A DNA stretch of 64,000 bases from Acidimicrobiia bacterium. GTDB taxonomy: Bacteria > Actinomycetota > Acidimicrobiia > Spongiisociales > Spongiisociaceae. The position numbers and the translations under genes are program-made. Every line of letters begins with the position of its first letter. The stretch's first letter is position 1. The notes beneath the pieces are model-generated. The model had not been told where the DNA came from. It did not search any database and saw only the letters and a list, made by a program, of their open reading frames with translations. The DNA is taken from assembly GCA_011523635.1 (NCBI GenBank), contig WTGI01000030.1, forward strand, positions 1-64,000, given 5' to 3'. Shown here in pieces: positions 1-64,000 of the stretch.

Positions 1-35
1 CTTTGCGCGCTCTGGGGGACGGGTCAGGGGCCGGC

Positions 36-1421
36 TCAGGTGTTCGCGGCGGACTCGACCGCTTCCGCCACCCGTTTCACCACGCCGGGGTTGAACACCG
101 ACGGGATGATGTAGCTGGCGTTGATCTGTTCGGGTCGTACCACCGAGGCGATGGCACGGGCGGCGGCGACCTTCATGGCCTCGGTGATCTTCGTGGCTCG
201 GGCGTCCAGGGTCCCGCGGAAGACTCCGGGGAAGGCCAGCACGTTGTTGATCTGGTTGGGGTAGTCGGAGCGGCCGGTGGCCACCACCGGTGCGTACTCG
301 CGCGCCACCTGGGGATCGAACTCGGGGTCGGGATTCGCCAGCCCGAACACGATGGGATCGGGCGCCATACGTTGGATCTCTCTGGCGTCGAACAGGTCGG
401 GGCCGCTCACGCCCACGAACACATCCATGCCTACCAGCGCCTCGAGGATGCCGCCCCGGCGGCCCTCCTGGTTGGTGTTCTCCCTCAGCCAGATCTTCGA
501 GGCGTCCGTGAACGTACGCTCCTGGCTGATGATGCCGCCCCGGTCGAGGGCCACGATGTCCGCTATTCCGGCTGCCTCGAGGAGCTTGGCGACCGCCACG
601 CCGGCCGCGCCGGCCCCGCTCATGGCCACCTTGACATCGCCCATCTCCTTGTTCACGACCTGCAGGGCGTTGGTCAGGGCGGCCAGGACCACGATGGCCG
701 TTCCGTGCTGGTCGTCGTGGAATACCGGGATGTCGAGCGACTTGCGGAGCCGGTCCTCGATCTCGAAACAGCGCGGAGCGGCGATGTCCTCGAGGTTGAT
801 GCCCCCGAACACCGGGGCCAGCATCTCGACCGCCCGCACGATCTCGTCGGTGTCCTGTGAGTCGAGACAGATCGGCCAGGCGTTGACGTTGGCAAAGCGC
901 TTGAACAGGGCGGCCTTTCCCTCCATGACCGGCAGGGCGGCCACCGGCCCGATGTTGCCGAGCCCGAGCACCGCGCTGCCATCCGTGACGATGGCCACCG
1001 AGTTCCCCTTGACGGTGAGGTTGCGGGCATCCTCGGGCCGTTTGGCGAGAGCCCGGCTGACCCGGGCCACCCCCGGCGTGTATGCCATCGAGAGCTGGTC
1101 ACGGTTGCGAAGCCGGATCCGGGTCTGGACCTCGAGCTTCCCGCCCAGATGGAAGAGGAAGGTGCGGTCCGAGACCTTGTGGACCGTTATCCCCTCGACC
1201 GCGGCCACCGCATCGGCGATCTCGTCGGCATGGTCGTCATCGCGGGTGTTGGCGGTGACGTCCAGCACCAGCCGGGTGGCCTCCGACTCGACGAAGTCCA
1301 GCGCGGTGACCACCCCGCCGGAACTCCCGATGGCGGTGGTGATGCGGCCGATAGCGTGCTGATCATCGGCCGGGGCGTACAATCGGAGGGTTACCGAATA
1401 CCCCGCGCTAGCCAGTGTCAT
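36..1421 (-). CDS. NAD(P)-dependent malic enzyme with N-terminal ACT domain
   Basis: Oxidative decarboxylation of malate to pyruvate in the cytosol. Residues 1-80 look like an ACT regulatory domain (start MTLASAGYSVTLRLY). The catalytic part follows with SMAYTPGVAR (Tyr114), MEGKAALF (Lys169), the metal ligands in NLEDIAAPRCFE (about 211-220) and FHDDQHGTA (Asp236/237), then a Rossmann motif GAGAAG (269-274). The 461 aa length fits short bacterial malic enzymes plus an ACT domain. The open frame extends 21 codons further upstream, but the chosen ATG has GAGGAA six bases before it. The ACT domain suggests amino-acid feedback, which is an inference. Cofactor choice (NAD or NADP) cannot be read safely. 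Confidence 0.93.
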   Translation of the reverse strand: MTLASAGYSVTLRLYAPADDQHAIGRITTAIGSSGGVVTALDFVESEATRLVLDVTANTRDDDHADEIADAVAAVEGITVHKVSDRTFLFHLGGKLEVQTRIRLRNRDQLSMAYTPGVARVSRALAKRPEDARNLTVKGNSVAIVTDGSAVLGLGNIGPVAALPVMEGKAALFKRFANVNAWPICLDSQDTDEIVRAVEMLAPVFGGINLEDIAAPRCFEIEDRLRKSLDIPVFHDDQHGTAIVVLAALTNALQVVNKEMGDVKVAMSGAGAAGVAVAKLLEAAGIADIVALDRGGIISQERTFTDASKIWLRENTNQEGRRGGILEALVGMDVFVGVSGPDLFDAREIQRMAPDPIVFGLANPDPEFDPQVAREYAPVVATGRSDYPNQINNVLAFPGVFRGTLDARATKITEAMKVAAARAIASVVRPEQINASYIIPSVFNPGVVKRVAEAVESAANT

Positions 1422-1601
1422 AGTGTTCCTCAGGTCGTCCCGGGCGCCCGGCCCGTGCGTCTCTGACGGGTTCGGGAGCAGCAAGGTTACTCCCGCCGTC
1501 CGCGCCGCCTTCCGTCAGGCTCCGGTCGAGGTAGCCCGTCCGATACGATCGACCGTAGAGGCTCCCGGATCGGGGTGTCGGTTGGTGAGGAGGGCCCTAC
1601 G

Positions 1602-3341
1602 GTGACCAATGCCGATATAGCCGCCATCTTCGACGAGTTGGCCGCGCTCACGCGGATCGCTGACGGGTCTGCCCAGTCGTTCCGGGCCAGGGCGTACGAG
1701 TCGGCGACGAAGACCATCAGGGGGTTGCCCCGGCCCGCTGCCGACCTGTCCACGGCGGATCTGATGCGGGTTCCTGGGATCGGCAAGTCCACCGCGTCGA
1801 TGATTCGCGAGTGCGTCGAGAGCGGCCGGCTGCGCCGGCTCGAGACCCTTCGCAAGGAGTACCCCCCGGCCTTTCAGGAGCTGGTGCGCATCCCGGGGCT
1901 CGGTCCCAAGCGAGCGGTGACATTGCGAACGGCCCTGGGGGTGGACTCGGTGGAGGCCCTCATCGTCGCGCTCGACTCCCAGGCGATACGGGAACTGCCG
2001 GGCTTCGGCCAGAAGACCGAGGAGAACCTGCGGCGGGCCATCGACCGGCTCGGCTGGTCGGGCAAGGAGCGGCGGACCCCGATCCTCGTGGCCATGCGCG
2101 AGGCCCGGCGCCTGGTCGCGGACCTGAGCCGGCTACCCGGCGTGGACCGGGCCGCCTACTGCGGGAGCCTGCGGAGGTTCCGGGACACGGTGGCCGACCT
2201 CGACCTCCTGGTGGCGACCTCCGATCCCTCCTCGGTGGCCCGGCGCCTGGCGGGACGGTCATGGGTCAGCGAGGTCATCGGCTCGGGCGACACCAAGACC
2301 TCGGTGCTGACCCACGCCGGCCTGCAGGTGGATGTCCGCATGGTGCCCGAGCACCAGTGGGGAGCGGCCCTCCTCTACTTCACCGGTTCCAAGGAGCACA
2401 ACATCCGGCTGCGGAGGCTGGCGATCGAGCGGGGCTGGGTGCTCAGCGAGTACGCCCTCTACGAGTCGGGAACCGAAGCCGTGGTGGCGCAGCGGACCGA
2501 GGAGGACATCTACCGGGCGCTGGGAATGGAGTGGGTGCCGCCGCAGATCAGGGAGGACCAGGGGGAGATCGAGGAGGCTGTCGCCGGCCGGCTGCCCGAC
2601 CTGGTGGCCGAGAGCGATCTCCGCGGCGACCTGCACGTCCATTCCGACATGTCGGGGGACGGGCAGGATTCCCTGGAGGCGATGCTGGACAAGGCCGAGG
2701 CCAAGCGGCTGGAGTACATCGCCATCACGGACCATGCCGAGAACCTGGCCATCAACGGGGTCGGGCGGGATGAGATGCTGGCCCAGCGCCGCCACATCGC
2801 CCGCCTTCGGGACCGTTACCCGGCGCTACGGATCCTCCACGGCGTGGAGTTGAACATCGGGCGGGACGGTTCTCTGGACTACGACCATGACTTCCTGATG
2901 GACTACGACTGGTGCGTAGCCTCCGTCCACAGCCACTTCGACCTCACGCGGGAGGAGCAGACCGCCCGGGTGATCTCCGCCATGGCCCACCCGGCGGTCG
3001 ATGTGATCGGCCACCTCCAGGGACGGAGGATCGGGCGCCGCCCGCCCATCGACCTGGAGGTGGGAGCGGTGCTGGAAGCGGCCGGGCTGACCGGCACGGC
3101 CATCGAGATCAACTCCCACCTGGACCGGCTCGACGCGACCGTCGAGGTGCTACTCCAGGCCCGGGGGAGGGACGTCCGGTTCGTCATCTCCTCCGACGCC
3201 CACGACACGGGGGAACTGGATCAGACGGCTTGGGGCGTCCTCCAGGCCCGACGAGGCCGGGTGAGCCGCGACGTGATCGCCAACACCTGGCCCGTGGACC
3301 GCTTCCTCGCCTGGGCCCGGGAGCGGCGGCACGGACGCTAG
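1602..3341 (+). CDS. polX: DNA polymerase/3'-5' exonuclease PolX
   Basis: Family X repair polymerase for gap filling in base-excision repair. An N-terminal 8-kDa-like and helix-hairpin-helix region (about 1-150) carries RVPGIGKSTAS and RIPGLGPKRA. The nucleotidyltransferase core has GSLRRFRDTVADLDLL (Asp199 and Asp201) and a third acidic residue in LQVDVR (Asp244). A C-terminal PHP phosphoesterase domain starts at about 341 with GDLHVHSDMS and has ITDHAE further on. The 579 aa length is normal for bacterial PolX. The GTG start is preferred because AGGAGG lies eight bases upstream; another GTG nine codons earlier stays open. Its 3' end overlaps a convergent gene by about 190 bases. Confidence 0.95.
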   Translation: MTNADIAAIFDELAALTRIADGSAQSFRARAYESATKTIRGLPRPAADLSTADLMRVPGIGKSTASMIRECVESGRLRRLETLRKEYPPAFQELVRIPGLGPKRAVTLRTALGVDSVEALIVALDSQAIRELPGFGQKTEENLRRAIDRLGWSGKERRTPILVAMREARRLVADLSRLPGVDRAAYCGSLRRFRDTVADLDLLVATSDPSSVARRLAGRSWVSEVIGSGDTKTSVLTHAGLQVDVRMVPEHQWGAALLYFTGSKEHNIRLRRLAIERGWVLSEYALYESGTEAVVAQRTEEDIYRALGMEWVPPQIREDQGEIEEAVAGRLPDLVAESDLRGDLHVHSDMSGDGQDSLEAMLDKAEAKRLEYIAITDHAENLAINGVGRDEMLAQRRHIARLRDRYPALRILHGVELNIGRDGSLDYDHDFLMDYDWCVASVHSHFDLTREEQTARVISAMAHPAVDVIGHLQGRRIGRRPPIDLEVGAVLEAAGLTGTAIEINSHLDRLDATVEVLLQARGRDVRFVISSDAHDTGELDQTAWGVLQARRGRVSRDVIANTWPVDRFLAWARERRHGR

Positions 3342-4223
3342 GCCGTCCTTCCGGCCGGGCGCCCGGTCCATGAACTCCGCCACCATCTCCAGCAGCAGAT
3401 CGGGGGCTTCCAGCATCGCTATGTGGCCGACGCCGACCAGCGGCCGGTAGAACCAGTCCGGACGGAGCGCGGCCAACCGCTCCGCGGCGCTGATCGGCAC
3501 CACGTGATCGTGCGTGCCGTGGATGAGGAGGGTGGGGGCCCGGACCATGAGGGCCGTCCGGCGCCAGCGCGAGAAGGGCACCAGGTTGGTCATCACCGAC
3601 CGGAAGGCCTCCAGGTAGGCGTGCGGCGGCCAGGGCATGGCGTTGCGCTCGGCGGCGACCTGGGCGTGGAGCCGCCTGACCCTCGCCGACATCCGCCCCG
3701 GCTCGCCGGCCAGCATGTCGAGGGCGGTGTCGGTGGTCTGCTCAGGCGTCCCCTGGCGGCGGAGCCAGTTCACGTACATGAGGTTGGCGCCGGGCACCAG
3801 ATACATCAGCATGGAGACGATCCAGGCTCGAGAGAGGCCCTCCAGGTCGGCGGTCGATCCGGGCGTGTCGATCAGTACCAGGCGGTCCACCAGGTCGGGG
3901 CGCTGTCCGGCCAGGATCAGGCTGATCATGGCGCCCATCGAGTTCCCGATCACCAGCGCCGGCCCGCCTCCCTGGTACTCGATGAAGTCGGCCATGAGCG
4001 CCGCCTGAGCCTTCATGGAGGCGCTACGCCCGGCCGGAGGGGTGCGGCCGAAGCCGGGTAGCTCGGGCGCCACCACCCGGCCGTAGGCGGTCAGCGGGAC
4101 GGCTGTCTCCATCCAGTTGACCGCCGATCCGCTCAGACCGTGGACCAGCAGTACCAGCCGTCCTTCCCCGCCGTACTCCATGCCGTGCAGGGGGCCGTGC
4201 AGGTCGATCGTGAAGCGCTCCAT
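3150..4223 (-). CDS. Alpha/beta hydrolase fold protein
   Basis: A 357 aa alpha/beta hydrolase. LLVHGLSGS forms the oxyanion-hole region, GNSMGAM the nucleophile elbow with Ser, IHGTHD the acid and GVGHIAM the catalytic His. The family fold normally ends around MVAEFMDRA. The last ~60 residues are low-complexity, Pro/Gly-rich and run antisense through the 3' end of polX, so the native stop may have been lost by frameshift. It follows the E1 beta gene by only 33 bases and is probably in that operon. In acetoin dehydrogenase loci an E2 (AcoC) carries a similar hydrolase fold, but no lipoyl domain is present here. The substrate is unknown. Confidence 0.85.
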   Translation of the reverse strand: MERFTIDLHGPLHGMEYGGEGRLVLLVHGLSGSAVNWMETAVPLTAYGRVVAPELPGFGRTPPAGRSASMKAQAALMADFIEYQGGGPALVIGNSMGAMISLILAGQRPDLVDRLVLIDTPGSTADLEGLSRAWIVSMLMYLVPGANLMYVNWLRRQGTPEQTTDTALDMLAGEPGRMSARVRRLHAQVAAERNAMPWPPHAYLEAFRSVMTNLVPFSRWRRTALMVRAPTLLIHGTHDHVVPISAAERLAALRPDWFYRPLVGVGHIAMLEAPDLLLEMVAEFMDRAPGRKDGLASVPPLPGPGEEAVHGPGVGDHVAAHPASSGLEDAPSRLIQFPRVVGVGGDDEPDVPPPGLE

Positions 4224-4256
4224 CCGACCAGGGTACCCGGCCGGGGAGCGTGCGGA

Positions 4257-5252
4257 TCAGTAGGCGACGGTCTCCCGGATGGCCGCCGTGATGTCGTCGG
4301 CGCCGGGACGGTAGGCGTCCTCCAGCGGAGGACTGAACGGCACCGGCACGTCGAGACCACCCACCCGGCAGACGGGCGCATCCAGGTACTCGAAGGCGGT
4401 CTGGCCGACATCCGCCGCGATCTCCGCGCCCACCCCGGCGAGGCGGTTGGCGGCGTGCGCCACCACAACCCGGCCCGTCTTGCGTACCGACGCCATGATC
4501 GTGTCCCGGTCGAGCGGCTTGAGGCTGCGGAGATCGATGACCTCCACCCCGACCTCGGGCGCCAGGCCGTCGGCCGCCAGCAGGGCCTGACGCACCATCT
4601 CGCCGTAGGTGATGACGGTGACGTGTTGGCCCTCCCTGGCGATCCGCGCCCGACCGATGGGGGTGGCCCGGTCGCCCGCCGGGACCTCGCCCCGAAGGCT
4701 CCGGTAGAGGGGCTTCGACTCGAAGTAGATGACCGGGTTGTTGTCGCGGATCGCCGCCAGGAGGAGCCCCTTGGCGTCGGCCGGCGTAGCCGGGGCCACC
4801 ACCTTCAGGCCGGGGGTGTGCACGAACCACGCCTCCGGGTTCTGGCTGTGGAAGGGGCCTGAGCGGATCCCCCCGTCCGCCGGGGCCCGGATCACCCATG
4901 GGACGGCCGCCTGCCACCGGTAATGGGTGGTGGCGGCGTACTGGACGATGGAGTCGAAGCCCGTGGAGATGAAGTCGGCGAACTGCACCTCGATCACGGG
5001 GCGGAGCCCCATCAGACCCATGCCGGTGGCCGCGCCGATGAAGGCCAGCTCGGTCATCGGCGTGTTCATCACCCTCCGGGGGCCGAACTCGGCCTCCAGG
5101 CCCTTGGTGGCCTTGAAGGCGCCCCCGAACTCGCCGCCGATGTCCTCGCCCATGACCAGGACGTCGGGATCGCGCCGCATCTCGGTCCGCAACCCGTCCG
5201 TGATGGCCTCGATATAGGTCATGGTGCGGGCGCCGTTCGTGGTGCTGTCCAT
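4257..5252 (-). CDS. 2-oxoacid (pyruvate/acetoin/branched-chain) dehydrogenase E1 subunit beta
   Basis: Beta subunit of a thiamine-diphosphate-dependent E1 component. It shows MGEDIGGEFGGAF (cofactor-activating Glu), NTPMTELAFIGAATG, QYAATTHYRWQ, PADGGIRSGPFHSQ, and the C-terminal transketolase-like segment VIDLRSLKPLDRDTI. The 331 aa length matches the family. The start is fixed by GAGGAA upstream of ATG; the frame remains open for another 28 codons of unlikely sequence. It begins 10 bases after the E1 alpha stop, so the two subunits are co-translated. E2 and E3 genes are not in the window, so the substrate (pyruvate, acetoin or branched-chain 2-oxoacid) is undecided. Confidence 0.93.
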   Translation of the reverse strand: MDSTTNGARTMTYIEAITDGLRTEMRRDPDVLVMGEDIGGEFGGAFKATKGLEAEFGPRRVMNTPMTELAFIGAATGMGLMGLRPVIEVQFADFISTGFDSIVQYAATTHYRWQAAVPWVIRAPADGGIRSGPFHSQNPEAWFVHTPGLKVVAPATPADAKGLLLAAIRDNNPVIYFESKPLYRSLRGEVPAGDRATPIGRARIAREGQHVTVITYGEMVRQALLAADGLAPEVGVEVIDLRSLKPLDRDTIMASVRKTGRVVVAHAANRLAGVGAEIAADVGQTAFEYLDAPVCRVGGLDVPVPFSPPLEDAYRPGADDITAAIRETVAY

Positions 5253-5262
5253 GACGTGTTCC

Positions 5263-6231
5263 TCAGGCGGCGTACACGCCGTCGGAGACGGTGCCGGGGT
5301 CCGGCCACTCGCTCGACTCGGCGAACTCCACCGCATCGGCCACGATCTCCCGGCACTTCTCGGCGACCCGGGCCAGGTACTCGTGGTCCACCAGCCGGCG
5401 CGAGGTCAGTTTCTCCTCGTGGAGGACCAGAGGATCGCGGGCCTCCCACTCGTCCAGGAGATCCTGGGGGACGTACTCGGCGCCGTCGTGGATGGCGTGT
5501 CCCAGCATCCGCATGGTCCTGGCCTCGATCAGGGTCGGCCCGCCGCCGTCCCGGGCCTTCTCCACCGCCGCCTCGACGCTCCGGTAGACCTCCTCCACGT
5601 CGTTGCCGTCGACAGTTCGGGCGTCCACCCCGTGAGCGGTGCCCCGGTCGGCCAGGCGGTCGATGGCCATCTGCTGGCGCAAGGGTGTCGAGTAGGCGTA
5701 CTGGTTGTTCTCGATGATCACCACGAACGGGGCTCGCTGCACGGCCGCCAGGTTGAGCGACTCGTGAAACACGCCGGCGCAGGACGAGCCGTCGCCCACA
5801 AATGTCAGGGCCACGCGAGGCTCGGAACGGTAGGAGAACGACATGGCGGCGCCGAGCGCCACCGGCATGGACTGGGGAAGGTGGCTGATGAAGCCGATCA
5901 GGTTGAGGGACAGGTCTCCGCATCCGTGGAGGTTGCTGTCCCGGCCCCGCGTGACGCCGGTGGCCCGGCCCAGCTGGTTGGCCATGAGCCGCCGGGGGGT
6001 CATGCCTCTCACCAGGTAGCAGCCCAGGTCGCGGTGCATGGGAGCAACCACGTCGTCCGGCGCGAGGGCCATCCCGGCGGCCACGCTGATCGCCTCGTGG
6101 CCTCGCTGGTTGAAGGTGGTGCCCACGCCCCGGCCCTGCTTCCAGAGCGTCACGAGCTGGTCGTCCATCGTGCGGGTGAGCCGCATCCAGTAATGCAGAT
6201 CGACGTTGAGATCGTCAGGCAGCGGGGTCAT
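5263..6231 (-). CDS. 2-oxoacid (pyruvate/acetoin/branched-chain) dehydrogenase E1 subunit alpha
   Basis: Alpha subunit partner of the following E1 beta gene. The thiamine-diphosphate motif starts with GDG at 146-148 and closes with NN at 175-176 (IIENNQYAYSTP), the expected spacing. RDSNLHGCG resembles the active-site loop His region of AcoA/PdhA-type enzymes, and MRMLGHAIHDGAEY is the C-terminal phosphorylation-loop equivalent. The 322 aa length is typical of the bacterial heterotetrameric E1 alpha. It is the first gene of a probable E1 alpha, E1 beta, hydrolase operon. Confidence 0.93.
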   Translation of the reverse strand: MTPLPDDLNVDLHYWMRLTRTMDDQLVTLWKQGRGVGTTFNQRGHEAISVAAGMALAPDDVVAPMHRDLGCYLVRGMTPRRLMANQLGRATGVTRGRDSNLHGCGDLSLNLIGFISHLPQSMPVALGAAMSFSYRSEPRVALTFVGDGSSCAGVFHESLNLAAVQRAPFVVIIENNQYAYSTPLRQQMAIDRLADRGTAHGVDARTVDGNDVEEVYRSVEAAVEKARDGGGPTLIEARTMRMLGHAIHDGAEYVPQDLLDEWEARDPLVLHEEKLTSRRLVDHEYLARVAEKCREIVADAVEFAESSEWPDPGTVSDGVYAA

Positions 6232-6291
6232 GGTTTTGATATTAGAGGGTGCGCGGAAAGGGTCGATACCGGGGGAGGGACACCCGGAACG

Positions 6292-8061
6292 CTACTGATC
6301 CAAGGTCTTGATGGCCTCCAGGAACCGGCCTACTTCGGCGGCCAGCGCCTCGCGTTGTGGCCGGAGGTCCGGACCGTCCGCCGCGGGGTCATGCCAGGTC
6401 GCCATCCTGAGCCCGGCCGATAGCAGCGGGAGCGAGGCGGCCTCGGCCGGTATCCGATCCTGGCGGGCGTGAGAGAGGCTGCGCTCGAGCGCTGATCGCA
6501 GGAAGGCCTTGCGGTCGGATGGCCGACCGGCCGGCTCCTCCGCCAGCAGTCCGGCCACGACCCGGTATGCCTCGAGGAAGTGACGCAGTGCCCAGGGCGC
6601 CCGGTGGGGGCGGAGCCTGGCCAGCACCCGCGCCGACCCCTCGTCGAGGAGGCGGGACTCCCAGGCCGGGACCCGTCGGGCGAGTTCGCCGAAGACCTGG
6701 CCGGAGAAGGTCGCCCGGTCGGGGAGGAAGAAATCGCTCTCGAGCAGGCCATGCAGCGCCCCCAGCCGGTCGTGGAAGCCTTCGAGCAGGGCCTCCCCGG
6801 TCGCCCGGCCGGCCGCGGCGATAGCAACCTCCGCCGCCGCCGGCGCCACGTAGTGATGTGCGACGGTGTTGCGATAGTAGGAGGCGGCGAGACGCTGGTC
6901 GGGTTCGATCCGGTAGGTCCGTGACGCACCGCCCGGTCTGGAAGAGTCTCCCTCGACGGTCACGATCCTCCGGCGAGCGAGCGTACGCACGATCCTCTCG
7001 ATTCCGGCCCGGTCGACCTCCGCCAGGCCGTCGACGGCGGGCAGCCGCCGGGCGTCCGCATCCCGGACCAGCTCGCCGACCACCTCCCCGAGCCGGGCCA
7101 TGGACAGCCCGTGCGGTCCGGGGTCTCCCAGGATGGCCGATACCACCAGCGACGTGGCGGTCACCGGCGTGGCCCGGTTGATCCTCGAGCAGATCTCGGT
7201 CCCCAGCGCCGCTACCATGCCGCGGCGATCGGCCTCCGGGTGGCCGGCGAACAGGTCGGCCATGGACAGGGGCTCGCCCAGGCGGACATGGATGTCTCCG
7301 TAGTCCCTGCCCATCCTCAGGATGCTCTTGACCATCCAGATGAGGGTCTCCCGCCGCTTCACCGCCCCGCGCTGCTCCGCGACGTAGGGCTCGATCTCCT
7401 CCACGTGGTCGTAGCTGATCGAGACGGGGATCGCATGGATGTCGTCGCACCGGCCGTGCCATATGGCCTCGGCGGCGTAGGTGAGCAGGCCGTAGGTGGG
7501 CGGCAGTAGCTTGCCGGTCCGGCTCCGGGTCCCCTCGATGTACCACTCCACCGGGTGGCACTCCTCCAGGATGTGGGCGAGGTAGGCGCGCAGGACCCGC
7601 TTGTAGATGGGGCGGTCACCGATCCGGCGGCGGATGAAGAAGGAACCCGAGCGCCGCAGTATCGGCCCGAGCAGGAAGAAGTTCATGTTGATGCCGGACG
7701 CCGTGTAGTTGGGCGGGCGCCCGTTCCTCCACAGCACGTGGTGCAGCACGGCATGGTCGAGCTGGGACTTGTGCGATGGCAGGAAGACCAGCGGATGGTC
7801 GGCGCCCAGTTCCGCCAGCCGCTCCAGGTCGCGTGGGTCGTAGTGGACGTTGCCGTAGTTCCGGCGCCACACCTTACCGGCCGCCCATCCGCCGAACCCG
7901 GCCACCAGCGGCGAGGGGATGGTCCGTATCTCCCGCAGGTACTTCCGGGCGGCCCGCATGGCCTCGCGGTCGGTGCGTCCGGTCTCCCTCGCTATCCGGG
8001 TCAGGTCGGACCGGAAACCGGCACCGGTGAGGACGCCGAGGCGAGCAGACCGGGGGATCAT
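6292..8061 (-). CDS. PlsB-like glycerol-3-phosphate 1-O-acyltransferase
   Basis: Membrane-associated acyltransferase of the GPAT/PlsB family, making lysophosphatidate from glycerol-3-phosphate. Catalytic block HKSQLD (His97 to Asp102, HX4D) follows LVFLPS. The substrate-binding block is WYIEGTRSRTGKLLPPTYG (Glu176 to Arg181). AIPVSISYDHVEE is the block IV equivalent. The C-terminal third is helical and family-typical but less conserved. At 589 aa it is shorter than E. coli PlsB (about 800 aa), as is common in actinobacteria. Likely a single gene transcribed from the gap before the downstream acyl-CoA synthetase cluster. Confidence 0.88.
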   Translation of the reverse strand: MIPRSARLGVLTGAGFRSDLTRIARETGRTDREAMRAARKYLREIRTIPSPLVAGFGGWAAGKVWRRNYGNVHYDPRDLERLAELGADHPLVFLPSHKSQLDHAVLHHVLWRNGRPPNYTASGINMNFFLLGPILRRSGSFFIRRRIGDRPIYKRVLRAYLAHILEECHPVEWYIEGTRSRTGKLLPPTYGLLTYAAEAIWHGRCDDIHAIPVSISYDHVEEIEPYVAEQRGAVKRRETLIWMVKSILRMGRDYGDIHVRLGEPLSMADLFAGHPEADRRGMVAALGTEICSRINRATPVTATSLVVSAILGDPGPHGLSMARLGEVVGELVRDADARRLPAVDGLAEVDRAGIERIVRTLARRRIVTVEGDSSRPGGASRTYRIEPDQRLAASYYRNTVAHHYVAPAAAEVAIAAAGRATGEALLEGFHDRLGALHGLLESDFFLPDRATFSGQVFGELARRVPAWESRLLDEGSARVLARLRPHRAPWALRHFLEAYRVVAGLLAEEPAGRPSDRKAFLRSALERSLSHARQDRIPAEAASLPLLSAGLRMATWHDPAADGPDLRPQREALAAEVGRFLEAIKTLDQ

Positions 8062-8142
8062 CCGGCGGCCCCAGACGGGATGGCCGGTACGCGGTTGCTC
8101 CCGGGAATCGGCACCCTATGGATAATACGTGGGCGGGACCGG

Positions 8143-9789
8143 CTACCGGCTGCCGGCGGCTCCCGATTCTCGGGCCGCGAGCAGCTTCCGGTTGAGCTTG
8201 CCGGTGGTGGTCTTGGGCAGGTTGTCCACGTACTCGATGATGCGCGGGTACTTGTAGGCCGCCACCTGTGTCTTGACCTGCGTCTGGAGTTCGGAGGTGA
8301 GATCTCCGTCCCCGGCCGACCCGTCGGCCAGCACCACCAGCGCCTTGACCACCTGCCCGCGGATCGAGTCCGGGGAGGGGATGACGGCCACCTCCGCCAC
8401 CTTCGGGTGCCGCACCAGCGCCTCCTCGACCTCGGCCGGGCCTATACGGTATCCGGCGCTGGAGATCATATCGTCATCGCGGCCCAGGAACCGGATGTAG
8501 CCGGCCTCGTTGACGGTGGCCTGGTCGCCGGTCATTATCCAGCCTTGGCGAAGCCTGGAGGAGGTGGCCTCCGGGTTGCCCCAGTACTCCAGCATCCCGG
8601 TCGGATCGCCCGGCCGCACCGCGATCTCCCCTATACCGCCCGCCTCGATGGGGTCGCCGTTCACGTCGAGCACCGCCACCTGCCGGCCCGGATAGGGGCG
8701 GCCCATCCAGCCGGGCACCCCCGGCCACAGCACCTCGCAGCCGCCCACCAGGTGGTTCACCTCGGTGAGCCCGTAGAACTCGTTGATCACCGCGCCCAGC
8801 TCCCGGTCGCTCCACTTGTGCAGCTCGTCGGCGACCGACTCCCCGCCGCTGGCGATGACCCTCAGATCGAGGTCGAAGGTCCCGGCCGGCTCGGGAACCT
8901 GGGCCATCATCTTGAGGGCGGTGGGGGTGAGGAAGGCGTGGGTGACGCCGTTGCGGGATATCACCTCGAAGGCCCGCTCAGCGGAGAAGCGCTGCTGGTC
9001 GGCCACCACCGGATGCCCGAACACCAGGGCGGGGAGGAGGATGTCGAGCAGGCCGCCCACCCAAGCCCAGTCGGACGGCGTGTAGAACACCGTGGACTCG
9101 TCGAATCCGATGTTGAAGAAGAGCTTGAAGGTCAGCAGGTAGCCCTCGATGATCCGCTGGGCGTGGAGGGCGCCCTTGGGATGGCCGGTGCTTCCGGAGG
9201 TGTAGAGCAGCATCGCCGGGTCCGCCGACGCGGTATCGACCGGTTCGAACCGGGGCGGGAAGCCCTCCGCCTCGGCCAGCGAGCGCTCGCCCGCATCTGC
9301 TTTCCCGGAGATGACCACGGTCTCGAGGTCGGGCAGGTCGGGCCGGACCAGGCGGATACTGTCGGCGGACGGCTCGGCCACCACGATCGCCCGGGCGCCC
9401 GAGTCCCCGAGGATGTGGCGGTAGGAGTCCGGTCCGTAGAGCGCCGACATGGGCAGGACCACCGCGCCGATGGAGTAGACGGCCAGGTGGAGGGCGGCCA
9501 GCTCGGCCCCCTGCGGCATGACCAGGGAGACGCGGTCGCCACGCTCCAGGCCGAGGGACACCAGGAAGTTGGCGTAGCGCTTGGCCAGGCGGATGAGTTC
9601 CCGGTAGGACCAGATGTCGCGGCGACCGTCCGAGCGCTCCACATAAAGGGCGATCCGGCGGCTGTCCGTGGACCAGCGGTCGAAGACCTCGGAGGCGATG
9701 TTCATCCGCTCCGGAATGTCCCACTCGAAGCCGTCGGCAATCGTCCGGTAGTCGCCGAAGGCGGCCAGGTCGGTGTCGAAGATACGCAT
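8143..9789 (-). CDS. AMP-dependent acyl-CoA synthetase (medium-chain/acetyl-type)
   Basis: ATP-dependent activation of a carboxylic acid to its CoA thioester through an acyl-adenylate. The AMP-binding P-loop is LLYTSGSTGHPKG (about 194-206). NEFYGLTEVNH is the A5 motif, MTGDQATVNEAGYIRFLGRDDDMI the hinge region and SSAGYRIGPAEVEEAL the A8 motif. The terminal KTTTGKLNRKLL carries the catalytic Lys near 531. The 548 aa length fits. The early residues resemble AcsM-like medium-chain synthetases rather than Acs, but chain length cannot be fixed. Divergent from the next gene across an 87-base gap that must hold both promoters. Confidence 0.93.
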   Translation of the reverse strand: MRIFDTDLAAFGDYRTIADGFEWDIPERMNIASEVFDRWSTDSRRIALYVERSDGRRDIWSYRELIRLAKRYANFLVSLGLERGDRVSLVMPQGAELAALHLAVYSIGAVVLPMSALYGPDSYRHILGDSGARAIVVAEPSADSIRLVRPDLPDLETVVISGKADAGERSLAEAEGFPPRFEPVDTASADPAMLLYTSGSTGHPKGALHAQRIIEGYLLTFKLFFNIGFDESTVFYTPSDWAWVGGLLDILLPALVFGHPVVADQQRFSAERAFEVISRNGVTHAFLTPTALKMMAQVPEPAGTFDLDLRVIASGGESVADELHKWSDRELGAVINEFYGLTEVNHLVGGCEVLWPGVPGWMGRPYPGRQVAVLDVNGDPIEAGGIGEIAVRPGDPTGMLEYWGNPEATSSRLRQGWIMTGDQATVNEAGYIRFLGRDDDMISSAGYRIGPAEVEEALVRHPKVAEVAVIPSPDSIRGQVVKALVVLADGSAGDGDLTSELQTQVKTQVAAYKYPRIIEYVDNLPKTTTGKLNRKLLAARESGAAGSR

Positions 9790-9876
9790 CGGCGGTCGAT
9801 TCTAGGAGGGCGGTTGCTCCTCCGATCCGGCGCCCGGCTACGGTCAGGCCGTTCCCGGTGCGCTACGGAGGGCAGG

Positions 9877-10755
9877 ATGAGCAGGGTTGGATTCATCGGC
9901 GTCGGCGTCATGGGTGCGCCCATGGCTCGGAACCTGCTGAAGGCGGGTCACCGGGTTCGGGCCTTCGACACCAGCCCGGAGGCCCTGGCCGCGGTCGTCC
10001 GGGACGGCGCCACCGAAGCCGGCTCCGCCGGGGAGGCGGCGGACGGGGCGGAGTACGTCATCACCATGCTCCCCACCGGCCGCCATGTCGCCGACGTCGT
10101 CCTGGGACCCGGAGGCATAGCGGAGGCGCTCGATCCGGCGGCGCTCCTCATCGACATGAGCACCGGGTTGCCAGCCCACTTCGATGCCACCGCCGAGAGC
10201 CTCGCGGCGTCGGGCAGGCGGATGATCGATGCGCCGGTGGGCCGGACTTCCCAGAACGCCGAGGCCGGGACCCTGCTGGTCATGGCGGGCGGGAGCCCGG
10301 AGGAGATCGACCGGGCCCTACCCATCCTCGAGACTCTCGGCGACCCGGTCATCCACTGCGGTCCCCGGGGCGCCGGGATCAGGACCAAGCTGGTCAACAA
10401 CTACGTGTCGGTGGTGTCCAACGTGGTGGTGGCCGAGGCCCTGACCCTGGCCGAGGGAGAGGGGCTGGATCGCGACGTGGTCATCGAGGTGCTGATGGGC
10501 ACCACGGCGGGACAGGGGCACCTGGCCACCACCTATCCGGCCAAGGTGCTGGCGGACGACCTGGAGCCCGGCTTCATGATCGACCTGGCCCACAAGGATC
10601 TCGGCCTCGCCATCGGGATGGGCGAAGCCGCCGGCGTCGCCCACGGTACGGGCCTGGCCGCCCTCGAGTGTTACTCCTCCGCTCGGGACTACGGCATGGG
10701 CCGCCTGGATTGGACCGCTATCTACAACTTCCTGCGCCGATGTGCCGGCTCGTGA
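9877..10755 (+). CDS. Beta-hydroxyacid dehydrogenase, YihU-like (3-sulfolactaldehyde reductase-like)
   Basis: NAD(P)H-dependent reductase of the 3-hydroxyisobutyrate dehydrogenase superfamily. It has an N-terminal Rossmann motif GFIGVGVMGAPMARN and catalytic Lys171 in KLVNNYVS. The substrate loop reads DAPVGRTSQNAEAGTL rather than the usual DAPVSGG, which is the signature of E. coli YihU. Arg123, Asn174 and Ser178, recalled as YihU sulfonate ligands, are all present at the same numbers. MGTTAGQGHLATTYP and GFMIDLAHKDLG are also YihU-like. The 292 aa start has GGAGGG nearby. No other sulfoquinovose genes are seen, so a carboxylate semialdehyde substrate remains possible. Confidence 0.82.
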   Translation: MSRVGFIGVGVMGAPMARNLLKAGHRVRAFDTSPEALAAVVRDGATEAGSAGEAADGAEYVITMLPTGRHVADVVLGPGGIAEALDPAALLIDMSTGLPAHFDATAESLAASGRRMIDAPVGRTSQNAEAGTLLVMAGGSPEEIDRALPILETLGDPVIHCGPRGAGIRTKLVNNYVSVVSNVVVAEALTLAEGEGLDRDVVIEVLMGTTAGQGHLATTYPAKVLADDLEPGFMIDLAHKDLGLAIGMGEAAGVAHGTGLAALECYSSARDYGMGRLDWTAIYNFLRRCAGS

Positions 10756-10836
10756 CGCCGCTCCGGAGGGCCGGTTTGCGGATGGCGGCGCCGGGTATCA
10801 CCATCACCCAGGTTGCTCGGATCCGGGAGGGATGTC

Positions 10837-11232
10837 ATGCTCGATAAGAGGGTTCTGAGGCTGGCTCGCGGTGCCAACTACGCCTCGCTGGCCACGATGA
10901 TGCCCGACGGGTCCGTGCAGGTTCACCTGATGTGGGTGGATGCCGACGACGAGCACATCCTGATCAACACCGAGGTCCACCGGCCCAAGTTCAGGAACAT
11001 GATGGCCGACCCCCGGGTCACGGTGATGATCCCTGATGCGGGCAACCCCTTCCACTTCGCCGAGGTGAGGGGAGTGGTGGCGGACACCGTCACCGGTGCG
11101 GAGGCCCGTTCCCACATCGACGCCCTCGCCCACAAGTACCTGGGGGTGGACGTGTATCCGAACCCGATCACCTCGGAGCGGGCCATCGTCAGGATCGCCC
11201 CCGAGCGGGTGCTGGTCTTCCCGCCCGGCTGA
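10837..11232 (+). CDS. PPOX-class FMN/F420-binding split-barrel oxidoreductase
   Basis: A 131 aa flavin-reductase-like split-barrel protein. It shows ANYASLATMMPDGSVQVHLMWVD, ILINTEVHRPKFRNM and DPRVTVMIPD, the usual first half of the PPOX/F420-dependent family in actinobacteria. VYPNPITSERAIVRIAPERVLVF closes the barrel. The internal ATG is favoured because GGGAGGG sits just upstream. The following HAD gene starts two bases after its stop region. Cofactor (F420 or FMN) and substrate are not readable. Confidence 0.85.
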   Translation: MLDKRVLRLARGANYASLATMMPDGSVQVHLMWVDADDEHILINTEVHRPKFRNMMADPRVTVMIPDAGNPFHFAEVRGVVADTVTGAEARSHIDALAHKYLGVDVYPNPITSERAIVRIAPERVLVFPPG

Positions 11233-11234
11233 TC

Positions 11235-11867
11235 ATGGAGGCGGTGCTGTTCGATCTGGATCGGACTCTCGTCGACCTCCAGACCTACACCGACTATGGC
11301 GCCGCCTGGGAGGACACGGAGGCGATGATCGGGTCGTGGGACGATCTACCCACTCCGGAGACCGACTGGGATGCTCCGACACAGCGCTGCATGTCGATCC
11401 TGGTGGCCCTGAGCGGGGATCCCAGGTGGAGTCGTGTGTCGGAGGCAATCGCGGTCCATGAGATGGCCGCGGTGGCCGCTTCCCATGCCATGCCCCGCCT
11501 CGCCGAGGCTTTGGAACTCGCCCAGGGAATCCCCCGGGCGGTGGTGACGCTGGTGGCGGAGGCGCCGGCCCGGGCTGTCCTGGCGAGGCACGGGGTGGAC
11601 ATACCGGTGCTGGTTCCCCGCCGGCCGGACCTGCGGCCCAAGCCGGCGGCAGATCAGCTTCGCGAGGCCTGCCGCCTGCTGAGAGCTGCACCCTCCCGGA
11701 CGGTGATGATCGGCGACTCGACCTGGGACGCCGGCGCCGCCGCCGGCGCCGGGTGCGGGTTCGTGGGCGTGGCCGCCACCGAGGACGGCGCAGCCCGGTT
11801 CGGCCGCGGGGTGATCACCGGCGGTGACCTCGTGGTCGCCCTGGAGCTCGCCGGGCGCCTGGTCTGA
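11235..11867 (+). CDS. HAD-superfamily hydrolase
   Basis: A 210 aa haloacid-dehalogenase-type phosphatase. Motif I is LFDLDRTLVD, with the nucleophile and general acid Asp pair. Motif III Lys lies in RPKPAADQL and motif IV in VMIGDSTWDAGAA. The cap inserted after motif I is small and helical, as in phosphoglycolate-phosphatase-like proteins. It starts directly behind the split-barrel gene and is probably co-transcribed. The substrate is unknown. Confidence 0.85.
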   Translation: MEAVLFDLDRTLVDLQTYTDYGAAWEDTEAMIGSWDDLPTPETDWDAPTQRCMSILVALSGDPRWSRVSEAIAVHEMAAVAASHAMPRLAEALELAQGIPRAVVTLVAEAPARAVLARHGVDIPVLVPRRPDLRPKPAADQLREACRLLRAAPSRTVMIGDSTWDAGAAAGAGCGFVGVAATEDGAARFGRGVITGGDLVVALELAGRLV

Positions 11868-11900
11868 TCCACGACCGGTAGCCCCGGAAACCTCCGCGGG

Positions 11901-13043
11901 TCACCGGCGCAGCCGTTGTCGCCGGCGATAGGTGGCGATCCTCCATATCCACTCGGCGGGTCCGTACCGGAACCGGTCGAGCCAGGCCTTGGACCACCAG
12001 AGCTGCGCCGTCCAGACCACTCCGATGAACCCGACCAGCATCGTCCGGGTGAGGCCCACGTCGCCGAACACGTACCTGAGGAGTAGCACGCCCAGTACCG
12101 TCTGGGCCAGGTAGTTGGTGAGCGCCATCCGCCCCACGGAGCACAGCCGTCGGTGCAAGTCGGTCGGGGGCCGCCGGTTCCACAGCACGATCAGGGCGGT
12201 GTAGCCGAGCACGGCGGGGGCGGTTCCGACCGTATTCGGGATCGTCCCAACGAACGCCACGTCCGGGGAGAAGTCACGGGCCGCCACCCACGCCAGCCCG
12301 AGAGCGGCGAGCGGCAGGCCCACTCCCAGGCCGGTGCGCGCCATACGCCGGTAGAAGGACGTCGGCCGGTCGCCGGTTATCACCCCGTTCCGGTAGAGGG
12401 CCACGCCGATCAGCATCATCCCCACCGCTCGCGACAGGAAGTCGGCCACGATGAACCACTCGGCCGTGGGGCCGACCTCGACGCCGGCCGTCCAGAACCC
12501 GCCCAGCCCGCTCCCGTCGCCCGGCAGGGATGCCTGGAGCACGATGGCCGCCACCGGCGACAGCAGCAGGATCACTCCGCCGAGGATCAGCAGGGTCCGC
12601 GGTCGGCGGTTCCGGAGAGCGATGACGATCGGCGATACCAGGGCGTACCCCACCAGAATGTCCCCCTCCCACAGCGCCAGATGCAGGAGGCCGATCCCCA
12701 GGAGTAACAGGTTGCGCCAAAGGCTCAGCAGCGCCGGCCTGCGCGTCCTCGTGGCCGCCCGGTCGCAGAACAGGGCGATACCCGCGCCGAAGAGCAGGGA
12801 GAAGAGGCCCATGAACTTCTGGTCGATGAAGACCTCGCCGAAGCCTCCCACCAGCCAGTCGAGCCACGTGTCCGAACCACCGGCCGACAGGTTGAAATAG
12901 GGACCGGCGGCGAGGCCGAACGAAACGGCGTTCATCACCACGATGCCCAGCAGCGCCACGCCCCTGATCAGGTCCAGGTAGGTGTTGCGCGCGCCGGACC
13001 CGATCGGCCCGGCCCGGACGGTCCCGTCTCCCGAGTTCTTCAT
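11901..13043 (-). CDS. DUF418 (YeiB-type) membrane protein
   Basis: A polytopic inner-membrane protein of 380 aa with about 8-10 hydrophobic helices. The start YLDLIRGVALLGIVVMNA is the YeiB/DUF418 N-terminus, QKFMGLFSLLFGAGIALF follows, and the C-terminal DUF418 segment has GRMALTNYLAQT and a WL-RFRYGPAEWIWR end. Members of this family are of unproven function, suggested transporters or acyl-transferase relatives. Convergent with the HAD gene, with 33 bases between stops. Confidence 0.88.
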   Translation of the reverse strand: MKNSGDGTVRAGPIGSGARNTYLDLIRGVALLGIVVMNAVSFGLAAGPYFNLSAGGSDTWLDWLVGGFGEVFIDQKFMGLFSLLFGAGIALFCDRAATRTRRPALLSLWRNLLLLGIGLLHLALWEGDILVGYALVSPIVIALRNRRPRTLLILGGVILLLSPVAAIVLQASLPGDGSGLGGFWTAGVEVGPTAEWFIVADFLSRAVGMMLIGVALYRNGVITGDRPTSFYRRMARTGLGVGLPLAALGLAWVAARDFSPDVAFVGTIPNTVGTAPAVLGYTALIVLWNRRPPTDLHRRLCSVGRMALTNYLAQTVLGVLLLRYVFGDVGLTRTMLVGFIGVVWTAQLWWSKAWLDRFRYGPAEWIWRIATYRRRQRLRR

Positions 13044-13280
13044 CGGATCAGGAAGCTAGCCGGAAACGCAGCCGGGGAGGTGCGCACCCGTGGGGTGGCC
13101 CGCCCGGATAAGTGCACATGTCTGAAGCCCTCGGGTACGAACACGGATACACACTCACCGATATCAGCGTGGTCCTGGGAGTTGTGCTGAGCGACGCGCT
13201 TCTTGATGTACCGCCCCGCCAGTCGAAGAGTGGCTCGACTAGCCTCACCCATGTGTGTTAACTCAAGGAGAGGAGACACG

Positions 13281-13436
13281 GTGACCTTGAAGCGGGTGTC
13301 GATTGCCATCGGTGTGGTGGCTGTTGTGTTGGGGATTGTGTTCGCAGTGAACGACGAAGACGGGCTCATGCTCCTGATGGTCGGGATAGCGTTGGTCGGG
13401 TTCGGCGTGAGTGGCTGGAGCAGCACCGACGACTAA
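13281..13436 (+). CDS. Small two-helix membrane protein, function unknown
   Basis: A 51 aa protein with two hydrophobic stretches, RVSIAIGVVAVVLGIVFAV and LMLLMVGIALVGFGVSGW, joined by an acidic NDEDG loop. Start is GTG with a good AAGGAGAGGAG ribosome site about eight bases before it. The frame stays open another 26 codons upstream, but that stretch has no initiation signal. No family was recognised. It stands alone between the DUF418 gene and the RraA operon. Confidence 0.6.
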   Translation: MTLKRVSIAIGVVAVVLGIVFAVNDEDGLMLLMVGIALVGFGVSGWSSTDD

Positions 13437-13593
13437 CCCTGCTGGTGTCCAATAGGGACATCCCTACTCGGGATCGGAACTATCCATCCCTTTGGTAGCC
13501 GCAACGCGAAGGTGTCACCCCGGGGCGCGCAGGCTTTCCATGAGGCGGGCGACCGCGAGCATTTCCGCCCTGTCGTTTTCGTCAGCTTCGAGC

Positions 13594-13614
13594 CTGACTA
13601 CTGACCACTGACTT
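13594..13614. repeat. Short heptamer repeat, degenerate (3 units)
   Basis: Three consecutive 7-base units, CTGACTA, CTGACCA and CTGACTT, end exactly at the stop codon of the minus-strand RraA gene. They match the NNRACTA pattern of the longer arrays near 23.07-23.10 kb and 54.68-54.76 kb. With only three imperfect units the assignment to that family is tentative. Confidence 0.4.
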
Positions 13615-14285
13615 CAGATATATCCGTGGCGCTCGAGACCGGCGAGGGGCGACTCGCCCTCCCGCATCTCCGCCCGGACCATCTCCTCGGCGCCCACGAT
13701 CTCCTCCGCCCGCACCAGCACCCGCTCGGCGTCATCGCGGGGGATGACCAGGATGCCGTCGAACTCGGCGAGGATCACGTCTCCCGAGTGGACGGTGACC
13801 TCGCCGATGGTGACCGGCACCTGGGAGGCGACCATCTCCCAGCGGCCGATGGCGTTGAGCGGTGACAGATCCCGGTAGAACACCTGGAACCCGATGTCCC
13901 GGATCCCCTCGATGTCCCGCAGGTTGCCGTCCAGGATGGCGCCCACGCAGCCGTGCTGCCGGGCCGAGTTGCAGCAGAGCTCGCCCAGGTGCCCTACGTG
14001 GGTATCCGGACTGACCGACACCAGCACGCTGTCGGGGGTGAGGTTCTCGAACACCTGGAGGTAGGAGGTGATCCGTTCGATCCCGGGCTCGCGTCCGATG
14101 CGCGGTTCGATCGGCGCTCCTTGGACCGTGTGGGCCAGCCCGGCGATGCGCTGCTCGGGGAAGAGCGGCCGCAGGTAGCTGGGCAGGACCTGTTCGGGAA
14201 GCCCCATCCAGTAGAGGGCGTCGCACACCGCCGGCACGTAGAGCCTCCGGTAGCGGGCGCAGAGTTCGGCGGGCGGAATGCTCAT
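13614..14285 (-). CDS. RraA-family aldolase/decarboxylase (HMG/CHA aldolase-like)
   Basis: Class II, metal-dependent aldolase-like protein of the RraA/dimethylmenaquinone-methyltransferase-like family. The diagnostic block is GELCCNSARQHGCVGAILDGNLRD, covering the Gly-rich loop and the Arg-Asp pair that binds pyruvate enolate and metal. Known members cleave 4-hydroxy-4-methyl-2-oxoglutarate or decarboxylate oxaloacetate; others (RraA) bind RNase E. The catabolic operon favours the enzyme role. The 223 aa start overlaps the stop of the upstream M20 gene by four bases (ATGA), so it is translationally coupled and last in the operon. Confidence 0.85.
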   Translation of the reverse strand: MSIPPAELCARYRRLYVPAVCDALYWMGLPEQVLPSYLRPLFPEQRIAGLAHTVQGAPIEPRIGREPGIERITSYLQVFENLTPDSVLVSVSPDTHVGHLGELCCNSARQHGCVGAILDGNLRDIEGIRDIGFQVFYRDLSPLNAIGRWEMVASQVPVTIGEVTVHSGDVILAEFDGILVIPRDDAERVLVRAEEIVGAEEMVRAEMREGESPLAGLERHGYI

Positions 14286-15523
14286 GATGACCCTCCCAGG
14301 TATCGCAGCGCGGCCAGGGCGTAGATATGCGCCGCCTGGGCCACGCTATCGGCGGATAGGTACTCGTTGGGACTGTGGGCACGGGGGAGCATCCCCGGCC
14401 CGAAGGCCGCCACGCACGGGATCCCCGCGGTCAGCTGGAAATGGGGTGCGTCGGTGGCGCCGGGGAAGGCGTCGAGGCGCGGTTCGTGGCCCAGCACCCG
14501 GGCGGTGGTCTCCTGGAGGATCGGCACGAGGGGCTCGTCCGCAGGGATTTCTGTGGCGGGCACCATCAGTTCCCACACCAGTTCTGCCCGCAGGTCGGGT
14601 TGCTCGGTCATGGCGGCGGTGAGAAAGCGGTTGATGTCGTCGATCATCTGCTGCTCCCCCATGCCCGGCAGGGTGCGGATGTCGCAGGCGAACTCGGCAT
14701 TGCCGGGATACACCCCGTAGAACACCCCGGCCTCGGCCATCACGCCGACATTGACGGTCGGCCCGGTGGGGCACAGCGGGTGAGGCTCATAGGTCAGGTA
14801 GCTCTCCAGGTCATGGTCCATCCGGTCGATCAGGCGGGCCATCTGGACGGTGGCGTTGATCCCCTCGATGCGGTCCGAGATGGAGGAGTGCATCTGGGTG
14901 CCGGTGATCCTCACCTTGAAGAGGGCCGCGCCCCTCGACACCAGGTGGATCGACTCCCACTCCCGCTCGATGCCGCTGGGCTCCCCGATGAGCGCCACAT
15001 CGGCTTCCAGCAGGCCGTTGTCCGCCATCCACTTGGAGCCGAGCAGCGACCCCGCCTCCTCGTCCGCGGTGAACACCGCCACCAGGTCTCCGGCCAGCCG
15101 TCCCACTGCCTCGATCGCTCCCAGCGCGTAGACCATGGCGGCCACGGCGGCCTTCATGTCACCGGAGCCGAGCCCGACCAGGTTGCCGTCCTCCAGCACC
15201 GGATCCCACGGATCGGTCTCCCACGCCGTGAGGTCGCCGGCCGGCTTGGTGTCCAGGTGCCCGGAGAGCATCAGGGTGGGACCACTGCCGGTTCCGGGAA
15301 GCCGGACGATGAGGTTGGGTCGCTCGGGGGTCGCTCCCACCCGCTCCACATCGGTGACCCCCAGGTCGGCCAGCCGGGAGGTGACCAGGTCGGCCACGGC
15401 CCGCTCGTCACCGGGCGGGTTGGGCGACGGGGTGCGGATCAACTCCCGGGCGAACTCCAGCACCTCGTCCCGGCGGTCTTGAAGGTACGAGTGGAGGCGG
15501 TCCTCGGTCCTGGTGCCGGTCAT
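14282..15523 (-). CDS. M20 family metallopeptidase (ArgE/DapE-type deacylase)
   Basis: Di-zinc amidohydrolase removing an N-acyl group or splitting a small peptide. Ligands and catalytic residues are LSGHLDTK (His89, Asp91), GSGDMKAA (Asp122), TADEEAG (Glu155/156) and a C-terminal His in PRAHSPNEY. The dimerisation domain lies between about 190 and 300 (MHSSISDRIEGINA). The 413 aa start is the ATG overlapping the aminotransferase stop by four bases. The longer open frame upstream is the shadow of that gene. Position between an aminotransferase and an RraA aldolase suggests it frees an amino acid for transamination. Confidence 0.92.
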   Translation of the reverse strand: MTGTRTEDRLHSYLQDRRDEVLEFARELIRTPSPNPPGDERAVADLVTSRLADLGVTDVERVGATPERPNLIVRLPGTGSGPTLMLSGHLDTKPAGDLTAWETDPWDPVLEDGNLVGLGSGDMKAAVAAMVYALGAIEAVGRLAGDLVAVFTADEEAGSLLGSKWMADNGLLEADVALIGEPSGIEREWESIHLVSRGAALFKVRITGTQMHSSISDRIEGINATVQMARLIDRMDHDLESYLTYEPHPLCPTGPTVNVGVMAEAGVFYGVYPGNAEFACDIRTLPGMGEQQMIDDINRFLTAAMTEQPDLRAELVWELMVPATEIPADEPLVPILQETTARVLGHEPRLDAFPGATDAPHFQLTAGIPCVAAFGPGMLPRAHSPNEYLSADSVAQAAHIYALAALRYLGGSS

Positions 15524-16689
15524 GCGCCCACCAGCGTTCTCTCCCGGCATGCCACGGCCAGCCGGCGGAGACCCTCGGTGATCCGGTCCCGGTCGGCTGC
15601 GAGCGAGATGCGTACGTAGCCGTCGCCGCCCGGCCCGAACACCGATCCCGGCGCCACGCTCACGCCTTGATCTTCGAGCAGATCGAGGGCGAATTGGAAC
15701 ATCGACCGACCGTGCGTGTCGACCTCGACCAGCATGTACAGGGTGCCGGCGGGTGCCACCAGCTCGAGCCCGGCCTCGGTGGCGGTGCGGATTGCCGCCG
15801 CGCGGCGCCTCCGGTAGGCGTCGAGCATGGCCCTGATCGGTTCTCTGGGTCCGAGCAGGGCCGCCTCGGCCGCCTTCTGCGAGATGGTGCTCGGGCACGA
15901 CAGCTGGGGCTCCTGGAGCTTGCGGAGCAGGTCCGCCACCGGGGGAGGCGCCACCGCGTAGCCCACCCGCCAGCCGGTCATGGCGTAGACCTTCGAGAAG
16001 CTGTAGACGCTGATGACCCGGTCCGCCTCGTCATAGCGGGCGGCGGCGGTGTGGTGGGCCGTCTCGTCCAGCACCAGCTCGTCGTAGACCTCGTCCGACA
16101 GCAGCCACAGGTCGTGGCGGTTGCACAGCTCCACGAGCTCTCGCATCAGGCCGGCGGGGAACACCGACCCGGTGGGGTTGGACGGCGTGTTGACGAAGAG
16201 CATGGTCGTGCGGTCCGTGATCAGGGCCTGGAGCCGTTCCGGGTCGGGCAGGAAGCCGTCAGAAGCCTCCAGGTGATAGAACACGGGCCTCCCTCCCAGA
16301 AGGCTCACCATGCCGTCCATGTTGGGGAAGCCGGGTGTGGGCAGGAGCACCTCGTCGCCGGGGTTGAGCAGGGCGAAGTAGGTGGAGAAGAGGGCGTTCA
16401 TCCCGCCGGGGGTGACCACGATCCGGTCGGGATGGGCGGCGTACCCGTCCACCTCCTCCACCTTGGCGGACAGCAGTTCCCGGAGGCTGTCCAGCCCGCC
16501 GTTGGGCCCGTAGCCGGTCCAGCCCGCCCGGGCGGCTGCGTGGGCGCCGGCCACGATGTGCTCGGGGGTGGGGAAGCTGGGCTCGCCCACCTCGAGGCGG
16601 ATGGTGTCGGGGCGGGTCGCGGCCCGGTCGAACAGGACCCGGATCTCGGACCGGGCCAGCGAGACGGCCTGGTCGGCCAGGCGCCTCAC
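15520..16689 (-). CDS. Pyridoxal-phosphate aminotransferase class I/II
   Basis: Fold-type I aminotransferase of 389 aa. PLP-binding residues are visible: NTPSNPTG (Asn171), LLSDEVYDEL (Asp199), and SVYSFSKVYAMTGW with Schiff-base Lys233; Arg in GDGYVRISLA binds the carboxylate. Substrate specificity (aspartate-, alanine- or aromatic-type) cannot be read. Its start overlaps the previous gene's stop and its stop overlaps the M20 start, four bases each, so it is the second gene of the coupled operon. Confidence 0.93.
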   Translation of the reverse strand: MRRLADQAVSLARSEIRVLFDRAATRPDTIRLEVGEPSFPTPEHIVAGAHAAARAGWTGYGPNGGLDSLRELLSAKVEEVDGYAAHPDRIVVTPGGMNALFSTYFALLNPGDEVLLPTPGFPNMDGMVSLLGGRPVFYHLEASDGFLPDPERLQALITDRTTMLFVNTPSNPTGSVFPAGLMRELVELCNRHDLWLLSDEVYDELVLDETAHHTAAARYDEADRVISVYSFSKVYAMTGWRVGYAVAPPPVADLLRKLQEPQLSCPSTISQKAAEAALLGPREPIRAMLDAYRRRRAAAIRTATEAGLELVAPAGTLYMLVEVDTHGRSMFQFALDLLEDQGVSVAPGSVFGPGGDGYVRISLAADRDRITEGLRRLAVACRERTLVGA

Positions 16690-17258
16690 CGGGCGCCGGC
16701 CTCCCGCTGCCGGGCCTTCTCCTCCAGGTCGGGACGCTGACCGGCGTCGAAGTAGCGGAGCGCCCAGTCGGCCCCCTGCCAGGTGATCAGCTTGCCGTCA
16801 CGGGGCACCAGGCGCACCAGGTAGCGGTCCCAGTCCCATGACGCCTTCAGCTGCTCCGGTCCCGAGGGTCCCGTGTAGCGGGTCGCCATCTCGTCGGCCA
16901 CCGGAACCCACTTCGACCCCTCGCCCTTGGCCGGGCCCTCCACGATCTCGGCGGTGCACTGGGCCAGCACCTTGCGGATCCGCGGGTGGGCGGTCTCCTC
17001 GATGCAGACGGCGCATTGCGGGTTCCGCTCCAGGTCATGCACCCAGCCGGAGCGCTTGCGCCCCACCACGTAGAAGGCCTCGCCGTCCCACTGGTACCAG
17101 AGCGGCACCACCATCGGCCAGCCGTCCTCCTTGAGGAAGGCCAGCTTGAGCAGCCACGTGCTGTCCGGGCTTCCGAGGAACTCCGCGATGTGGCTCTGCG
17201 GCATCCCGCCGGCGTCGGAGCCCTCCTCGTAGTAGGTGTCCTGCCTGAACTCGCTCAT
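16686..17258 (-). CDS. Pyridoxamine 5'-phosphate oxidase-like split-barrel protein
   Basis: A 190 aa flavin-binding split-barrel protein. SHIAEFLGSPDSTWLLKLAFLKEDGWPMVVPLWYQWDG and the VVGRKRSGWVHDLERNPQCAV strand are typical of actinobacterial PPOX/F420-linked proteins. It ends with a family-typical RYLVRLVPRDGKLITWQG. The start has GGAGG upstream; nine more codons are open before it. First gene of the coupled operon with the aminotransferase, M20 and RraA genes. It may act as a redox partner or in B6 recycling, which is an inference. Confidence 0.82.
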   Translation of the reverse strand: MSEFRQDTYYEEGSDAGGMPQSHIAEFLGSPDSTWLLKLAFLKEDGWPMVVPLWYQWDGEAFYVVGRKRSGWVHDLERNPQCAVCIEETAHPRIRKVLAQCTAEIVEGPAKGEGSKWVPVADEMATRYTGPSGPEQLKASWDWDRYLVRLVPRDGKLITWQGADWALRYFDAGQRPDLEEKARQREAGAR

Positions 17259-17386
17259 GCCGCGCCTCCGTCCTACCGGGACCAACCGGACCCGTTGCCG
17301 GGAGGGCCGGTTGCTTCGTCCGCCGATGTCGCGCAGAATGCTACCGAACCGGGCTGCCCCGCCCGGAAGGCCCGCCGAGGAGTGAA

Positions 17387-19126
17387 ATGACCACCACCCC
17401 CCTGATCGAGCAGATGCCGGGACTCGGCGTCACCGTCGAACGTGACGCGGAAGCCACCATGAGGGACGGGACCGTGCTGCGAGCCGACGTCTACCGTCCC
17501 GAGACACAGGCCGACCTGCCCGTGCTGCTCATCCGCTCCATCTACGACAAGCGGTCGGGCGTGCCCACCTTCGGTAGCGCCCACCCGGCCTGGTTCGCCG
17601 CCCAGGGCTACGTGGTGGTGGTCCAGGACTGCCGGGGCCGGTACGCGTCCGAAGGCGATTTCTATCCCTACCTCCACGAGATGGAGGACGGTTACGACTC
17701 GGTGGAGTGGGCGGCCCGCCTTCCCGGATCCGACGGCCGGGTCGGGATGATGGGGTTCTCCTATGTCGGCGCCACCCAGCTCCTGGCTGCGGTGATGGCG
17801 CCGCCCTCCCTCGCCTCCATCACCCCGGCCTTCACCGCCTCGCAGTACTACGACGGGTGGACCTACAACGGCGGGGCCTTCTCGCTGGCCTTCATCGGCT
17901 ACTGGGCCACGCTCCTGGGCCTGGAAACGGCGCAGCGGGCCGGCGACCTCGAGGGCCACATCGGCCTGGCCGCCGCCCTGGGCGCCGCCCCCAACTGGTA
18001 CCACACCCTTCCCGTGGCCGGCTACCCGCCCCTCCAGACCCCGCACGTGCCCTACTTCAACGACTGGGCGGAGCATTGCTCCTACGACGACTACTGGAAA
18101 CGGTGGAGCATCGACGAGGACTACAGCCGGATCAGGGTTCCCGCCCTGCACGTAGCGGGTTGGTATGACGTGTTCCTGACCGGCACCGTCAGGAACTTCG
18201 TGGGGCTCTCCGCATCCGGTTACGACGACCGGACGCGTGACAACCAGAAGCTGGTCGTCGGACCCTGGGCGCACATGCCCTGGACACCGGTCAGCCGGCT
18301 CGGCTCCGACGGCCCTTCGACCATGGAGATCGACTCCTGGCTGGTCCGGTGGTTCGACCAAACCCTGAAGGGCAGGGAGACGCGGGTCATGGACAGCCGG
18401 GTAACCGCCTTCACGCTGGACGGGGGCTGGCGGGACTTCTCCTCGTGGCCGCCGGAGGAGGCGGTGGTGGAGGACTGGTTCATCCACTCGAACGGATGCG
18501 CCAACTCCAAGTTCGGGGACGGCGTGCTCGACCGCACCCCGCCCGGCGACGAGCCGCCCGACATCTTCATCTACGAGCCGGGAGTGCCCGTTCCGTCCAT
18601 GGGGGGACACTCATGCTGCTTCGACAGCATCACCCCGATGGGCCCGGCCGACCAGCACGAGGCGGAGGTGTCCCGGATGATCCTGGTGTACACGTCCGAA
18701 CCCCTGGCGGAGGACGTTGAGCTGGTCGGCGACGTGGAGGTGACCCTGTACGCCGCCACGACGGCCGTCGACACCGACTTCACCGCCCGGCTCTGCGTGG
18801 TGGACGAGGCCGGAAAGTCAGTCAACCTCCAGGAGGGGATCCTCCGGGCGCGTTACCGGGAGTCGCTGTCGGATCCCAAGCTGCTGACCCCGGGCGAGGT
18901 GTACGAGTTCAAGATCGAGTTGGGCCCGGTGGGCGCCCGCGTGGGCGCCGGGTCGCGCCTCCGGTTGAACATCTCCAGCTCCGACTTCCCCCAGTGGGAC
19001 CGGAACCTGAACACCGGCGCCCAGCCGCTGACCGACGGACCGCTCGATTCGATCCCGGCCACCCAAACGGTGCTCCACAACCGCTCCTATCCCACCCGGG
19101 TGTCCATACCCATCCTGAGAGCCTGA
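17387..19126 (+). CDS. CocE/NonD family hydrolase (X-Pro dipeptidyl-peptidase-like)
   Basis: Serine hydrolase of 579 aa. N-terminal alpha/beta hydrolase core has the nucleophile elbow MGFSYVGAT (Ser125), the oxyanion region with RSIYDKR, and the acid/His in HVAGWYDVFLTG and VGPWAHMPW. The C-terminal beta-sandwich (from about 350) starts at FTLDGGWRDF and includes DVEVTLYAATTAVDTDFTA and SSDFPQWDRNLNTG. Known members hydrolyse cocaine, glutaryl-7-ACA or proline peptides. GAGG lies just upstream of the ATG. No signal peptide, so probably cytosolic. Divergent from the PPOX operon over about 130 bases. Confidence 0.92.
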   Translation: MTTTPLIEQMPGLGVTVERDAEATMRDGTVLRADVYRPETQADLPVLLIRSIYDKRSGVPTFGSAHPAWFAAQGYVVVVQDCRGRYASEGDFYPYLHEMEDGYDSVEWAARLPGSDGRVGMMGFSYVGATQLLAAVMAPPSLASITPAFTASQYYDGWTYNGGAFSLAFIGYWATLLGLETAQRAGDLEGHIGLAAALGAAPNWYHTLPVAGYPPLQTPHVPYFNDWAEHCSYDDYWKRWSIDEDYSRIRVPALHVAGWYDVFLTGTVRNFVGLSASGYDDRTRDNQKLVVGPWAHMPWTPVSRLGSDGPSTMEIDSWLVRWFDQTLKGRETRVMDSRVTAFTLDGGWRDFSSWPPEEAVVEDWFIHSNGCANSKFGDGVLDRTPPGDEPPDIFIYEPGVPVPSMGGHSCCFDSITPMGPADQHEAEVSRMILVYTSEPLAEDVELVGDVEVTLYAATTAVDTDFTARLCVVDEAGKSVNLQEGILRARYRESLSDPKLLTPGEVYEFKIELGPVGARVGAGSRLRLNISSSDFPQWDRNLNTGAQPLTDGPLDSIPATQTVLHNRSYPTRVSIPILRA

Positions 19127-19134
19127 CCGCTGAT

Positions 19135-19185
19135 GTGGCGTGAATGTATTTCATTCACGCCGTGAATGAGCATCATTCATGCCAC
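19135..19185. promoter_or_regulatory. Two tandem palindromes TGAATG-N5-CATTCA, probable operator
   Basis: TGAATG/CATTCA arms occur at 19141-19157 and again at 19163-19179, centres 22 bases apart, about two helical turns. The first extends to a perfect 9-bp arm (GCGTGAATG/CATTCACGC). An outer pair GTGGCGTGAATG and CATTCATGCCAC also pairs with one mismatch. Such paired dyads are what a dimeric repressor would bind. They sit directly before the DUF4143 remnant and about 220 bases before the retropepsin promoter. Confidence 0.55.
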
Positions 19186-19186
19186 G

Positions 19187-19377
19187 GCCGGCGGCCGCCT
19201 GCTCCCCATCGAGATCAAGGCGGCCAAGCGCCCCCGCCTCCGTGACGCCCGTCACTTCCACATCTTCCGGGCCGAATACGGTGACCAGGCTCGGTCCGGC
19301 ATCTTCTGCACACGGGAACCATCACCGAGTGGCTCACCCCGGACGCACTCGCCACGCTGTGGTGGCGGGTTATCTAG
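19187..19377 (+). pseudogene. Remnant of a DUF4143-type AAA ATPase (C-terminal tail only)
   Basis: The translation RLLPIEIKAAKRPRLRDARH then FHIFRAEYGDQARSGIF matches the C-terminal end typical of AAA-family ATPases with a DUF4143 domain. After ...GIF the frame breaks by one missing base. The next frame continues LHTGTITEWLTPDALATLWW and RVI to a TAG stop, as expected for the family end. The AAA domain is absent, so this is a deletion plus frameshift fragment. An ATG at 19166 within the second palindrome is in frame but has no ribosome site. Confidence 0.6.
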
Positions 19378-19402
19378 CCGCCAGGATGGGAATCGGAGGG
19401 GG

Positions 19403-19431
19403 TTGACACGCTCCGCCGCTCGACGTACAAA
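19403..19431 (+). promoter_or_regulatory. Sigma-70-type promoter for the retropepsin/RHH pair
   Basis: TTGACA (19403-19408) and TACAAA (19426-19431) are separated by 17 bases, an excellent housekeeping-type -35/-10 pair and the strongest seen in this GC-rich window. It leaves a leader of about 40 bases before the retropepsin ATG. Confidence 0.6.
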
Positions 19432-19480
19432 TGGTGCAGGCGCGCAGGACATATGCAGGAGTAGTGAAGGAGACAGCAGT

Positions 19481-19843
19481 ATGGGCGAGACACACGTGCC
19501 GGTCCTGATCCGGAACCCCGCCGAGCCACAACGGACCTGGGAGGGGCTCTTCCTGGTCGACACGGGCGCCAACGACTGTCATGTGCCGAGGCGGTACCTG
19601 GAGGGTATCGGCCTGGCACCCAGGGCGGAGCGCGTCTACCAGCTGGCCGACGGCAGCGTGGTGACCGTCGGTACCACCATCGGGGAGTTGGAGTTCATGG
19701 GAGAGCTAGTCCCCAGCCTTATAGCGTTCGGGGAGGACGGAACCGAGCCGCTCCTGGGAAGCATCGCCCTGCAGGCCGCGGGGGTCGAGGTCGACCTGCG
19801 GACCGAGTCCCTGAGGAAGAGCCGCCGCCGCTTCCGGCTCTGA
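19481..19843 (+). CDS. Retropepsin-like aspartic protease (clan AA)
   Basis: A 120 aa protein with FLVDTGANDCHVPRR, the DTGA catalytic signature of retroviral-type aspartic proteases, and a second hydrophobic-Gly segment PLLGSIALQAAGVEVD. The monomer is retropepsin-sized, so the active enzyme would be a homodimer. Start ATG has GAAGGAG eight bases before; the frame is open upstream only as read-through from the ATPase remnant. One base separates its stop from the downstream ribbon-helix-helix gene, so the two are co-expressed. No signal peptide. The substrate is unknown. Confidence 0.78.
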   Translation: MGETHVPVLIRNPAEPQRTWEGLFLVDTGANDCHVPRRYLEGIGLAPRAERVYQLADGSVVTVGTTIGELEFMGELVPSLIAFGEDGTEPLLGSIALQAAGVEVDLRTESLRKSRRRFRL

Positions 19844-19844
19844 C

Positions 19845-20072
19845 ATGAAGCGAACGGCCGTCTATTTGCCTGATGATCTGAAGCAACGGCTGGAAGAGGT
19901 GGCAGAACGAGAGTCTCGCAGCGAGGCCTCCATCGTTCGTGAGGCTGTTCAGGTGGCGCTCGACCTTCGCGACGCTCCGATCCCGAAGTTACCTCTGTTC
20001 GCCGGGTGGGGAGATCCCACCCGGGCTGATCGAGTGGACGAACTGCTGACAGGTAGCGGCTTCGGTAGATGA
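19845..20072 (+). CDS. Ribbon-helix-helix (CopG/Arc-type) DNA-binding protein
   Basis: A 75 aa protein starting KRTAVYLPDDLKQRLEEVAERE followed by SRSEASIVREAVQVAL, the classic beta-strand, helix, helix of RHH repressors and antitoxins. The C-terminal tail (PKLPLFAGWGDPTRADRVDELLTG) resembles the toxin-binding tail of PIN-partnered antitoxins such as VapB. No PIN or other known toxin follows. The preceding gene is the retropepsin-like protease, one base away. It may autoregulate the pair. Confidence 0.82.
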   Translation: MKRTAVYLPDDLKQRLEEVAERESRSEASIVREAVQVALDLRDAPIPKLPLFAGWGDPTRADRVDELLTGSGFGR

Positions 20073-20096
20073 CAGGGGCCCGGCCGGGCTAGCGGG

Positions 20097-21260
20097 TCAT
20101 GCGGTGGCCAGGTTCAGGGCGGTCTGGGCCAGGATCTCGGCCGCTGTTGCTGTTTCCTCGATGCCCACCCATTCCTCGTCGGAGTGGGCCTGGTCGATGC
20201 TGCCGGGCCCGAAGACCACGCAGCTGATCCCGGCCGGCGCGAGAGCGGAGGCGTCGGTGCCGAAAGTGACGCCTATCGGATCGGCCTCCTGGCCCGTGGC
20301 GTCCTCCCGAGCCCGCCTCAAGGCTTGGACCACCGGGTCGGTCACAGGTGTGTCGAGGGGAGCGGTCATCAGGATGGGATCCCGGCGCTCCAGCGGGACA
20401 TCGAGACCGGCCAGCAACTCGTCGAACTCCTCGAGCAACTCCTCGTGGTTCTCGCCGGGGATCACCCGCCGGTCGAGGCCGATGACGCACTCGGCCGGCA
20501 CCACGTTGAAGCCGGAACCGCCCCGGATGATGGTGACGGCCAGCGTGGGCGGCCCGGCCAGGGGGTGTCCCACCGGGTCGAGAGAGGTCAGGTAATCGGT
20601 CTGGAGGACGTCCAGGACCCGTCCCATCGCGTAGATGGCGTTGCGTCCCAGATGGGGCTTGGATGAGTGTGACGGTATGCCGGTGGTGGCGATCTCGATG
20701 CGCAGCACCCCCTTGTGGGCGGTGGCGATGTCGAGGCTGGTGGGCTCGCCGAGCACCGCCATGTCGACCTCCGGATGGGCGGCCGCCAGCTCCTCCGCCC
20801 CGGTCCCGCCGACCTCCTCGTCAATGCCCCCCACCAGCATGACGGTGGCCCGCTCGGCCGCGTCCGCCGACCCAAGCAGCCGGAGCCCCTCGACCATCGC
20901 CACCAGCGACCCCTTGGTGTCGCAGGCACCCCTCCCGTACACGTTGCCGCCGCTCGACAGGGCGTCGGCGGTGGCCTTGCCGGAGAGGCCCACCGTGTCG
21001 AGGTGGGCATGGAACATGACCACCGGCGATCCCTCGCGTCCCGGCAGGGTGGCGATGACGTTGTCCCGGCCTCCCGGATGGACCGGCTCCCGCACGGGGT
21101 CGAAGCCCCAGTCCCTGAGGTCGGAGAAGAGCAGGCTCGCCAGGTCGGCCTCGCCGGCGCCTCCGTCGATGGCGGGGTTGACGGAGTGGGTACCCACGTA
21201 GCGGACCAGCAAGCGCTCGACCCTGGCGCGGTCGGCCTGGCCTTGGAACTCGGACGGCAC
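20097..21260 (-). CDS. M20 family metallopeptidase (ArgE/DapE/CPG2-type)
   Basis: Di-zinc amidohydrolase, about 387 aa. Ligands appear in FHAHLDTVG, GRGACDTKGS, GIDEEVGGTG and the C-terminal DQAHSDEEW. The dimerisation domain begins near IATTGIPSHSSKPHLGRNA. The start is uncertain: the frame runs to 21350 but would overlap the divergent Ntn hydrolase gene. GTG at 21260 (VPSEFQGQADRARV) gives a natural N-terminus. It is only distantly similar to the other M20 gene at 14-15.5 kb. Confidence 0.88.
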   Translation of the reverse strand: MPSEFQGQADRARVERLLVRYVGTHSVNPAIDGGAGEADLASLLFSDLRDWGFDPVREPVHPGGRDNVIATLPGREGSPVVMFHAHLDTVGLSGKATADALSSGGNVYGRGACDTKGSLVAMVEGLRLLGSADAAERATVMLVGGIDEEVGGTGAEELAAAHPEVDMAVLGEPTSLDIATAHKGVLRIEIATTGIPSHSSKPHLGRNAIYAMGRVLDVLQTDYLTSLDPVGHPLAGPPTLAVTIIRGGSGFNVVPAECVIGLDRRVIPGENHEELLEEFDELLAGLDVPLERRDPILMTAPLDTPVTDPVVQALRRAREDATGQEADPIGVTFGTDASALAPAGISCVVFGPGSIDQAHSDEEWVGIEETATAAEILAQTALNLATA

Positions 21261-21339
21261 GGGAGCAACGATACCGAACCGGATCCCTCCACCTACAATC
21301 TGCTGACCGCAACCGTGGTGGCGACGGGGAGGCCGGCAA

Positions 21340-22146
21340 GTGTGCACCACCGGATTCTTCAGGCTCGGACCTGACGACTACCTGCTGTTCAAGAACAAGG
21401 ACTTCGGCAGGGAGAGTTTCGACGACCGCCTGGTCCTCGAACCGGACGTGTTCGGCGTGGAGGGTGTCACTACCTGGGCGGGAACGGATCCCGACCTGGA
21501 CCGGTTCTCGGGCTTCTCGATCGGCGCCAACTCCTCCGGCCTGCTCGTGTGCGATTCCAACGTCCGCACCCTCGACGACCACGCCAACTACGACGACCTG
21601 GTGGAGATCGCGCTGCGCGAGGGCAAGGATGTCGCGTCGGGCGTGGCCGCCGTGGAGCGAGCGGTGGCGGCCCGGCCCTACCTGTGGGCCAACCTGGTGC
21701 TGATCGACCGCCACGGCCAGGCCGCCATCGAGGTACGGAGCCGGCAGACGGCGGTGTTCCGGCCGGACAGGCCCACTGCCCGATCCAACCATCACACCGA
21801 ACTCGGAGTCCACCCCGAGAACGATGACCGGTTGACCACGCTCGACCGGATCGCCTCCGCGCAGGGTCGCCTCGACCGGGCCGCGTCGCTGGACGACATC
21901 CTCGAGCTGCTCCGGAGCCACGACCAGGGCGCCACGGGCGTGTGCAACCACTTGGGCTACAGCACTGTCTACAGCTACATCCTCCGCCACCGGGCCGGGA
22001 CGACCACGCTGATGGTCAGCCGGGGAAGGCCCTGCGAGGCATTCCCGCCCGCGGAACTGGAGCTTCCATTCGGCCCGGCCTGGTCGCCCGACACCCTCGA
22101 GGACTTCCTGGCCGCCTACCCCTCCGACCGGGTCCCGGTCTCTTAA
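21340..22146 (+). CDS. C45/acyl-CoA:6-APA acyltransferase-like Ntn hydrolase
   Basis: A 268 aa protein with Cys directly after the start (MCTTGFF), then LLFKNKDFGRE and SGFSIGANSSGLLVCDSN. This matches the N-terminal-nucleophile hydrolase fold of the peptidase C45/choloylglycine group, where the Cys becomes the nucleophile after Met removal. GTG start with GGGGAGG eight bases before. Such enzymes cleave or form amide bonds of acylated amines. It is divergent from an M20 peptidase gene. Substrate unknown. Confidence 0.7.
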   Translation: MCTTGFFRLGPDDYLLFKNKDFGRESFDDRLVLEPDVFGVEGVTTWAGTDPDLDRFSGFSIGANSSGLLVCDSNVRTLDDHANYDDLVEIALREGKDVASGVAAVERAVAARPYLWANLVLIDRHGQAAIEVRSRQTAVFRPDRPTARSNHHTELGVHPENDDRLTTLDRIASAQGRLDRAASLDDILELLRSHDQGATGVCNHLGYSTVYSYILRHRAGTTTLMVSRGRPCEAFPPAELELPFGPAWSPDTLEDFLAAYPSDRVPVS

Positions 22147-22177
22147 TCGACGGTGGCGGGACCGCTGGTCTCTCGCC

Positions 22178-22915
22178 TCACAGGCTCCAGAGCGGCAGGT
22201 TGGATACGGCCTCCTTCAGACCCCTCCGGCGCTCGTCCACGTCGGGCAGGGCGCCGGCCACCCGGTTCCAGAACTCGGGCGGGTGGCCCTTGACGTGCAA
22301 GTGGGCGAGTTCATGCACCACCACGTAGTCGATGAGCCTCGGCTCCAGCATGACGATCCGCCAGTTGAACCGGAGGGTGCCATCACGGGCGCAGCTGGCC
22401 CAGCGGCTCTTCTGGTCGCGGATCAGGACCCTCGACTTCGGACCGTGGCCTAGGAGCGGCCACCACGCGTCGACCGTGGCTGGGATCCGCTCCCAGGCCC
22501 GGGCGTTGTACCAGGCGACGAAGGCGTGGCCGACGCTCAGGAGCCGGGAGTCGTTACCCTGCCCGGGTGGCACGGTCACGGTGAACCGGTTCCCGTCGAA
22601 GTCCACCACCGGCCCGGGTAGTTCGCCGGTGTCGTAGGAGAGCGGCACGGCTCGGCCCAGGTAGGGCATGATCTGGCCCTCTCGCAGGCCGGGCAGGCAG
22701 GTTCGTTCCAGGTCAGCGAGGTGGCCGAGAATCCAGGGCGCCTTGGTCTGGACGAACTGCTCGAGTTCGGCCACCGGTGCGGCTCTCGGGGCGTACACCC
22801 GCACGCCGGTGGGTGTCACGGCCACCTCGACCGTCCTCGTCCGGCGGTCGCTCCGGCGTACCTCGAACTCGATGGTGTCGTCTCCGTGGGTGATGGAGCA
22901 GTACTCGCGCGCCAT
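22178..22915 (-). CDS. YgjP-type (DUF45) zinc metallopeptidase
   Basis: A 245 aa protein of the YgjP/SprT-like M48 group. It carries the gluzincin motif VVHELAHLHVKGHPPEFW with zinc-binding His pair and catalytic Glu. The preceding family block IRDQKSRWASC and LRFNWRIVMLEPRLID is diagnostic. The N-terminal strands (VRRSDRRTRTVEVAVTPTGVRVYAP) also fit. Role in the family is poorly known, often near restriction systems; here it is not adjacent to one. Confidence 0.88.
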   Translation of the reverse strand: MAREYCSITHGDDTIEFEVRRSDRRTRTVEVAVTPTGVRVYAPRAAPVAELEQFVQTKAPWILGHLADLERTCLPGLREGQIMPYLGRAVPLSYDTGELPGPVVDFDGNRFTVTVPPGQGNDSRLLSVGHAFVAWYNARAWERIPATVDAWWPLLGHGPKSRVLIRDQKSRWASCARDGTLRFNWRIVMLEPRLIDYVVVHELAHLHVKGHPPEFWNRVAGALPDVDERRRGLKEAVSNLPLWSL

Positions 22916-23067
22916 CCGGATCTCCTTTCGCTTCCCGGTCTCCGTTCCCGGAGGCCGGCCTGAAACTGATCGTCGGGGTCGGATGCTCCGATCCCTCCCT
23001 TGCAGTTACCGCGAAATGGTGCCCTTTTCCAGACCCTTGACCGCTGCTAGCTTTCCATAAGAGCCAT

Positions 23068-23102
23068 CTAACCAATTACTAATAACTAGTAACTAGCAAC
23101 TA
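23068..23102 (-). repeat. Heptanucleotide tandem repeat, 5 units
   Basis: Read on the minus strand the units are TAGTTGC, TAGTTAC, TAGTTAT, TAGTAAT and TGGTTAG, in exact 7-base register. The first unit contains the TAG stop codon of the epimerase gene, so the array begins inside the gene's last codon. Seventeen of 18 bases of ACTAGTAACTAGCAACTA recur in the array at 54.7 kb. CTAG is otherwise rare in such genomes, which makes the cluster stand out. Confidence 0.7.
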
Positions 23103-24056
23103 AAGACTGACCCGGCCCTCGGCGAGCAGCCGCCGGAAATCGTCAACCGTTCCGGCGATCCCCTCCGCCAGCGAGCGCTGGGAAGTGTCGATGGCCCGCT
23201 CAAGGCCGGCGCCGTCGATAATCGAGGGAAGCGGGAAGGGCGCATCGTCATAGGTGGTCTCGATTCCGGGAGTGGTGGCGTCGATCGCCGCCGCCACCTC
23301 CGCGATGTGAGCCACCGGTCCGCCCACGTTGTGGACCAGGGCCCGGTCGGCCTCGAGGCGGGCGGCGGCGATGAAGATGCGGGCCATGTCCTGGGCGTGC
23401 TGGTAGGTGACCGTGCCACCGTGGGTGATGTGGGCGGACACTCCGGCGGCTGCGGACAGCATCGCCACCGTGGCCGCCGACGTGAGACCCTGGTCTCGTC
23501 CCAGTCCGTAGATGACGGAGGGTCGGAGGCCTACGGAGCCGATTCCCCAGTCCGCGCTGTAGATCCGGGCGGTCCACTCGTTGGCCTGCTTGTAGGCCCC
23601 GTAGAGCGTGGTCGGGGCGGCGGGGGAGTCATCGTCGACCCTCCCTCCTTCGTACATCTCGGCGGGGCCGAACACGCCGATCGAGCTTGCATACGTGACG
23701 CCCCGGACCCGGCCGTCGGACCGGCGGGCTGCCTCCAGGACGTTGAGGGTCCCGGTGACGTTGACCCGTGAGCCGTTCACCGGGTCGGCCGCGCAGAACG
23801 GGACCTGGAGGGCGGCGAGGTGGACCACATGGGTGATCCGGTTGTCCGTGATCACCCCCTCGACCGCCTCGCTGTCGCGAATGTCCCCCTGGCGGAAGCG
23901 GACGGTGGAAAGCTCGTCCTCGTCCAGCAGGAGGCGCAGGCGATGGGGAGTGTCGCTTATGTCGAAAGTGACTACCGGAGTTCCTTCCCTGACCAGCTCG
24001 TGAACAGCCCATGCGCCGAGGCATCCGGCTGATCCCGTCACCAGGAACCGTTCCAT
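23100..24056 (-). CDS. NAD-dependent epimerase/dehydratase
   Basis: Extended short-chain dehydrogenase of 318 aa. N-terminal GSAGCLGAWAVHELV is the GxxGxxG nucleotide motif, VVHLAALQVPF the conserved strand, YASSIGVFGP the Ser region and YGAYKQANE the Tyr/Lys catalytic pair. The start ATG (MERFLVTGS) follows an AAGGCGGGAAAT leader. Eighteen further codons are open upstream but implausible. Sugar-nucleotide epimerase is the usual activity; the substrate is not identified. Divergent from the peptide-transporter operon. Confidence 0.9.
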   Translation of the reverse strand: MERFLVTGSAGCLGAWAVHELVREGTPVVTFDISDTPHRLRLLLDEDELSTVRFRQGDIRDSEAVEGVITDNRITHVVHLAALQVPFCAADPVNGSRVNVTGTLNVLEAARRSDGRVRGVTYASSIGVFGPAEMYEGGRVDDDSPAAPTTLYGAYKQANEWTARIYSADWGIGSVGLRPSVIYGLGRDQGLTSAATVAMLSAAAGVSAHITHGGTVTYQHAQDMARIFIAAARLEADRALVHNVGGPVAHIAEVAAAIDATTPGIETTYDDAPFPLPSIIDGAGLERAIDTSQRSLAEGIAGTVDDFRRLLAEGRVSL

Positions 24057-24165
24057 ATTTCCCGCCTTTTTCAATCCGATGCGAACTTGGTTGTACGCCG
24101 TAGCGAGCAACAGGATAAGATATCCGGCTAAGCGTCAGTGGCGCGAGCGAAGGAGGATATTGCTT

Positions 24166-25929
24166 ATGGGTAATTCTTGGATGGGGCCAGAGGTGGCCGA
24201 ACTTACCGAGCAGTACATGGCCCGCAAGATCGGGCGGCGCCAGTTCATGAAGCGTATGGGTGTTGCCGGCGTGGGCGTAGCGGCCGCGGCATCGATCCTG
24301 GCCGCATGTGGTGAGGACGAGCCCGAACCTGTCGCAACCACCGCCGCCCCCACCACCGCCGCCCCCACCACGACAGAAGCGGTGATGACGGGCCCGGTTG
24401 CAGGCGGCACGTTGCGGGAGGGTTACAACCGGGACGTCTCTAAGCACGATCCGGCGACCACCAACTGGTACGACCCGGCCTTCTTCGCCATCTACGAGGC
24501 GATCCTGTCGAACGATCCGAGCGGCGCCACCGTTCCCCAGTTCGCATCGGGATTCTCCGCCGCGGATGATGGCCTCGAGTACCGGTTCACGATTCCGGAG
24601 GGCAAGCTGTCGCACTCAGGCGGGACGATCAACGCCGAGATGGTGGCCGAGTTCTACCGGTCCATCCAGACGTACAGCTTCATCGCCGGCCTGGCAGCGC
24701 CGGTCGACACCTACGAGGCGGACGGCAACGATGTCGTGATGAAGATGAAGAACCCGTGGGTGGGGGCCCTCGGCCCGCACAAGACCGGGTATTGGCGGAT
24801 CGTCAACATCAACACCTGGAAGGAGCACTCGCTCACGGCCGATGGCGAGCTCAACGCCGCCTCGACCTACGGTACCGAGTTGGCTGACGGCACCGGTCCC
24901 TTCACCCACGAGGAATGGGTACCGGGGAGCCATGTGCTGGTCAAGCGCTGGGACGACTATCCCGGTTCCCAGACCCCGTTCTTCGAGAACAAGGGTCCGG
25001 CCCACCTGGACGCCATCCGGTGGACGGTCATCACCGAAGCCGGCCAGCGGGCCACCCAGCTCGAGAACGGCGACATCGACACGCTGATCAACCCGGCCCA
25101 CCAGGACATCGGGCGCCTCGAGTCCAACTCGGACCTGACGGTGATCCGGCATCCCGAGTGGTCGGGGTATCACCTGGCGATGAACCGTGACTATCCGGAG
25201 TACTTCGGAGACCGGCTGACCCGCCAGGGCCTGTCCCACGCGTTGGACCGCGAGGGCATGGTCCAGGCCATCCTGTTCGGCAACGGCGCCGCGACCTACG
25301 GTCCGTTCCCCACCACCGACCGGAACTACGAGTCGGCCGTGGAGCAGTTCAACCAGTTCGACCTCGACCTGGCCAACCAGAAGCTGGACCGGGCCGGATG
25401 GACGATGGGCAGCGACGGTGTCCGGGAGCGCGAAGGCGTCAGGTTCGAGTTCCGCTATCTCGTCGAGGACGAGACCGTGCAGAAGTCGGTGGCCGAAGCG
25501 GTACAGGCCCAGTTCGCCAACGTCGGCGTCCAGGCCAACCTCGACGTGGTCGACCGAGCGCTCGCCTTCGAGCAGCAGAGCGGCCCCGGTCGGGATTCGG
25601 TCGAGATGTCGCTCTTCTTCTGGCTCTGGCCGATCCCGCTGGACGTGCTGATCCTCTTCGGTGGATCGCAGTTCATCCCCGTGCCGAACTTCTCGCACGC
25701 CGTGGAGCCGCGGGTCGACGATGCCATCGCCAGCTGGCAGAACTCTGCCACGGAGTCGCAGGCGCAGGCGGCGGCTTCCCAGTTCCAGCTCGCCTGGGCG
25801 GAGGAGCTTCCGTACATCCCGCTGATGAACCAGAACGCCACGTTCGTACACAACAACAAGGTGCACGGATGGCAGCCCTTCGTGTGGAACCTGTACCCGT
25901 ACTACAACGACACCTGGATCGAGGCCTAA
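24166..25929 (+). CDS. Peptide/nickel-type ABC transporter substrate-binding lipoprotein
   Basis: Family 5 solute-binding protein, 587 aa. The N-terminus has a twin-arginine motif GRRQFMKRMGVAG and lipobox ILAAC, so it is probably exported folded by Tat and lipid-anchored. A Thr/Ala/Pro linker (TTAAPTTAAPTTTEA) precedes the mature domain with GGTLREGYNRDVSKHDPAT and LSHALDREGMVQAI. Start ATG has AAGGAGG ten bases before it. It leads the transporter operon and is followed by a hairpin terminator that would set its level above the permeases. Confidence 0.93.
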   Translation: MGNSWMGPEVAELTEQYMARKIGRRQFMKRMGVAGVGVAAAASILAACGEDEPEPVATTAAPTTAAPTTTEAVMTGPVAGGTLREGYNRDVSKHDPATTNWYDPAFFAIYEAILSNDPSGATVPQFASGFSAADDGLEYRFTIPEGKLSHSGGTINAEMVAEFYRSIQTYSFIAGLAAPVDTYEADGNDVVMKMKNPWVGALGPHKTGYWRIVNINTWKEHSLTADGELNAASTYGTELADGTGPFTHEEWVPGSHVLVKRWDDYPGSQTPFFENKGPAHLDAIRWTVITEAGQRATQLENGDIDTLINPAHQDIGRLESNSDLTVIRHPEWSGYHLAMNRDYPEYFGDRLTRQGLSHALDREGMVQAILFGNGAATYGPFPTTDRNYESAVEQFNQFDLDLANQKLDRAGWTMGSDGVREREGVRFEFRYLVEDETVQKSVAEAVQAQFANVGVQANLDVVDRALAFEQQSGPGRDSVEMSLFFWLWPIPLDVLILFGGSQFIPVPNFSHAVEPRVDDAIASWQNSATESQAQAAASQFQLAWAEELPYIPLMNQNATFVHNNKVHGWQPFVWNLYPYYNDTWIEA

Positions 25930-25964
25930 GGTTCTGGACGAGCCTTGCCGGTATTCGGATCCGG

Positions 25965-25992
25965 AAAGGGCCGCGCTCCGGCGCGGCCCTTT
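25965..25992 (+). terminator. Rho-independent-type hairpin between binding protein and permease
   Basis: A perfect 11-bp stem AAAGGGCCGCG/CGCGGCCCTTT with a 6-base loop follows the binding-protein stop by 35 bases. It ends in TTTCTCG, a short T-run, so termination is probably partial. Downstream permease genes would then be read-through transcribed at lower level. Confidence 0.7.
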
Positions 25993-26011
25993 CTCGTAGG
26001 AGGGTCCGGCC

Positions 26012-26938
26012 TTGAGACGGCTGGTAGCCCGTTCCGCCTACATGCTGGTGATCGTGGCGGTCTCGTCGGTGGCGGTCTTCTATGCCATTCGGCTCTCGGG
26101 AGGGGATGCGGTGGCTGCCGTCATCCAGCCCGGCTCGGCCTCGCTGGAGGCGCGCGAGCAGCTCCGGGAGCTGTGGGGACTGAACCTTCCCATCCACGAG
26201 CAGTACTTCGACTACATGGGCCGGTTGCTCCGAGGGGATCTGGGCAACTCCCTGACCAACAGCTCGCCCATTTCGGACATGCTGATAATCCACGGTCGGC
26301 ACAGCCTGATTCTCGGGGCGGCCGCCCTGCTGATCGTCTTCGGCCTCGGCATCCCGCTGGGGATCCTGGCCTCCCTGCGCCGCAACGGCGTGGTGGACGC
26401 GTCGATCATGACCTTCTCGGTGGGTGGCATGGCGATCCCCAACTTCTGGCTGGCGCTGCTGGCTGTCTGGCTGTTCGCCTCCACCCTCCACTGGCTCCCC
26501 TCCGCCGGCTGCTGCGGTCCCAAACAGCTGGTGATGCCCGCGTTCGTGCTGGCCGCAGAGGGACTGGCGCTGACCGTCCGGATGACCCGCTCGGCCATGC
26601 TGGAGAATCTGGACCGCGACTTCGTCCGGACCCTCCGCTCGGGCGGGCTGTCCGAGATACGGGTGATCGGGCGGCACGTGCTGCGAAACGCCCTGGTCCC
26701 CCTGGTATCGCTGGCCGGTCTGCGGATCGGGCAGATCGTGGGCTATGCCCTGGTTGTCGAGACCATATTCGGTTGGCCCGGCCTGGGGCAGGTGCTGGTC
26801 AACGCGGTCCTGAGGCGGGACTACCCGGTGGCGCAGTTCTTCTCGCTGGTGCTGGTGACCCTGGTGATCCTGGGCAACTGGGCGGCGGATCTGGGCTACC
26901 AGTTCGCCAACCCGCGCCTGCGGACGGCCCGATCTTGA
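26012..26938 (+). CDS. ABC transporter permease, DppB/OppB-type (first copy)
   Basis: Inner-membrane permease of 308 aa with about six helices. N-terminal YMLVIVAVSSVAVFYAIRLSGG and the EAA loop AMLENLDRDFVRTLRSGGLSE with IGRHVLRNALVPLVSL are typical. The start is TTG, supported by AGGAGG eight bases upstream. The C-terminal half is near-identical to the second DppB-type gene at 27.9 kb. Substrate from the family: di/oligopeptides, glutathione, nickel or sugars. Confidence 0.92.
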   Translation: MRRLVARSAYMLVIVAVSSVAVFYAIRLSGGDAVAAVIQPGSASLEAREQLRELWGLNLPIHEQYFDYMGRLLRGDLGNSLTNSSPISDMLIIHGRHSLILGAAALLIVFGLGIPLGILASLRRNGVVDASIMTFSVGGMAIPNFWLALLAVWLFASTLHWLPSAGCCGPKQLVMPAFVLAAEGLALTVRMTRSAMLENLDRDFVRTLRSGGLSEIRVIGRHVLRNALVPLVSLAGLRIGQIVGYALVVETIFGWPGLGQVLVNAVLRRDYPVAQFFSLVLVTLVILGNWAADLGYQFANPRLRTARS

Positions 26939-26968
26939 AACGTATGATGGGACACCGAGGAATGGACG

Positions 26969-27931
26969 ATGGCTGACGGGACCCGGACCCATCTGGAAAC
27001 TTGGAACCTGCAGCTCGCCGAGTTCGAGGAGAGTCAGCGGGTAGGACCGGTGCGCGCCGCCCTCGGTCGCATGCGGCGCAACAAGCTCCTCCTGCTGGGA
27101 TCGGTGCTCGGGCTGGCCGTTCTCGGCACCGGGCTGTTCGGTCCGATCATCTCGGGCGCCGACCCCACCTACCAGAGCTTTTCCGCCACTCTGCTACCCC
27201 CGGGCAGCGAGGGCCATCTACTCGGGACTGATCACCTGGGCCGTGACCTGGCGGTGCGGGTGTTCATCGGCATCCGGGTCAGCCTGCTGGTGGCGGCGGG
27301 AGTGACTGTGCTCTCCCTGGCGCTGGGCCTGGTGCTTGGTATGTTCGGCGGGTTCCTCGGCGGCTGGAAAGATCGAATGATCAGGGGAACGGTGGACTTC
27401 GTGTGGGGTTTCCCCCTGATCCTGGTGGCGGTGCTCTTCGCCGGTGGTCTGGGGGAAGGCCTCTTTCCGGTGATCCTGGCGGTTGGCCTGGTCAACACCG
27501 CCGCCATTGCCCGGGTGGTCCGCGGCGAAGTGCTGGCTCTCAGCGAGCGAGAGTTCGTGGAGGCGGCCCGGGCGGGCGGGCTTTCGACCTCCCGCATCAT
27601 GTGGCGTCACCTATTCCCCAACATCCTGGCCCCGGCTCTGGTGCTGGCCTCCTACTACGTAGCGGTAGCGATCATCGCCGAGGCGGCCCTTTCCTTCATC
27701 GGGCTGGGGGCCCAGCCTCCCACCCCCAGTCTCGGGGGCATGGTTTCCGACGGCCGCAACTACCTACAGCACAACGTGCCCGAGCTCGGACAGGTCGGTC
27801 ATTGGGGCGCCACCATTCCCGGGATCACCATCTTGCTGCTGGTGCTGGCCGTGTCGCTGATCGGCGACGGTTTGCGGGACGTGTTCGACCCCAGGCTCCG
27901 GCACGAGGCCAAGGGGGTCGACGAGGAATGA
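26969..27931 (+). CDS. ABC transporter permease, DppC/OppC-type
   Basis: A 320 aa DppC-like permease with an N-terminal OppC_N helix (RRNKLLLLGSVLGLAVLGTGLFG), HLLGTDHLGRDLAVRVFIGIRVSL, and EAA loop EFVEAARAGGLSTSRIMWRHLFPNI. Its stop overlaps the ATG of the next permease by four bases. The strict alternation B-C-B is unusual: it may pair with either neighbour. Confidence 0.92.
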   Translation: MADGTRTHLETWNLQLAEFEESQRVGPVRAALGRMRRNKLLLLGSVLGLAVLGTGLFGPIISGADPTYQSFSATLLPPGSEGHLLGTDHLGRDLAVRVFIGIRVSLLVAAGVTVLSLALGLVLGMFGGFLGGWKDRMIRGTVDFVWGFPLILVAVLFAGGLGEGLFPVILAVGLVNTAAIARVVRGEVLALSEREFVEAARAGGLSTSRIMWRHLFPNILAPALVLASYYVAVAIIAEAALSFIGLGAQPPTPSLGGMVSDGRNYLQHNVPELGQVGHWGATIPGITILLLVLAVSLIGDGLRDVFDPRLRHEAKGVDEE

Positions 27932-28845
27932 AACGGGTACTGGCCCGCACCGTGTACATGGTGATCGTCCTGGTGCTGTCCTCGATCGCCGTGTTCTACG
28001 CCATCCGGCTGTCCGGCGGCGACGCGGTGGCGGCCCGGGTCCCGGCGTCGGCCTCGGCGGAGGAACGGGAGGCGGTCCGGGAGCAGCTCGGCCTCAATGA
28101 CCCGTTCCACGAGCAGTACTTCGACTACATGGGCCGGCTGTTCACCGGCGATCTGGGCAACTCCCTCACCAACAACGCCGAGATCGGGAAGCTGATCACC
28201 GAGCACGGCAAGAACAGCCTCATCCTGGGAGTGGCCGCCTTCGTGCTCGTGTTCGGGGTGGGCATCCCCCTGGGCATGCTGGCCTCGCTGCGCAGGAACT
28301 CGTGGTGGGACGGCGGGATAATGACCTTTTCGGTCGCCGGGATGGCCGTTCCCAACTTCTGGCTGGCGCTGCTGGCCGTGTGGCTGTTCGCGTCCGTGCT
28401 GGGATGGCTCCCCTCCGCCGGCTGCTGCGGCCCTAAGCAACTGGTGCTGCCCGCGGTGGTGCTGGCGATGGAAGGCATGGCGCTGACCGTTCGGATGACC
28501 CGTTCGGCCATGCTGGAGAACCTCAACCAGGACTTCGTCAGGACCCTCCGGTCGGGCGGCCTTTCGGAGTCGAAGGTCATCGGTCGCCACGTCTTCCGCA
28601 ACGCGCTGGTCCCGATCGTGTCGCTGGCAGGTCTGCGGATCGGGCAGATCGTGGGCTATGCGCTGGTCGTGGAGACCATATTCGGTTGGCCCGGCCTGGG
28701 GCAGGTGCTGGTCAACGCCGTGCTCAGACGGGATTATCCGGTGGCGCAGTTCTTCTCGCTGGTGCTGATCACCATCGTCCTGCTGTCCAATTGGCTGGCC
28801 GATGTCGGATACACGGTCGTCAACCCCCGCCTGCGGAGAAGCTGA
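27928..28845 (+). CDS. ABC transporter permease, DppB/OppB-type (second copy)
   Basis: A 305 aa paralogue of the first permease. The same blocks recur: VFYAIRLSGGDAVAA, FHEQYFDYMGRL, AMLENLNQDFVRTLRSGGLSE and IGQIVGYALVVETIFGWPG. Long stretches of the DNA are also shared, especially in the last third, suggesting a fairly recent duplication or gene conversion. The ATG overlaps the DppC stop (ATGA). The N-terminal differences (residues 45-75) may separate their partners. Confidence 0.92.
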   Translation: MKRVLARTVYMVIVLVLSSIAVFYAIRLSGGDAVAARVPASASAEEREAVREQLGLNDPFHEQYFDYMGRLFTGDLGNSLTNNAEIGKLITEHGKNSLILGVAAFVLVFGVGIPLGMLASLRRNSWWDGGIMTFSVAGMAVPNFWLALLAVWLFASVLGWLPSAGCCGPKQLVLPAVVLAMEGMALTVRMTRSAMLENLNQDFVRTLRSGGLSESKVIGRHVFRNALVPIVSLAGLRIGQIVGYALVVETIFGWPGLGQVLVNAVLRRDYPVAQFFSLVLITIVLLSNWLADVGYTVVNPRLRRS

Positions 28846-28846
28846 G

Positions 28847-29878
28847 ATGGCAACCATGACCGATCACAGCGGCCGGCCATCCGGTGGCGACCGGCCGGTG
28901 ACTGCCCCGTTGCTCTCGATCGACGGGCTTCGCACCATGGTCAGCACCAGGAGAGAGTCGTTCGACGTGGTGCGGGGCCTGTCGCTCGACATCTACCCCA
29001 ACGAGGTGCTCTGCCTGGTGGGTGAGAGCGGCTGCGGCAAGAGCATCACCGCCCTGTCCATCATGCGCCTGCTGCCCACCCCGCCGGTGCGGGTCCGGGG
29101 AGGGACGATCAGGTTTCGCGGCGAGGATCTGCTGAGCGTGAGCGGCAAGCGGATGCGCAGCATCCGGGCCGATTCCATCTCGATGATCTTCCAGGATCCG
29201 CTCACTTCCCTGGACCCGGTGTTCACGGTGGGAGACGTGATCGTCGAGGTGATCAGAGCTCATCGGGACGTGAGCAAGGAGGAGGCCCGCCGGCTGGCCG
29301 GCGACGCCCTCACCAAGGTGGGCCTGCCCGATCCGATCGCCCAGCTCGATTCGTACCCGCACCAACTCTCGGGAGGCATGCGGCAGCGGGTGATGATCGC
29401 CATGGCCCTGGTGCTCGATCCCGACATCCTGATCGCCGACGAGCCGACCACGGCACTCGATGTGACCGTCCAGGCCCAGATACTCGACCAACTCGTCACT
29501 GAACAGCGGGAACGCAACATGTCCATGCTCCTCATCACCCACGACCTGGCGGTGGTGGCCGCGGTGGCCGACCGGGTGGCGGTCATGTACGCCGGCGAGA
29601 TCGCGGAGCAGGCCCCGGTGGACGAGCTGTTCGAAGACCCGCGCCACCCCTACACCCAGGGCCTACTCCGGGCATTGCCCAAGGTGAGTACCACGCGCCG
29701 GCGCCTGGATCCGATCCCGGGCCTGGTGCCGTCCCTCCAGATGATGCCGCCGGGATGCGCCTTTGCCCCGCGCTGTCCCCATGCTCTGGATCGTTGCTGG
29801 ACCGAACAGCCGGAGTTGGCCGCTGACCCCGACGGCCGGGTCTTCCGGTGCTTCAACCCGCAACCGTTCGCCGGTTGA
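28847..29878 (+). CDS. ABC transporter ATP-binding protein, DppD/OppD-type
   Basis: A 343 aa ATPase. Walker A is VGESGCGKSITA, signature motif QLSGGMRQRVMIAMAL, Walker B DILIADEPTTALD and H-loop LLITHDLAVVA. The C-terminal oligopeptide-transporter extension carries the Cys-rich segment CAFAPRCPHALDRCW. GGAGAAG precedes the ATG. Only one ATPase is in the locus; a DppF partner is not in view, so it may act as a homodimer or use an unlinked partner. Confidence 0.93.
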   Translation: MATMTDHSGRPSGGDRPVTAPLLSIDGLRTMVSTRRESFDVVRGLSLDIYPNEVLCLVGESGCGKSITALSIMRLLPTPPVRVRGGTIRFRGEDLLSVSGKRMRSIRADSISMIFQDPLTSLDPVFTVGDVIVEVIRAHRDVSKEEARRLAGDALTKVGLPDPIAQLDSYPHQLSGGMRQRVMIAMALVLDPDILIADEPTTALDVTVQAQILDQLVTEQRERNMSMLLITHDLAVVAAVADRVAVMYAGEIAEQAPVDELFEDPRHPYTQGLLRALPKVSTTRRRLDPIPGLVPSLQMMPPGCAFAPRCPHALDRCWTEQPELAADPDGRVFRCFNPQPFAG

Positions 29879-30573
29879 TGCCGGCGCCGGTCCCCGTCGC
29901 GATCCGGCTTCCTGACGGGCTAATACTCCGGGGCCACGAGTGGCCGGTGGACGGGCCGGCGGTCGTGTTCCTGCACGACCACGGCGACGACCTCGATGCC
30001 TGGGGTCCGATCACCGCAAGAGTGGCTTCCCACGGGTTCCGGGTAATCAGCCTGGAGCTGAGAGGCCACGGCCTGTCGGACGGCGATGCCGATCCCGGCC
30101 TGGTCGGGCAGGATCTCCCGGCCCTGCTGGGGGAGACGGCCGCCTCGTTCGGCCCCGTGGCGCTGGTCGCCTACGGTCGGGTCACCGAGGCCATGCTGTT
30201 CGTCAACCAGGATCAGGGCGCGCCCGTCCAGGTCATGATCGGCCCATTGCCGGATGCGCCCCGAGAGATCGACTGGCGCACCACCAGCTCCGCCATGCGC
30301 CTGATCGTCAAGGGCGCCCTCAACGAGGAAGTCGAGCACCAGGTCGGCTTCATCTACCCGAGGATGAGAGGCCCCAAGCTCCAGGTGAGCGGCGCCAGCG
30401 ACGCCACCGGCCCGCCGTTGCTGGAGTACCAGCCCCAACTCTTCGAGCACATGGTGACCTTCCTCCGCCGCTACCTGACCGGCCACCACCTAGCCTGGAT
30501 CGCCGACCACACCGACCAGATCCAAGAAGCCCGAGAGGAACGCCTGGCCGCCGAGGCCGGCACCGACGCCTAG
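29878..30573 (+). CDS. Alpha/beta-hydrolase-fold protein lacking the nucleophile serine
   Basis: A 231 aa protein with alpha/beta hydrolase landmarks: VVFLHDHGDDLDAWGPIT and VISLELRGHGLSDGD. At the nucleophile elbow it has VAYGRVTE, with Gly100 where Ser should be and Val102 where Gly should be. It is therefore probably catalytically dead as a hydrolase. Its ATG overlaps the ATPase stop by one base, so it belongs to the transporter operon and may be a binding or scaffold subunit. Its stop TAG shares a CTAG palindrome with the convergent mcrC stop. Confidence 0.75.
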   Translation: MPAPVPVAIRLPDGLILRGHEWPVDGPAVVFLHDHGDDLDAWGPITARVASHGFRVISLELRGHGLSDGDADPGLVGQDLPALLGETAASFGPVALVAYGRVTEAMLFVNQDQGAPVQVMIGPLPDAPREIDWRTTSSAMRLIVKGALNEEVEHQVGFIYPRMRGPKLQVSGASDATGPPLLEYQPQLFEHMVTFLRRYLTGHHLAWIADHTDQIQEAREERLAAEAGTDA

Positions 30574-31835
30574 ACGCCGGCCAGTTGCCGAACCACGGGT
30601 TCTGTGGGGTTCGCCACCCGGAGGGGACCTTGCGGCCGGACCTCTTCCGATCTTCCGGCGATCCAGGTGGCCAGGTCTTCGATCTCGCTCGCAACCTCGG
30701 AGGGTGATCCCCTCAGGTTGAGGGAGCGGACGTGTAGCCGCTTACCCGCGTGGCGTACTGTGACTTCCCTGGCCGGTCTACCGCCATCGGCTTGGCAATA
30801 GATCAGAACACCCTCGGGGAGGTCGAGGGCCGTGGTGTAAGCAAGGAGTTGGTAGTAGTCGGCGCTCCGAGCGACTGCGTCGTCCGTCAGCTTGTATTTG
30901 ATGTCGCCCACGTAGGTGACGGAACCGCTGCGGGAGTGTCGGAACCTCAAGTCGGGCCTGATCCGCACCTTCTTCTCGATGTCCAGGGTGTCATGCGTCT
31001 GGCCTTCTACCACCAGACGGCCCTGCAGGGCGCGGTGGAGGCGCTCGGTGACGAACCTCTCGAACAGGTCGTTCATGTTCACCATGAAGGAGGCAGCCGT
31101 GGTGCCGCCTCGCCGGTCGACCAGAGTCAGGTTGTCGAGCAGCAACCGGGCCAGACCGAGCGCAGGCCGGTAGTGATCGTTCAAACGGGTGTAATGGACG
31201 CGTTGAAGCTCGTCTCCTGAGACAGGCGCGTCCGACACCTCTTCCATTGCCACGAGCTCGCGCATCAGCCGCCGCCGATCCGATGCCTGCACCCCCGCTA
31301 CCCGCAGCGAGCGGCGGATCGCTGCTCTCAAGCCTCGGTTCTCGATGACATCGGAGGTGAACTCCCCGTACCGGCAGGCGACAGGCATGGGCAACCGGGC
31401 GCGTGACAGTTGCCTGCCGAAGTCGATGCGCCCCCTGATCGCCTTCAGATCCTCGTTCCGGTTCCGGTATGACCGGTAGAGGCCTCGGGCGAGTGTCGTC
31501 TCCAGGGTCCGGGCATAGAAGGACACCAGTGATTGGAGCAAGTCGGGGTTGGTCGCATAGTCGAAGTCCTCCCTGCGCCATGCCTTCTTGGGTAGACCGA
31601 CCTCGAGCATCAGGAACAGGTTCTCAAGCCGGATCTTGGGGCGGATCAGGATCTGCATATCGTCCACCACCAGCGTGCCCACGTACTCGCGGGCTGTTAC
31701 GGACCACATCCCTGGGTCGGGATGGGGACTTATGGATAGGTAACCACCGGCCTCAGCGTCCAACCGTCGCGCCCGACGTTCCGAGAGGGCGACAGCAACA
31801 TTGTCGTACTCGAATAACCCTGGAAGGTCGATCAT
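30570..31835 (-). CDS. mcrC: McrC family nuclease subunit of McrBC type IV restriction system
   Basis: The endonuclease partner of the AAA+ GTPase encoded just upstream. The 421 aa protein has McrC-like N-terminal LVVDDMQILIRPKIRLENLF and a central helical part with RGRIDFGRQLSRARLPMPVACRYGEFTSD. A PD-(D/E)xK core follows: RPDLRFRH (Asp near 294), then VGDIKYKL (Asp/Lys near 311-313), and a QLLAYTTALDLPEGVLIY strand-helix. The ATG overlaps the mcrB stop by four bases. Modified-cytosine DNA is the family substrate; the actual target depends on McrB's N-terminus. Confidence 0.9.
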   Translation of the reverse strand: MIDLPGLFEYDNVAVALSERRARRLDAEAGGYLSISPHPDPGMWSVTAREYVGTLVVDDMQILIRPKIRLENLFLMLEVGLPKKAWRREDFDYATNPDLLQSLVSFYARTLETTLARGLYRSYRNRNEDLKAIRGRIDFGRQLSRARLPMPVACRYGEFTSDVIENRGLRAAIRRSLRVAGVQASDRRRLMRELVAMEEVSDAPVSGDELQRVHYTRLNDHYRPALGLARLLLDNLTLVDRRGGTTAASFMVNMNDLFERFVTERLHRALQGRLVVEGQTHDTLDIEKKVRIRPDLRFRHSRSGSVTYVGDIKYKLTDDAVARSADYYQLLAYTTALDLPEGVLIYCQADGGRPAREVTVRHAGKRLHVRSLNLRGSPSEVASEIEDLATWIAGRSEEVRPQGPLRVANPTEPVVRQLAGV

Positions 31836-34648
31836 CGTCCTATGGGCTCCGCGCTATCCGTTGATGCCCCAACCTCGAGTTCCGCGGGGTCGTCACGGCC
31901 CGACTGGGACCTGTAACGCCGGAGCACCGGCCCGAGGCGGAACTCGTCGATCTGGGTCTCGTTGCCGAAGAACTGGTCCTCGATGAAGGGCTCGATATTG
32001 AATCGCCAGACCCTCCTCAGGGTCCGATCGTTGTCGTTCGGCTCGTCCCCGTAGCCCTTCTTCATGAAATGGCTGGCGCCCAGTTGGAGGTCCGCGCCCA
32101 AGGATTCGGTCAACTCGTCGTTGACCATGGCCACCAACTCTCCCACCCACGGCGGCTGGTCCTCATGTTCCAACCAGCGGTCGAGCAATCCTTCTATGGC
32201 ATCGCGGTCGGGGAAGAACGGCACGAAGTGGAAGCGGCGGCGTAGCGCGGCATCGACCAGAGCGATCGACCGGTCGGCGGTGTTCATGGTGCCGATGAAC
32301 CACAGGGATTCCGGTAGCTCGAACTCCCCTTCGGGCCGGTACAGGGTGGAGATCGACTTGTCCCGGTACTCGAACAGGAACAGCAACTCACCCAGCACCT
32401 TGGGCAGGTTGGCCCGGTTTATCTCATCGATGACCATCACCTGACGGCGCTGAGGATGCCGCGCCGCTCGCTCGGCCATGAGCGCCAGTGGCCCAGGGGT
32501 CAACTCGTAGACGATTTGCCCATCCGGTCCGACGTCCGGCCTATAGCCCTCGAAGAAGTCCTCGTAGGAGCTAGACGGATGGAACTGCACCAGTGCCCGG
32601 TCGGCGGGATCGGGCGCCAGAGCAGCGGCCAGTCTCTGCGCAAGATACGTTTTGCCGGTACCGGGCGGTCCGTAGAGGATCACCTGCCCCTTGTCGCGGA
32701 GCAACTCATCGATTTCAACGAGGAAGCTACGTTCTACCAGCAGATCGCTAGCTGCCTTGCCGAGGGGATCCTCGTCGCCCATAGGCTTTCTTGGGTGGTC
32801 TGCGTAGTCGATATACCAGTAGAGGAAACACATCATGCCCCACGGATCTCCCGGGAAATGAGGCACCAGCCGCTCCCATAACCGGTCGTTCGACTCGACG
32901 TGCTTCTGGCCTCGGGTGGCCCTAGTCGGTGGTTCCGGAAGGTCGAGGGCGCGCAGCATCCGGAGCTTGCCGTGTTCTCCCGAGTAGGGATAGACACAGA
33001 GGTATCGATCCGGGTAGCAGATGGCCAGCAGCTTGAAGATGACCGTTTCACCCAGGCCGGTCACCTTGTACTCAGGATCGGTGAGCACCTTGTCGATGCG
33101 GTCGGCGTCGTCTCCCTCACCCCAGCACAGGAACTCCAGTGTCCCCAGGATCCGCTCGTACTCCACCTCGTCGGCATCTCTCACAGCTCGGCCGAGATGC
33201 GACTGCGTCCCCGTGCCGCCGTAAGCACCCGTCCAAACCCTGCGTAGCTCGGCACGGTCGGTGGTAGCCAGATTGCCGGGCCGCAGTATTTCCATCAACC
33301 TGGGCTGGCGGGCCTTCTGCCTTTCATCATGAGGAGTCGGGTAAGCCGTGTCTTGGCGGAACTCCGCAACTGCCTCAGCCAGGTCGGTCGCCGCGGGTGG
33401 GTCATCGATTCCAGGAGGATCAACACCAGGAGATTCCTTACCATCGGCACGGCTCATCAGGGAGTCAAGAAGCGGCCGGGCTGCGGTCGCCACGGCCACC
33501 ACTTCGGCCTTTAGGTCGAGATCGGCCAGTTGGTCCGGCTCGTAGTAGCGGCCGTAGATGAAGCTTCCCTGCCTCCCCATGAAGCCCATATCCTTCCCCT
33601 GGGACGCGCCACGCGTGGCCATCAAGGTGAACCCATCCACCGGGCTGCTTGCGACGACATCGCGTGCTTCGTCAGCCCACCCCTTTCGGACATTGGTAGG
33701 AACGATGCCGATGGCTGCCACCCGGTGGTTCACCCAAAGCCACAACCGAGGGCCTGCCGTTTCCCGGTTCCATCCGGCCCAGAGGTCCGCCCTCGGGCGA
33801 CCCTCCCTCCAGTCCAGAGACGGTTTGGTCACCTCGCACCTGTAGCCCAGCGCTTCGGACACGTCATCAGCGAGCGATTGACCCAGGTGACCGGCGATGC
33901 TGACCAGCGCCTGGGCATTGTCGCGGAGGGCCTCGGGCGGGATGGTCTCCGGGTCCATGCCGTAGGCGCAGCGATCTACAAGCACGGGATCGAGAAACAC
34001 GGGTCGCTTCTCTCCCCACCAGCTGGTGACCCTCGCGAGCCTCCGATAGTCACCATCGAGTTCGTTTGCGAGTTCCAGGAAGCGGAGATACCGATCTGCA
34101 GGAGAACCCGAGAACTTGGTTCCTGTGGATACCTCCAAGTATTCCCGGGACGACCGCCAGAAGACTGGCCACCTGTCAGGTTGCTCCAGTGCCCAAAAGT
34201 ACGGAAGCATGAAGGCCACGCGCAGAGGGGCAGGATGCGCACCGACCTTGATGCGGTCTATGTGCTCGACGAGTGCCTCAATCTTCTTGCCGGCAGACAC
34301 GCGATCTCTGGGCGGAGTCAATCCGGTGGCGAGCAAGTGGGTTAGCGACGCGGGATCGTCGGTGCGTTTCACAAGTGAGTTGATCAGCATGGCACCGTCA
34401 TGGCCCTTGAAGCCAACATCCTTCTTGAAGGCCCAGGCGTGCTGCTCCGCTCTGAACCGCTCCAAGTCACCGGAAGAGGCCAGTCGATCGCGGATCTCAA
34501 GGGCCTCGGACCCGGCGGTTCGGATGTCCGGCAGCCAATCCTTGAAGCGGCCTCCATCGATATCCGCTTGGGCCCGGCGGGCGTGGGCTTCGTACCACCG
34601 TCTGCGGAACTCGATCTCCCGCGGTTCGGCATCCGGTGCGCTTGCCAT
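31832..34648 (-). CDS. mcrB: McrB-type AAA+ GTPase with long divergent N-terminal region
   Basis: NTP-driven motor and target-recognition subunit of the McrBC system, 938 aa. C-terminal AAA+ module: Walker A YGPPGTGKTYLA (about 656-664), Walker B MVIDEINRANLPKVLGELLF (about 739), and the McrB signature IGTMNTADRSIALVDAALRRRF (about 788). The N-terminal two-thirds splits into a helical part, a segment around WVNHRVAAIGIVP (DNA-binding candidate), and a middle domain with TVIFKLLAICYPDRYLCVYP. No EVE, DUF3578 or other named reader was clearly recognised. The ATG follows AAGGAGGG. Confidence 0.9.
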   Translation of the reverse strand: MASAPDAEPREIEFRRRWYEAHARRAQADIDGGRFKDWLPDIRTAGSEALEIRDRLASSGDLERFRAEQHAWAFKKDVGFKGHDGAMLINSLVKRTDDPASLTHLLATGLTPPRDRVSAGKKIEALVEHIDRIKVGAHPAPLRVAFMLPYFWALEQPDRWPVFWRSSREYLEVSTGTKFSGSPADRYLRFLELANELDGDYRRLARVTSWWGEKRPVFLDPVLVDRCAYGMDPETIPPEALRDNAQALVSIAGHLGQSLADDVSEALGYRCEVTKPSLDWREGRPRADLWAGWNRETAGPRLWLWVNHRVAAIGIVPTNVRKGWADEARDVVASSPVDGFTLMATRGASQGKDMGFMGRQGSFIYGRYYEPDQLADLDLKAEVVAVATAARPLLDSLMSRADGKESPGVDPPGIDDPPAATDLAEAVAEFRQDTAYPTPHDERQKARQPRLMEILRPGNLATTDRAELRRVWTGAYGGTGTQSHLGRAVRDADEVEYERILGTLEFLCWGEGDDADRIDKVLTDPEYKVTGLGETVIFKLLAICYPDRYLCVYPYSGEHGKLRMLRALDLPEPPTRATRGQKHVESNDRLWERLVPHFPGDPWGMMCFLYWYIDYADHPRKPMGDEDPLGKAASDLLVERSFLVEIDELLRDKGQVILYGPPGTGKTYLAQRLAAALAPDPADRALVQFHPSSSYEDFFEGYRPDVGPDGQIVYELTPGPLALMAERAARHPQRRQVMVIDEINRANLPKVLGELLFLFEYRDKSISTLYRPEGEFELPESLWFIGTMNTADRSIALVDAALRRRFHFVPFFPDRDAIEGLLDRWLEHEDQPPWVGELVAMVNDELTESLGADLQLGASHFMKKGYGDEPNDNDRTLRRVWRFNIEPFIEDQFFGNETQIDEFRLGPVLRRYRSQSGRDDPAELEVGASTDSAEPIGR

Positions 34649-34727
34649 CCGTCCCTCCTTGCGTTGACCTCTGTTCATCGAACGAAGGAGATTGTATGTA
34701 GGAGTTGTGACACGCCCACCGGCGTGG

Positions 34728-36374
34728 TCACTCGGTCGAAGCCTCTCGTTGCCTGAGTTCGACCCTGCGGATCTTGCCGGAGATCGTCTTCGGCAACTCC
34801 TCCACGAACTCGACTTGACGGGGATATTTGTAGGGAGCCGTCGATTTCTTGCAGTGTTGCTGGATCTCGCTCGCCAGGTCCGGCGATGCGGTCCGGCCGG
34901 GAGCAAGGACGACGAACGCCTTGACGACCTCGCCTCGTTCAGGGTCCGGCACTCCGATCACAGCGGTCTCAGCGACCGAGGGGTGTTCCATTACCACCGA
35001 CTCGACTTCGAAAGGTCCGATCCGGTATCCGGCGGAGATGATGACATCGTCGGTTCTTGAACCGAACCAGAAGTATCCGTCCTCATCGACGTGGGCCCGG
35101 TCGCCGCTGTAGTACCAGTCGCCCTGAAACACCTCAGCGGTGCGCTCCGGGTCCTTCCAATACTCGGAGAAGAGGCCGACGGGTCGCTGGGGGTTCACCC
35201 TGATCGCAATCTGCCCCTCGATTCCCGGGTCCACCGGCGCCCCGCCATCGTCGACGACTGCAACCTCGTAGCCGGGACTCGGTTTGCCCATCGACCCGGG
35301 TTTCTTGGGCAGGCTGGGATAGTTAGCGACCGTGATGCATGTCTCGGTCTGTCCGTAGCCGTCATGGATCTCGAGACCGGTTGCCTGCTTCCACACTTCG
35401 AAGGTCTCGGATTCCAGAGGCTCGCCCGCCGCCATCGCGTGCCTCATTCGCGACAGGTCGAACCGCGATAGGTCCATCTGGACGAACTGTCGATAGATGG
35501 TGGGGGGAGCGCAGAACGTCGTCACTCCGTAACTCTCAGCGATGTGCAAGATCTGGTCGAACTCCGGCTTTCCCCTGCCGTCCCATACGAGAACAGCCGC
35601 CCCGCGCCTCCACTGACCGAAGAGCTTCCCGTAGGCCGCCTTCGCCCAGCCAAGATCTGAGATCGTCCAATGCAGATCACCGGGCCTGAGGTCCATCCAG
35701 AACCGCGCGGTGATCTCATGGCCGATCCCATAGGAGGCGTGCGTGTGCAGTACCATCTTCGGTTGGCCCGTCGTGCCCGACGTGAAGTAGATCAACAGCG
35801 GATCGGCAGCCGCGGTCGGGGCCGACTCCGGAACCCCCGTGCTAGCTCGCTCCATCCCGTCCTCGAGCGAGACCCAGTCTCCGTATGCCCCGTCGGCAAC
35901 GATCCGTTGCCTAACCATAGGGAACGTGGACTGCACTTCGTCGACCTTGGCCGCGCCCGCAGGATCGGTCACCGCCACCGTGGCCTCGGCACTCTCGATC
36001 CGGTATCGAATGTCCTTGGGCGTGAGCTGCACGGTTCCGGGCATCGGGACGGCCCCGAGCTTGAAGGCGCCGAGCATCACGTCGTACCACTGCGGGATGC
36101 GGGGCATCATCAAGAAGATTCTGTCCCCCTTCGTCACCCCTCGGGCGGAAAGGAAGTTCGCGGCCCGGTTCGATCGCTCGGATAGGTCACGGAAACTAAA
36201 CCGCCGGGGGTTTCCCCCCTGAGGATCCAGCGCCAGCAGGGCGAGGTCTAAGGGACGCACCCGTGCCCGCTCGTCGACCACGTCCCTCGCATAGTTGAAC
36301 TCGGCCGGCACCCCGAGCCGGAACGTCCGGCGGGCCTCCTCGTAGTCGGCCATGTTCGTCCCGGCATCGCTCAC
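34728..36374 (-). CDS. AMP-dependent acyl-CoA synthetase (acetyl/benzoate-type)
   Basis: A 548 aa acyl-adenylate-forming ligase. P-loop YFTSGTTGQPKMVLH, then IHDGYGQTETC (A5), YSGDRAHVDEDGYFWFGSRTDD (A7) and SAGYRIGPFEVE (A8), with KTISGKIRRVEL carrying the catalytic Lys. Overall resembles short- to medium-chain acyl-CoA synthetases. A GTG start with GAGGAGAGG just upstream is favoured over ATG seven codons later; the far upstream extension has no support. It is the second such enzyme in the window. Confidence 0.92.
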   Translation of the reverse strand: MSDAGTNMADYEEARRTFRLGVPAEFNYARDVVDERARVRPLDLALLALDPQGGNPRRFSFRDLSERSNRAANFLSARGVTKGDRIFLMMPRIPQWYDVMLGAFKLGAVPMPGTVQLTPKDIRYRIESAEATVAVTDPAGAAKVDEVQSTFPMVRQRIVADGAYGDWVSLEDGMERASTGVPESAPTAAADPLLIYFTSGTTGQPKMVLHTHASYGIGHEITARFWMDLRPGDLHWTISDLGWAKAAYGKLFGQWRRGAAVLVWDGRGKPEFDQILHIAESYGVTTFCAPPTIYRQFVQMDLSRFDLSRMRHAMAAGEPLESETFEVWKQATGLEIHDGYGQTETCITVANYPSLPKKPGSMGKPSPGYEVAVVDDGGAPVDPGIEGQIAIRVNPQRPVGLFSEYWKDPERTAEVFQGDWYYSGDRAHVDEDGYFWFGSRTDDVIISAGYRIGPFEVESVVMEHPSVAETAVIGVPDPERGEVVKAFVVLAPGRTASPDLASEIQQHCKKSTAPYKYPRQVEFVEELPKTISGKIRRVELRQREASTE

Positions 36375-36700
36375 GGTCCTCTCCTCTCCGAAGCAGCCGC
36401 GGCTACGCCACCGTGATGCCGGCGGATGCCCTGATGGATCCACCCGAGCGCCGCACGGTCCTGGAAGCGGGCAACCGTCGGGAACGGCGGCGCCTGGCAA
36501 GAAGTCAGGATACCGCCGCGTGCCCGGGTCCGGTGTGCTTGCCATTCGCTCCCTTGTCTTGTGTCCGGCATTTGAAGGCGATCGTGTGCGGGCGTGGGAT
36601 ACGCACACGGGTCGCCATGTGGGGAGACCCCCAGTCGGCTCAGGGCGGGTTGTAACGTATGGGCCGGTCGGAGGACAGCGGCATACGGAGGTTCGACACT
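36375..36700. other. Intergenic region between divergent genes
   Basis: About 326 bases between the acyl-CoA synthetase and the amidohydrolase. No convincing gene, RNA or repeat was seen. It must hold promoters for both divergent genes; no clear -35/-10 pair stands out. Confidence 0.5.
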
Positions 36701-37573
36701 ATGGCGGTAGTAGACGCCCATCTGCATCTTTTCAAGCCGGCTAGCGAGCAGTACCCGCGGGACGTCTTCGAGGAGATGACGCCGGTCGAGCGGGAGGAAT
36801 CGGCGGAGGAGTTCCTCGTGGCCATGGACAGCGCCGGTGTGGACCACGCGGTGATCGTTCCGCTGTCGGTCCACGATCACTACCTGGCGGAGATCCTGGT
36901 GGAGTTCCCCGGCCGCTTCGCCGGGGTGGGTGTCTACGACCCCGACGCGGAGGACGGCGCCGGCCAGGTAACCCGGCGAGCGGAGCAGGCCGGCATCCAG
37001 GGGCTTCGCTTCTACGGATTCGGCGGCGAGGCGGGACAGGCGCCCGAGTCACTGGCGGTGTTCCCGGCCCTGGAAGCGATGCGCGACCTGGACATGAAGG
37101 TGTGGTTCTACGGTGACCCCGACCAGGTGGGCCTGCTCGACGGGGTGATGCAGTTGCTCCCCGGCCTCAAGGTGGTCCTCAACCACCTGGGCTTCTGCCC
37201 CGACATCTGGATGGAGATAGCCATCGACGAGGACCGGCGTCCCCGCTTCGACATCCCGCTGCCCCCGGACTCGCTGGGTCTGATCGAGCAGATGGCCGCC
37301 AAGCATCCGGAGGATCTCTACGTGCACCTGTCGGGCCAGTACGCCTTCACCCAGACCCCCTATCCGCACCCTGACCTCCAGGAGGTGGTGGACCGCGTCT
37401 ATGCGGCCTTCGGCGCCGGCCGGATGCTTAACGCATCCGACTGGCCCTGGATCAAGGACAACCCCGGCTACGCCGAGGTGCTGTCGTTGGTGGACCACTA
37501 CCTGCCCGGCATCTCGCCCGAGGACCGGGCCGCCATCCGGGGCGGCACCGCCCTGTCACTGTTCGACTTCTAG
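36701..37573 (+). CDS. Amidohydrolase family protein (amidohydrolase 2 type)
   Basis: TIM-barrel metal-dependent hydrolase or decarboxylase, 290 aa. It opens with VVDAHLHLF (metal-binding His pair), has the LNHLGFCPD strand-6 block, and ends with NASDWPWIKDNP (Asp) and a family-typical IRGGTALSLF. Members hydrolyse lactones or decarboxylate aromatic acids. The ATG has GGAGG about ten bases before; the frame is open 14 codons further. Confidence 0.87.
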   Translation: MAVVDAHLHLFKPASEQYPRDVFEEMTPVEREESAEEFLVAMDSAGVDHAVIVPLSVHDHYLAEILVEFPGRFAGVGVYDPDAEDGAGQVTRRAEQAGIQGLRFYGFGGEAGQAPESLAVFPALEAMRDLDMKVWFYGDPDQVGLLDGVMQLLPGLKVVLNHLGFCPDIWMEIAIDEDRRPRFDIPLPPDSLGLIEQMAAKHPEDLYVHLSGQYAFTQTPYPHPDLQEVVDRVYAAFGAGRMLNASDWPWIKDNPGYAEVLSLVDHYLPGISPEDRAAIRGGTALSLFDF

Positions 37574-37615
37574 TGGTCTGCCGCAGGGCTTCGTATATCA
37601 CGGCCGGCTCGTGTA

Positions 37616-39127
37616 CTAACGGTCCCCGTAGATAGGGTCGCGGGGGACCAGGTCCAGGGCCCGTGCTAGCCGGGTGGCCATCTGGCCCTTGGTGGTATTG
37701 GCGCCGGGACAGTAGCGGGGCGGGAGGACCCAGCACCCCCGGGTCAAGCCGGCCGCCACAACGGCGTCGATGGCGTCCGCGTGGACGCTGCCGGCGGTAT
37801 CGGTGAAGCCGCTCGTGAGACTGCTGGGAAGAACGAAGGCCCGGGCGAGGAAGGACGCCATCTCGCCCCGGGTGACAAGGCCGTAGGGGCAGAAGCGGGC
37901 CGGACTTGTGGCACACCCCGAGGTGACGCCCAGTTCGGCCAGGCGTTCGACGTAGGGCATCCACCAGCGGTCCGCGCTCGCGTCGGCGAACCGGGATTCC
38001 GTGACGGGAGCGGGGTCGGCGCCGTCGAGGGCCCTCACCAGCCAAACCGCCATCATCCAGCGCTTGATGCGCTGGGTCGGGCAGAATAGATCGGGTCCGC
38101 ACTCGGTGCCGGCGAGTATGCCCTCGTTCCGGAGGGTCTCAATACCCGCCCGGTGAGCGCCTTCCGGGACGTCGTCGAAGCCCGGTTCGTCGACGCCGAG
38201 GTCGCCCAGCTCGGGATCTCTGCAGCCACCGGGTCCTCCGGCGGAGAGCTTCCGGGAGGTGCTGAACATGGGGTTGAATCCGGAGCCCGGGTCGGTGGTG
38301 GTGAGGTAGCGCTCTATCCCATCCGCGATGGCCACCGCTTCGACCTTCTGCACTTCCGGGTCGGCGAGGAGCCGGGCTTCGGCCGGTGTCGAGAGGTAGG
38401 CGGCTTCGGTGATGACCGTCGCGATGCCCGGCGTGTACTGGAGGATCCCGTACAGGTCGTCCTGAACCTCGACGCGGAGCACGGAGGAGGCCCCCTGGAA
38501 TACGGTCTTGCGCCACGCGACGTCGTACTGCGAGAACGCCCCTTGCAGTTCTTCGAACAGGATGCCGGCCAGCCGCTTCGAGTTGGCGCCCTCGATCTGG
38601 TGATAGGTCTCGGTGCCGGGAAGTTCGGAGCGGGCGGTCGCTCCGCCGTTGTGATGGAGCGATATGAACACGTCGGGCTTCAGGGCTCGGGCGATCTCGG
38701 CCCGCACCACGATCGGGATGCGGACGTCGGTGGTCCGGGTCATCATCGCGTTGAAACCCCGGTCGCGCAGCTCCTCGATCAGCAGCTCCGAGACGTCCAG
38801 GTTCAGGGCCTTCTCGGTCAGGCCGTTGCTGCCCACCGCCCCGGTTTCCGAACCTCCGTGGCCGGGGTCGATCACCACCTCCACGTGCGAGATGTACGTG
38901 CCTCCGGTCACCGTCCCTTCGTTCCAGCAGGTGGTGGTGACCACGTATCCGTCATCCCTGATCTCCCGCACCGGGAGCACCAGTCCGTCGTCGCTGATCA
39001 CGACGCCATTGCCGGGAGGGCCAGGGGGGTAGTACTGGGCGGCGGCCGGTAACAGGGCTGCGGTCGAGAGGAGGAGCGTCGCGGCCAGGATGGCCAGTCC
39101 CCGGCGGCGAGAGCCGGTCGTGATCAT
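37616..39127 (-). CDS. Secreted N-acetylmuramoyl-L-alanine amidase with SLH-like repeats
   Basis: Cell-wall hydrolase, 503 aa. A Sec signal peptide covers about 1-30. The Amidase_3 domain follows with VVIDPGHGGSETG (His90), NGLTEKALNL (Glu105), ISLHHNGG (His158/159) and VITEAAYLS. From about 320 three SLH-like repeats occur: DVPEGAHRAGIETLRNEGI with CGPDLFCPTQRI, FADASADRWWMPYVERLAELGV, and FTDTAGSVHADAIDAVVAAGL with RYCPGANTTKGQMA. The repeats carry paired Cys and would anchor the enzyme to the wall. Confidence 0.92.
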   Translation of the reverse strand: MITTGSRRRGLAILAATLLLSTAALLPAAAQYYPPGPPGNGVVISDDGLVLPVREIRDDGYVVTTTCWNEGTVTGGTYISHVEVVIDPGHGGSETGAVGSNGLTEKALNLDVSELLIEELRDRGFNAMMTRTTDVRIPIVVRAEIARALKPDVFISLHHNGGATARSELPGTETYHQIEGANSKRLAGILFEELQGAFSQYDVAWRKTVFQGASSVLRVEVQDDLYGILQYTPGIATVITEAAYLSTPAEARLLADPEVQKVEAVAIADGIERYLTTTDPGSGFNPMFSTSRKLSAGGPGGCRDPELGDLGVDEPGFDDVPEGAHRAGIETLRNEGILAGTECGPDLFCPTQRIKRWMMAVWLVRALDGADPAPVTESRFADASADRWWMPYVERLAELGVTSGCATSPARFCPYGLVTRGEMASFLARAFVLPSSLTSGFTDTAGSVHADAIDAVVAAGLTRGCWVLPPRYCPGANTTKGQMATRLARALDLVPRDPIYGDR

Positions 39128-39161
39128 CCGGGGATGGTCTTGCGAACCGGCAGGCGCCGTT

Positions 39162-39479
39162 CTACCGGCCTTCGGCCACCAACTCGGGGTTGTAGGGCTC
39201 GATCATGATGCACTCGCCCGGGCACTCCTCGGCGGACTCGATCACGTCTTCGATCAGGCTGTCAGGGACCCGCGCCACCCCGCGGGCGCCCTCGGGCCCA
39301 TGACCGTCCCCGGCCTCGTCATCGAAGACCAGGGTCGAGCCGAAGTGCCTGGCCTCTTCCTTCACCACCCAGAGGCCGTCGTCACGACCCTCGAATACGT
39401 CGGGAGCTATTTCCTCGCAGATGCCGTCCCCGGTGCATAAGTCCTGGTCGATCCACACCATCATCTTGTAGTCGGCCAT
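39162..39479 (-). CDS. Ferredoxin, 3Fe-4S/4Fe-4S single-cluster type
   Basis: A 105 aa acidic electron carrier. Cluster ligands lie in CTGDGICEEIAPDVFE (Cys15, Cys21) and EECPGECIMIE near the C-terminus. The middle is an insertion of about 40 residues (DDEAGDGHGPEGARG), longer than the usual ~65 aa P450-type ferredoxin. GAAGGAG precedes the ATG. No cytochrome P450 or oxygenase gene lies next to it, so the partner is unknown. Confidence 0.85.
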   Translation of the reverse strand: MADYKMMVWIDQDLCTGDGICEEIAPDVFEGRDDGLWVVKEEARHFGSTLVFDDEAGDGHGPEGARGVARVPDSLIEDVIESAEECPGECIMIEPYNPELVAEGR

Positions 39480-39854
39480 CGCGTCTGACTCCTTCGGCTC
39501 CCGCGCAGTTCATTATGGCCATTGGCAGGCGCGATCCGCAATCGGGCGCGCCCAGCCACGAGACGTGGCTCCCTCATCCACAAGCGTACCAGCGCACGCG
39601 CCGAACCGGAGCGTTGTCTCGGGTAGCGAGAGACCGATGCGCGGGGTCGGCGCGTCTACGCTGTCGGCACGCTCGGCGACTCCACCAGGATGTGCCATGG
39701 CTCAGCCCGATCCGATACGACCCGTGATGGCAGGCGGTCCGTCCCGCTCGTCCCGCCTGCAGGAGGCGTACCCGCGAAATGTCCAGCTGGTCCGATAGTC
39801 GACGATGACCCCCCAGGCCAACGCCTCGCGAGCCGACCAATCCCCGTCAGTGTC
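39480..39854. other. Intergenic region before the MITE-like element
   Basis: About 375 bases between the ferredoxin and the inverted-repeat element. Short open frames on both strands have no ribosome site or recognisable product. A minus-strand frame that enters the element (DGDWSAREALAWGVIVDYR) may be the tail of a gene truncated by the insertion, but this is weak. Nothing else was seen. Confidence 0.4.
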
Positions 39855-39859
39855 CCTAG

Positions 39860-40022
39860 TGGTCTGTCTGCGAAACAGCTTGGCGTGTTCTGGCTGCCAT
39901 CGGTGTCCCGTCGCTGCGTTCCGCTTCCTCAACGTACCGCTGCGGGTACGCCTTCGTCAGCGGGCCTTGCGAGGAACACCGCTGCCGACGCCATACCACA
40001 CCGCCATTCCACAGACAGACCA
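39860..40022. mobile_element. MITE-like element, 163 bp with inverted terminal repeats
   Basis: CCTAGTGGTCTGTCTG at 39855-39870 is repeated exactly in inverse at 40012-40027. The terminal tetranucleotide CTAG on both sides could be a 4-bp target duplication, leaving termini TGGTCTGTCTG. No transposase is encoded; the interior has a small hairpin (CGTACC...GGTACG). From memory, IS701-type transposases duplicate YTAR, which CTAG fits, but the parent family is unproven. The right end lies immediately before the next gene's ribosome site. Confidence 0.5.
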
Positions 40023-40035
40023 CTAGGTGGCGTGA

Positions 40036-40635
40036 TTGGTCACCGTTCGTACCCGCGCGGTCCTGGTCCGGATCCCCGGCCTGGTCCTGGGGCTGGCCAT
40101 GTTCGGGGCCGGCATAGGGCTCAACATCCGAGCCAACCTCGGCTTGTCCCCGTGGGACGCCTTCCATCAGGGCATCGCGTTGCGAACTCCTCTCTCGGTG
40201 GGGCTGGTGACCATCGCGGTCAGCGTCGTCGTGTTGCTGGCGTGGATTCCCCTGCGGCAGCGTCCCGGCCCCGGCACCCTTCTGAACGCCACCCTGGTGG
40301 GGGTCATGATCGACGTCACGCTGTTCGTGGTGCCCGAGACGGAGCTGCTCTGGTTGCGCGTGCTGTACCTGGTCGGCGGCATCGGCTTGGTGGCGTTCGG
40401 ATCGGGTTTCTACATAGGGTCGCGCCTCGGTCCCGGCCCCAGGGACGGGATCATGACCGGCCTGGCTGCCCGGGGCATGTCCATCCGGTTGGCCCGCACC
40501 CTCATCGAGGGAACCGTGCTCATCGCCGGATGGTTGCTGGGTGGGGCGGTCGGCATCGGAACCCTGATCTACACCCTGACCATCGGGCCGCTCCTCCAGA
40601 TCACCCTCCGCTGGGCCGATAGGGGACCGCTGTGA
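40036..40635 (+). CDS. YczE/YitT-type integral membrane protein
   Basis: A 199 aa protein with about five helices. The block GLAMFGAGIGLNIRANLGLSPWDAFHQG and later GFYIGSRLGPGPRDGIMTGLA are typical of the YczE/YyaS family. Function in the family is unknown. The start is weakly defined: TTG at 40036 has AGGTGG six bases before, contributed partly by the MITE right end. Its stop overlaps the GTG of the next gene by four bases. Confidence 0.85.
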   Translation: MVTVRTRAVLVRIPGLVLGLAMFGAGIGLNIRANLGLSPWDAFHQGIALRTPLSVGLVTIAVSVVVLLAWIPLRQRPGPGTLLNATLVGVMIDVTLFVVPETELLWLRVLYLVGGIGLVAFGSGFYIGSRLGPGPRDGIMTGLAARGMSIRLARTLIEGTVLIAGWLLGGAVGIGTLIYTLTIGPLLQITLRWADRGPL

Positions 40636-41714
40636 GCCGGGCCGGGCATGAGCAGCCGCCTCACGGCCAGGCGCCGGGGGACGCCGTTCCCGGGATCGAC
40701 CGGGAGCGGGTCACCGGGTGGATGGTGAGGAACATCGAGAGCGCCATACCGCCGTTCCGGTTCGAGCCCATACCGGGCGGCAACTCCAACCTCACCTACC
40801 GGGTGAGGGGAGCGGGCGGCACCGAGTATGCGCTCCGAAGACCCCCGCTGGGGCATGTCCTGGCGACAGCTCACGATGTGGCCCGCGAGTTCCGGATCAT
40901 CTCAGCCCTGGGCGGGACGGGCGTACCGGTGCCTCCGGCCCTCGGCCTATGCAGTGATCCGGCGGTCAACGGCGCGCCGTTCTACGTGATGGGCTTCGTC
41001 GCCGGCCTGGTGCCCCACGACCGGACGGCGGGGTCGTCCATGACGCCGGACGACCGGAGGTCTCTCGGCGAGGACGCAGTGGCGGTGCTGGCCGTCCTCC
41101 ACTCCTTGGACCCTGATGACATCGGGTTGGGCGAACTCGGTCGCCGGGAGGCGTACGTGCACCGCCAGCTCCGCCGGTGGTCGCGCCAGTGGGAGGCCTC
41201 CAAGCAGCGGGACCTCCCGGTCATGGACCGGGTCCGTACCCTGCTGGAGAACCGGATCCCGACCCAGCGGCGAACCGGTGTCGTGCACGGTGACTTTCGA
41301 TTCGGCAACCTGATCGTCAAGAACGGGAAGATCGGGGCCGTGGTCGACTGGGAGCTCTGCACCCTGGGCGACCCTATGACCGACCTCGGGTACCTGGCCA
41401 ACGACTGGATCGATCCCGGCGGTCCGGAGCTCTGGCGGTCATCGGTGGTACAGGACGGTGGATTCCAGCCAATGGAGGAGATGGTGGCCCGCTACGCGGC
41501 CCTCACCGGGGCGGACGTATCGGAGCTCTCCTACTACCGGGCGATGCAGGCATGGCGCCTGGCCGCCATCCTGGAAGGGGTCTACGCCCGCTACCGGCAT
41601 GGCGTGATGGACAACATCTCGGGGGTGGACCTCCCGTCCCTGGCCGGTTCTGTGGAGCGGCTGGCAGGCTTCGCCCTCGAGGCTCTGGAAGGGGGCGCCG
41701 GCCCGGCTCCCTGA
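40632..41714 (+). CDS. Phosphotransferase (APH/ACAD10-like kinase)
   Basis: A 360 aa aminoglycoside-phosphotransferase-fold protein, close to the ACAD10/11 kinase-like domain. PIPGGNSNLTYRV is the nucleotide loop, VVHGDFRFGNLIV the catalytic loop and VVDWELCTLGDPMTDLGYL the metal-binding motif. In ACAD10/11 these domains phosphorylate hydroxyacyl-CoAs, but no acyl-CoA dehydrogenase is adjacent. GTG start overlaps the membrane protein's stop (GTGA), so they are coupled. Confidence 0.88.
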   Translation: MSRAGHEQPPHGQAPGDAVPGIDRERVTGWMVRNIESAIPPFRFEPIPGGNSNLTYRVRGAGGTEYALRRPPLGHVLATAHDVAREFRIISALGGTGVPVPPALGLCSDPAVNGAPFYVMGFVAGLVPHDRTAGSSMTPDDRRSLGEDAVAVLAVLHSLDPDDIGLGELGRREAYVHRQLRRWSRQWEASKQRDLPVMDRVRTLLENRIPTQRRTGVVHGDFRFGNLIVKNGKIGAVVDWELCTLGDPMTDLGYLANDWIDPGGPELWRSSVVQDGGFQPMEEMVARYAALTGADVSELSYYRAMQAWRLAAILEGVYARYRHGVMDNISGVDLPSLAGSVERLAGFALEALEGGAGPAP

Positions 41715-41775
41715 AGCAGACCGATTCACACCGGCCGCAGCCGGATGGGCACCAATTCCAACTACGCTGGCCGAC

Positions 41776-42486
41776 GTGCGCTTCCGGCTGTTCGGGTTCC
41801 CCGTCCACATCCACTTCACCTTCCTGCTCGTCCTGGTGCTCCTGTTCGACACCGGACTCGGCCTGGTCGCCACGACCCTGTGGGCGCTGGCCATCCTGGT
41901 TTCCGTAGTCCTGCACGAACTGGGCCACGCGGCGACCGTGCGGCGCCTCGGCGGCCATGTCGAGGGCATCACCATCTACGCGCTGGGCGGGGCGACCTAC
42001 TGGAGAGAGCGGGAGATCCCCCTCGGGGGCTGGAGGCTGTTCGCCATCGCCGCATCGGGCTCCGCCGTGGGCCTCTTCGCCGGTCTGGGCCTGTACTTGT
42101 ATGCCCGACTGGGTGGGTTGGGCCGGTTCGGTGAGCTGGCGATCGAGAGCCCGTGGCGCGTCCACCTGGCGGCAGCAGACCGTTACGGGGAGTATCTTGT
42201 GTTCTTCGTGGGGGCCTTCATCTGGGTGTCCGTGGTCTGGGGGCTCGTCAACTGGCTACCCATCGGCGGGCTGGACGGGTCGAAGATGCTGCGCGCCGTA
42301 CTGATCAGGATGCTGGGCCCGAGCGGAGATCTCCATTCCCGGATCATCGGGATGATCGTGGGTATCGCGGCGGCGGTCTGGGCCTGGCAACGGGGTCTGG
42401 TGCTGGCCGCCGTGCTGGCGGTGGTGTTCGCCGGGGCGGACCTGGTGGCCTACCGGCGTCCCATCATGCGCCTGCCCTCACCCTGA
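41776..42486 (+). CDS. Site-2 protease family (M50) intramembrane metalloprotease
   Basis: A 236 aa polytopic membrane protease. HELGH (His47 to His51) lies in the second hydrophobic segment, and NWLPIGGLDG (Asp167) supplies the third zinc ligand in a later helix. Short form without PDZ or CBS domains. Such enzymes usually cleave anti-sigma factors or membrane precursors. GTG start 61 bases after the kinase-like gene. No obvious substrate nearby, although membrane-anchored proteins follow at 42.8 kb. Confidence 0.88.
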   Translation: MRFRLFGFPVHIHFTFLLVLVLLFDTGLGLVATTLWALAILVSVVLHELGHAATVRRLGGHVEGITIYALGGATYWREREIPLGGWRLFAIAASGSAVGLFAGLGLYLYARLGGLGRFGELAIESPWRVHLAAADRYGEYLVFFVGAFIWVSVVWGLVNWLPIGGLDGSKMLRAVLIRMLGPSGDLHSRIIGMIVGIAAAVWAWQRGLVLAAVLAVVFAGADLVAYRRPIMRLPSP

Positions 42487-42825
42487 CCGCGCCTTCCTTC
42501 GAAGACACGGCTATCCGCCCGAGTGGGCCTCCCGGGAGCGCCCGGCGGTAGGTCCGAACCGAGCCCGCCGAGGTGAAGTCCGTAATGAGGCAGGAAAGGT
42601 GTGGTTGAGTGGCGGTCGCGTTCGAATTATCGATGTACAGGATGTCTAGCTGTGCTATGCGATGGCATGATCGATCACAACCTGAACAGTTGTCTCAGCC
42701 CAGAGTGAGAAAAATTTCAGAGAGTCAGAGAATTTCTACCCCTGTTTGGTAGCTCTTTCGCAATCCCGGCTCCGATACGCTGCCTCCGGTAGCGATATCT
42801 ATCCCGCATCGGAGCGCATCAAGGC
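42487..42825. other. Intergenic region, locally AT-rich
   Basis: About 339 bases between the site-2 protease and the first exported hypothetical gene. The second half is distinctly AT-richer (GAGAAAAATTTCAGAG) than its surroundings and has a palindrome TGATCGATCA at 42668-42677. No coding or RNA gene recognised; probably the promoter of the following pair. Confidence 0.45.
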
Positions 42826-43752
42826 ATGAATCACCTAGTGGAGAAGATGCTATTCATCGTATTCGTGGCTGGGGTGTTGGCAGCGGTGCTCATGATCACC
42901 GGACCGGTCCGGACATCGCAGCGACCAGCCCCCTCGTCGACGGCCGCGCCTCCTCCCGGAGGGGGGCAGGAGACCGGCCTGGCCAAGCCCGAATGGGTGA
43001 CGCCTCCGGAATCGGTCGCTACGGATGTAGATGTGGAAGGCGGTGATCCAACCGTCGCCACGGCCCATGACCACAGCCACGACACCGATCCGTCAGCCTG
43101 GCTGACGGGCACCACCGTCCGCTACCCGCCCGACACGGAGGAGGAGGTCGGGCCGGCGCCCGCCCAGGGCGCTACCACTCCGACGGACGCAGTCGCAGCC
43201 TCGGATCCGGCCGGGGAGTTCCGGGCGATGGAGCCGGGGCAGTGCCCTCCGATCGGAGAACTGTGGGTAGCGGACGGCCGTCCGGTCGAGGATCCCTGCA
43301 CGCTGGCCGAGGTCCAACGGGCCACGTACCTGGCATACACCGGCACGGACGAGCAGCGCCGCTCGGCTATCAGGAACGGCCGTTTGCTTGATGAGGTGTT
43401 CGCCGCGCTGGACGACTTCGGCCGGACCCACGATGCCGCTCTGCACCACCCGGAGCGGCGCGGCCGGTCCAGCGTGATATTCGAGGAGATCGTGTGGCGG
43501 GGCGGCCCGGACGCCGACCGGGGGGTGATAGCGGTCCGCTACCGGCTCGACCATCCCGACTTCCGCCCCACCGATCTGGTCCTGGACACCCTCGTCCAGG
43601 TGGACGGGGAGTGGAAGGTCTCGTACAGGAGGTCCTACTGCGTGAAGGTGCTGGTGATCATGGAGCACATAGGAAGCGATGTCCGCTGTCCCCGTGACCC
43701 GAACCCCGAGGTCAACGAGGACGAGGCGCCCGGTTCCACGGGTAGGTACTGA
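42826..43752 (+). CDS. Exported/membrane-anchored protein of unknown function
   Basis: A 308 aa protein with one N-terminal hydrophobic segment (MLFIVFVAGVLAAVLMITG) acting as signal anchor. A Pro/Ala/Gly-rich linker (about 30-130) follows with a His-rich patch HDHSHD. The C-terminal domain (from about 140) has ECFE-free globular sequence, with paired Cys in GQCPPIG and EDPCTLAE, and a late RSYCVKVLV, ending near EHIGSDVRCP. No family recognised. Its stop overlaps the next start by one base, so the two form a unit. Confidence 0.7.
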   Translation: MNHLVEKMLFIVFVAGVLAAVLMITGPVRTSQRPAPSSTAAPPPGGGQETGLAKPEWVTPPESVATDVDVEGGDPTVATAHDHSHDTDPSAWLTGTTVRYPPDTEEEVGPAPAQGATTPTDAVAASDPAGEFRAMEPGQCPPIGELWVADGRPVEDPCTLAEVQRATYLAYTGTDEQRRSAIRNGRLLDEVFAALDDFGRTHDAALHHPERRGRSSVIFEEIVWRGGPDADRGVIAVRYRLDHPDFRPTDLVLDTLVQVDGEWKVSYRRSYCVKVLVIMEHIGSDVRCPRDPNPEVNEDEAPGSTGRY

Positions 43753-45035
43753 TGGCTCGGATGCGTAAGTACGTGCGGGATCTCCCGATACCTGCCGGAC
43801 AGGCGCCTGCTGCGGTGGGTTGGCTGGTGCTGGTGGGATTGCTCGTCGCGGCTGCCCTGTGGGCTTCCGAGCCGGGTGGGGCCCATCCCACCGAGACATC
43901 GTGGCGGCCGGGCCGGACCGTGGCGACATGGGACTGGGAGCAGCACTGGAACTACTGGAACAAGCTGGAGTGCATTGAGACCAACATGGAGACGGGCACG
44001 GGCGAGATCACCTGCGCGAATTGGAAGTCCGTCGGCAACCTGTGGAGGGCCTGCGGCCCCAGGATCAGTCCGCCGCAGCCCGGCAGGATCAACAGCTGTG
44101 GCATCGGACGGGGCGGGCACGCGCCGCACGGGGACGGTGTCACGGTCAAGTACCGGTACCTGAACAGGCACGAGGACCGGCTCGGACCCAGGTACTACGT
44201 CTGCGCGGGGAACAGGAACCTGCCGGCTAACACCAGCCCCGGGAACTGCGGGACGTGGGTGAACGTGAACCATGCCCACTGTGCGGATGATCCGAGCGCT
44301 CATCCGCCCGACTGCCCGACCACGACAGGCAATCGGGAGACCACTCCTTCCGTTACCGATACGACGCGGGGGACCACCGCGACCACCAGGCCGGCGACGA
44401 CCACCACCAGGAGGCGAACCACCACAACGCGGGGGACGACCGCGACCACCAGGCCGGCCACGCCCACGACGCCCACGACGCCCACGACGCAAGGACCCCC
44501 TCCTCCGCCGCCTGCCTGCACGATTGCCGGCGCCGTCACCTCTTTCCATGACACCATCGACGCCATGGCCACCCCGTCGCTCGGCTTCCAGCCGGTCCGG
44601 AACGGCTACGTGAGGGTGCCTGTTCACGCCCGGTACCAGGGGGATCCATCCCGGACCTATTCCGAACTGATCGAAGGCGAGCGGGTGTCCATCCGGGTCT
44701 GGGTGAGCCGGATGTCCTGGGAGATGACCGGTCTCGGGAGGCCGGACGGGACGGAACTCGGCAAGAGGACCTTCCACCGCCGGGCGCCCGACTACCAGGG
44801 CGCCGACTCGCTGAAGAGCGCGATCCAGGTCCGGCTCGGAGGCGCCGAGGCGGTCTACCTGAGGTCCTCGGTGCGGGCGGGCTACCAGAGCGGGTATCCG
44901 GTGGCTCTGACAGTGGTGTGGAGCGCCGAGTGCCAGGAGTCCGGTACCTCAGGTTGGACCAGCCTCGGAACACGGAGCCAGGACGCTGGCTTCTCCTACA
45001 AGGTGTTCGCCATCCGCAGCCGCCCCAGCGGCTGA
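43752..45035 (+). CDS. Exported protein with Thr/Pro-rich linker, function unknown
   Basis: A 427 aa protein with a signal anchor at about 20-38 (VGWLVLVGLLVAAALW). The first extracellular domain (45-185) is Trp- and Cys-rich: WDWEQHWNYWNKLECIE, ITCANWKSVGNLW. A Thr/Arg/Pro tract of about 60 residues (TTRPATTTTRR, TPTTPTTPTTQG) acts as a flexible linker and is encoded by imperfect DNA repeats. The C-terminal domain (from about 255) is beta-rich with a Cys pair. Unrecognised; it is coupled to the preceding gene. Confidence 0.7.
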   Translation: MARMRKYVRDLPIPAGQAPAAVGWLVLVGLLVAAALWASEPGGAHPTETSWRPGRTVATWDWEQHWNYWNKLECIETNMETGTGEITCANWKSVGNLWRACGPRISPPQPGRINSCGIGRGGHAPHGDGVTVKYRYLNRHEDRLGPRYYVCAGNRNLPANTSPGNCGTWVNVNHAHCADDPSAHPPDCPTTTGNRETTPSVTDTTRGTTATTRPATTTTRRRTTTTRGTTATTRPATPTTPTTPTTQGPPPPPPACTIAGAVTSFHDTIDAMATPSLGFQPVRNGYVRVPVHARYQGDPSRTYSELIEGERVSIRVWVSRMSWEMTGLGRPDGTELGKRTFHRRAPDYQGADSLKSAIQVRLGGAEAVYLRSSVRAGYQSGYPVALTVVWSAECQESGTSGWTSLGTRSQDAGFSYKVFAIRSRPSG

Positions 45036-45048
45036 GGCCTGTGCCGAC

Positions 45049-45170
45049 ATGGACGCTCCGAACGCCCGCGCCCGACGGCACAGCGAACTGGTGGGGGAGC
45101 ACCGCGGCGGGGCGGTCTCCGACATTGTGACCGGTAAGCTTGACCTGCGCGAGGCTGCGGCTCGTTCGGA
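45049..45170 (+). pseudogene. Possible C-terminal remnant of a type I restriction specificity subunit
   Basis: Translation gives RHSELVGEHRGGAVSDIVTG and KLDLREAAA. The VTGKLD(V/L)RE ending resembles the last residues of many HsdS proteins. No upstream HsdS domain exists. The fragment reads on in frame into the hicB region without a stop. Weak, based on a short motif. Confidence 0.3.
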
Positions 45171-45234
45171 GTCAAGGGTGCTGTTGCATGGAGAACCGCG
45201 ACTCGCAAGCGTGGAGGAACCTGTGGAAGCGGCG

Positions 45235-45439
45235 ATGGAGATCGTATTCGAGGTGACGGAGGCGCCGGAGGGCGGCTTCGATGCTCGAGCTCGGGGCCAC
45301 AGCATCTTCACGCAGGGTGACGACTGGGCCGATCTCAAGGCGATGGTCACGGACGCCGTCCGCTGCCACTTCGGAGACAGGGACGAGCAACGGGGTCGTC
45401 AGGCTGCATTTCGTAAAGGATGAAGCCATAGCAGTATGA
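45235..45439 (+). pseudogene. Decayed HicB-family antitoxin
   Basis: MEIVFEVTEAPEGGFDARAR then GHSIFTQGDDWADLKAMV matches the small HicB-like antitoxins often mis-named 2-oxoisovalerate dehydrogenase subunits. One extra base near the GACGAGCAACGGG stretch throws the frame. The expected end VVRLHFVKDEAIAV is found in the next frame, with a stop overlapping the hicA start by four bases. Frameshifted, presumably inactive. Confidence 0.75.
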
Positions 45440-45687
45440 GACTGCCCCGGGACCTGTCGGGGAGGAATTAGCTGCACTGCTCAGGCGTCAGTACGGCTAT
45501 CGCATCGTCCGGCAAAGAGGCAGCCACATGATGTTGGGCGCGAATAATCGGCGGTGTGTCGCACAGGGTTACCGTCCCGCGCCATCGTGTTCTCCGGGTC
45601 GGCACGCTCAGCGGCATCGTGGCCGAAATCGCTGCGCACCTGGACAAGAGTCGAGACGAGGTGCGGGCTGGGTTGTTCGGGACTTAA
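45436..45687 (+). pseudogene. Decayed HicA-family toxin
   Basis: Opens MRLPRDLSG, then a one-base deletion creates an early TAG. The shifted frame gives EELAALLRRQYGYRIVRQRG and SHMML, including the HicA catalytic His. A second one-base insertion after NNRR restores SHRVTVPRHRVLRVGTL, then SGIVAEIAAHLDKSRDEV and AGLFGT to TAA. Family-sized (84 codons). The toxin cannot be made from this sequence. Confidence 0.8.
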
Positions 45688-45772
45688 CCCGAGATCACAC
45701 ACTGCCTGGGAAAGCGGACCCCGATCTAACGCGAGAGAACCCAGCCACCACCACGGGCTATCGTCGGCGGCT

Positions 45773-47503
45773 ATGAGCGATGTGGTGGAGCGGGCCAGGG
45801 CCTGGATCCTGGGCGATCCCGATCCCCGCACCAGAGCCGAGTTGAGCGCCCTGCTCGACTCCGGAAACCTGACCGAGCTGGCGGATCGCATGGACGGGAC
45901 GCTCGCCTTCGGCACCGCCGGACTGCGCGGCATCGTGGAAGCCGGTCCCAACCGGATGAACCGCGCCACGGTCATACGGGCCACCCGCGGGCTGGCCGAC
46001 TTCCTGCTGGCCCGCCACGGGGGAGCGCCGGACGCTCCGGTGGTGGTGGGCCGTGATGCCCGGCCGTCCAGCTCGGACTTCATGCGCGACACGGTCGGGG
46101 TACTGAGCGCCGCCGGTCTCCGGGTCAGGTTCTGGGAGGAGGAGGTTCCGACTCCTCTGGTGGCTTACGCGGTCCGGGCCCTGGGTGCCTGCGCAGGCGT
46201 GATGATCACCGCCAGCCACAACCCGCCTCAGGACAACGGCTACAAGGTCTATGACGCCAACGGCGCCCAGATAATCCCCCCGGTGGACGCGGGCATTTCC
46301 GGCGCGATCGACCGGGTGGGTGCGGCGGCCGAAGTTCCCCTGACGGACGCGCCGCTCCGGGACGCCGGGGAGGGGGCCGGTCCCGTTCCGCCGGAGACCT
46401 GGGATGGATACCGGAAGGAACTGGCCCGGCTGCGGTCGCCTGCCACGGTCGATCCGGGCCTGCGGATCGTCTACACCCCGATGCACGGGGTGGGTTGGCG
46501 GTACATACGCGAGCTGCTGGCCGGAGCCGGTTACCGGGATGTTCATCCGGTTGACGAGCAGGCCGAACCGGACGGGCGCTTTCCGACCCTGCCGTTTCCC
46601 AATCCCGAGGAGCCGGGCGCCATGGACCTGGCGCTGGCCCTGGCGGGAAAGGTCGGTGCCGACCTGGTGCTGGCCAACGATCCTGACGCCGATCGGTTGG
46701 GGGTGGCGGTGCCCGGCCGCAACGGATGGGTCAGCCTCACCGGCAACCAGGTGGGGGTACTGCTGACCGACTACGTCCTCTCGCAACGGCCGGCCGGCGA
46801 GGACCCTCGCGGCCGGCAACCTCTCGTTGTCAGCACCATCGTCAGCTCGCCCATGGCCGGACTGGTGGCGGCTGCCCGGGGAGCCCGCTTCGAGACCACC
46901 CTCACCGGTTTCAAATGGATCATGAACGCGGCGCTCGACATCGAGGCCGAGGGACGGGGCGCGCTGGCCTTCGGTTTCGAGGAGGCCCTGGGCCATGCGG
47001 TGGGGGGCTTGGTGTATGACAAGGATGGCCTGTCGGCCGCCCTGTTCATGGCCGATCTGGCATCCGAGTGCCGGAGACGGGGCGAGACGGTGCTCGACCG
47101 GCTGGAAGCGCTGTATCGCCGCTTCGGGCTGTGGGTCTCGATCCAGCACAGCATCAGGAGGTCAGGAGCGGCCGGAGCGGGCGAGATCAGCGGCGCCATG
47201 GGACGGCTGGCGGAAGACCCCCCGGATGCCTTGGGAGGAGTGGCGGTGGTGGGACTGACCGACTACCGCGAGGGCGCCGGACGGAGGCCCCGGTGGCTGG
47301 GAGCAGCGTCCCTGGTAGAGCTACAGCTCCAGGATCGTACCCGGGTGCTGGTCCGGCCGAGCGGCACCGAGCCCAAGCTTAAAATGTACGTGGATTCCAC
47401 CCGGCCGGTTACCGGATCCGATGACCCGTCCGGAGTCGAACGCGACCTGGAGGGGCATGCCGGAGCGGTGGTATCCGACCTGGCCGGCCATATCGGCCTG
47501 TAG
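45773..47503 (+). CDS. Phosphohexomutase (phosphoglucomutase/phosphomannomutase)
   Basis: Alpha-D-phosphohexomutase of 576 aa interconverting hexose 1- and 6-phosphates. Phosphoserine loop ITASHNPPQDNGYKVYDANG, metal loop LANDPDADRLGVA, sugar-binding GFEEALGHAVGG and phosphate-binding RPSGTEPKLKMY are all visible in order. N-terminal LAFGTAGLRGIVEAG is typical of PGM2-type enzymes. The long upstream frame is read-through of the hicA remnant; the ATG at 45773 (MSDVVERARAW) is the true start. Ribosome site weak. Confidence 0.93.
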   Translation: MSDVVERARAWILGDPDPRTRAELSALLDSGNLTELADRMDGTLAFGTAGLRGIVEAGPNRMNRATVIRATRGLADFLLARHGGAPDAPVVVGRDARPSSSDFMRDTVGVLSAAGLRVRFWEEEVPTPLVAYAVRALGACAGVMITASHNPPQDNGYKVYDANGAQIIPPVDAGISGAIDRVGAAAEVPLTDAPLRDAGEGAGPVPPETWDGYRKELARLRSPATVDPGLRIVYTPMHGVGWRYIRELLAGAGYRDVHPVDEQAEPDGRFPTLPFPNPEEPGAMDLALALAGKVGADLVLANDPDADRLGVAVPGRNGWVSLTGNQVGVLLTDYVLSQRPAGEDPRGRQPLVVSTIVSSPMAGLVAAARGARFETTLTGFKWIMNAALDIEAEGRGALAFGFEEALGHAVGGLVYDKDGLSAALFMADLASECRRRGETVLDRLEALYRRFGLWVSIQHSIRRSGAAGAGEISGAMGRLAEDPPDALGGVAVVGLTDYREGAGRRPRWLGAASLVELQLQDRTRVLVRPSGTEPKLKMYVDSTRPVTGSDDPSGVERDLEGHAGAVVSDLAGHIGL

Positions 47504-47526
47504 AAGATAGGCCGAACACCTTTTTG
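47493..47526 (+). terminator. Probable intrinsic terminator after the phosphohexomutase
   Basis: TCGGCCT and AGGCCGA form a 7-bp stem around a 9-base loop that includes the stop codon, followed by ACACCTTTTTG. The T-run makes a weak-to-moderate Rho-independent terminator just before the aldehyde dehydrogenase ribosome site. Confidence 0.5.
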
Positions 47527-47537
47527 GGAGGAACGTG

Positions 47538-48984
47538 ATGACGGTGGTAACCGAGCTCTTCGAGGGTCCGAGGACCCAGCTCCGGATCGGGGGCGACTGG
47601 ACGGCAGGGGATGGAGAGCTCGACGTCATCGATCCCGCCACCGAACAGGTGCTGGCGGCCGTCTCGACTGCGGGAGCCGAACAGGCCCTCCTGGCGGTGG
47701 ACGCAGCCGCCGAGGCAGCGCCCGGATGGGCGGCCACCGCGCCACGGCGGCGGTCGGACATCCTTCGCCGAGCCTACGACCTCATGCTCGAGCGGGAGGA
47801 ACAGCTGGCCGAACTGATCATCCTCGAGAACGGTAAGTCCTATGCCGACGCCATCGGGGAGGTTCGGTACGGGGCCGAGTTCTTCCGGTGGTTCTCGGAG
47901 GAGGCGGTCCGGATCATGGGCGGAGATACGCACCGCTCCGCGGGGCGACAAGCGGATCGTCGTGCTACCCGAGCCGGTCGGCGTCTCCCTCATGGTCACC
48001 CCGTGGAACTTCCCTTCGGCGATGGCGACCCGCAAGATCGCGCCCGCTCTGGCAGCCGGATGCACCACCATCCTCAAGCCTGCCTCCGACACCCCGCTCT
48101 CGGCCCTGGCCGTGGCGGACATACTGGCGGAAGCAGGCGCCCCGCCCGGGACCGTCAACGTGGTGATGGCGAAGGGCTCCTCCGGAGTGGTTGACGTCAT
48201 GCTCGAAGACCCGAGGGTGAGGAAGCTGTCCTTCACGGGTTCCACCGAGGTCGGTCGGATCCTGATGGAGAAGGCCGGGCGCCGCATCCTCCGGACCAGC
48301 ATGGAGTTGGGTGGCAATGCCCCCTTCGTGGTCTTCGACGACGCCGACATAGAGGCCGCCGTCCAAGGCGCCGTGGTGGCCAAGATGCGCGTCGCCGGTG
48401 AGACCTGCGTGGCCGCCAACCGCTTCTACGTCCAGTCCGGCGTGGCGCGACAGTTCACCGACCGCTTGACCGAGGCGATGGCGGGTCTCCGGGTGGGTCC
48501 GGGCATCGACAGGTCCAACGATGTCGGTCCGATGATCAACACTGCCGCGGTCGAGAAGATCGAACGCCTGGTGTCGGGCGCGGTCGACGATCAGGCCACG
48601 GTCTGCACCGGCGGAGCGGCGCCGGATGGTCCCGGTTACTTCTACCAGCCCACCGTTCTGTCGGAGGTCGCTCCCGACGCCGCGATCCTCGGTCATGAGA
48701 TCTTCGGGCCGGTGGCTCCGGTGGTGTCCTTCGACTCCGAGGAGGAGGCTATCGAGGCCGCCAACAACACCATCCACGGTCTGATCTCCTACGTGTACAC
48801 GGGAGACATGAACCGGGCGTTCCGGGTGGGTGAGGCGATCGAGTCGGGAATGGTGGCGCTCAACCGGGGCATCATCTCGGACGAGGCGGCCCCATTCGGC
48901 GGCGTGAAGGAGTCAGGCGTGGGTCGCGAGGGCAGCCACCACGGCATGGAGGAGTTCCTGGAGCTGAAGTACCTGGCTTGGTAG
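47538..48984 (+). pseudogene. Aldehyde dehydrogenase (succinate-semialdehyde type), frameshifted
   Basis: NAD(P)-dependent aldehyde dehydrogenase split by one extra base in the GGGCGGAG stretch near 47918-47930. The first frame covers FFRWFSEEAVRIMGG. The second frame resumes EIRTAPRGDKRIVVLPEPVG and then VTPWNFPSAMATRKIAPAL, SMELGGNAPFVVFDDAD (active Glu) and VAGETCVAANR (Cys). The rest is intact to LELKYLAW. Good GGGAGGAAC ribosome site. The length is right for SSADH/GabD. The split could be a sequencing error, a real mutation, or programmed. Confidence 0.8.
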
Positions 48985-49173
48985 GGCCACTGGCTAATGG
49001 CCCCAACCCCTTGGGGCAGATCGCCTAGGGGTCGTCCGTCGCCGTCCGGGTGAAGGTCCGGCGTTCGAGTCGATCAGTCCCCGTATGGGGCTCGGTAACT
49101 ATTCTCAGGGGCGAATCTTTTCTGATAGCCGGGATCGACCGACCGGGGTCGTGTTCCCGGGGTGGGAGGTGCG

Positions 49174-50118
49174 GTGTCTGTCGAGAGGGCGGCCGACCGG
49201 GTTTCGCTGACTGAGTCGGACGGATCGCGCTCGTACCCGGCCGGGTCCGGAGTGTCCGGGCTGCATGTGGAACTCGATGCGGTGATGGCCAAGGCGGGCG
49301 CGGAGAACTTCCCGGTTGCGCTTCGCCTGCTCCCCAGAGAACCGCGCCGCCACCTGGAGGCCATCTACGGTTACGCCCGGCTCGTGGACGATCTGGGGGA
49401 CGAGTTCCCAGGAGACCGCTCCGCCGCCCTTGACTGGGTCGATTCGGAACTGGACGCTCTCTTCTCGGGTTCTCCCCGCCACCCGGTGTTTCGCCGGCTG
49501 GCGCCCATGGTCGAAGGTTTCAGCGTGCCGCGCCGGCCCTTCGATCAGCTGCTGGCGGCCAATCGTCTGGACCAGCACAAGACCCGCTACGAGACGCGCC
49601 AAGAACTGCTCGACTACTGCGCCCTGTCGGCCAACCCGGTCGGCCACCTGGTGCTGGCGGTCTTCGAGTCGTCCACCCCGGAACGGCTCGCGGCATCGGA
49701 CGCGGTGTGCAGCGGTCTCCAGATTCTGGAGCACCTCCAGGACGTGGCCGAGGATGCGGACGTAGGTCGCGTCTACCTGCCCGTCGAGGACATGGCGAGG
49801 TTCGGGTGCTCGGTCGAGGACCTCTCGGCGCCCGAAGCCGGGACCGCCCTCCGGGAGCTGGTCGCCTACGAGTCGGGATTCGCTCGTGAGTTGGTCGAGG
49901 AGGGCATTCCGCTGGTCCGGTCCCTGACCGGTTACGCCCGCCTGGCCATATCCGGCTTCGTGGCGGGAGGGCTGGCGGGATTGGACGCCATCGAGAAGGC
50001 CGGATTCGAGGTGTTGGGCGGCACCCGGCAGGCCGGGCGATCAGGCCTACTCCGCCGCTTCATCCCGGTCTACCTGGGCCGGCACGGCCGGGAGAACCGC
50101 GCGAGAGCAAGTTCGTGA
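49174..50118 (+). CDS. hpnC: Squalene biosynthesis protein HpnC (presqualene diphosphate release enzyme)
   Basis: All-alpha trans-isoprenyl diphosphate synthase relative, 314 aa. YGYARLVDDLGDEFPGD is the first Asp-rich motif and EHLQDVAEDADVGRVYLP the second. HpnC converts presqualene diphosphate to hydroxysqualene in the three-enzyme HpnCDE route. The GTG start at 49174 has GGGAGG just upstream; another GTG four codons earlier is less well placed. The stop overlaps hpnD by four bases. Confidence 0.9.
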   Translation: MSVERAADRVSLTESDGSRSYPAGSGVSGLHVELDAVMAKAGAENFPVALRLLPREPRRHLEAIYGYARLVDDLGDEFPGDRSAALDWVDSELDALFSGSPRHPVFRRLAPMVEGFSVPRRPFDQLLAANRLDQHKTRYETRQELLDYCALSANPVGHLVLAVFESSTPERLAASDAVCSGLQILEHLQDVAEDADVGRVYLPVEDMARFGCSVEDLSAPEAGTALRELVAYESGFARELVEEGIPLVRSLTGYARLAISGFVAGGLAGLDAIEKAGFEVLGGTRQAGRSGLLRRFIPVYLGRHGRENRARASS

Positions 50119-50990
50119 CTCCCGAGCGCGCATACGAGAGGTGCGAGCGGATCACCTGGGAGGCGGCCCGCAACTTCGCCTACGGCATCCGGTTGCTCCC
50201 TCCACCCAAGCGCCGGGCGATGGCCGCTCTCTATGCCATGGCGAGGCGTATCGACGACGTCGGAGACGGGACCTGGCCCAGTGACTGCAAGTTCGCGGAA
50301 CTGGAGAAACTTCACGGGGCGATAGAGAGCCTTCGCGCCGGTGACGTGGAGGACCGCGACGATCCCGTACTGGTGGCCCTGGCCGACGCCGCGGAGCGTT
50401 ACCCGATCCCGGTGGGGGCACTCCACGAGATCGTCGAGGGTTGCGAGATGGACGTGCGGGGCGCGGAGTACGCCACGATGGAGGACACGATCCGTTACTG
50501 CCGGCTGGTGGCGGGGTCGGTGGGACGCCTCTCGCTCGGCGTGTTCGGAATCCGAGGCGGCAGGCGGCGGGAGCCGGTGGGGGAGAGCGAGGCTTCCCGG
50601 ATGGCCGATGATCTGGGGGTCGCCTTCCAGCTGACCAACATGCTGCGGGACATCGCAGAGGATCTCCGGATGGGTCGCATATACCTTCCGGAGCAGGAGC
50701 GGGATCGCTTCGGCATAGAGGCTGGTCGGTGGACCCCGCCGGAGCGGGTCGGCGCCATGGTCGAGTACGTGGCGGGTCAAGCCTCGGTCTGGTTCGACAG
50801 CGGCCTCGCGCTGCTGGCGCATCTTGACCACCGCAGCCGGTCCTGCACGGCCGCCATGGCGGGTATCTACCGGCGGCTCCTGCGGCGGATGCGCGCCCAG
50901 CCCACCCTTCCCCTGACCGAGCGCGTCAGCCTGCCGGCCTGGGAGAAGGGCCTGGTGGCGGTTCGTAGCATCTCCGGTCTGCAGCCGTGA
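50115..50990 (+). CDS. hpnD: Presqualene diphosphate synthase HpnD
   Basis: Condenses two farnesyl diphosphates to presqualene diphosphate, cytosolic or membrane-peripheral, 291 aa. AMARRIDDVGDG is the first Asp-rich motif and NMLRDIAEDLRMGRIYLP the second. FAYGIRLLPPPKRRAMAALY is the family N-terminal helix. GTG start overlaps hpnC stop (GTGA) and its stop overlaps hpnE likewise. Confidence 0.92.
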   Translation: MTPERAYERCERITWEAARNFAYGIRLLPPPKRRAMAALYAMARRIDDVGDGTWPSDCKFAELEKLHGAIESLRAGDVEDRDDPVLVALADAAERYPIPVGALHEIVEGCEMDVRGAEYATMEDTIRYCRLVAGSVGRLSLGVFGIRGGRRREPVGESEASRMADDLGVAFQLTNMLRDIAEDLRMGRIYLPEQERDRFGIEAGRWTPPERVGAMVEYVAGQASVWFDSGLALLAHLDHRSRSCTAAMAGIYRRLLRRMRAQPTLPLTERVSLPAWEKGLVAVRSISGLQP

Positions 50991-52375
50991 ACAGCCGCCC
51001 CCGAGTAGTGGTCGTGGGTGGTGGCCTGGCCGGCCTCGCCGCGGGTATGGAAGCTGCTGACCGGGGAGCGTCGGTCACCCTGCTGGAACGACGTCCCCGC
51101 CTGGGCGGCGCGACCTGGTCCTTCGAGCGGAAGGGGATCTCGTACGACAACGGCCAGCACGTCTTCCTCCGTTGCTGTACCGCCTACCTGGCCTTTCTGG
51201 AGAAGATCGGCTCCATAGGCGATGTGACCATCCAGAAGAGGCTGAGCATTCCCGTGCTGAGGCCCGGGGGGAAGGCGGGAACGATCCGGCGCACCTTCGG
51301 GCCGGCCCCTCTCCATCTGGCGCCGTCGCTCCTGGCTTACCCTCACATCAGCCTCAGGGCCAGGTTGAAGGTACTGGCGGCCGGAAGAGCCCTGCGAAGG
51401 CTCGACCCCGAGGATCCGACACTCGACAGGGTGTCCTTCGGCGACTGGTTGGCCGCCCGCGGCCAACCAGTGGAGGCCGTGGAGAGATTCTGGGACCTGG
51501 TGGTGCTCCCGACGGTGAACGTCCATGCCAGGGAAGCCTCCCTCAAGCTGGCCGCCAAGGTGTTCGTCACCGGGCTCCTGACCGACGCCGCGTCCGCGGA
51601 CATCGGCTGGGCTTCGGTACCGCTCTCGGTGCTCCACGGTGACGCCGGCCGGCGCGCCCTGGAGGCTCGGGGTGCCGAGGTGGTGACCCGGGCGGCCGTG
51701 TCGTCGATTCGATCCGGTTCCGGAGAACGCCTGGAGGTCACGGTCAGCGATGGGAGCATCGAAGCCGACTCGGTGGTGGTGGCGGTTCCGCACGACATGG
51801 TCGGGTCGATGCTCCCATCGGGTGCCGTACCATTCCAGGACCGTCTGGACCGCCTGGGGGTCTCGCCGATCGTGAACGTGCATCTGGTCTATGACCGTCC
51901 CATCACCGACCTTCCGATGTTCGCTGCGGTCGGGAGCGACATCCAGTACGTATTCGACCGGACCGGAGCTGCTGGTCTGGACGACGGCCGCCAATGCCTG
52001 GCGATTTCCCTGTCGGCGGCGGACTCCCACATCGGTGCGAGGGTGCCGGAGTTGGTCGAACACTTCGTGGCGGAGATGGAGCGCCTGCTGCCCGCCGCGG
52101 CCGGGGCGGTGGTGACCGAGTCGATGGTCACGAGGGAACCGAGGGCGACCTTCCGCGGCGAGCCGGGCACCGATCCCCTCCGCGCCGGCGCCGAGTGCGA
52201 GATTCCCGGGGTATTCCTGGCCGGTGCCTGGTCCGCTACGGGATGGCCGGCGACGATGGAAGGGGCGGTGCGCAGCGGGGTCGAAGCCGGGCGCCGGGCG
52301 GCGGGGTTTGCCGTTCGGAACGGGGACCCGGTACCGGCGACGGTGCCACCGGCCGGCGAGGGGGCCAGGACGTGA
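50987..52375 (+). CDS. hpnE: Hydroxysqualene dehydroxylase HpnE
   Basis: FAD-dependent amine-oxidase-type enzyme of 462 aa reducing hydroxysqualene to squalene. The FAD motif is VVVVGGGLAGLAAGMEA, followed by LLERRPRLGGATWSFERKG and DNGQHVFLRCCTAYL. The end FLAGAWSATGWPATMEGAV is typical of HpnE. GTG start overlaps the hpnD stop by four bases and its stop overlaps the polyprenyl synthetase start. Confidence 0.92.
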   Translation: MNSRPRVVVVGGGLAGLAAGMEAADRGASVTLLERRPRLGGATWSFERKGISYDNGQHVFLRCCTAYLAFLEKIGSIGDVTIQKRLSIPVLRPGGKAGTIRRTFGPAPLHLAPSLLAYPHISLRARLKVLAAGRALRRLDPEDPTLDRVSFGDWLAARGQPVEAVERFWDLVVLPTVNVHAREASLKLAAKVFVTGLLTDAASADIGWASVPLSVLHGDAGRRALEARGAEVVTRAAVSSIRSGSGERLEVTVSDGSIEADSVVVAVPHDMVGSMLPSGAVPFQDRLDRLGVSPIVNVHLVYDRPITDLPMFAAVGSDIQYVFDRTGAAGLDDGRQCLAISLSAADSHIGARVPELVEHFVAEMERLLPAAAGAVVTESMVTREPRATFRGEPGTDPLRAGAECEIPGVFLAGAWSATGWPATMEGAVRSGVEAGRRAAGFAVRNGDPVPATVPPAGEGART

Positions 52376-53388
52376 GGCGCACCACACCGGACTTGCTGGA
52401 GCGGACCCAAGTCATGGTCGAACCCGCCATGATCGAGGCGGTGGGACGGCTGTCCTCGAGCCTGGCTGTCCTGGTCCGCTACCACTTCGGGTGGGTCGAC
52501 TCGGCGGGGGCTCCGGTGCCGAACCCGCGCCACGGCAAGGGCATCCGGCCCACGCTTGCGCTCCTGTCGGCGGAAGCCGTGGGCGCGGCGGCCGAGGTCG
52601 CCCTACCAGGGGCGCTCGCGGTGGAGGTCGTTCACAACTTCTCGCTCGTCCACGACGACATCATCGACAACGATCCCGAACGCCGGCACCGGGCCACGGT
52701 ATGGAAGACCTTCGGCGCCGGCGATGCCATCATCGCGGGTGATGCCATGATGCTGCTCGGTCTCGAGTTGCTACTGGACCGGCCCACGCCCCCACGGGTC
52801 GCCGCGGCCGCCGACCTGGCGGAAGCCACCGCATCGATGATCGCCGGGCAGCACATGGACATGTCGTTCTACCGCTCGGAGGCGGTGGATGTCGACCTGT
52901 GCTGGGAGATGGTCTCTCTCAAGACGGGCGCCCTACTGGCTCATGCCTCGGCGGTGGGGGCCATCCTGGCCGGCGCGCCCGAGCAGACGGTCCGCCGGCT
53001 CCGGAGCTTCGGACTCGAGCTGGGTCGGGGGTTCCAGGCCATCGACGACCTGCTCGGCATCTGGGGAGACCCCTCGGTGACCGGCAAGCCGGCCGGTAAC
53101 GACCTCCGCGAGCGCAAGAAGTCGATCCCGGTGGCGGTGGCGCTGGCCTCGGGCTCCCCGGCCGGCACGAGGCTGGCCGATCTTTACGCCCGGGAGCGGC
53201 TGGATAACGACGGGATCGAGGCGGCCGCCGCCCTCGTCGAGGAGGCGGGCGGGCGGGAGGCGACCGTCTCCGCGGCCCGCGACTGCATGCAGCGGGCGGC
53301 CGATGCCCTCAGGGGGGCGGACATAGACCAGCAGGTAGCCCGAGAGTTGGAGGACCTGGCCGCTTTCGTGGTCGATCGTGACTTCTGA
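52372..53388 (+). CDS. Polyprenyl (geranylgeranyl/farnesyl) diphosphate synthase
   Basis: Head-to-tail prenyltransferase of 338 aa supplying the FPP or GGPP used by HpnD. First Asp-rich motif LVHDDIIDNDPERRHR (Asp95-Asp99) and second QAIDDLLGIWGD (Asp225/226). AGQHMDMSF and KTGALLAHASAVGA are typical of actinobacterial short-chain enzymes. GTG start overlaps the hpnE stop (GTGA), making a four-gene coupled operon. Chain length cannot be read without modelling. Confidence 0.92.
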   Translation: MRRTTPDLLERTQVMVEPAMIEAVGRLSSSLAVLVRYHFGWVDSAGAPVPNPRHGKGIRPTLALLSAEAVGAAAEVALPGALAVEVVHNFSLVHDDIIDNDPERRHRATVWKTFGAGDAIIAGDAMMLLGLELLLDRPTPPRVAAAADLAEATASMIAGQHMDMSFYRSEAVDVDLCWEMVSLKTGALLAHASAVGAILAGAPEQTVRRLRSFGLELGRGFQAIDDLLGIWGDPSVTGKPAGNDLRERKKSIPVAVALASGSPAGTRLADLYARERLDNDGIEAAAALVEEAGGREATVSAARDCMQRAADALRGADIDQQVARELEDLAAFVVDRDF

Positions 53389-53433
53389 TCGGGTTTTTCC
53401 CGTTCCGATTGGAGCGATCGCGCCGGGCCGCTG

Positions 53434-53456
53434 TATGATTAGTCAGGCTGCCCTAA
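53434..53456 (+). promoter_or_regulatory. Putative DtxR/IdeR-type iron box over a -10 element
   Basis: TATGAT (53434-53439) can serve as -10. It overlaps ATTAGTCAGGCTGCCCTAA (53438-53456), matching 13 of 19 positions of the IdeR/DtxR consensus TTAGGTTAGGCTAACCTAA, with the right half AGGCT...CCTAA fully conserved. It lies 69 bases before an iron/spermidine-type ABC ATPase, so iron repression is plausible. A convincing -35 was not seen. Confidence 0.45.
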
Positions 53457-53524
53457 CATCACGGATAAGGTAGCCGTTAGCCGGATGCTCAACCCCCCGT
53501 AGCACCGCCCCTTCAGGAGCCCGT

Positions 53525-54541
53525 ATGTCATATCTGCAGGCAAACGATGTCGCCAAGCGTTTCAATGGCACGTCCGCGCTGGCCGGTGTCGACCTGGCGG
53601 TCGAACAGGGTGAGTCGCTGGCCCTGCTCGGTCCCAGCGGATGCGGGAAGACCACGCTGCTGCGCATCCTGGCCGGTCTGGAGGTTCCCGACCGGGGCGA
53701 CATCACGCTCGAGGGAGAGACCCTCACGGGTCCGGCCCGGTTCGTGGCTCCGGAGCAGAGGCGTATCGGGATGGTCTTCCAGGACTGGGCGCTTTTTCCC
53801 CACATGACGGTGGCCAGGAACGTCGCGTTCGGGTTGGGCAAGGCGGGAAGTAACGGCCGGGTCTCCGAGACGCTGGACCTGGTCGGCCTGTCGCATCTGG
53901 CGGACCGGTACCCCGACGAGTTGTCGGGGGGCCAGGCGCAGCGGGTGGCCGTGGCCAGGGCACTGGCCCCTCGTCCCCGGGTGCTGCTCTTCGACGAGCC
54001 GTTCTCGAACCTCGATACCGGCCTGCGCACCAGGATCCGGGCCGATGTGGCCGCGCTGATGCGCGAGGTGAGGATGACCTCGATCTTCGTCACCCACGAC
54101 CAGGAGGAGTCGTTCGTGGTGGGGGACCGGGTGGCCGTGATGCGCGAGGGTCGGATCGAACAGGTCGGCCGGCCGGCCGACGTGTACCAGAACCCCGCCT
54201 CCTCCTGGGTGGCCACGTTTGTCGGTGAAGCCAACGTGCTGGGTGGGGTGGCGACCAACGGGCACGTTTCCACCGCGGTCGGGGAGGTTCCCCTGGCCGG
54301 CCCTCTGAGAGGACCGTGCGAAGTCGTCATACGTCCCGAGTACCTGGTGGTGGGTCGGGGGGACCAGGGTGTGGTCTCCGCGGTCGAGTTCTACGGGCAC
54401 GACACCACCTACCAAGTGGCTCTCAACGGTACGAAACTGGTGGCCCGGGTGATCGCCGCACCCGACTTCGCGCCCGGTGACCGGGTGTCCGTGTCCTACG
54501 CCGGCCCCGGAGCCGCCGCCTTCGCTGCCGCTGGTTCTTAG
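53525..54541 (+). CDS. ABC transporter ATP-binding protein, FbpC/PotA-type
   Basis: A 338 aa ATPase of the ferric-iron/spermidine/sulfate class. Walker A LGPSGCGKTTLLR, Q-loop MVFQDWALFPHMTV, signature LSGGQAQRVAVARAL, Walker B VLLFDEPFSNLD and H-loop FVTHDQEES. A C-terminal TOBE-like beta domain (from about 235) holds EVVIRPEYLVVGRGDQG. CAGGAG precedes the ATG. No permease or binding protein follows, so it is an orphan in this locus; the upstream iron-box-like site suggests iron. Confidence 0.9.
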   Translation: MSYLQANDVAKRFNGTSALAGVDLAVEQGESLALLGPSGCGKTTLLRILAGLEVPDRGDITLEGETLTGPARFVAPEQRRIGMVFQDWALFPHMTVARNVAFGLGKAGSNGRVSETLDLVGLSHLADRYPDELSGGQAQRVAVARALAPRPRVLLFDEPFSNLDTGLRTRIRADVAALMREVRMTSIFVTHDQEESFVVGDRVAVMREGRIEQVGRPADVYQNPASSWVATFVGEANVLGGVATNGHVSTAVGEVPLAGPLRGPCEVVIRPEYLVVGRGDQGVVSAVEFYGHDTTYQVALNGTKLVARVIAAPDFAPGDRVSVSYAGPGAAAFAAAGS

Positions 54542-54679
54542 TTGTGGTCTGTTGGTTGGATGTCAGTTAGGCCGCTGCGGTTCCCCTAACCCGCTGTCTC
54601 ACGAGCTCCTCGCTTCAGCACGACGGAAACCCGGACGGTCTACCGACATTGGAACGATCTAGTCCATCGCCAAGAGTAG

Positions 54680-54755
54680 ATAACTAACTATTGACTAGTA
54701 ACTATCGGACTAGGAACTAATCAACTAGTGACTAGCAACTATCGACTAGGAACTA
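54680..54755 (-). repeat. Heptanucleotide tandem repeat array, about 10 units
   Basis: On the plus strand units end in ACTA at 7- (occasionally 8-) base spacing: ATAACTA, TTGACTA, GTAACTA, TCGGACTA, GGAACTA, ATCAACTA, GTGACTA, GCAACTA, TCGACTA, GGAACTA. The minus strand reads TAGTYNN. Six CTAG tetramers fall within it. It ends 20 bases before the ispH start codon. Same family as the array at 23.07-23.10 kb. Confidence 0.75.
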
Positions 54756-54775
54756 GGCAGGGTACACTTCGCGAG

Positions 54776-55954
54776 ATGCCGGAGACCGCCCTCACCACCA
54801 GCCGTCCCAGACGCGTGTATCTCGCCGAGCCGAACGGATACTGCGCCGGGGTGTACATGGCCGTCAAGGCGCTCGTCTGGATGGTCCAGATATTCGACGC
54901 CCCGGTCTACTGCTACCACGAGATCGTCCATAACCGGTTCGTAGTGGAGTGCTTCGAACGGGCCGGGGTGGTGTTCGTCGACTCGATCGACCAGGTGCCG
55001 GAAGGCGCTCCCGTGATGCTGTCGGCCCACGGCTCCGCCCCCGAAGTGGTGGCGGACGGGGAAGAGCGGGCCGGGATCGTCATCGACGCGGTCTGCCCGC
55101 TGGTGGCGAAGGTTCATCATGAGGTCAAGCGGCGGGCGGCGAAGGGGTTCGACATCATCTTCGTGGGCCACGAAGGGCACGATGAGGCGGTGGGCACCAT
55201 GGCCCGAGCGCCTTCGAACATCACTCTGGTCGAACCGGAGACGGGGCTGGCAGGCTTCAGGCCCAGGGATCCCAGCAAGGTGGCGCTCTTCGCCCAGACC
55301 ACTCTCGGGATGCACGAGTGGGAGGCGATCAGGGCCGAGGCCTCGGGGCGCTACGAGAACCTGGAGACCTCTCGCAAGAGCGATCTGTGCTATGCCACCA
55401 CCAACCGCCAGGATGCGGTACTCGAGATGAGCTCCGAATGTGATCTGATCCTGGTGGTTGGTTCCGACAACTCCTCGAACACCAATGCCCTGGTCCGGAC
55501 CGCCCGTATGCGCGGCGCCGCCGCCTACCGGATCGACTCCGCGGATGCGATCCGATCCGAGTGGCTGGACGCTGCGGAAGTGGTCGGGCTGACGGCGGGC
55601 GCATCGGCTCCCGACCACCTGGTCCGGGAGGTGCTCGAGCGCCTCGATCCTGCCGAAGGGTGGAGCCTGTTCCGGGTTACCGAGGAGGATGAGTACTTCC
55701 CTCTACCGCGCGGGCTGCGGTCCTTGCTGAATGCGTTGGTGTCGACGGTGCGGATCGGGTTCTCTGCCCCCTCGAACGGCAAGGGACCGCTCGACTACGA
55801 CCGGCGGGTCACGGCCACCGACGCGCTCGCCAAGTTGGAGTCCTTCCCGTCGGGTCAGCCGGCCCTACCAGCGGCTGGACTCCTCGGCGTACACATGGTC
55901 GGGCAACCTGTAGCTGATACCCGCTTCGTCGAAGACGGAGACCTGGAGGAGTGA
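54776..55954 (+). CDS. ispH: 4-hydroxy-3-methylbut-2-enyl diphosphate reductase IspH
   Basis: Last enzyme of the MEP pathway, forming IPP and DMAPP with a [4Fe-4S] cluster. Cluster Cys at GYCAGV (Cys23), DAVCPLVAKVH (Cys107) and SDLCYATTNR (Cys205). Substrate residues: HEIVHN, SAHGS, GHEGHDEAVGT (Glu137) and GSDNSSNTNAL. It is 392 aa, some 60-70 longer than usual, with a C-terminal extension after DYDRRVTATDALAK. The last 90 bases overlap a convergent gene. No strong ribosome site; the heptamer array lies right upstream. Confidence 0.93.
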   Translation: MPETALTTSRPRRVYLAEPNGYCAGVYMAVKALVWMVQIFDAPVYCYHEIVHNRFVVECFERAGVVFVDSIDQVPEGAPVMLSAHGSAPEVVADGEERAGIVIDAVCPLVAKVHHEVKRRAAKGFDIIFVGHEGHDEAVGTMARAPSNITLVEPETGLAGFRPRDPSKVALFAQTTLGMHEWEAIRAEASGRYENLETSRKSDLCYATTNRQDAVLEMSSECDLILVVGSDNSSNTNALVRTARMRGAAAYRIDSADAIRSEWLDAAEVVGLTAGASAPDHLVREVLERLDPAEGWSLFRVTEEDEYFPLPRGLRSLLNALVSTVRIGFSAPSNGKGPLDYDRRVTATDALAKLESFPSGQPALPAAGLLGVHMVGQPVADTRFVEDGDLEE

Positions 55955-57040
55955 GGTGAAGGCGGTGAAGTTGTTGTTCTGCTTGGCCAGCGGCTTCAGG
56001 TACCGGGCCGCGAAGCGCTGGTAGCGCCGCTGCATGCGGAACCAGGGGAGCACCCCGACCAGAGGGGTGGCCGGATAGTTCAGCTGGTCGGAAAGCGTCC
56101 TTCCGATCAGGGCCCGGGAAACGCGGAACACGTAGCTGGCGAAGTTTTGCCGGACCTTCGGATCGGTCATGTCCACGAGCAGCGGGCCCGAATTGATCAA
56201 AGCGTTCGCCATCGCTATCGATTCGAAGTCGGGCTCGGGCTCGCATAGGCGCCCGATCTCGAAGACCCTCAATGCCTCTTCCTCATCGGTGTACAGGATC
56301 GAATCGGGGATCCCCATCAGATTGCCCGTATACCGCCATACGGCCATGAAACCGGCTCGTTCCTGTTCCGTATAGACGGCGCCGAGGTTCTTCATGTGCT
56401 TGAGCAGTCGGGCCGAGAAGGCCACGATGGCGAAGCCGAGGTGGGCGGCGCTGAGCGGCAGACCCCAGGCCTCCTCGTCCCAGTCATCGGAGTTCGCCAG
56501 CAGGCTCCTGATCTGGGCATGCAGGATCCGGATCCGCACGGACAGCTTCCAACCGTCACCTTCCCGCTCCAGACCACCGGGCATGAAGATCTCGACCATG
56601 TGCCGGTTGTTCTGCTTCAAGCGGCGTACGCCCTGGTCCCGGAGGCGCCCGGTTATGAAGAACGACTTGGCGATGTTGGTCGAGAACCCTTCGACCAGAG
56701 TGCCGGCGAGCATCGATGCGAGCACGACCGGCGAGTTCCTGTGGAACATGCGGACGCCGGGCAGGAAGTCGGCCTGGTCCACCCAGTCGGGAGGCGTATC
56801 CATCGGATCGAAGAACTCCCTCACGAACGAGGGCGCCCGGCGTAGGGCTTCCTCATCCCGGTCCATTCCGGCGGTGACCAGCGGGAGGGCCCGGTCGGTG
56901 GGCATCTCGTGGATTCTCTCGATGAAGGCATCGGCCGCCGGGTCCCCGACACGCGTATGGACGATGTAGTTGCGCGCCATCTCCGCATCGACGAGGCGGG
57001 CCTCGGCATAGCCGGCCGCGTAGTCGGTCGGTATTCTCAC
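55865..57040 (-). CDS. MpaB/latex-clearing-type oxygenase (DUF2236)
   Basis: A 391 aa protein of the DUF2236 family, which includes latex-clearing protein and MpaB-type b-type heme enzymes. Typical landmarks: EFFDPMDTPPDWVD, LVEGFSTNIAKSFFITGRL, SVRIRILHAQIRSLL (Arg-His in the heme region) and GFMAVWRYTGNLMGIPDSIL. The N-terminal half aligns to the Lcp fold. Its start overlaps the MMPL gene's stop by four bases, so they form an operon. Substrate possibly an isoprenoid or terpene, an inference from neighbours. Confidence 0.88.
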   Translation of the reverse strand: MRIPTDYAAGYAEARLVDAEMARNYIVHTRVGDPAADAFIERIHEMPTDRALPLVTAGMDRDEEALRRAPSFVREFFDPMDTPPDWVDQADFLPGVRMFHRNSPVVLASMLAGTLVEGFSTNIAKSFFITGRLRDQGVRRLKQNNRHMVEIFMPGGLEREGDGWKLSVRIRILHAQIRSLLANSDDWDEEAWGLPLSAAHLGFAIVAFSARLLKHMKNLGAVYTEQERAGFMAVWRYTGNLMGIPDSILYTDEEEALRVFEIGRLCEPEPDFESIAMANALINSGPLLVDMTDPKVRQNFASYVFRVSRALIGRTLSDQLNYPATPLVGVLPWFRMQRRYQRFAARYLKPLAKQNNNFTAFTSLLQVSVFDEAGISYRLPDHVYAEESSRW

Positions 57041-59271
57041 CGGCTGCGATCCTCCCCCGGGTTGCCTTCGGTATGTTCCTCCGCCTCGACGCGCAGGTCT
57101 GGTAGCCAGTTGAGCCAGGGCGGCAGGTACCAGTTGCGCTTGCCGAGCACCTCCATGCTGGCAGGTACCAGGATCGAACGGACCAGCGTGGCGTCCAGCA
57201 GTACGGCCACCGCCAGACCGAAGCCCATGAGCTGGTTGATGATGGTCCTTCCGGTGGCGAAGGCGCCGAACACGACCACCATGATGGCGGCGGCGCCGGT
57301 GATGATCCCGGCGGTCGAACGGAGCCCGTACGCCACCGCCTCCGTGTTGTCACCCGTCTCGTCGTAACGTTCGCGTATCCGGCTGAGCAGGAAGACGTGA
57401 TAGTCCATGGACAGCCCGAAGAGGACGGCGAACAGGAACAGCGGTATCCAGGCATCGATGACTTCGGCCCTCTGGAATCCGAATAGGTCGATCGCGACGC
57501 CCTTCTGGAAGACCAGCACCAGCAGCCCGTACGTGGCGCCGACGGAGAGCAGGTTCATAATGATCGCCTTCAGCGGGATGACCAGCGACCTGAAGACCAT
57601 CATCAGGATGACGAAGCTGAGGCCGAGCACGAGGGCGAAGACGATAGGCGTGTAGACCCTCACTATCTCGAAGAAGTCGGCCACCTCCCCGGTAAGGCCG
57701 CCGACGTAGACCTGGGCGGGGGCCCCTTCGAACGCGGTCGGGATGATCTCGTCGCGGAGGACCGACATCAGCTCGGCGGCCTCGGGGCTGCTCGGCTGGC
57801 CGGGGTAGGGGAGGGCCAAGAGCGTCAGATCCCCGGCCCCGTTCACCTCCCGGGTGGGGGGCACCGGGAACCTGGGATCGGCGATGAGCGCCCCCTGCAA
57901 CTTCCCGATCGCGGCCGTCACGGCAGGGTCTTCGGCGTCGCCGTCCACCACTATCTCGGCCGGGCTGAGTACGCCGGCGGGCGTGACACTCCCCACGGCG
58001 AACTTCTCCTCGAGGAGGAGGAAGGCCTCCTTGGTCTGCGCGCCGTCAGGGAAGGTGTTGACGTCATTGAGTCCCGTCCGCATGTCCAGGTAGAAGTAGG
58101 ACAGGGCGAGCATCGGGATGGCGACGAGCAGGATGCTTATCACCGGGCGGCGCATGACGAGCCGGGTGACGTTCTCCCAGAAGCCCTCCTTGGAGGTGTC
58201 GGGGCTCTTGAGCGAGAACCTGGCCAGGAATCGAATCTTGAGAAGGTCCACCCTCGGACCCAGCAATGCCAGGCCGGCCGGGAGCAGCGTCAGCGTCGCC
58301 AGCATGGCGAAGATCACCACCAGGATCGCCCCCAGCGCCAGGGATTGGTAGAAGGAGGCCGGGGTGATCAGCAGACCGATCAAGGCCAGCACCACGGTGG
58401 CGCCGCTGAAGACCACCGTGCGGCCCGCCGTCGCGGTGGCGCGGCCCACCGCCTCATTGGTCGACCTCCCGCGCGCCAGTTCCTCCTTGAAACGGGATAC
58501 GACGAGCAGCGAGTAGTCGATGCCGACCGCCAGGCCGATCATGACCACCATCAGCGTGACGAAGAAGACGAGCTGGAACTGTTGGCCTAACACGGCAACG
58601 GCTGCCAGGGCCAGGACGATTGCCACGATGGCCAGACCCAGCGGGAGCAGGGTGGCCACCACCGCGCCGAGGAGGACCAGCAGGATGACGAGCGCTACCG
58701 GGACCCCGAACCGCTCGCCCCTCTCAAGGTCGTGAATCGCCAGCTCGTTGGTCTCGAAGGCAACGCTGGCGTCGCCCCCGATCAAGACCCGGAAGCCATC
58801 CACCCCGTCGGCCTTCTCAACGATGTGGATCACGTCGCCGACGTCCACCGTGGCCTCCTGGGCGGTACCGGACATGAGGAAGCCCATGATGGTGGTCTGG
58901 CGGTCACGGGATACCAGCAGCGGATTGTTGGAGACGTAGAAATGATCCTGGAGGGTCACCACGTCGGGCCCCAGCGCCGTGATCTCGGCGGCGAGCGACT
59001 CGACCTTGGTGCGGAAGGCGGGGTCGTCCACGGTCACGGACGGTGACTGGACCACGACCAGTTCGGCCAACTGCCGCGGACCGCGCAACCTGTCCTCGAG
59101 GAGCGCGCCGGCCTGCTCTGATTCGTACCGGGCCGACAGCCGGAACTCGGTGGTGGTGGCGCTGTCCAGCAGCCGGTCGATCAGCCCGAGCGAGACCAGC
59201 ACCAACCCCGCCCAGATACCGATGGTGACCAGCGGCCGCCGCGCAGCGAAGCGGGCGAGCGGTCCGAGCAT
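57037..59271 (-). CDS. MMPL/RND-type lipid exporter
   Basis: A 744 aa polytopic transporter with two six-helix halves and two extracytoplasmic loops. Conserved TM blocks: VGIDYSLLVVSRFKEELARG in the first half, LSMDYHVFLLSRIRERYDETGD in the second, both the MMPL (D)DYxxF/VSR type. The first loop lies between about 35 and 190. The ATG at 59271 has AAGAAGG nine bases before; a more upstream ATG would leave no room. Family members export lipids such as mycolate or hopanoids; the co-operonic MpaB-like gene and nearby squalene genes suggest an isoprenoid cargo (inference). Confidence 0.9.
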   Translation of the reverse strand: MLGPLARFAARRPLVTIGIWAGLVLVSLGLIDRLLDSATTTEFRLSARYESEQAGALLEDRLRGPRQLAELVVVQSPSVTVDDPAFRTKVESLAAEITALGPDVVTLQDHFYVSNNPLLVSRDRQTTIMGFLMSGTAQEATVDVGDVIHIVEKADGVDGFRVLIGGDASVAFETNELAIHDLERGERFGVPVALVILLVLLGAVVATLLPLGLAIVAIVLALAAVAVLGQQFQLVFFVTLMVVMIGLAVGIDYSLLVVSRFKEELARGRSTNEAVGRATATAGRTVVFSGATVVLALIGLLITPASFYQSLALGAILVVIFAMLATLTLLPAGLALLGPRVDLLKIRFLARFSLKSPDTSKEGFWENVTRLVMRRPVISILLVAIPMLALSYFYLDMRTGLNDVNTFPDGAQTKEAFLLLEEKFAVGSVTPAGVLSPAEIVVDGDAEDPAVTAAIGKLQGALIADPRFPVPPTREVNGAGDLTLLALPYPGQPSSPEAAELMSVLRDEIIPTAFEGAPAQVYVGGLTGEVADFFEIVRVYTPIVFALVLGLSFVILMMVFRSLVIPLKAIIMNLLSVGATYGLLVLVFQKGVAIDLFGFQRAEVIDAWIPLFLFAVLFGLSMDYHVFLLSRIRERYDETGDNTEAVAYGLRSTAGIITGAAAIMVVVFGAFATGRTIINQLMGFGLAVAVLLDATLVRSILVPASMEVLGKRNWYLPPWLNWLPDLRVEAEEHTEGNPGEDRSR

Positions 59272-59466
59272 CAGGTCCATCCTTCTTATCCGCCGGTCAC
59301 GGAAGATATTCTGGCAAATCCGTGACCTGAGGTCCCCGGATGGCCGGATGAGGATGTTCGAGAACATCCCTTCCCCACCCTAGCGACGTTTCGGTTCCCA
59401 TCCGTGCCAGTTGGGTGCCGGTACTCCGTCTCCGGTACGGTGCGCGACACGCGACCGGGTGTCGCG

Positions 59467-62205
59467 TCAACCCGTGTTGCGCATGCCCGCCGCGATACCG
59501 TTGATGGTCAGAAGGAGTCCGCGCCGGTACCGCCCGTGGTCGCCCGAACGGGATCGTTTCAGCAGCTCGACCTGCAGCACGTTCAACGGGTCCAGGTAGG
59601 CGTCACGGACGTTGAGGGTGCGCCGCAGCAGCGGGCGATCGGCCAGCAGGTCAGCCCCGGTCACCCGCCGGAGGGCGGCAACGGTGCGGACGTACTCGAC
59701 AGCGATCATGTCGAGCATGGGCCGGCGCTCGGCCGGTACGAGGTTGTCCACGTAGTGGCGGGCGATGGAAAGATCGGTCTTGGCCACAGTCATCTCGACA
59801 TTGGAGATGAAGGTGCGGAAGAAGGGCCACTCCCGGTACATCCGGGTCAGATCGGACCCCAGTCCCGCTTCGGAGGCCGCCTCGAAACCGCTTCCCACCC
59901 CATACCAACCGGGGACTATCTGGCGTGATTGGGTCCAGCCGAACACCCATGGAATGGCCCGGAGGTGGGTCACCCCGGCCGTCTGGTGTCGCTTGGCAGG
60001 CCGGGATCCGATGTTGAGCAGGCCCAACTCCTCCACCGGCGTCGAAGTGGTGAAGTAGTCGACCATGCCCGGGTCGTCGATGAACCGCCGGTAGGTCCCG
60101 TACGCGGCGGTGGACACGAGGTTCATGATCTCGTGCCATCGCCGGACGTCCTCGATGGCGTGGTCAGGGGCGCGATGGGCCAGGGATGCCTCCACCAGGG
60201 CCGACAGGGCCAGCTCCAGGTTCCGGTGGGCGAGTTCGGCCAGACCATACTTGTCGGCGATCACCTCGCCCTGCTCGGTGAGCTTGATGACGCCGTCCAA
60301 CGCTCCGTACGGCTGGCTGAGGATGGCGGCGTGGGTGGGGCCGCCCCCTCGGCCCACGGACCCTCCCCGCCCGTGAAAGACGTCGATCCGTATCCCGGAG
60401 CGGCGGGAGATGTCACGGATGACCAGCAGGGCCTTGTGGATCTCCCATTGCGAGGTGGTGATCCCCCCGTCCTTGTTCGAATCGGAGTACCCCACCATGA
60501 CCTCCTGGATGCCGCCGCGCAGCTCGAGGAGGCGGCGGTAGGCGGGCACCTCCAGCAGCTCCTCCAGGGTGGGACCGATCAGGCGCAGGTCGTCGATGGT
60601 CTCGAACAGCGGGACGAAGCCGAGGCGGGCCACGCCCCGGGCCGGATCGACCAGACCCACTTCGCGGGCCAGCATCATCGGGGCCAGCACGTCGTCCACT
60701 CCCCGGGCCATCGAGATGATGTAGGAGTCGATGACCTGGTCGCCGTGCTCGTCCAGCAGGCTCCTCAGCATGCCGAAGAGGTCCAGGGTCTCCTCATCAC
60801 GGGCGCCGGTCCCCGGCGGCGCTACGGGTCGCGTACCGGAGAGCTCGCGGACCAGGAACCCGGTCCTGCCGTTCCGATCCAGGTCGCCGTATCCGGTACC
60901 GAGGTAGGAGGTGAGGGAGGCGATGGCCCGGTGGTGGTGATCGGTGTGCTGGCGGATGTCGAGCGCGGCCAGATGGAAACCGACCGTGGCCGCCAGCAGC
61001 CGGGTCCGCGCCAGCCGGCCACCGGCTTGGAGGGAACCCCGGTTCTCGCGCAGGGAGGACTCGACCACGGCGAGGTCGTCGAGGAGCTCCCGATGAGAGC
61101 CGTAGGCGCGGGGTCCCCCGTCGCGCGTCTCCACCAGCCGCTGGTGGACGATGGTCAGGCCCTGGCGGTAGGGCTCGCGGTCGTTGGTGGTTTCCAGCAC
61201 TTCACGATACGACTCGCGGTGCCGGTCGATGAAGGCCGCCAGCCCGGGCGAGATCTCCGTGATGTGGGTGCTCGCGCTCAGCTCACCGGCCAGACCGGCC
61301 ACTTCGGCGATGAGAATCTCGAGGGCGGCATGCCGTTGCTGCTCCACGACGGACCGTGTCATCTCCGGTGTGACGTTCGGGTTTCCGTCCCGGTCGCCGC
61401 CCACCCATGAACCGAACCGGATCGGGCTGCTATCGCTGCTCAGCTCGCCCCCGATCAGACGCACCGCAGCGGCGATGTTGTCGAGCAGGCCCGGCATGGC
61501 CTCGCGGATGGTCTGTTCGAGGTAGTGCCGGACGAAGCGGGCCTCGTCTATCGGATTCGGCCGGTGGTCGCGCAGTTCGTCGGTCTGCCAGATCGCCTCG
61601 ATGAGTTCCTCCACCCGGCGGTCGATCCGCGCCCGATCCGCCGCGGAGGTTCTCGGATTGCTTCTGGTGGCGGTGGCGTCGGCGATCTCGCTCAGCTTCT
61701 CGAGGACGCTACGGCGGGTGGCCTCGGTGGGATGAGCGGTGAAGACCGGCTTCAGCGCCGCCCGGTGGACCAGCGAGACGGCTTCATCGGCCGGTATTCC
61801 CGACTCGACCAGCGCGACGAGGCTCTCCTCGAATCCTCGCTCGAGCGTGTGTCCCTCGGCGTTCAGGTCCTCCACCCGGTACACCTGCTCGGTGACGTTG
61901 GCGAGATGGAAGTAGACGGTGAAGGCCCTCGCCAGCTGGAGGGCCGTGTCGAGATCCACCTCTCGCAGCAGCTCGGCGAGTTCGTGGGACACCTCGACGC
62001 GCGCAGATCGCAGCCGGCGGGACAGGGTCCGCACCCGTTCGACCGAATGGAGGAGTTCCTGGCCGTGCTGGCGGACCAGTGTGTCACCCAGTTGGCGGCC
62101 GAGGCGCCGGATGTCGGCCCGCAGATCGGCGTCAGCCAGCTCGGGAGAGGCCGTCAGGTGAGACGGCTCGGGTATGTCCTCGGTGGGTCTTGCTTTCGTC
62201 TTCAT
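59467..62205 (-). CDS. ppc: Phosphoenolpyruvate carboxylase
   Basis: Anaplerotic carboxylation of PEP to oxaloacetate. The 912 aa protein shows VFTAHPTEATRRS (catalytic His158), MVGYSDSNKDGG and FHGRGGSVGRGGGPTHAAILSQP, and ends in the invariant GMRNTG, the PEPC carboxyl terminus. Full-length bacterial PEPC. The start ATG (MKTKARPTED) lacks a strong ribosome site. Confidence 0.96.
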   Translation of the reverse strand: MKTKARPTEDIPEPSHLTASPELADADLRADIRRLGRQLGDTLVRQHGQELLHSVERVRTLSRRLRSARVEVSHELAELLREVDLDTALQLARAFTVYFHLANVTEQVYRVEDLNAEGHTLERGFEESLVALVESGIPADEAVSLVHRAALKPVFTAHPTEATRRSVLEKLSEIADATATRSNPRTSAADRARIDRRVEELIEAIWQTDELRDHRPNPIDEARFVRHYLEQTIREAMPGLLDNIAAAVRLIGGELSSDSSPIRFGSWVGGDRDGNPNVTPEMTRSVVEQQRHAALEILIAEVAGLAGELSASTHITEISPGLAAFIDRHRESYREVLETTNDREPYRQGLTIVHQRLVETRDGGPRAYGSHRELLDDLAVVESSLRENRGSLQAGGRLARTRLLAATVGFHLAALDIRQHTDHHHRAIASLTSYLGTGYGDLDRNGRTGFLVRELSGTRPVAPPGTGARDEETLDLFGMLRSLLDEHGDQVIDSYIISMARGVDDVLAPMMLAREVGLVDPARGVARLGFVPLFETIDDLRLIGPTLEELLEVPAYRRLLELRGGIQEVMVGYSDSNKDGGITTSQWEIHKALLVIRDISRRSGIRIDVFHGRGGSVGRGGGPTHAAILSQPYGALDGVIKLTEQGEVIADKYGLAELAHRNLELALSALVEASLAHRAPDHAIEDVRRWHEIMNLVSTAAYGTYRRFIDDPGMVDYFTTSTPVEELGLLNIGSRPAKRHQTAGVTHLRAIPWVFGWTQSRQIVPGWYGVGSGFEAASEAGLGSDLTRMYREWPFFRTFISNVEMTVAKTDLSIARHYVDNLVPAERRPMLDMIAVEYVRTVAALRRVTGADLLADRPLLRRTLNVRDAYLDPLNVLQVELLKRSRSGDHGRYRRGLLLTINGIAAGMRNTG

Positions 62206-62289
62206 TCGCAGAGGCTCGTCGCAGCCGGTCCGATTGTCATTCTCGCAGCACGGGAAGCCGGCACGTCGCCCTCGCCTCTATGAGCAAAG

Positions 62290-62317
62290 GGAGGGCGCCG
62301 GTAAACCGGCGCCCTCC
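62290..62317 (-). terminator. Hairpin terminator after the glycine-betaine-type binding protein
   Basis: A perfect 12-bp stem GGAGGGCGCCGG/CCGGCGCCCTCC with TAAA loop lies about 30 bases downstream of the minus-strand binding-protein stop. A short TTT follows. Good stability, weak U-tract. Confidence 0.65.
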
Positions 62318-62345
62318 GATAGTGCTCGTTTGTTGATGGTAGGAC

Positions 62346-63440
62346 CTAGGCGGCGGCGGCGTTGGCCTCCGCGAGCCACTCGTCAACCTGATCCTGGTTG
62401 TCGGCGATCCACTGGGTAACCAGCGAACCGAGATCCTCTCCGGCGTCCTGCTTGACGATCTGCTGCGACACGTCGACGACGTTGAGCTTCACGATCTCGA
62501 GCAGCTTGGCGGCGGCCGGGTTGTTGGCCAGGAAGTCATGGCGGGCCGAGGCGATGACGTCAGCAGCCACCCAACCGATCTCGCATACGCCGTCGTCGGC
62601 TGCGCTCGGGCAGGACTCGGCGCTGATGGCGGATGTGGTGCCGGGTCGCTGGTCCCACTCTTCGCCACCCTCGCGGCCGAGCGGGTTGGAGTCGTCGATC
62701 GGGTTCACAACCCCTACCCACACCACGTTGTCGCCCGGACGCAGAGCCGTGATGTACGAACTCGGGGTCCATGTGTAGGCGACCATGGGCTCGCCGGCGT
62801 CGGCCTTGGCTGTCGCCTCGGCGAACATGGCGTCGTAGCCCGCCAGCACCTGCTCGATGTTCTCCCATCCGGAGAAGGCGATCTGGCTCTGGATGATGTC
62901 GTCACAGGTCCAACTCTCCGGACATCCGTAGATATCGGCGATGCCGTTGCCCGGGTTGGCGTCCTGGGCGTCGTAGGCGGCGATCGCATCGGGGTTGTTG
63001 TTCAGATCATCGAGGGTGGCGATCCCGTACTCCTCGGCGAACGACTTGGTCATCAGGTACCCCTGCAAGCCTCCGGCGAGCATAAGCGCACCGACCCGAC
63101 GTACGTGCTCACCGACCAGGGAGCCATCCGGCATCTCCGCTGCGAGCCAGCTGTTGTGGCCCGGGTACCAGCTGTTGACCCAGAAGTCGGCCTCGCCCTG
63201 AGCCATCGCCAGATAGGCCAGGTTGGGGCCGAGCTCCAGATCGGCCGGGTCGCTCACCTCGTAGCCCAACTCTTGCATGAGCTGGCGCACGAGTTCGGCC
63301 TGGAAGTAACCCGTCGACCAGTTGGCCCGGGCCATCGTGACGCTGACCCCTTCGCCGGGAGCGTCGTCCTGGGCACATGCGGCAGTCACGAGCGCAAATA
63401 CTGCCACCACCGATATAAGTCTGATGCTTAGTTTCATCAT
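62346..63440 (-). CDS. Glycine betaine/proline-type ABC substrate-binding lipoprotein
   Basis: OpuAC/ProX-like solute-binding protein, 364 aa. Signal with lipobox VTAAC (Cys22). Mature domain opens VSVTMARANWSTGYFQAELV and has EADFWVNSWYPGHNSW, NPGNGIADIYGCP and EPMVAYTWTPSSYI, the betaine-binding Trp-rich motifs. Ribosome site AAAGGAG precedes two adjacent ATGs; the second has better spacing, so the protein may start one residue later. A permease and ATPase are expected upstream, outside the window. Confidence 0.92.
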   Translation of the reverse strand: MMKLSIRLISVVAVFALVTAACAQDDAPGEGVSVTMARANWSTGYFQAELVRQLMQELGYEVSDPADLELGPNLAYLAMAQGEADFWVNSWYPGHNSWLAAEMPDGSLVGEHVRRVGALMLAGGLQGYLMTKSFAEEYGIATLDDLNNNPDAIAAYDAQDANPGNGIADIYGCPESWTCDDIIQSQIAFSGWENIEQVLAGYDAMFAEATAKADAGEPMVAYTWTPSSYITALRPGDNVVWVGVVNPIDDSNPLGREGGEEWDQRPGTTSAISAESCPSAADDGVCEIGWVAADVIASARHDFLANNPAAAKLLEIVKLNVVDVSQQIVKQDAGEDLGSLVTQWIADNQDQVDEWLAEANAAAA

Positions 63441-63518
63441 TCTCCTTTCTTCTCCTTTCGTTTCAGTTGCAGTCTCGGTTATGCAACGGGCAGTTGCTCC
63501 CGCGCACGGTCCGAGGAT

Positions 63519-64000
63519 TCACACGGAGGCTTCAACCGTAGCCCTTGCTACGGTGTCGGTCCCGGTGTCCTCGCCCAGCGGGTCTCCGTAGACCTTTGAC
63601 CGGCGGTACTCCTTCAACACGGCCATGGTCGAAGCCAGGATGAGGAGCCCTGCCACCAGCGTCAGGAAGGAACCCACTCCGGCCACATATTTGACATGGG
63701 CCGTACGGACATGGGTGAAGATCCAGGCGAATCCGATACATGCGATCCCGGCGCCGATCCCGGCGGTCACAGCGCTCCACCTCCACTTACTCAGCTGGTC
63801 GCTCCTGAAGATGCCGGCGGCGCGCAGGCCGGTCAGAACCGCGACCGCACCGAAGACCAGCGCCCAGAGCCCCAATCGTGCTCCGTCGCTGCTTCCGCCG
63901 TCGATAACCCGGACCCCCGTCTGCGTTGCTCGCGCGCGGAGACTCAACATCTCGGCGGCGATCGCGGCGCGCTCCTCGTCGGAGGCAGTGCCCGCTTGCT
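63519..64000 (-). CDS. Membrane protein, 5' part beyond the window edge
   Basis: The visible part has three or four hydrophobic stretches: LGLWALVFGAVAVLTGLRAAGIF, SAVTAGIGAGIACIGFAWIF and VAGVGSFLTLVAGLLILAS, ending KEYRRSKVYGDPLG. An internal ATG at 63950 would give 143 aa, but the frame stays open to the edge with ASDEERAAIAAEMLSLRARA, probably helical. It directly precedes the betaine-binding gene, so it could be a permease extension or an unrelated membrane partner. Confidence 0.55.
   Translation of the reverse strand, partial: QAGTASDEERAAIAAEMLSLRARATQTGVRVIDGGSSDGARLGLWALVFGAVAVLTGLRAAGIFRSDQLSKWRWSAVTAGIGAGIACIGFAWIFTHVRTAHVKYVAGVGSFLTLVAGLLILASTMAVLKEYRRSKVYGDPLGEDTGTDTVARATVEASV

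Follow-up and report, generated by a model that had tools for sequence, protein, structure and literature searches.

Does the tandem array of heptamers lying directly upstream of ispH, in a genome from the Acidimicrobiia, control this gene, or is it a repeat that has come to lie beside it? The question was addressed in a window of 64,000 nucleotides, the whole stretch of DNA analysed, together with the genome it comes from and its relatives. Arrays of heptamers are found repeatedly across bacteria, in several phyla, but there is no agreement on how they arise or what they do. The genomes used are drafts, for which genes were called by us: starts are approximate, and ispH was missed by these calls.

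The array in the ABC-ispH spacer

The array, originally predicted as ten units at 54680-54755, is recognized by TRF at positions 54685-54756, with period 7, 10.0 copies and 65% matches; the same program detects a higher-order period of 37 bp, with 91% matches. The units, approximately ten, are degenerate forms of RACTANN: they read AACTAGC on the plus strand and TAGTTGC on the minus strand, to which the array is assigned. Of the six CTAG tetramers originally described, five fall within the predicted interval; base 54756 is needed to complete the sixth. The distance from the array end to the ATG at 54776 is indeed 20 bp, and the gene is ispH (lytB; 54776-55954, plus strand), as indicated by its match to PF02401, LYTB (E 5e-80); it is present in 10 out of 10 genomes of the genus. 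A search of the window against Rfam gave no matches.

On the other side, the spacer is bordered by an ORF for an ABC transporter ATPase (53525-54541, plus strand; PF00005, E 2.3e-36), whose own stop codon starts another set of heptamers. This degenerate proximal arm (54539-54560, plus strand), read directly, begins at the TAG stop with TAGTTGTGGTCTGTTGGTTGG; its TAGTTG-like units are clearer in two congeneric genomes, G005 and G003 (TAGTCATTAGTTGTTAGTTG). The array adjoining ispH is the distal arm of a degenerate inverted pair, located in the ABC-ispH spacer.

A second array is found in the window at 23070-23109 (minus strand), where an in-frame TAG (CTA on the plus strand, 23100-23102) is the stop codon of a minus-strand gene of the epimerase/dehydratase family (23100-24056; PF01370, E 2.1e-33), which ends inside the array. 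The two arrays had been described as sharing a stretch too similar for chance, and this is borne out: 18 of 19 bases are identical between AACTAGTGACTAGCAACTA (54723-54741) and AACTAGTAACTAGCAACTA (23084-23102), and the three-unit pattern RACTANNRACTANNRACTA has 112 matches in the whole 3.15-Mb genome, against none for a reversed control.

The putative -10 box of ispH, TACACT (54763-54768, plus strand), begins 13 bp before the ATG, at 6 bp from the array end. TACAAT or TACACT is kept at this place in the alignment of seven other congeners, and a GGGTACAAT/TACACT box is present shortly before the ispH ATG in all the congeners read, except the distant G009. Upstream of 260 starts of the genome under study (G000), TANNNT shows a sharp enrichment at positions -15 to -12; a peak at such positions is expected for leaderless genes in actinobacteria. 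Because of the conserved box, 13 bp before the ATG, and of this peak, the ispH mRNA is probably leaderless, and would exclude the array. The effects on translation initiation and on mRNA stability, suggested by the original prediction, are not supported, the array lying probably outside a mRNA of this type. The same is true for its third suggestion, a variable spacer, because each promoter-side unit has its counterpart in every one of the five carriers: no sign of a length-variable switch is seen in the sequences compared.

The five congeneric genomes carrying the array are G000, G001, G003, G005 and G007; the place of the array is not readable in G006, where the recovered ispH match is without its first 101 residues. 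The gene is retained without the array in four congeners (G008, G004, G002 and G009), and the first three of them have the same -10 box as the carriers. The ispH tree, based on nine genomes, does not resolve the branching within a six-genome group including G008, and favours neither gain nor loss of the array at ispH. In G008 a different repeat is located in place of the array, also ending in YTAG beside the promoter (L080): this repeat, GCGTGTTCACGCTATGCGCGTTCGTT, recurs in spacers beside YTAG, at gene ends of G008 and G004. One TGA is reported inside the ispH match of G003 (L083).

The promoter-side 41 bp of the array (54716-54756, minus strand) are conserved in the four other carriers, with 90–98% identity, versus 74–83% for the non-array spacer; comparable stretches at other arrays reach up to 95% (G005) and 100% (G007). 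The segment may possibly have been co-opted as promoter-upstream DNA, a suggestion to be read alongside the similar conservation reached at other arrays, and the array may have an effect on the initiation of ispH transcription. As regards ispH itself, the results mainly lower expectations: a repeat lies beside a promoter that is conserved and probably leaderless.

A dispersed family in register with stop codons

The family, whose unit on the other strand is TAGTTGC, has a lineage-specific presence. Its pattern is found in eight of the nine congeners, with numbers ranging from 2 matches (G004) to 255 (G005), and has 0 matches in G009; in the rest of the order it is patchy. Other families of the order feature TAGTY heptamers of their own (TAGTTGG, TAGTCCG, TAGTCRT), again mostly at gene 3' ends; because the search for them used a TAGTY pattern, their common core is in part a matter of ascertainment. 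Exact TAGTTGC arrays are also seen in other phyla, in many Chryseobacterium, a Kangiellaceae MAG, Rhodopirellula and others (L149-L228), where the stop register is not uniform and, in Chryseobacterium, orientation is often opposite to the gene end. Some other genera of the order (G027, G124, G079, others) have many matches to the reversed control, ATCARNN, suggesting that they contain heptamer families of a different kind; TCAGTTA, which is TAACTGA read on the opposite strand, would fit this pattern.

Genomic localization was analyzed in 536 kb, consisting of the stretches around arrays plus the window, a sample chosen for arrays, which contains 64 arms of at least three units. For 43 of the 63 arms with a called neighbour, the array begins between -24 and +5 bp from a gene 3' end, and 21 arms are at exactly -3, where the TAG stop codon is the first unit. 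When the stop is contained in unit 1, 2 or 3, the first one is used in 21 out of 31 arms, while one third would be expected for a random frame (p 1.5e-4). The period-7 arrays of this array-enriched DNA are all intergenic (38 out of 38); among spacers of at least 40 bp, the share bearing arrays is 14/33 for convergent, 24/171 for tandem and 3/57 for divergent ones. Close neighbour arms, within 250 bp of each other, are inverted in all cases (12/12), and always in the same order. Arrays are also located after tRNA-like 3' ends (L058, L347; tRNAs recognised by eye): a stop codon is therefore not required. No shared sequence was found behind the arrays, beyond the heptamers themselves and a few CACTGACC arms. 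On C38 two loops are identical, apparently through a local duplication that also covers the neighbouring gene end.

For 38 gene ends, orthologs were compared in G005, G007 and G008, or in G004, G008 and G002, and for a few more in all congeners; clean comparisons of filled and empty sites are provided by few loci. In 10 of the 13 loci that could be judged, by eye, the array-free ortholog has TAG at the same place, whereas TAG is used by 34% of genes (146/425; p 0.002). At three loci (L053:4048, L059:2970, L073:11939) the stop codon is TGA, also in array-free orthologs: here the array starts just after it, at a TAG of its own. In 57 of the 64 arms a pyrimidine (C or T) stands before the first TAG, versus 54 of 115 other genes ending in TAG. 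With the TAG usually retained in array-free orthologs, and with this preference for a pyrimidine, nucleation seems to take place at YTAG sites that were there before the arrays. At L048:4920 the empty site of G008 reads cgactTAG|GATCTCGAGTCATGG, while in G000 cactTAG is followed by a heptamer hairpin of about 85 bp, ending in CAACTAG, and then by AATCCAGGATCATGG; only this array looks flanked by YTAG on both sides. The start point can be read to the base, growth apparently proceeding from an existing YTAG, usually a stop codon, for which relatives have an array-less counterpart; the origin of the arrays is therefore testable, by setting filled sites against empty ones.

Pure arrays differ by whole units between close genomes: the one following the gene upstream of a dnaK-like gene has 4, 7, 6 and 6 units in G000, G007, G005 and G006, respectively. 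Degenerate arrays tend to hold their unit number between close genomes. TAG-less variants of the unit, of the CAGTGGC/CGGTGGC type, are found in G003, G004 and at one G007 locus.

Origin of the arrays and alternative explanations

The same genomes host a mobile element to which the arrays are tied. It is a MITE of 172 bp, found in the window at 39855-40026 (no strand assigned), with inverted ends TGGTCTGTCTG/CAGACAGACCA and CTAG flanks. Its copies are dispersed, at high copy number, in all congeners but the most distant, and several are present in G000 (examples are L041:5201-5372 and L068:9049-9217). CTAG is its target duplication, because the empty site of the L041 copy, in G005, has a single CTAG. 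Some copies begin at the TAG stop of a gene, and three stop codons bearing arrays in G000 carry the MITE in a relative: L052:12661 in G004, L057:4045 in G002 and L073:2833 in G008. In G000, L073:2833 features an array followed by a MITE remnant without its tip. The same target tetramer, some shared stop codons and this junction liken the MITE to the arrays, which differ from it in being without its terminal inverted repeat and its interior. A common insertion preference is suggested; a shared enzyme is not thereby proven.

The reading that we prefer, and regard as on balance probable, is that the ispH array is an old, worn member of the dispersed, non-coding TAGTTGC/AACTAGC family. Its members would start from YTAG sites already present in spacers, most often from TAG stop codons, where an insertion spares the protein, and many of them would become inverted arms, facing each other across the spacer. 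A pure array would gain or lose sequence in whole 7-bp steps, until degeneration freezes it; gene 3' ends would tolerate arrays, which divergent promoter regions mostly would not. At ispH, the distal arm would have come to lie directly upstream of the -10 box, probably outside the mRNA, with its promoter-side 41 bp perhaps co-opted later. Arrays are taken here as nearly neutral, and as seeded by some machinery, two points that we infer.

As to how the units arise, arrays might have been stacked up by successive rounds of insertion and excision at CTAG, a unit being the 4-bp target CTAG plus 3 bp left by an element end: CTAG+TTG would generate TAGTTGC, and CTAG+TGG, from the MITE tip, the TAGTGGC-type arrays of G003 and G004. 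If true, this would explain at once the 7-bp unit, the starts at TAG stops and the sites common to MITE and arrays. The CTAG duplication of the MITE, the shared stop codons and the array-remnant junction at L073:2833 speak for such a derivation, yet the MITE tips inspected have no heptamers directly next to them, and an element with TTG at its tip was not found: we consider it quite unlikely.

The main rival of a tolerated, worn repeat is a terminator or 3'-protection role for a subset of the arrays. These would be functional 3'-end elements, whose inverted arms generate long mRNA hairpins, terminating transcription or protecting 3' ends, and the pair at ispH would insulate it from the upstream ABC gene; arrays would lie at stop codons and between convergent genes because of their hairpin role. 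The strong bias to convergent spacers fits this proposal, as does the finding that some relatives keep a hairpin with different units. Folding is in part favourable, 17 of the 43 array ends having a z below -2, versus 15 of 120 controls, but more than half of the array ends show no unusual fold, and the ABC-ispH spacer itself folds only weakly better than shuffles (z -1.95 in G000, -1.10 in G005). Array presence, moreover, varies between close species, and the array at L048:4920 separates tandem genes only about 11 bp apart in the array-free G008. Such a role is, in our view, rather unlikely. Selection may nonetheless act on arrays, in view of those 17 ends, whose folds are far better than those of shuffles, and of the conservation of the 41 bp nearest to the ispH promoter.

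Adjacency to the -10 box and conservation of the 41 bp could also be taken to indicate a dedicated regulatory element of ispH, acting at transcription initiation, for instance as repeated regulator binding sites upstream of the -10. The same units are found, however, at dozens of unrelated gene ends, the conservation is not clearly above that of other arrays, and four congeners do without the array, three of them with an unchanged -10 box, which makes a dedicated element distinctly improbable. Finally, because 7 cannot be divided evenly by 3, every reading frame would be stopped by three TAG units, and arrays might serve as fail-safe translation stops, in agreement with their start at stop codons and with TAG in the conserved core of the unit. 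The TY following TAG is equally part of what is conserved, arrays occur after tRNA 3' ends too, and orthologous arrays in G003, G004 and G007 consist of CAGTGGC/CGGTGGC units, without TAG after the first one: the proposal is largely refuted, and we give it hardly any credit.

Comparison with known repeats

Dispersed short tandem heptamers are known in spacers of cyanobacteria, as STRR repeats, with units different from those described here; we know of no stop-codon register for them. REP/BIME elements, mobilised by RAYT transposases, are similarly intergenic, arranged in inverted pairs and found at gene 3' ends, but are single palindromes, in contrast to tandem 7-bp units. Mobilisation of the REP/RAYT type was rejected, as none of the genus's 10 genomes was found to encode a Y1 transposase (PF01797), versus 5 of 14 control genomes. 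No report of such arrays in Acidimicrobiia was found in the literature.

TAACTGA direct repeats, described in marine Beggiatoaceae, Cyanobacteria and Bacteroidetes (PMC4679880), are also genome-dispersed, intergenic 7-bp repeats with a stop-like motif. In Maribeggiatoa most of them are forward-oriented and lie directly before start codons, inverted copies being rare (PMC4679880), whereas the arrays reported here are mostly at gene 3' ends, and often inverted.

The closest precedent is given by the GGGAATC and GGGGA(C/T)T heptamer repeats of Xanthomonas and Nostoc, whose function is unknown (PMC4692102). They are, likewise, short dispersed intergenic 7-bp arrays, with many inverted pairs, length variation between relatives and a bias for positions just downstream of stop codons or overlapping them (PMC4692102). 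The TAGTTGC family belongs with this class, by its arrays of 7-bp units dispersed in spacers, its inverted pairing and its position near or across stop codons, on the coding strand. TAGTTGC contains no G-run, and hence no G-quadruplex, unlike GGGAATC repeats. Other differences are the unit and the taxon, the stop codon serving itself as first unit, the apparent nucleation at YTAG and the presence, in the same genomes, of a MITE targeting CTAG. Stop-proximal heptamer arrays were already known from Xanthomonas; what is new here is the TAG register, the apparent nucleation at YTAG and the taxon.
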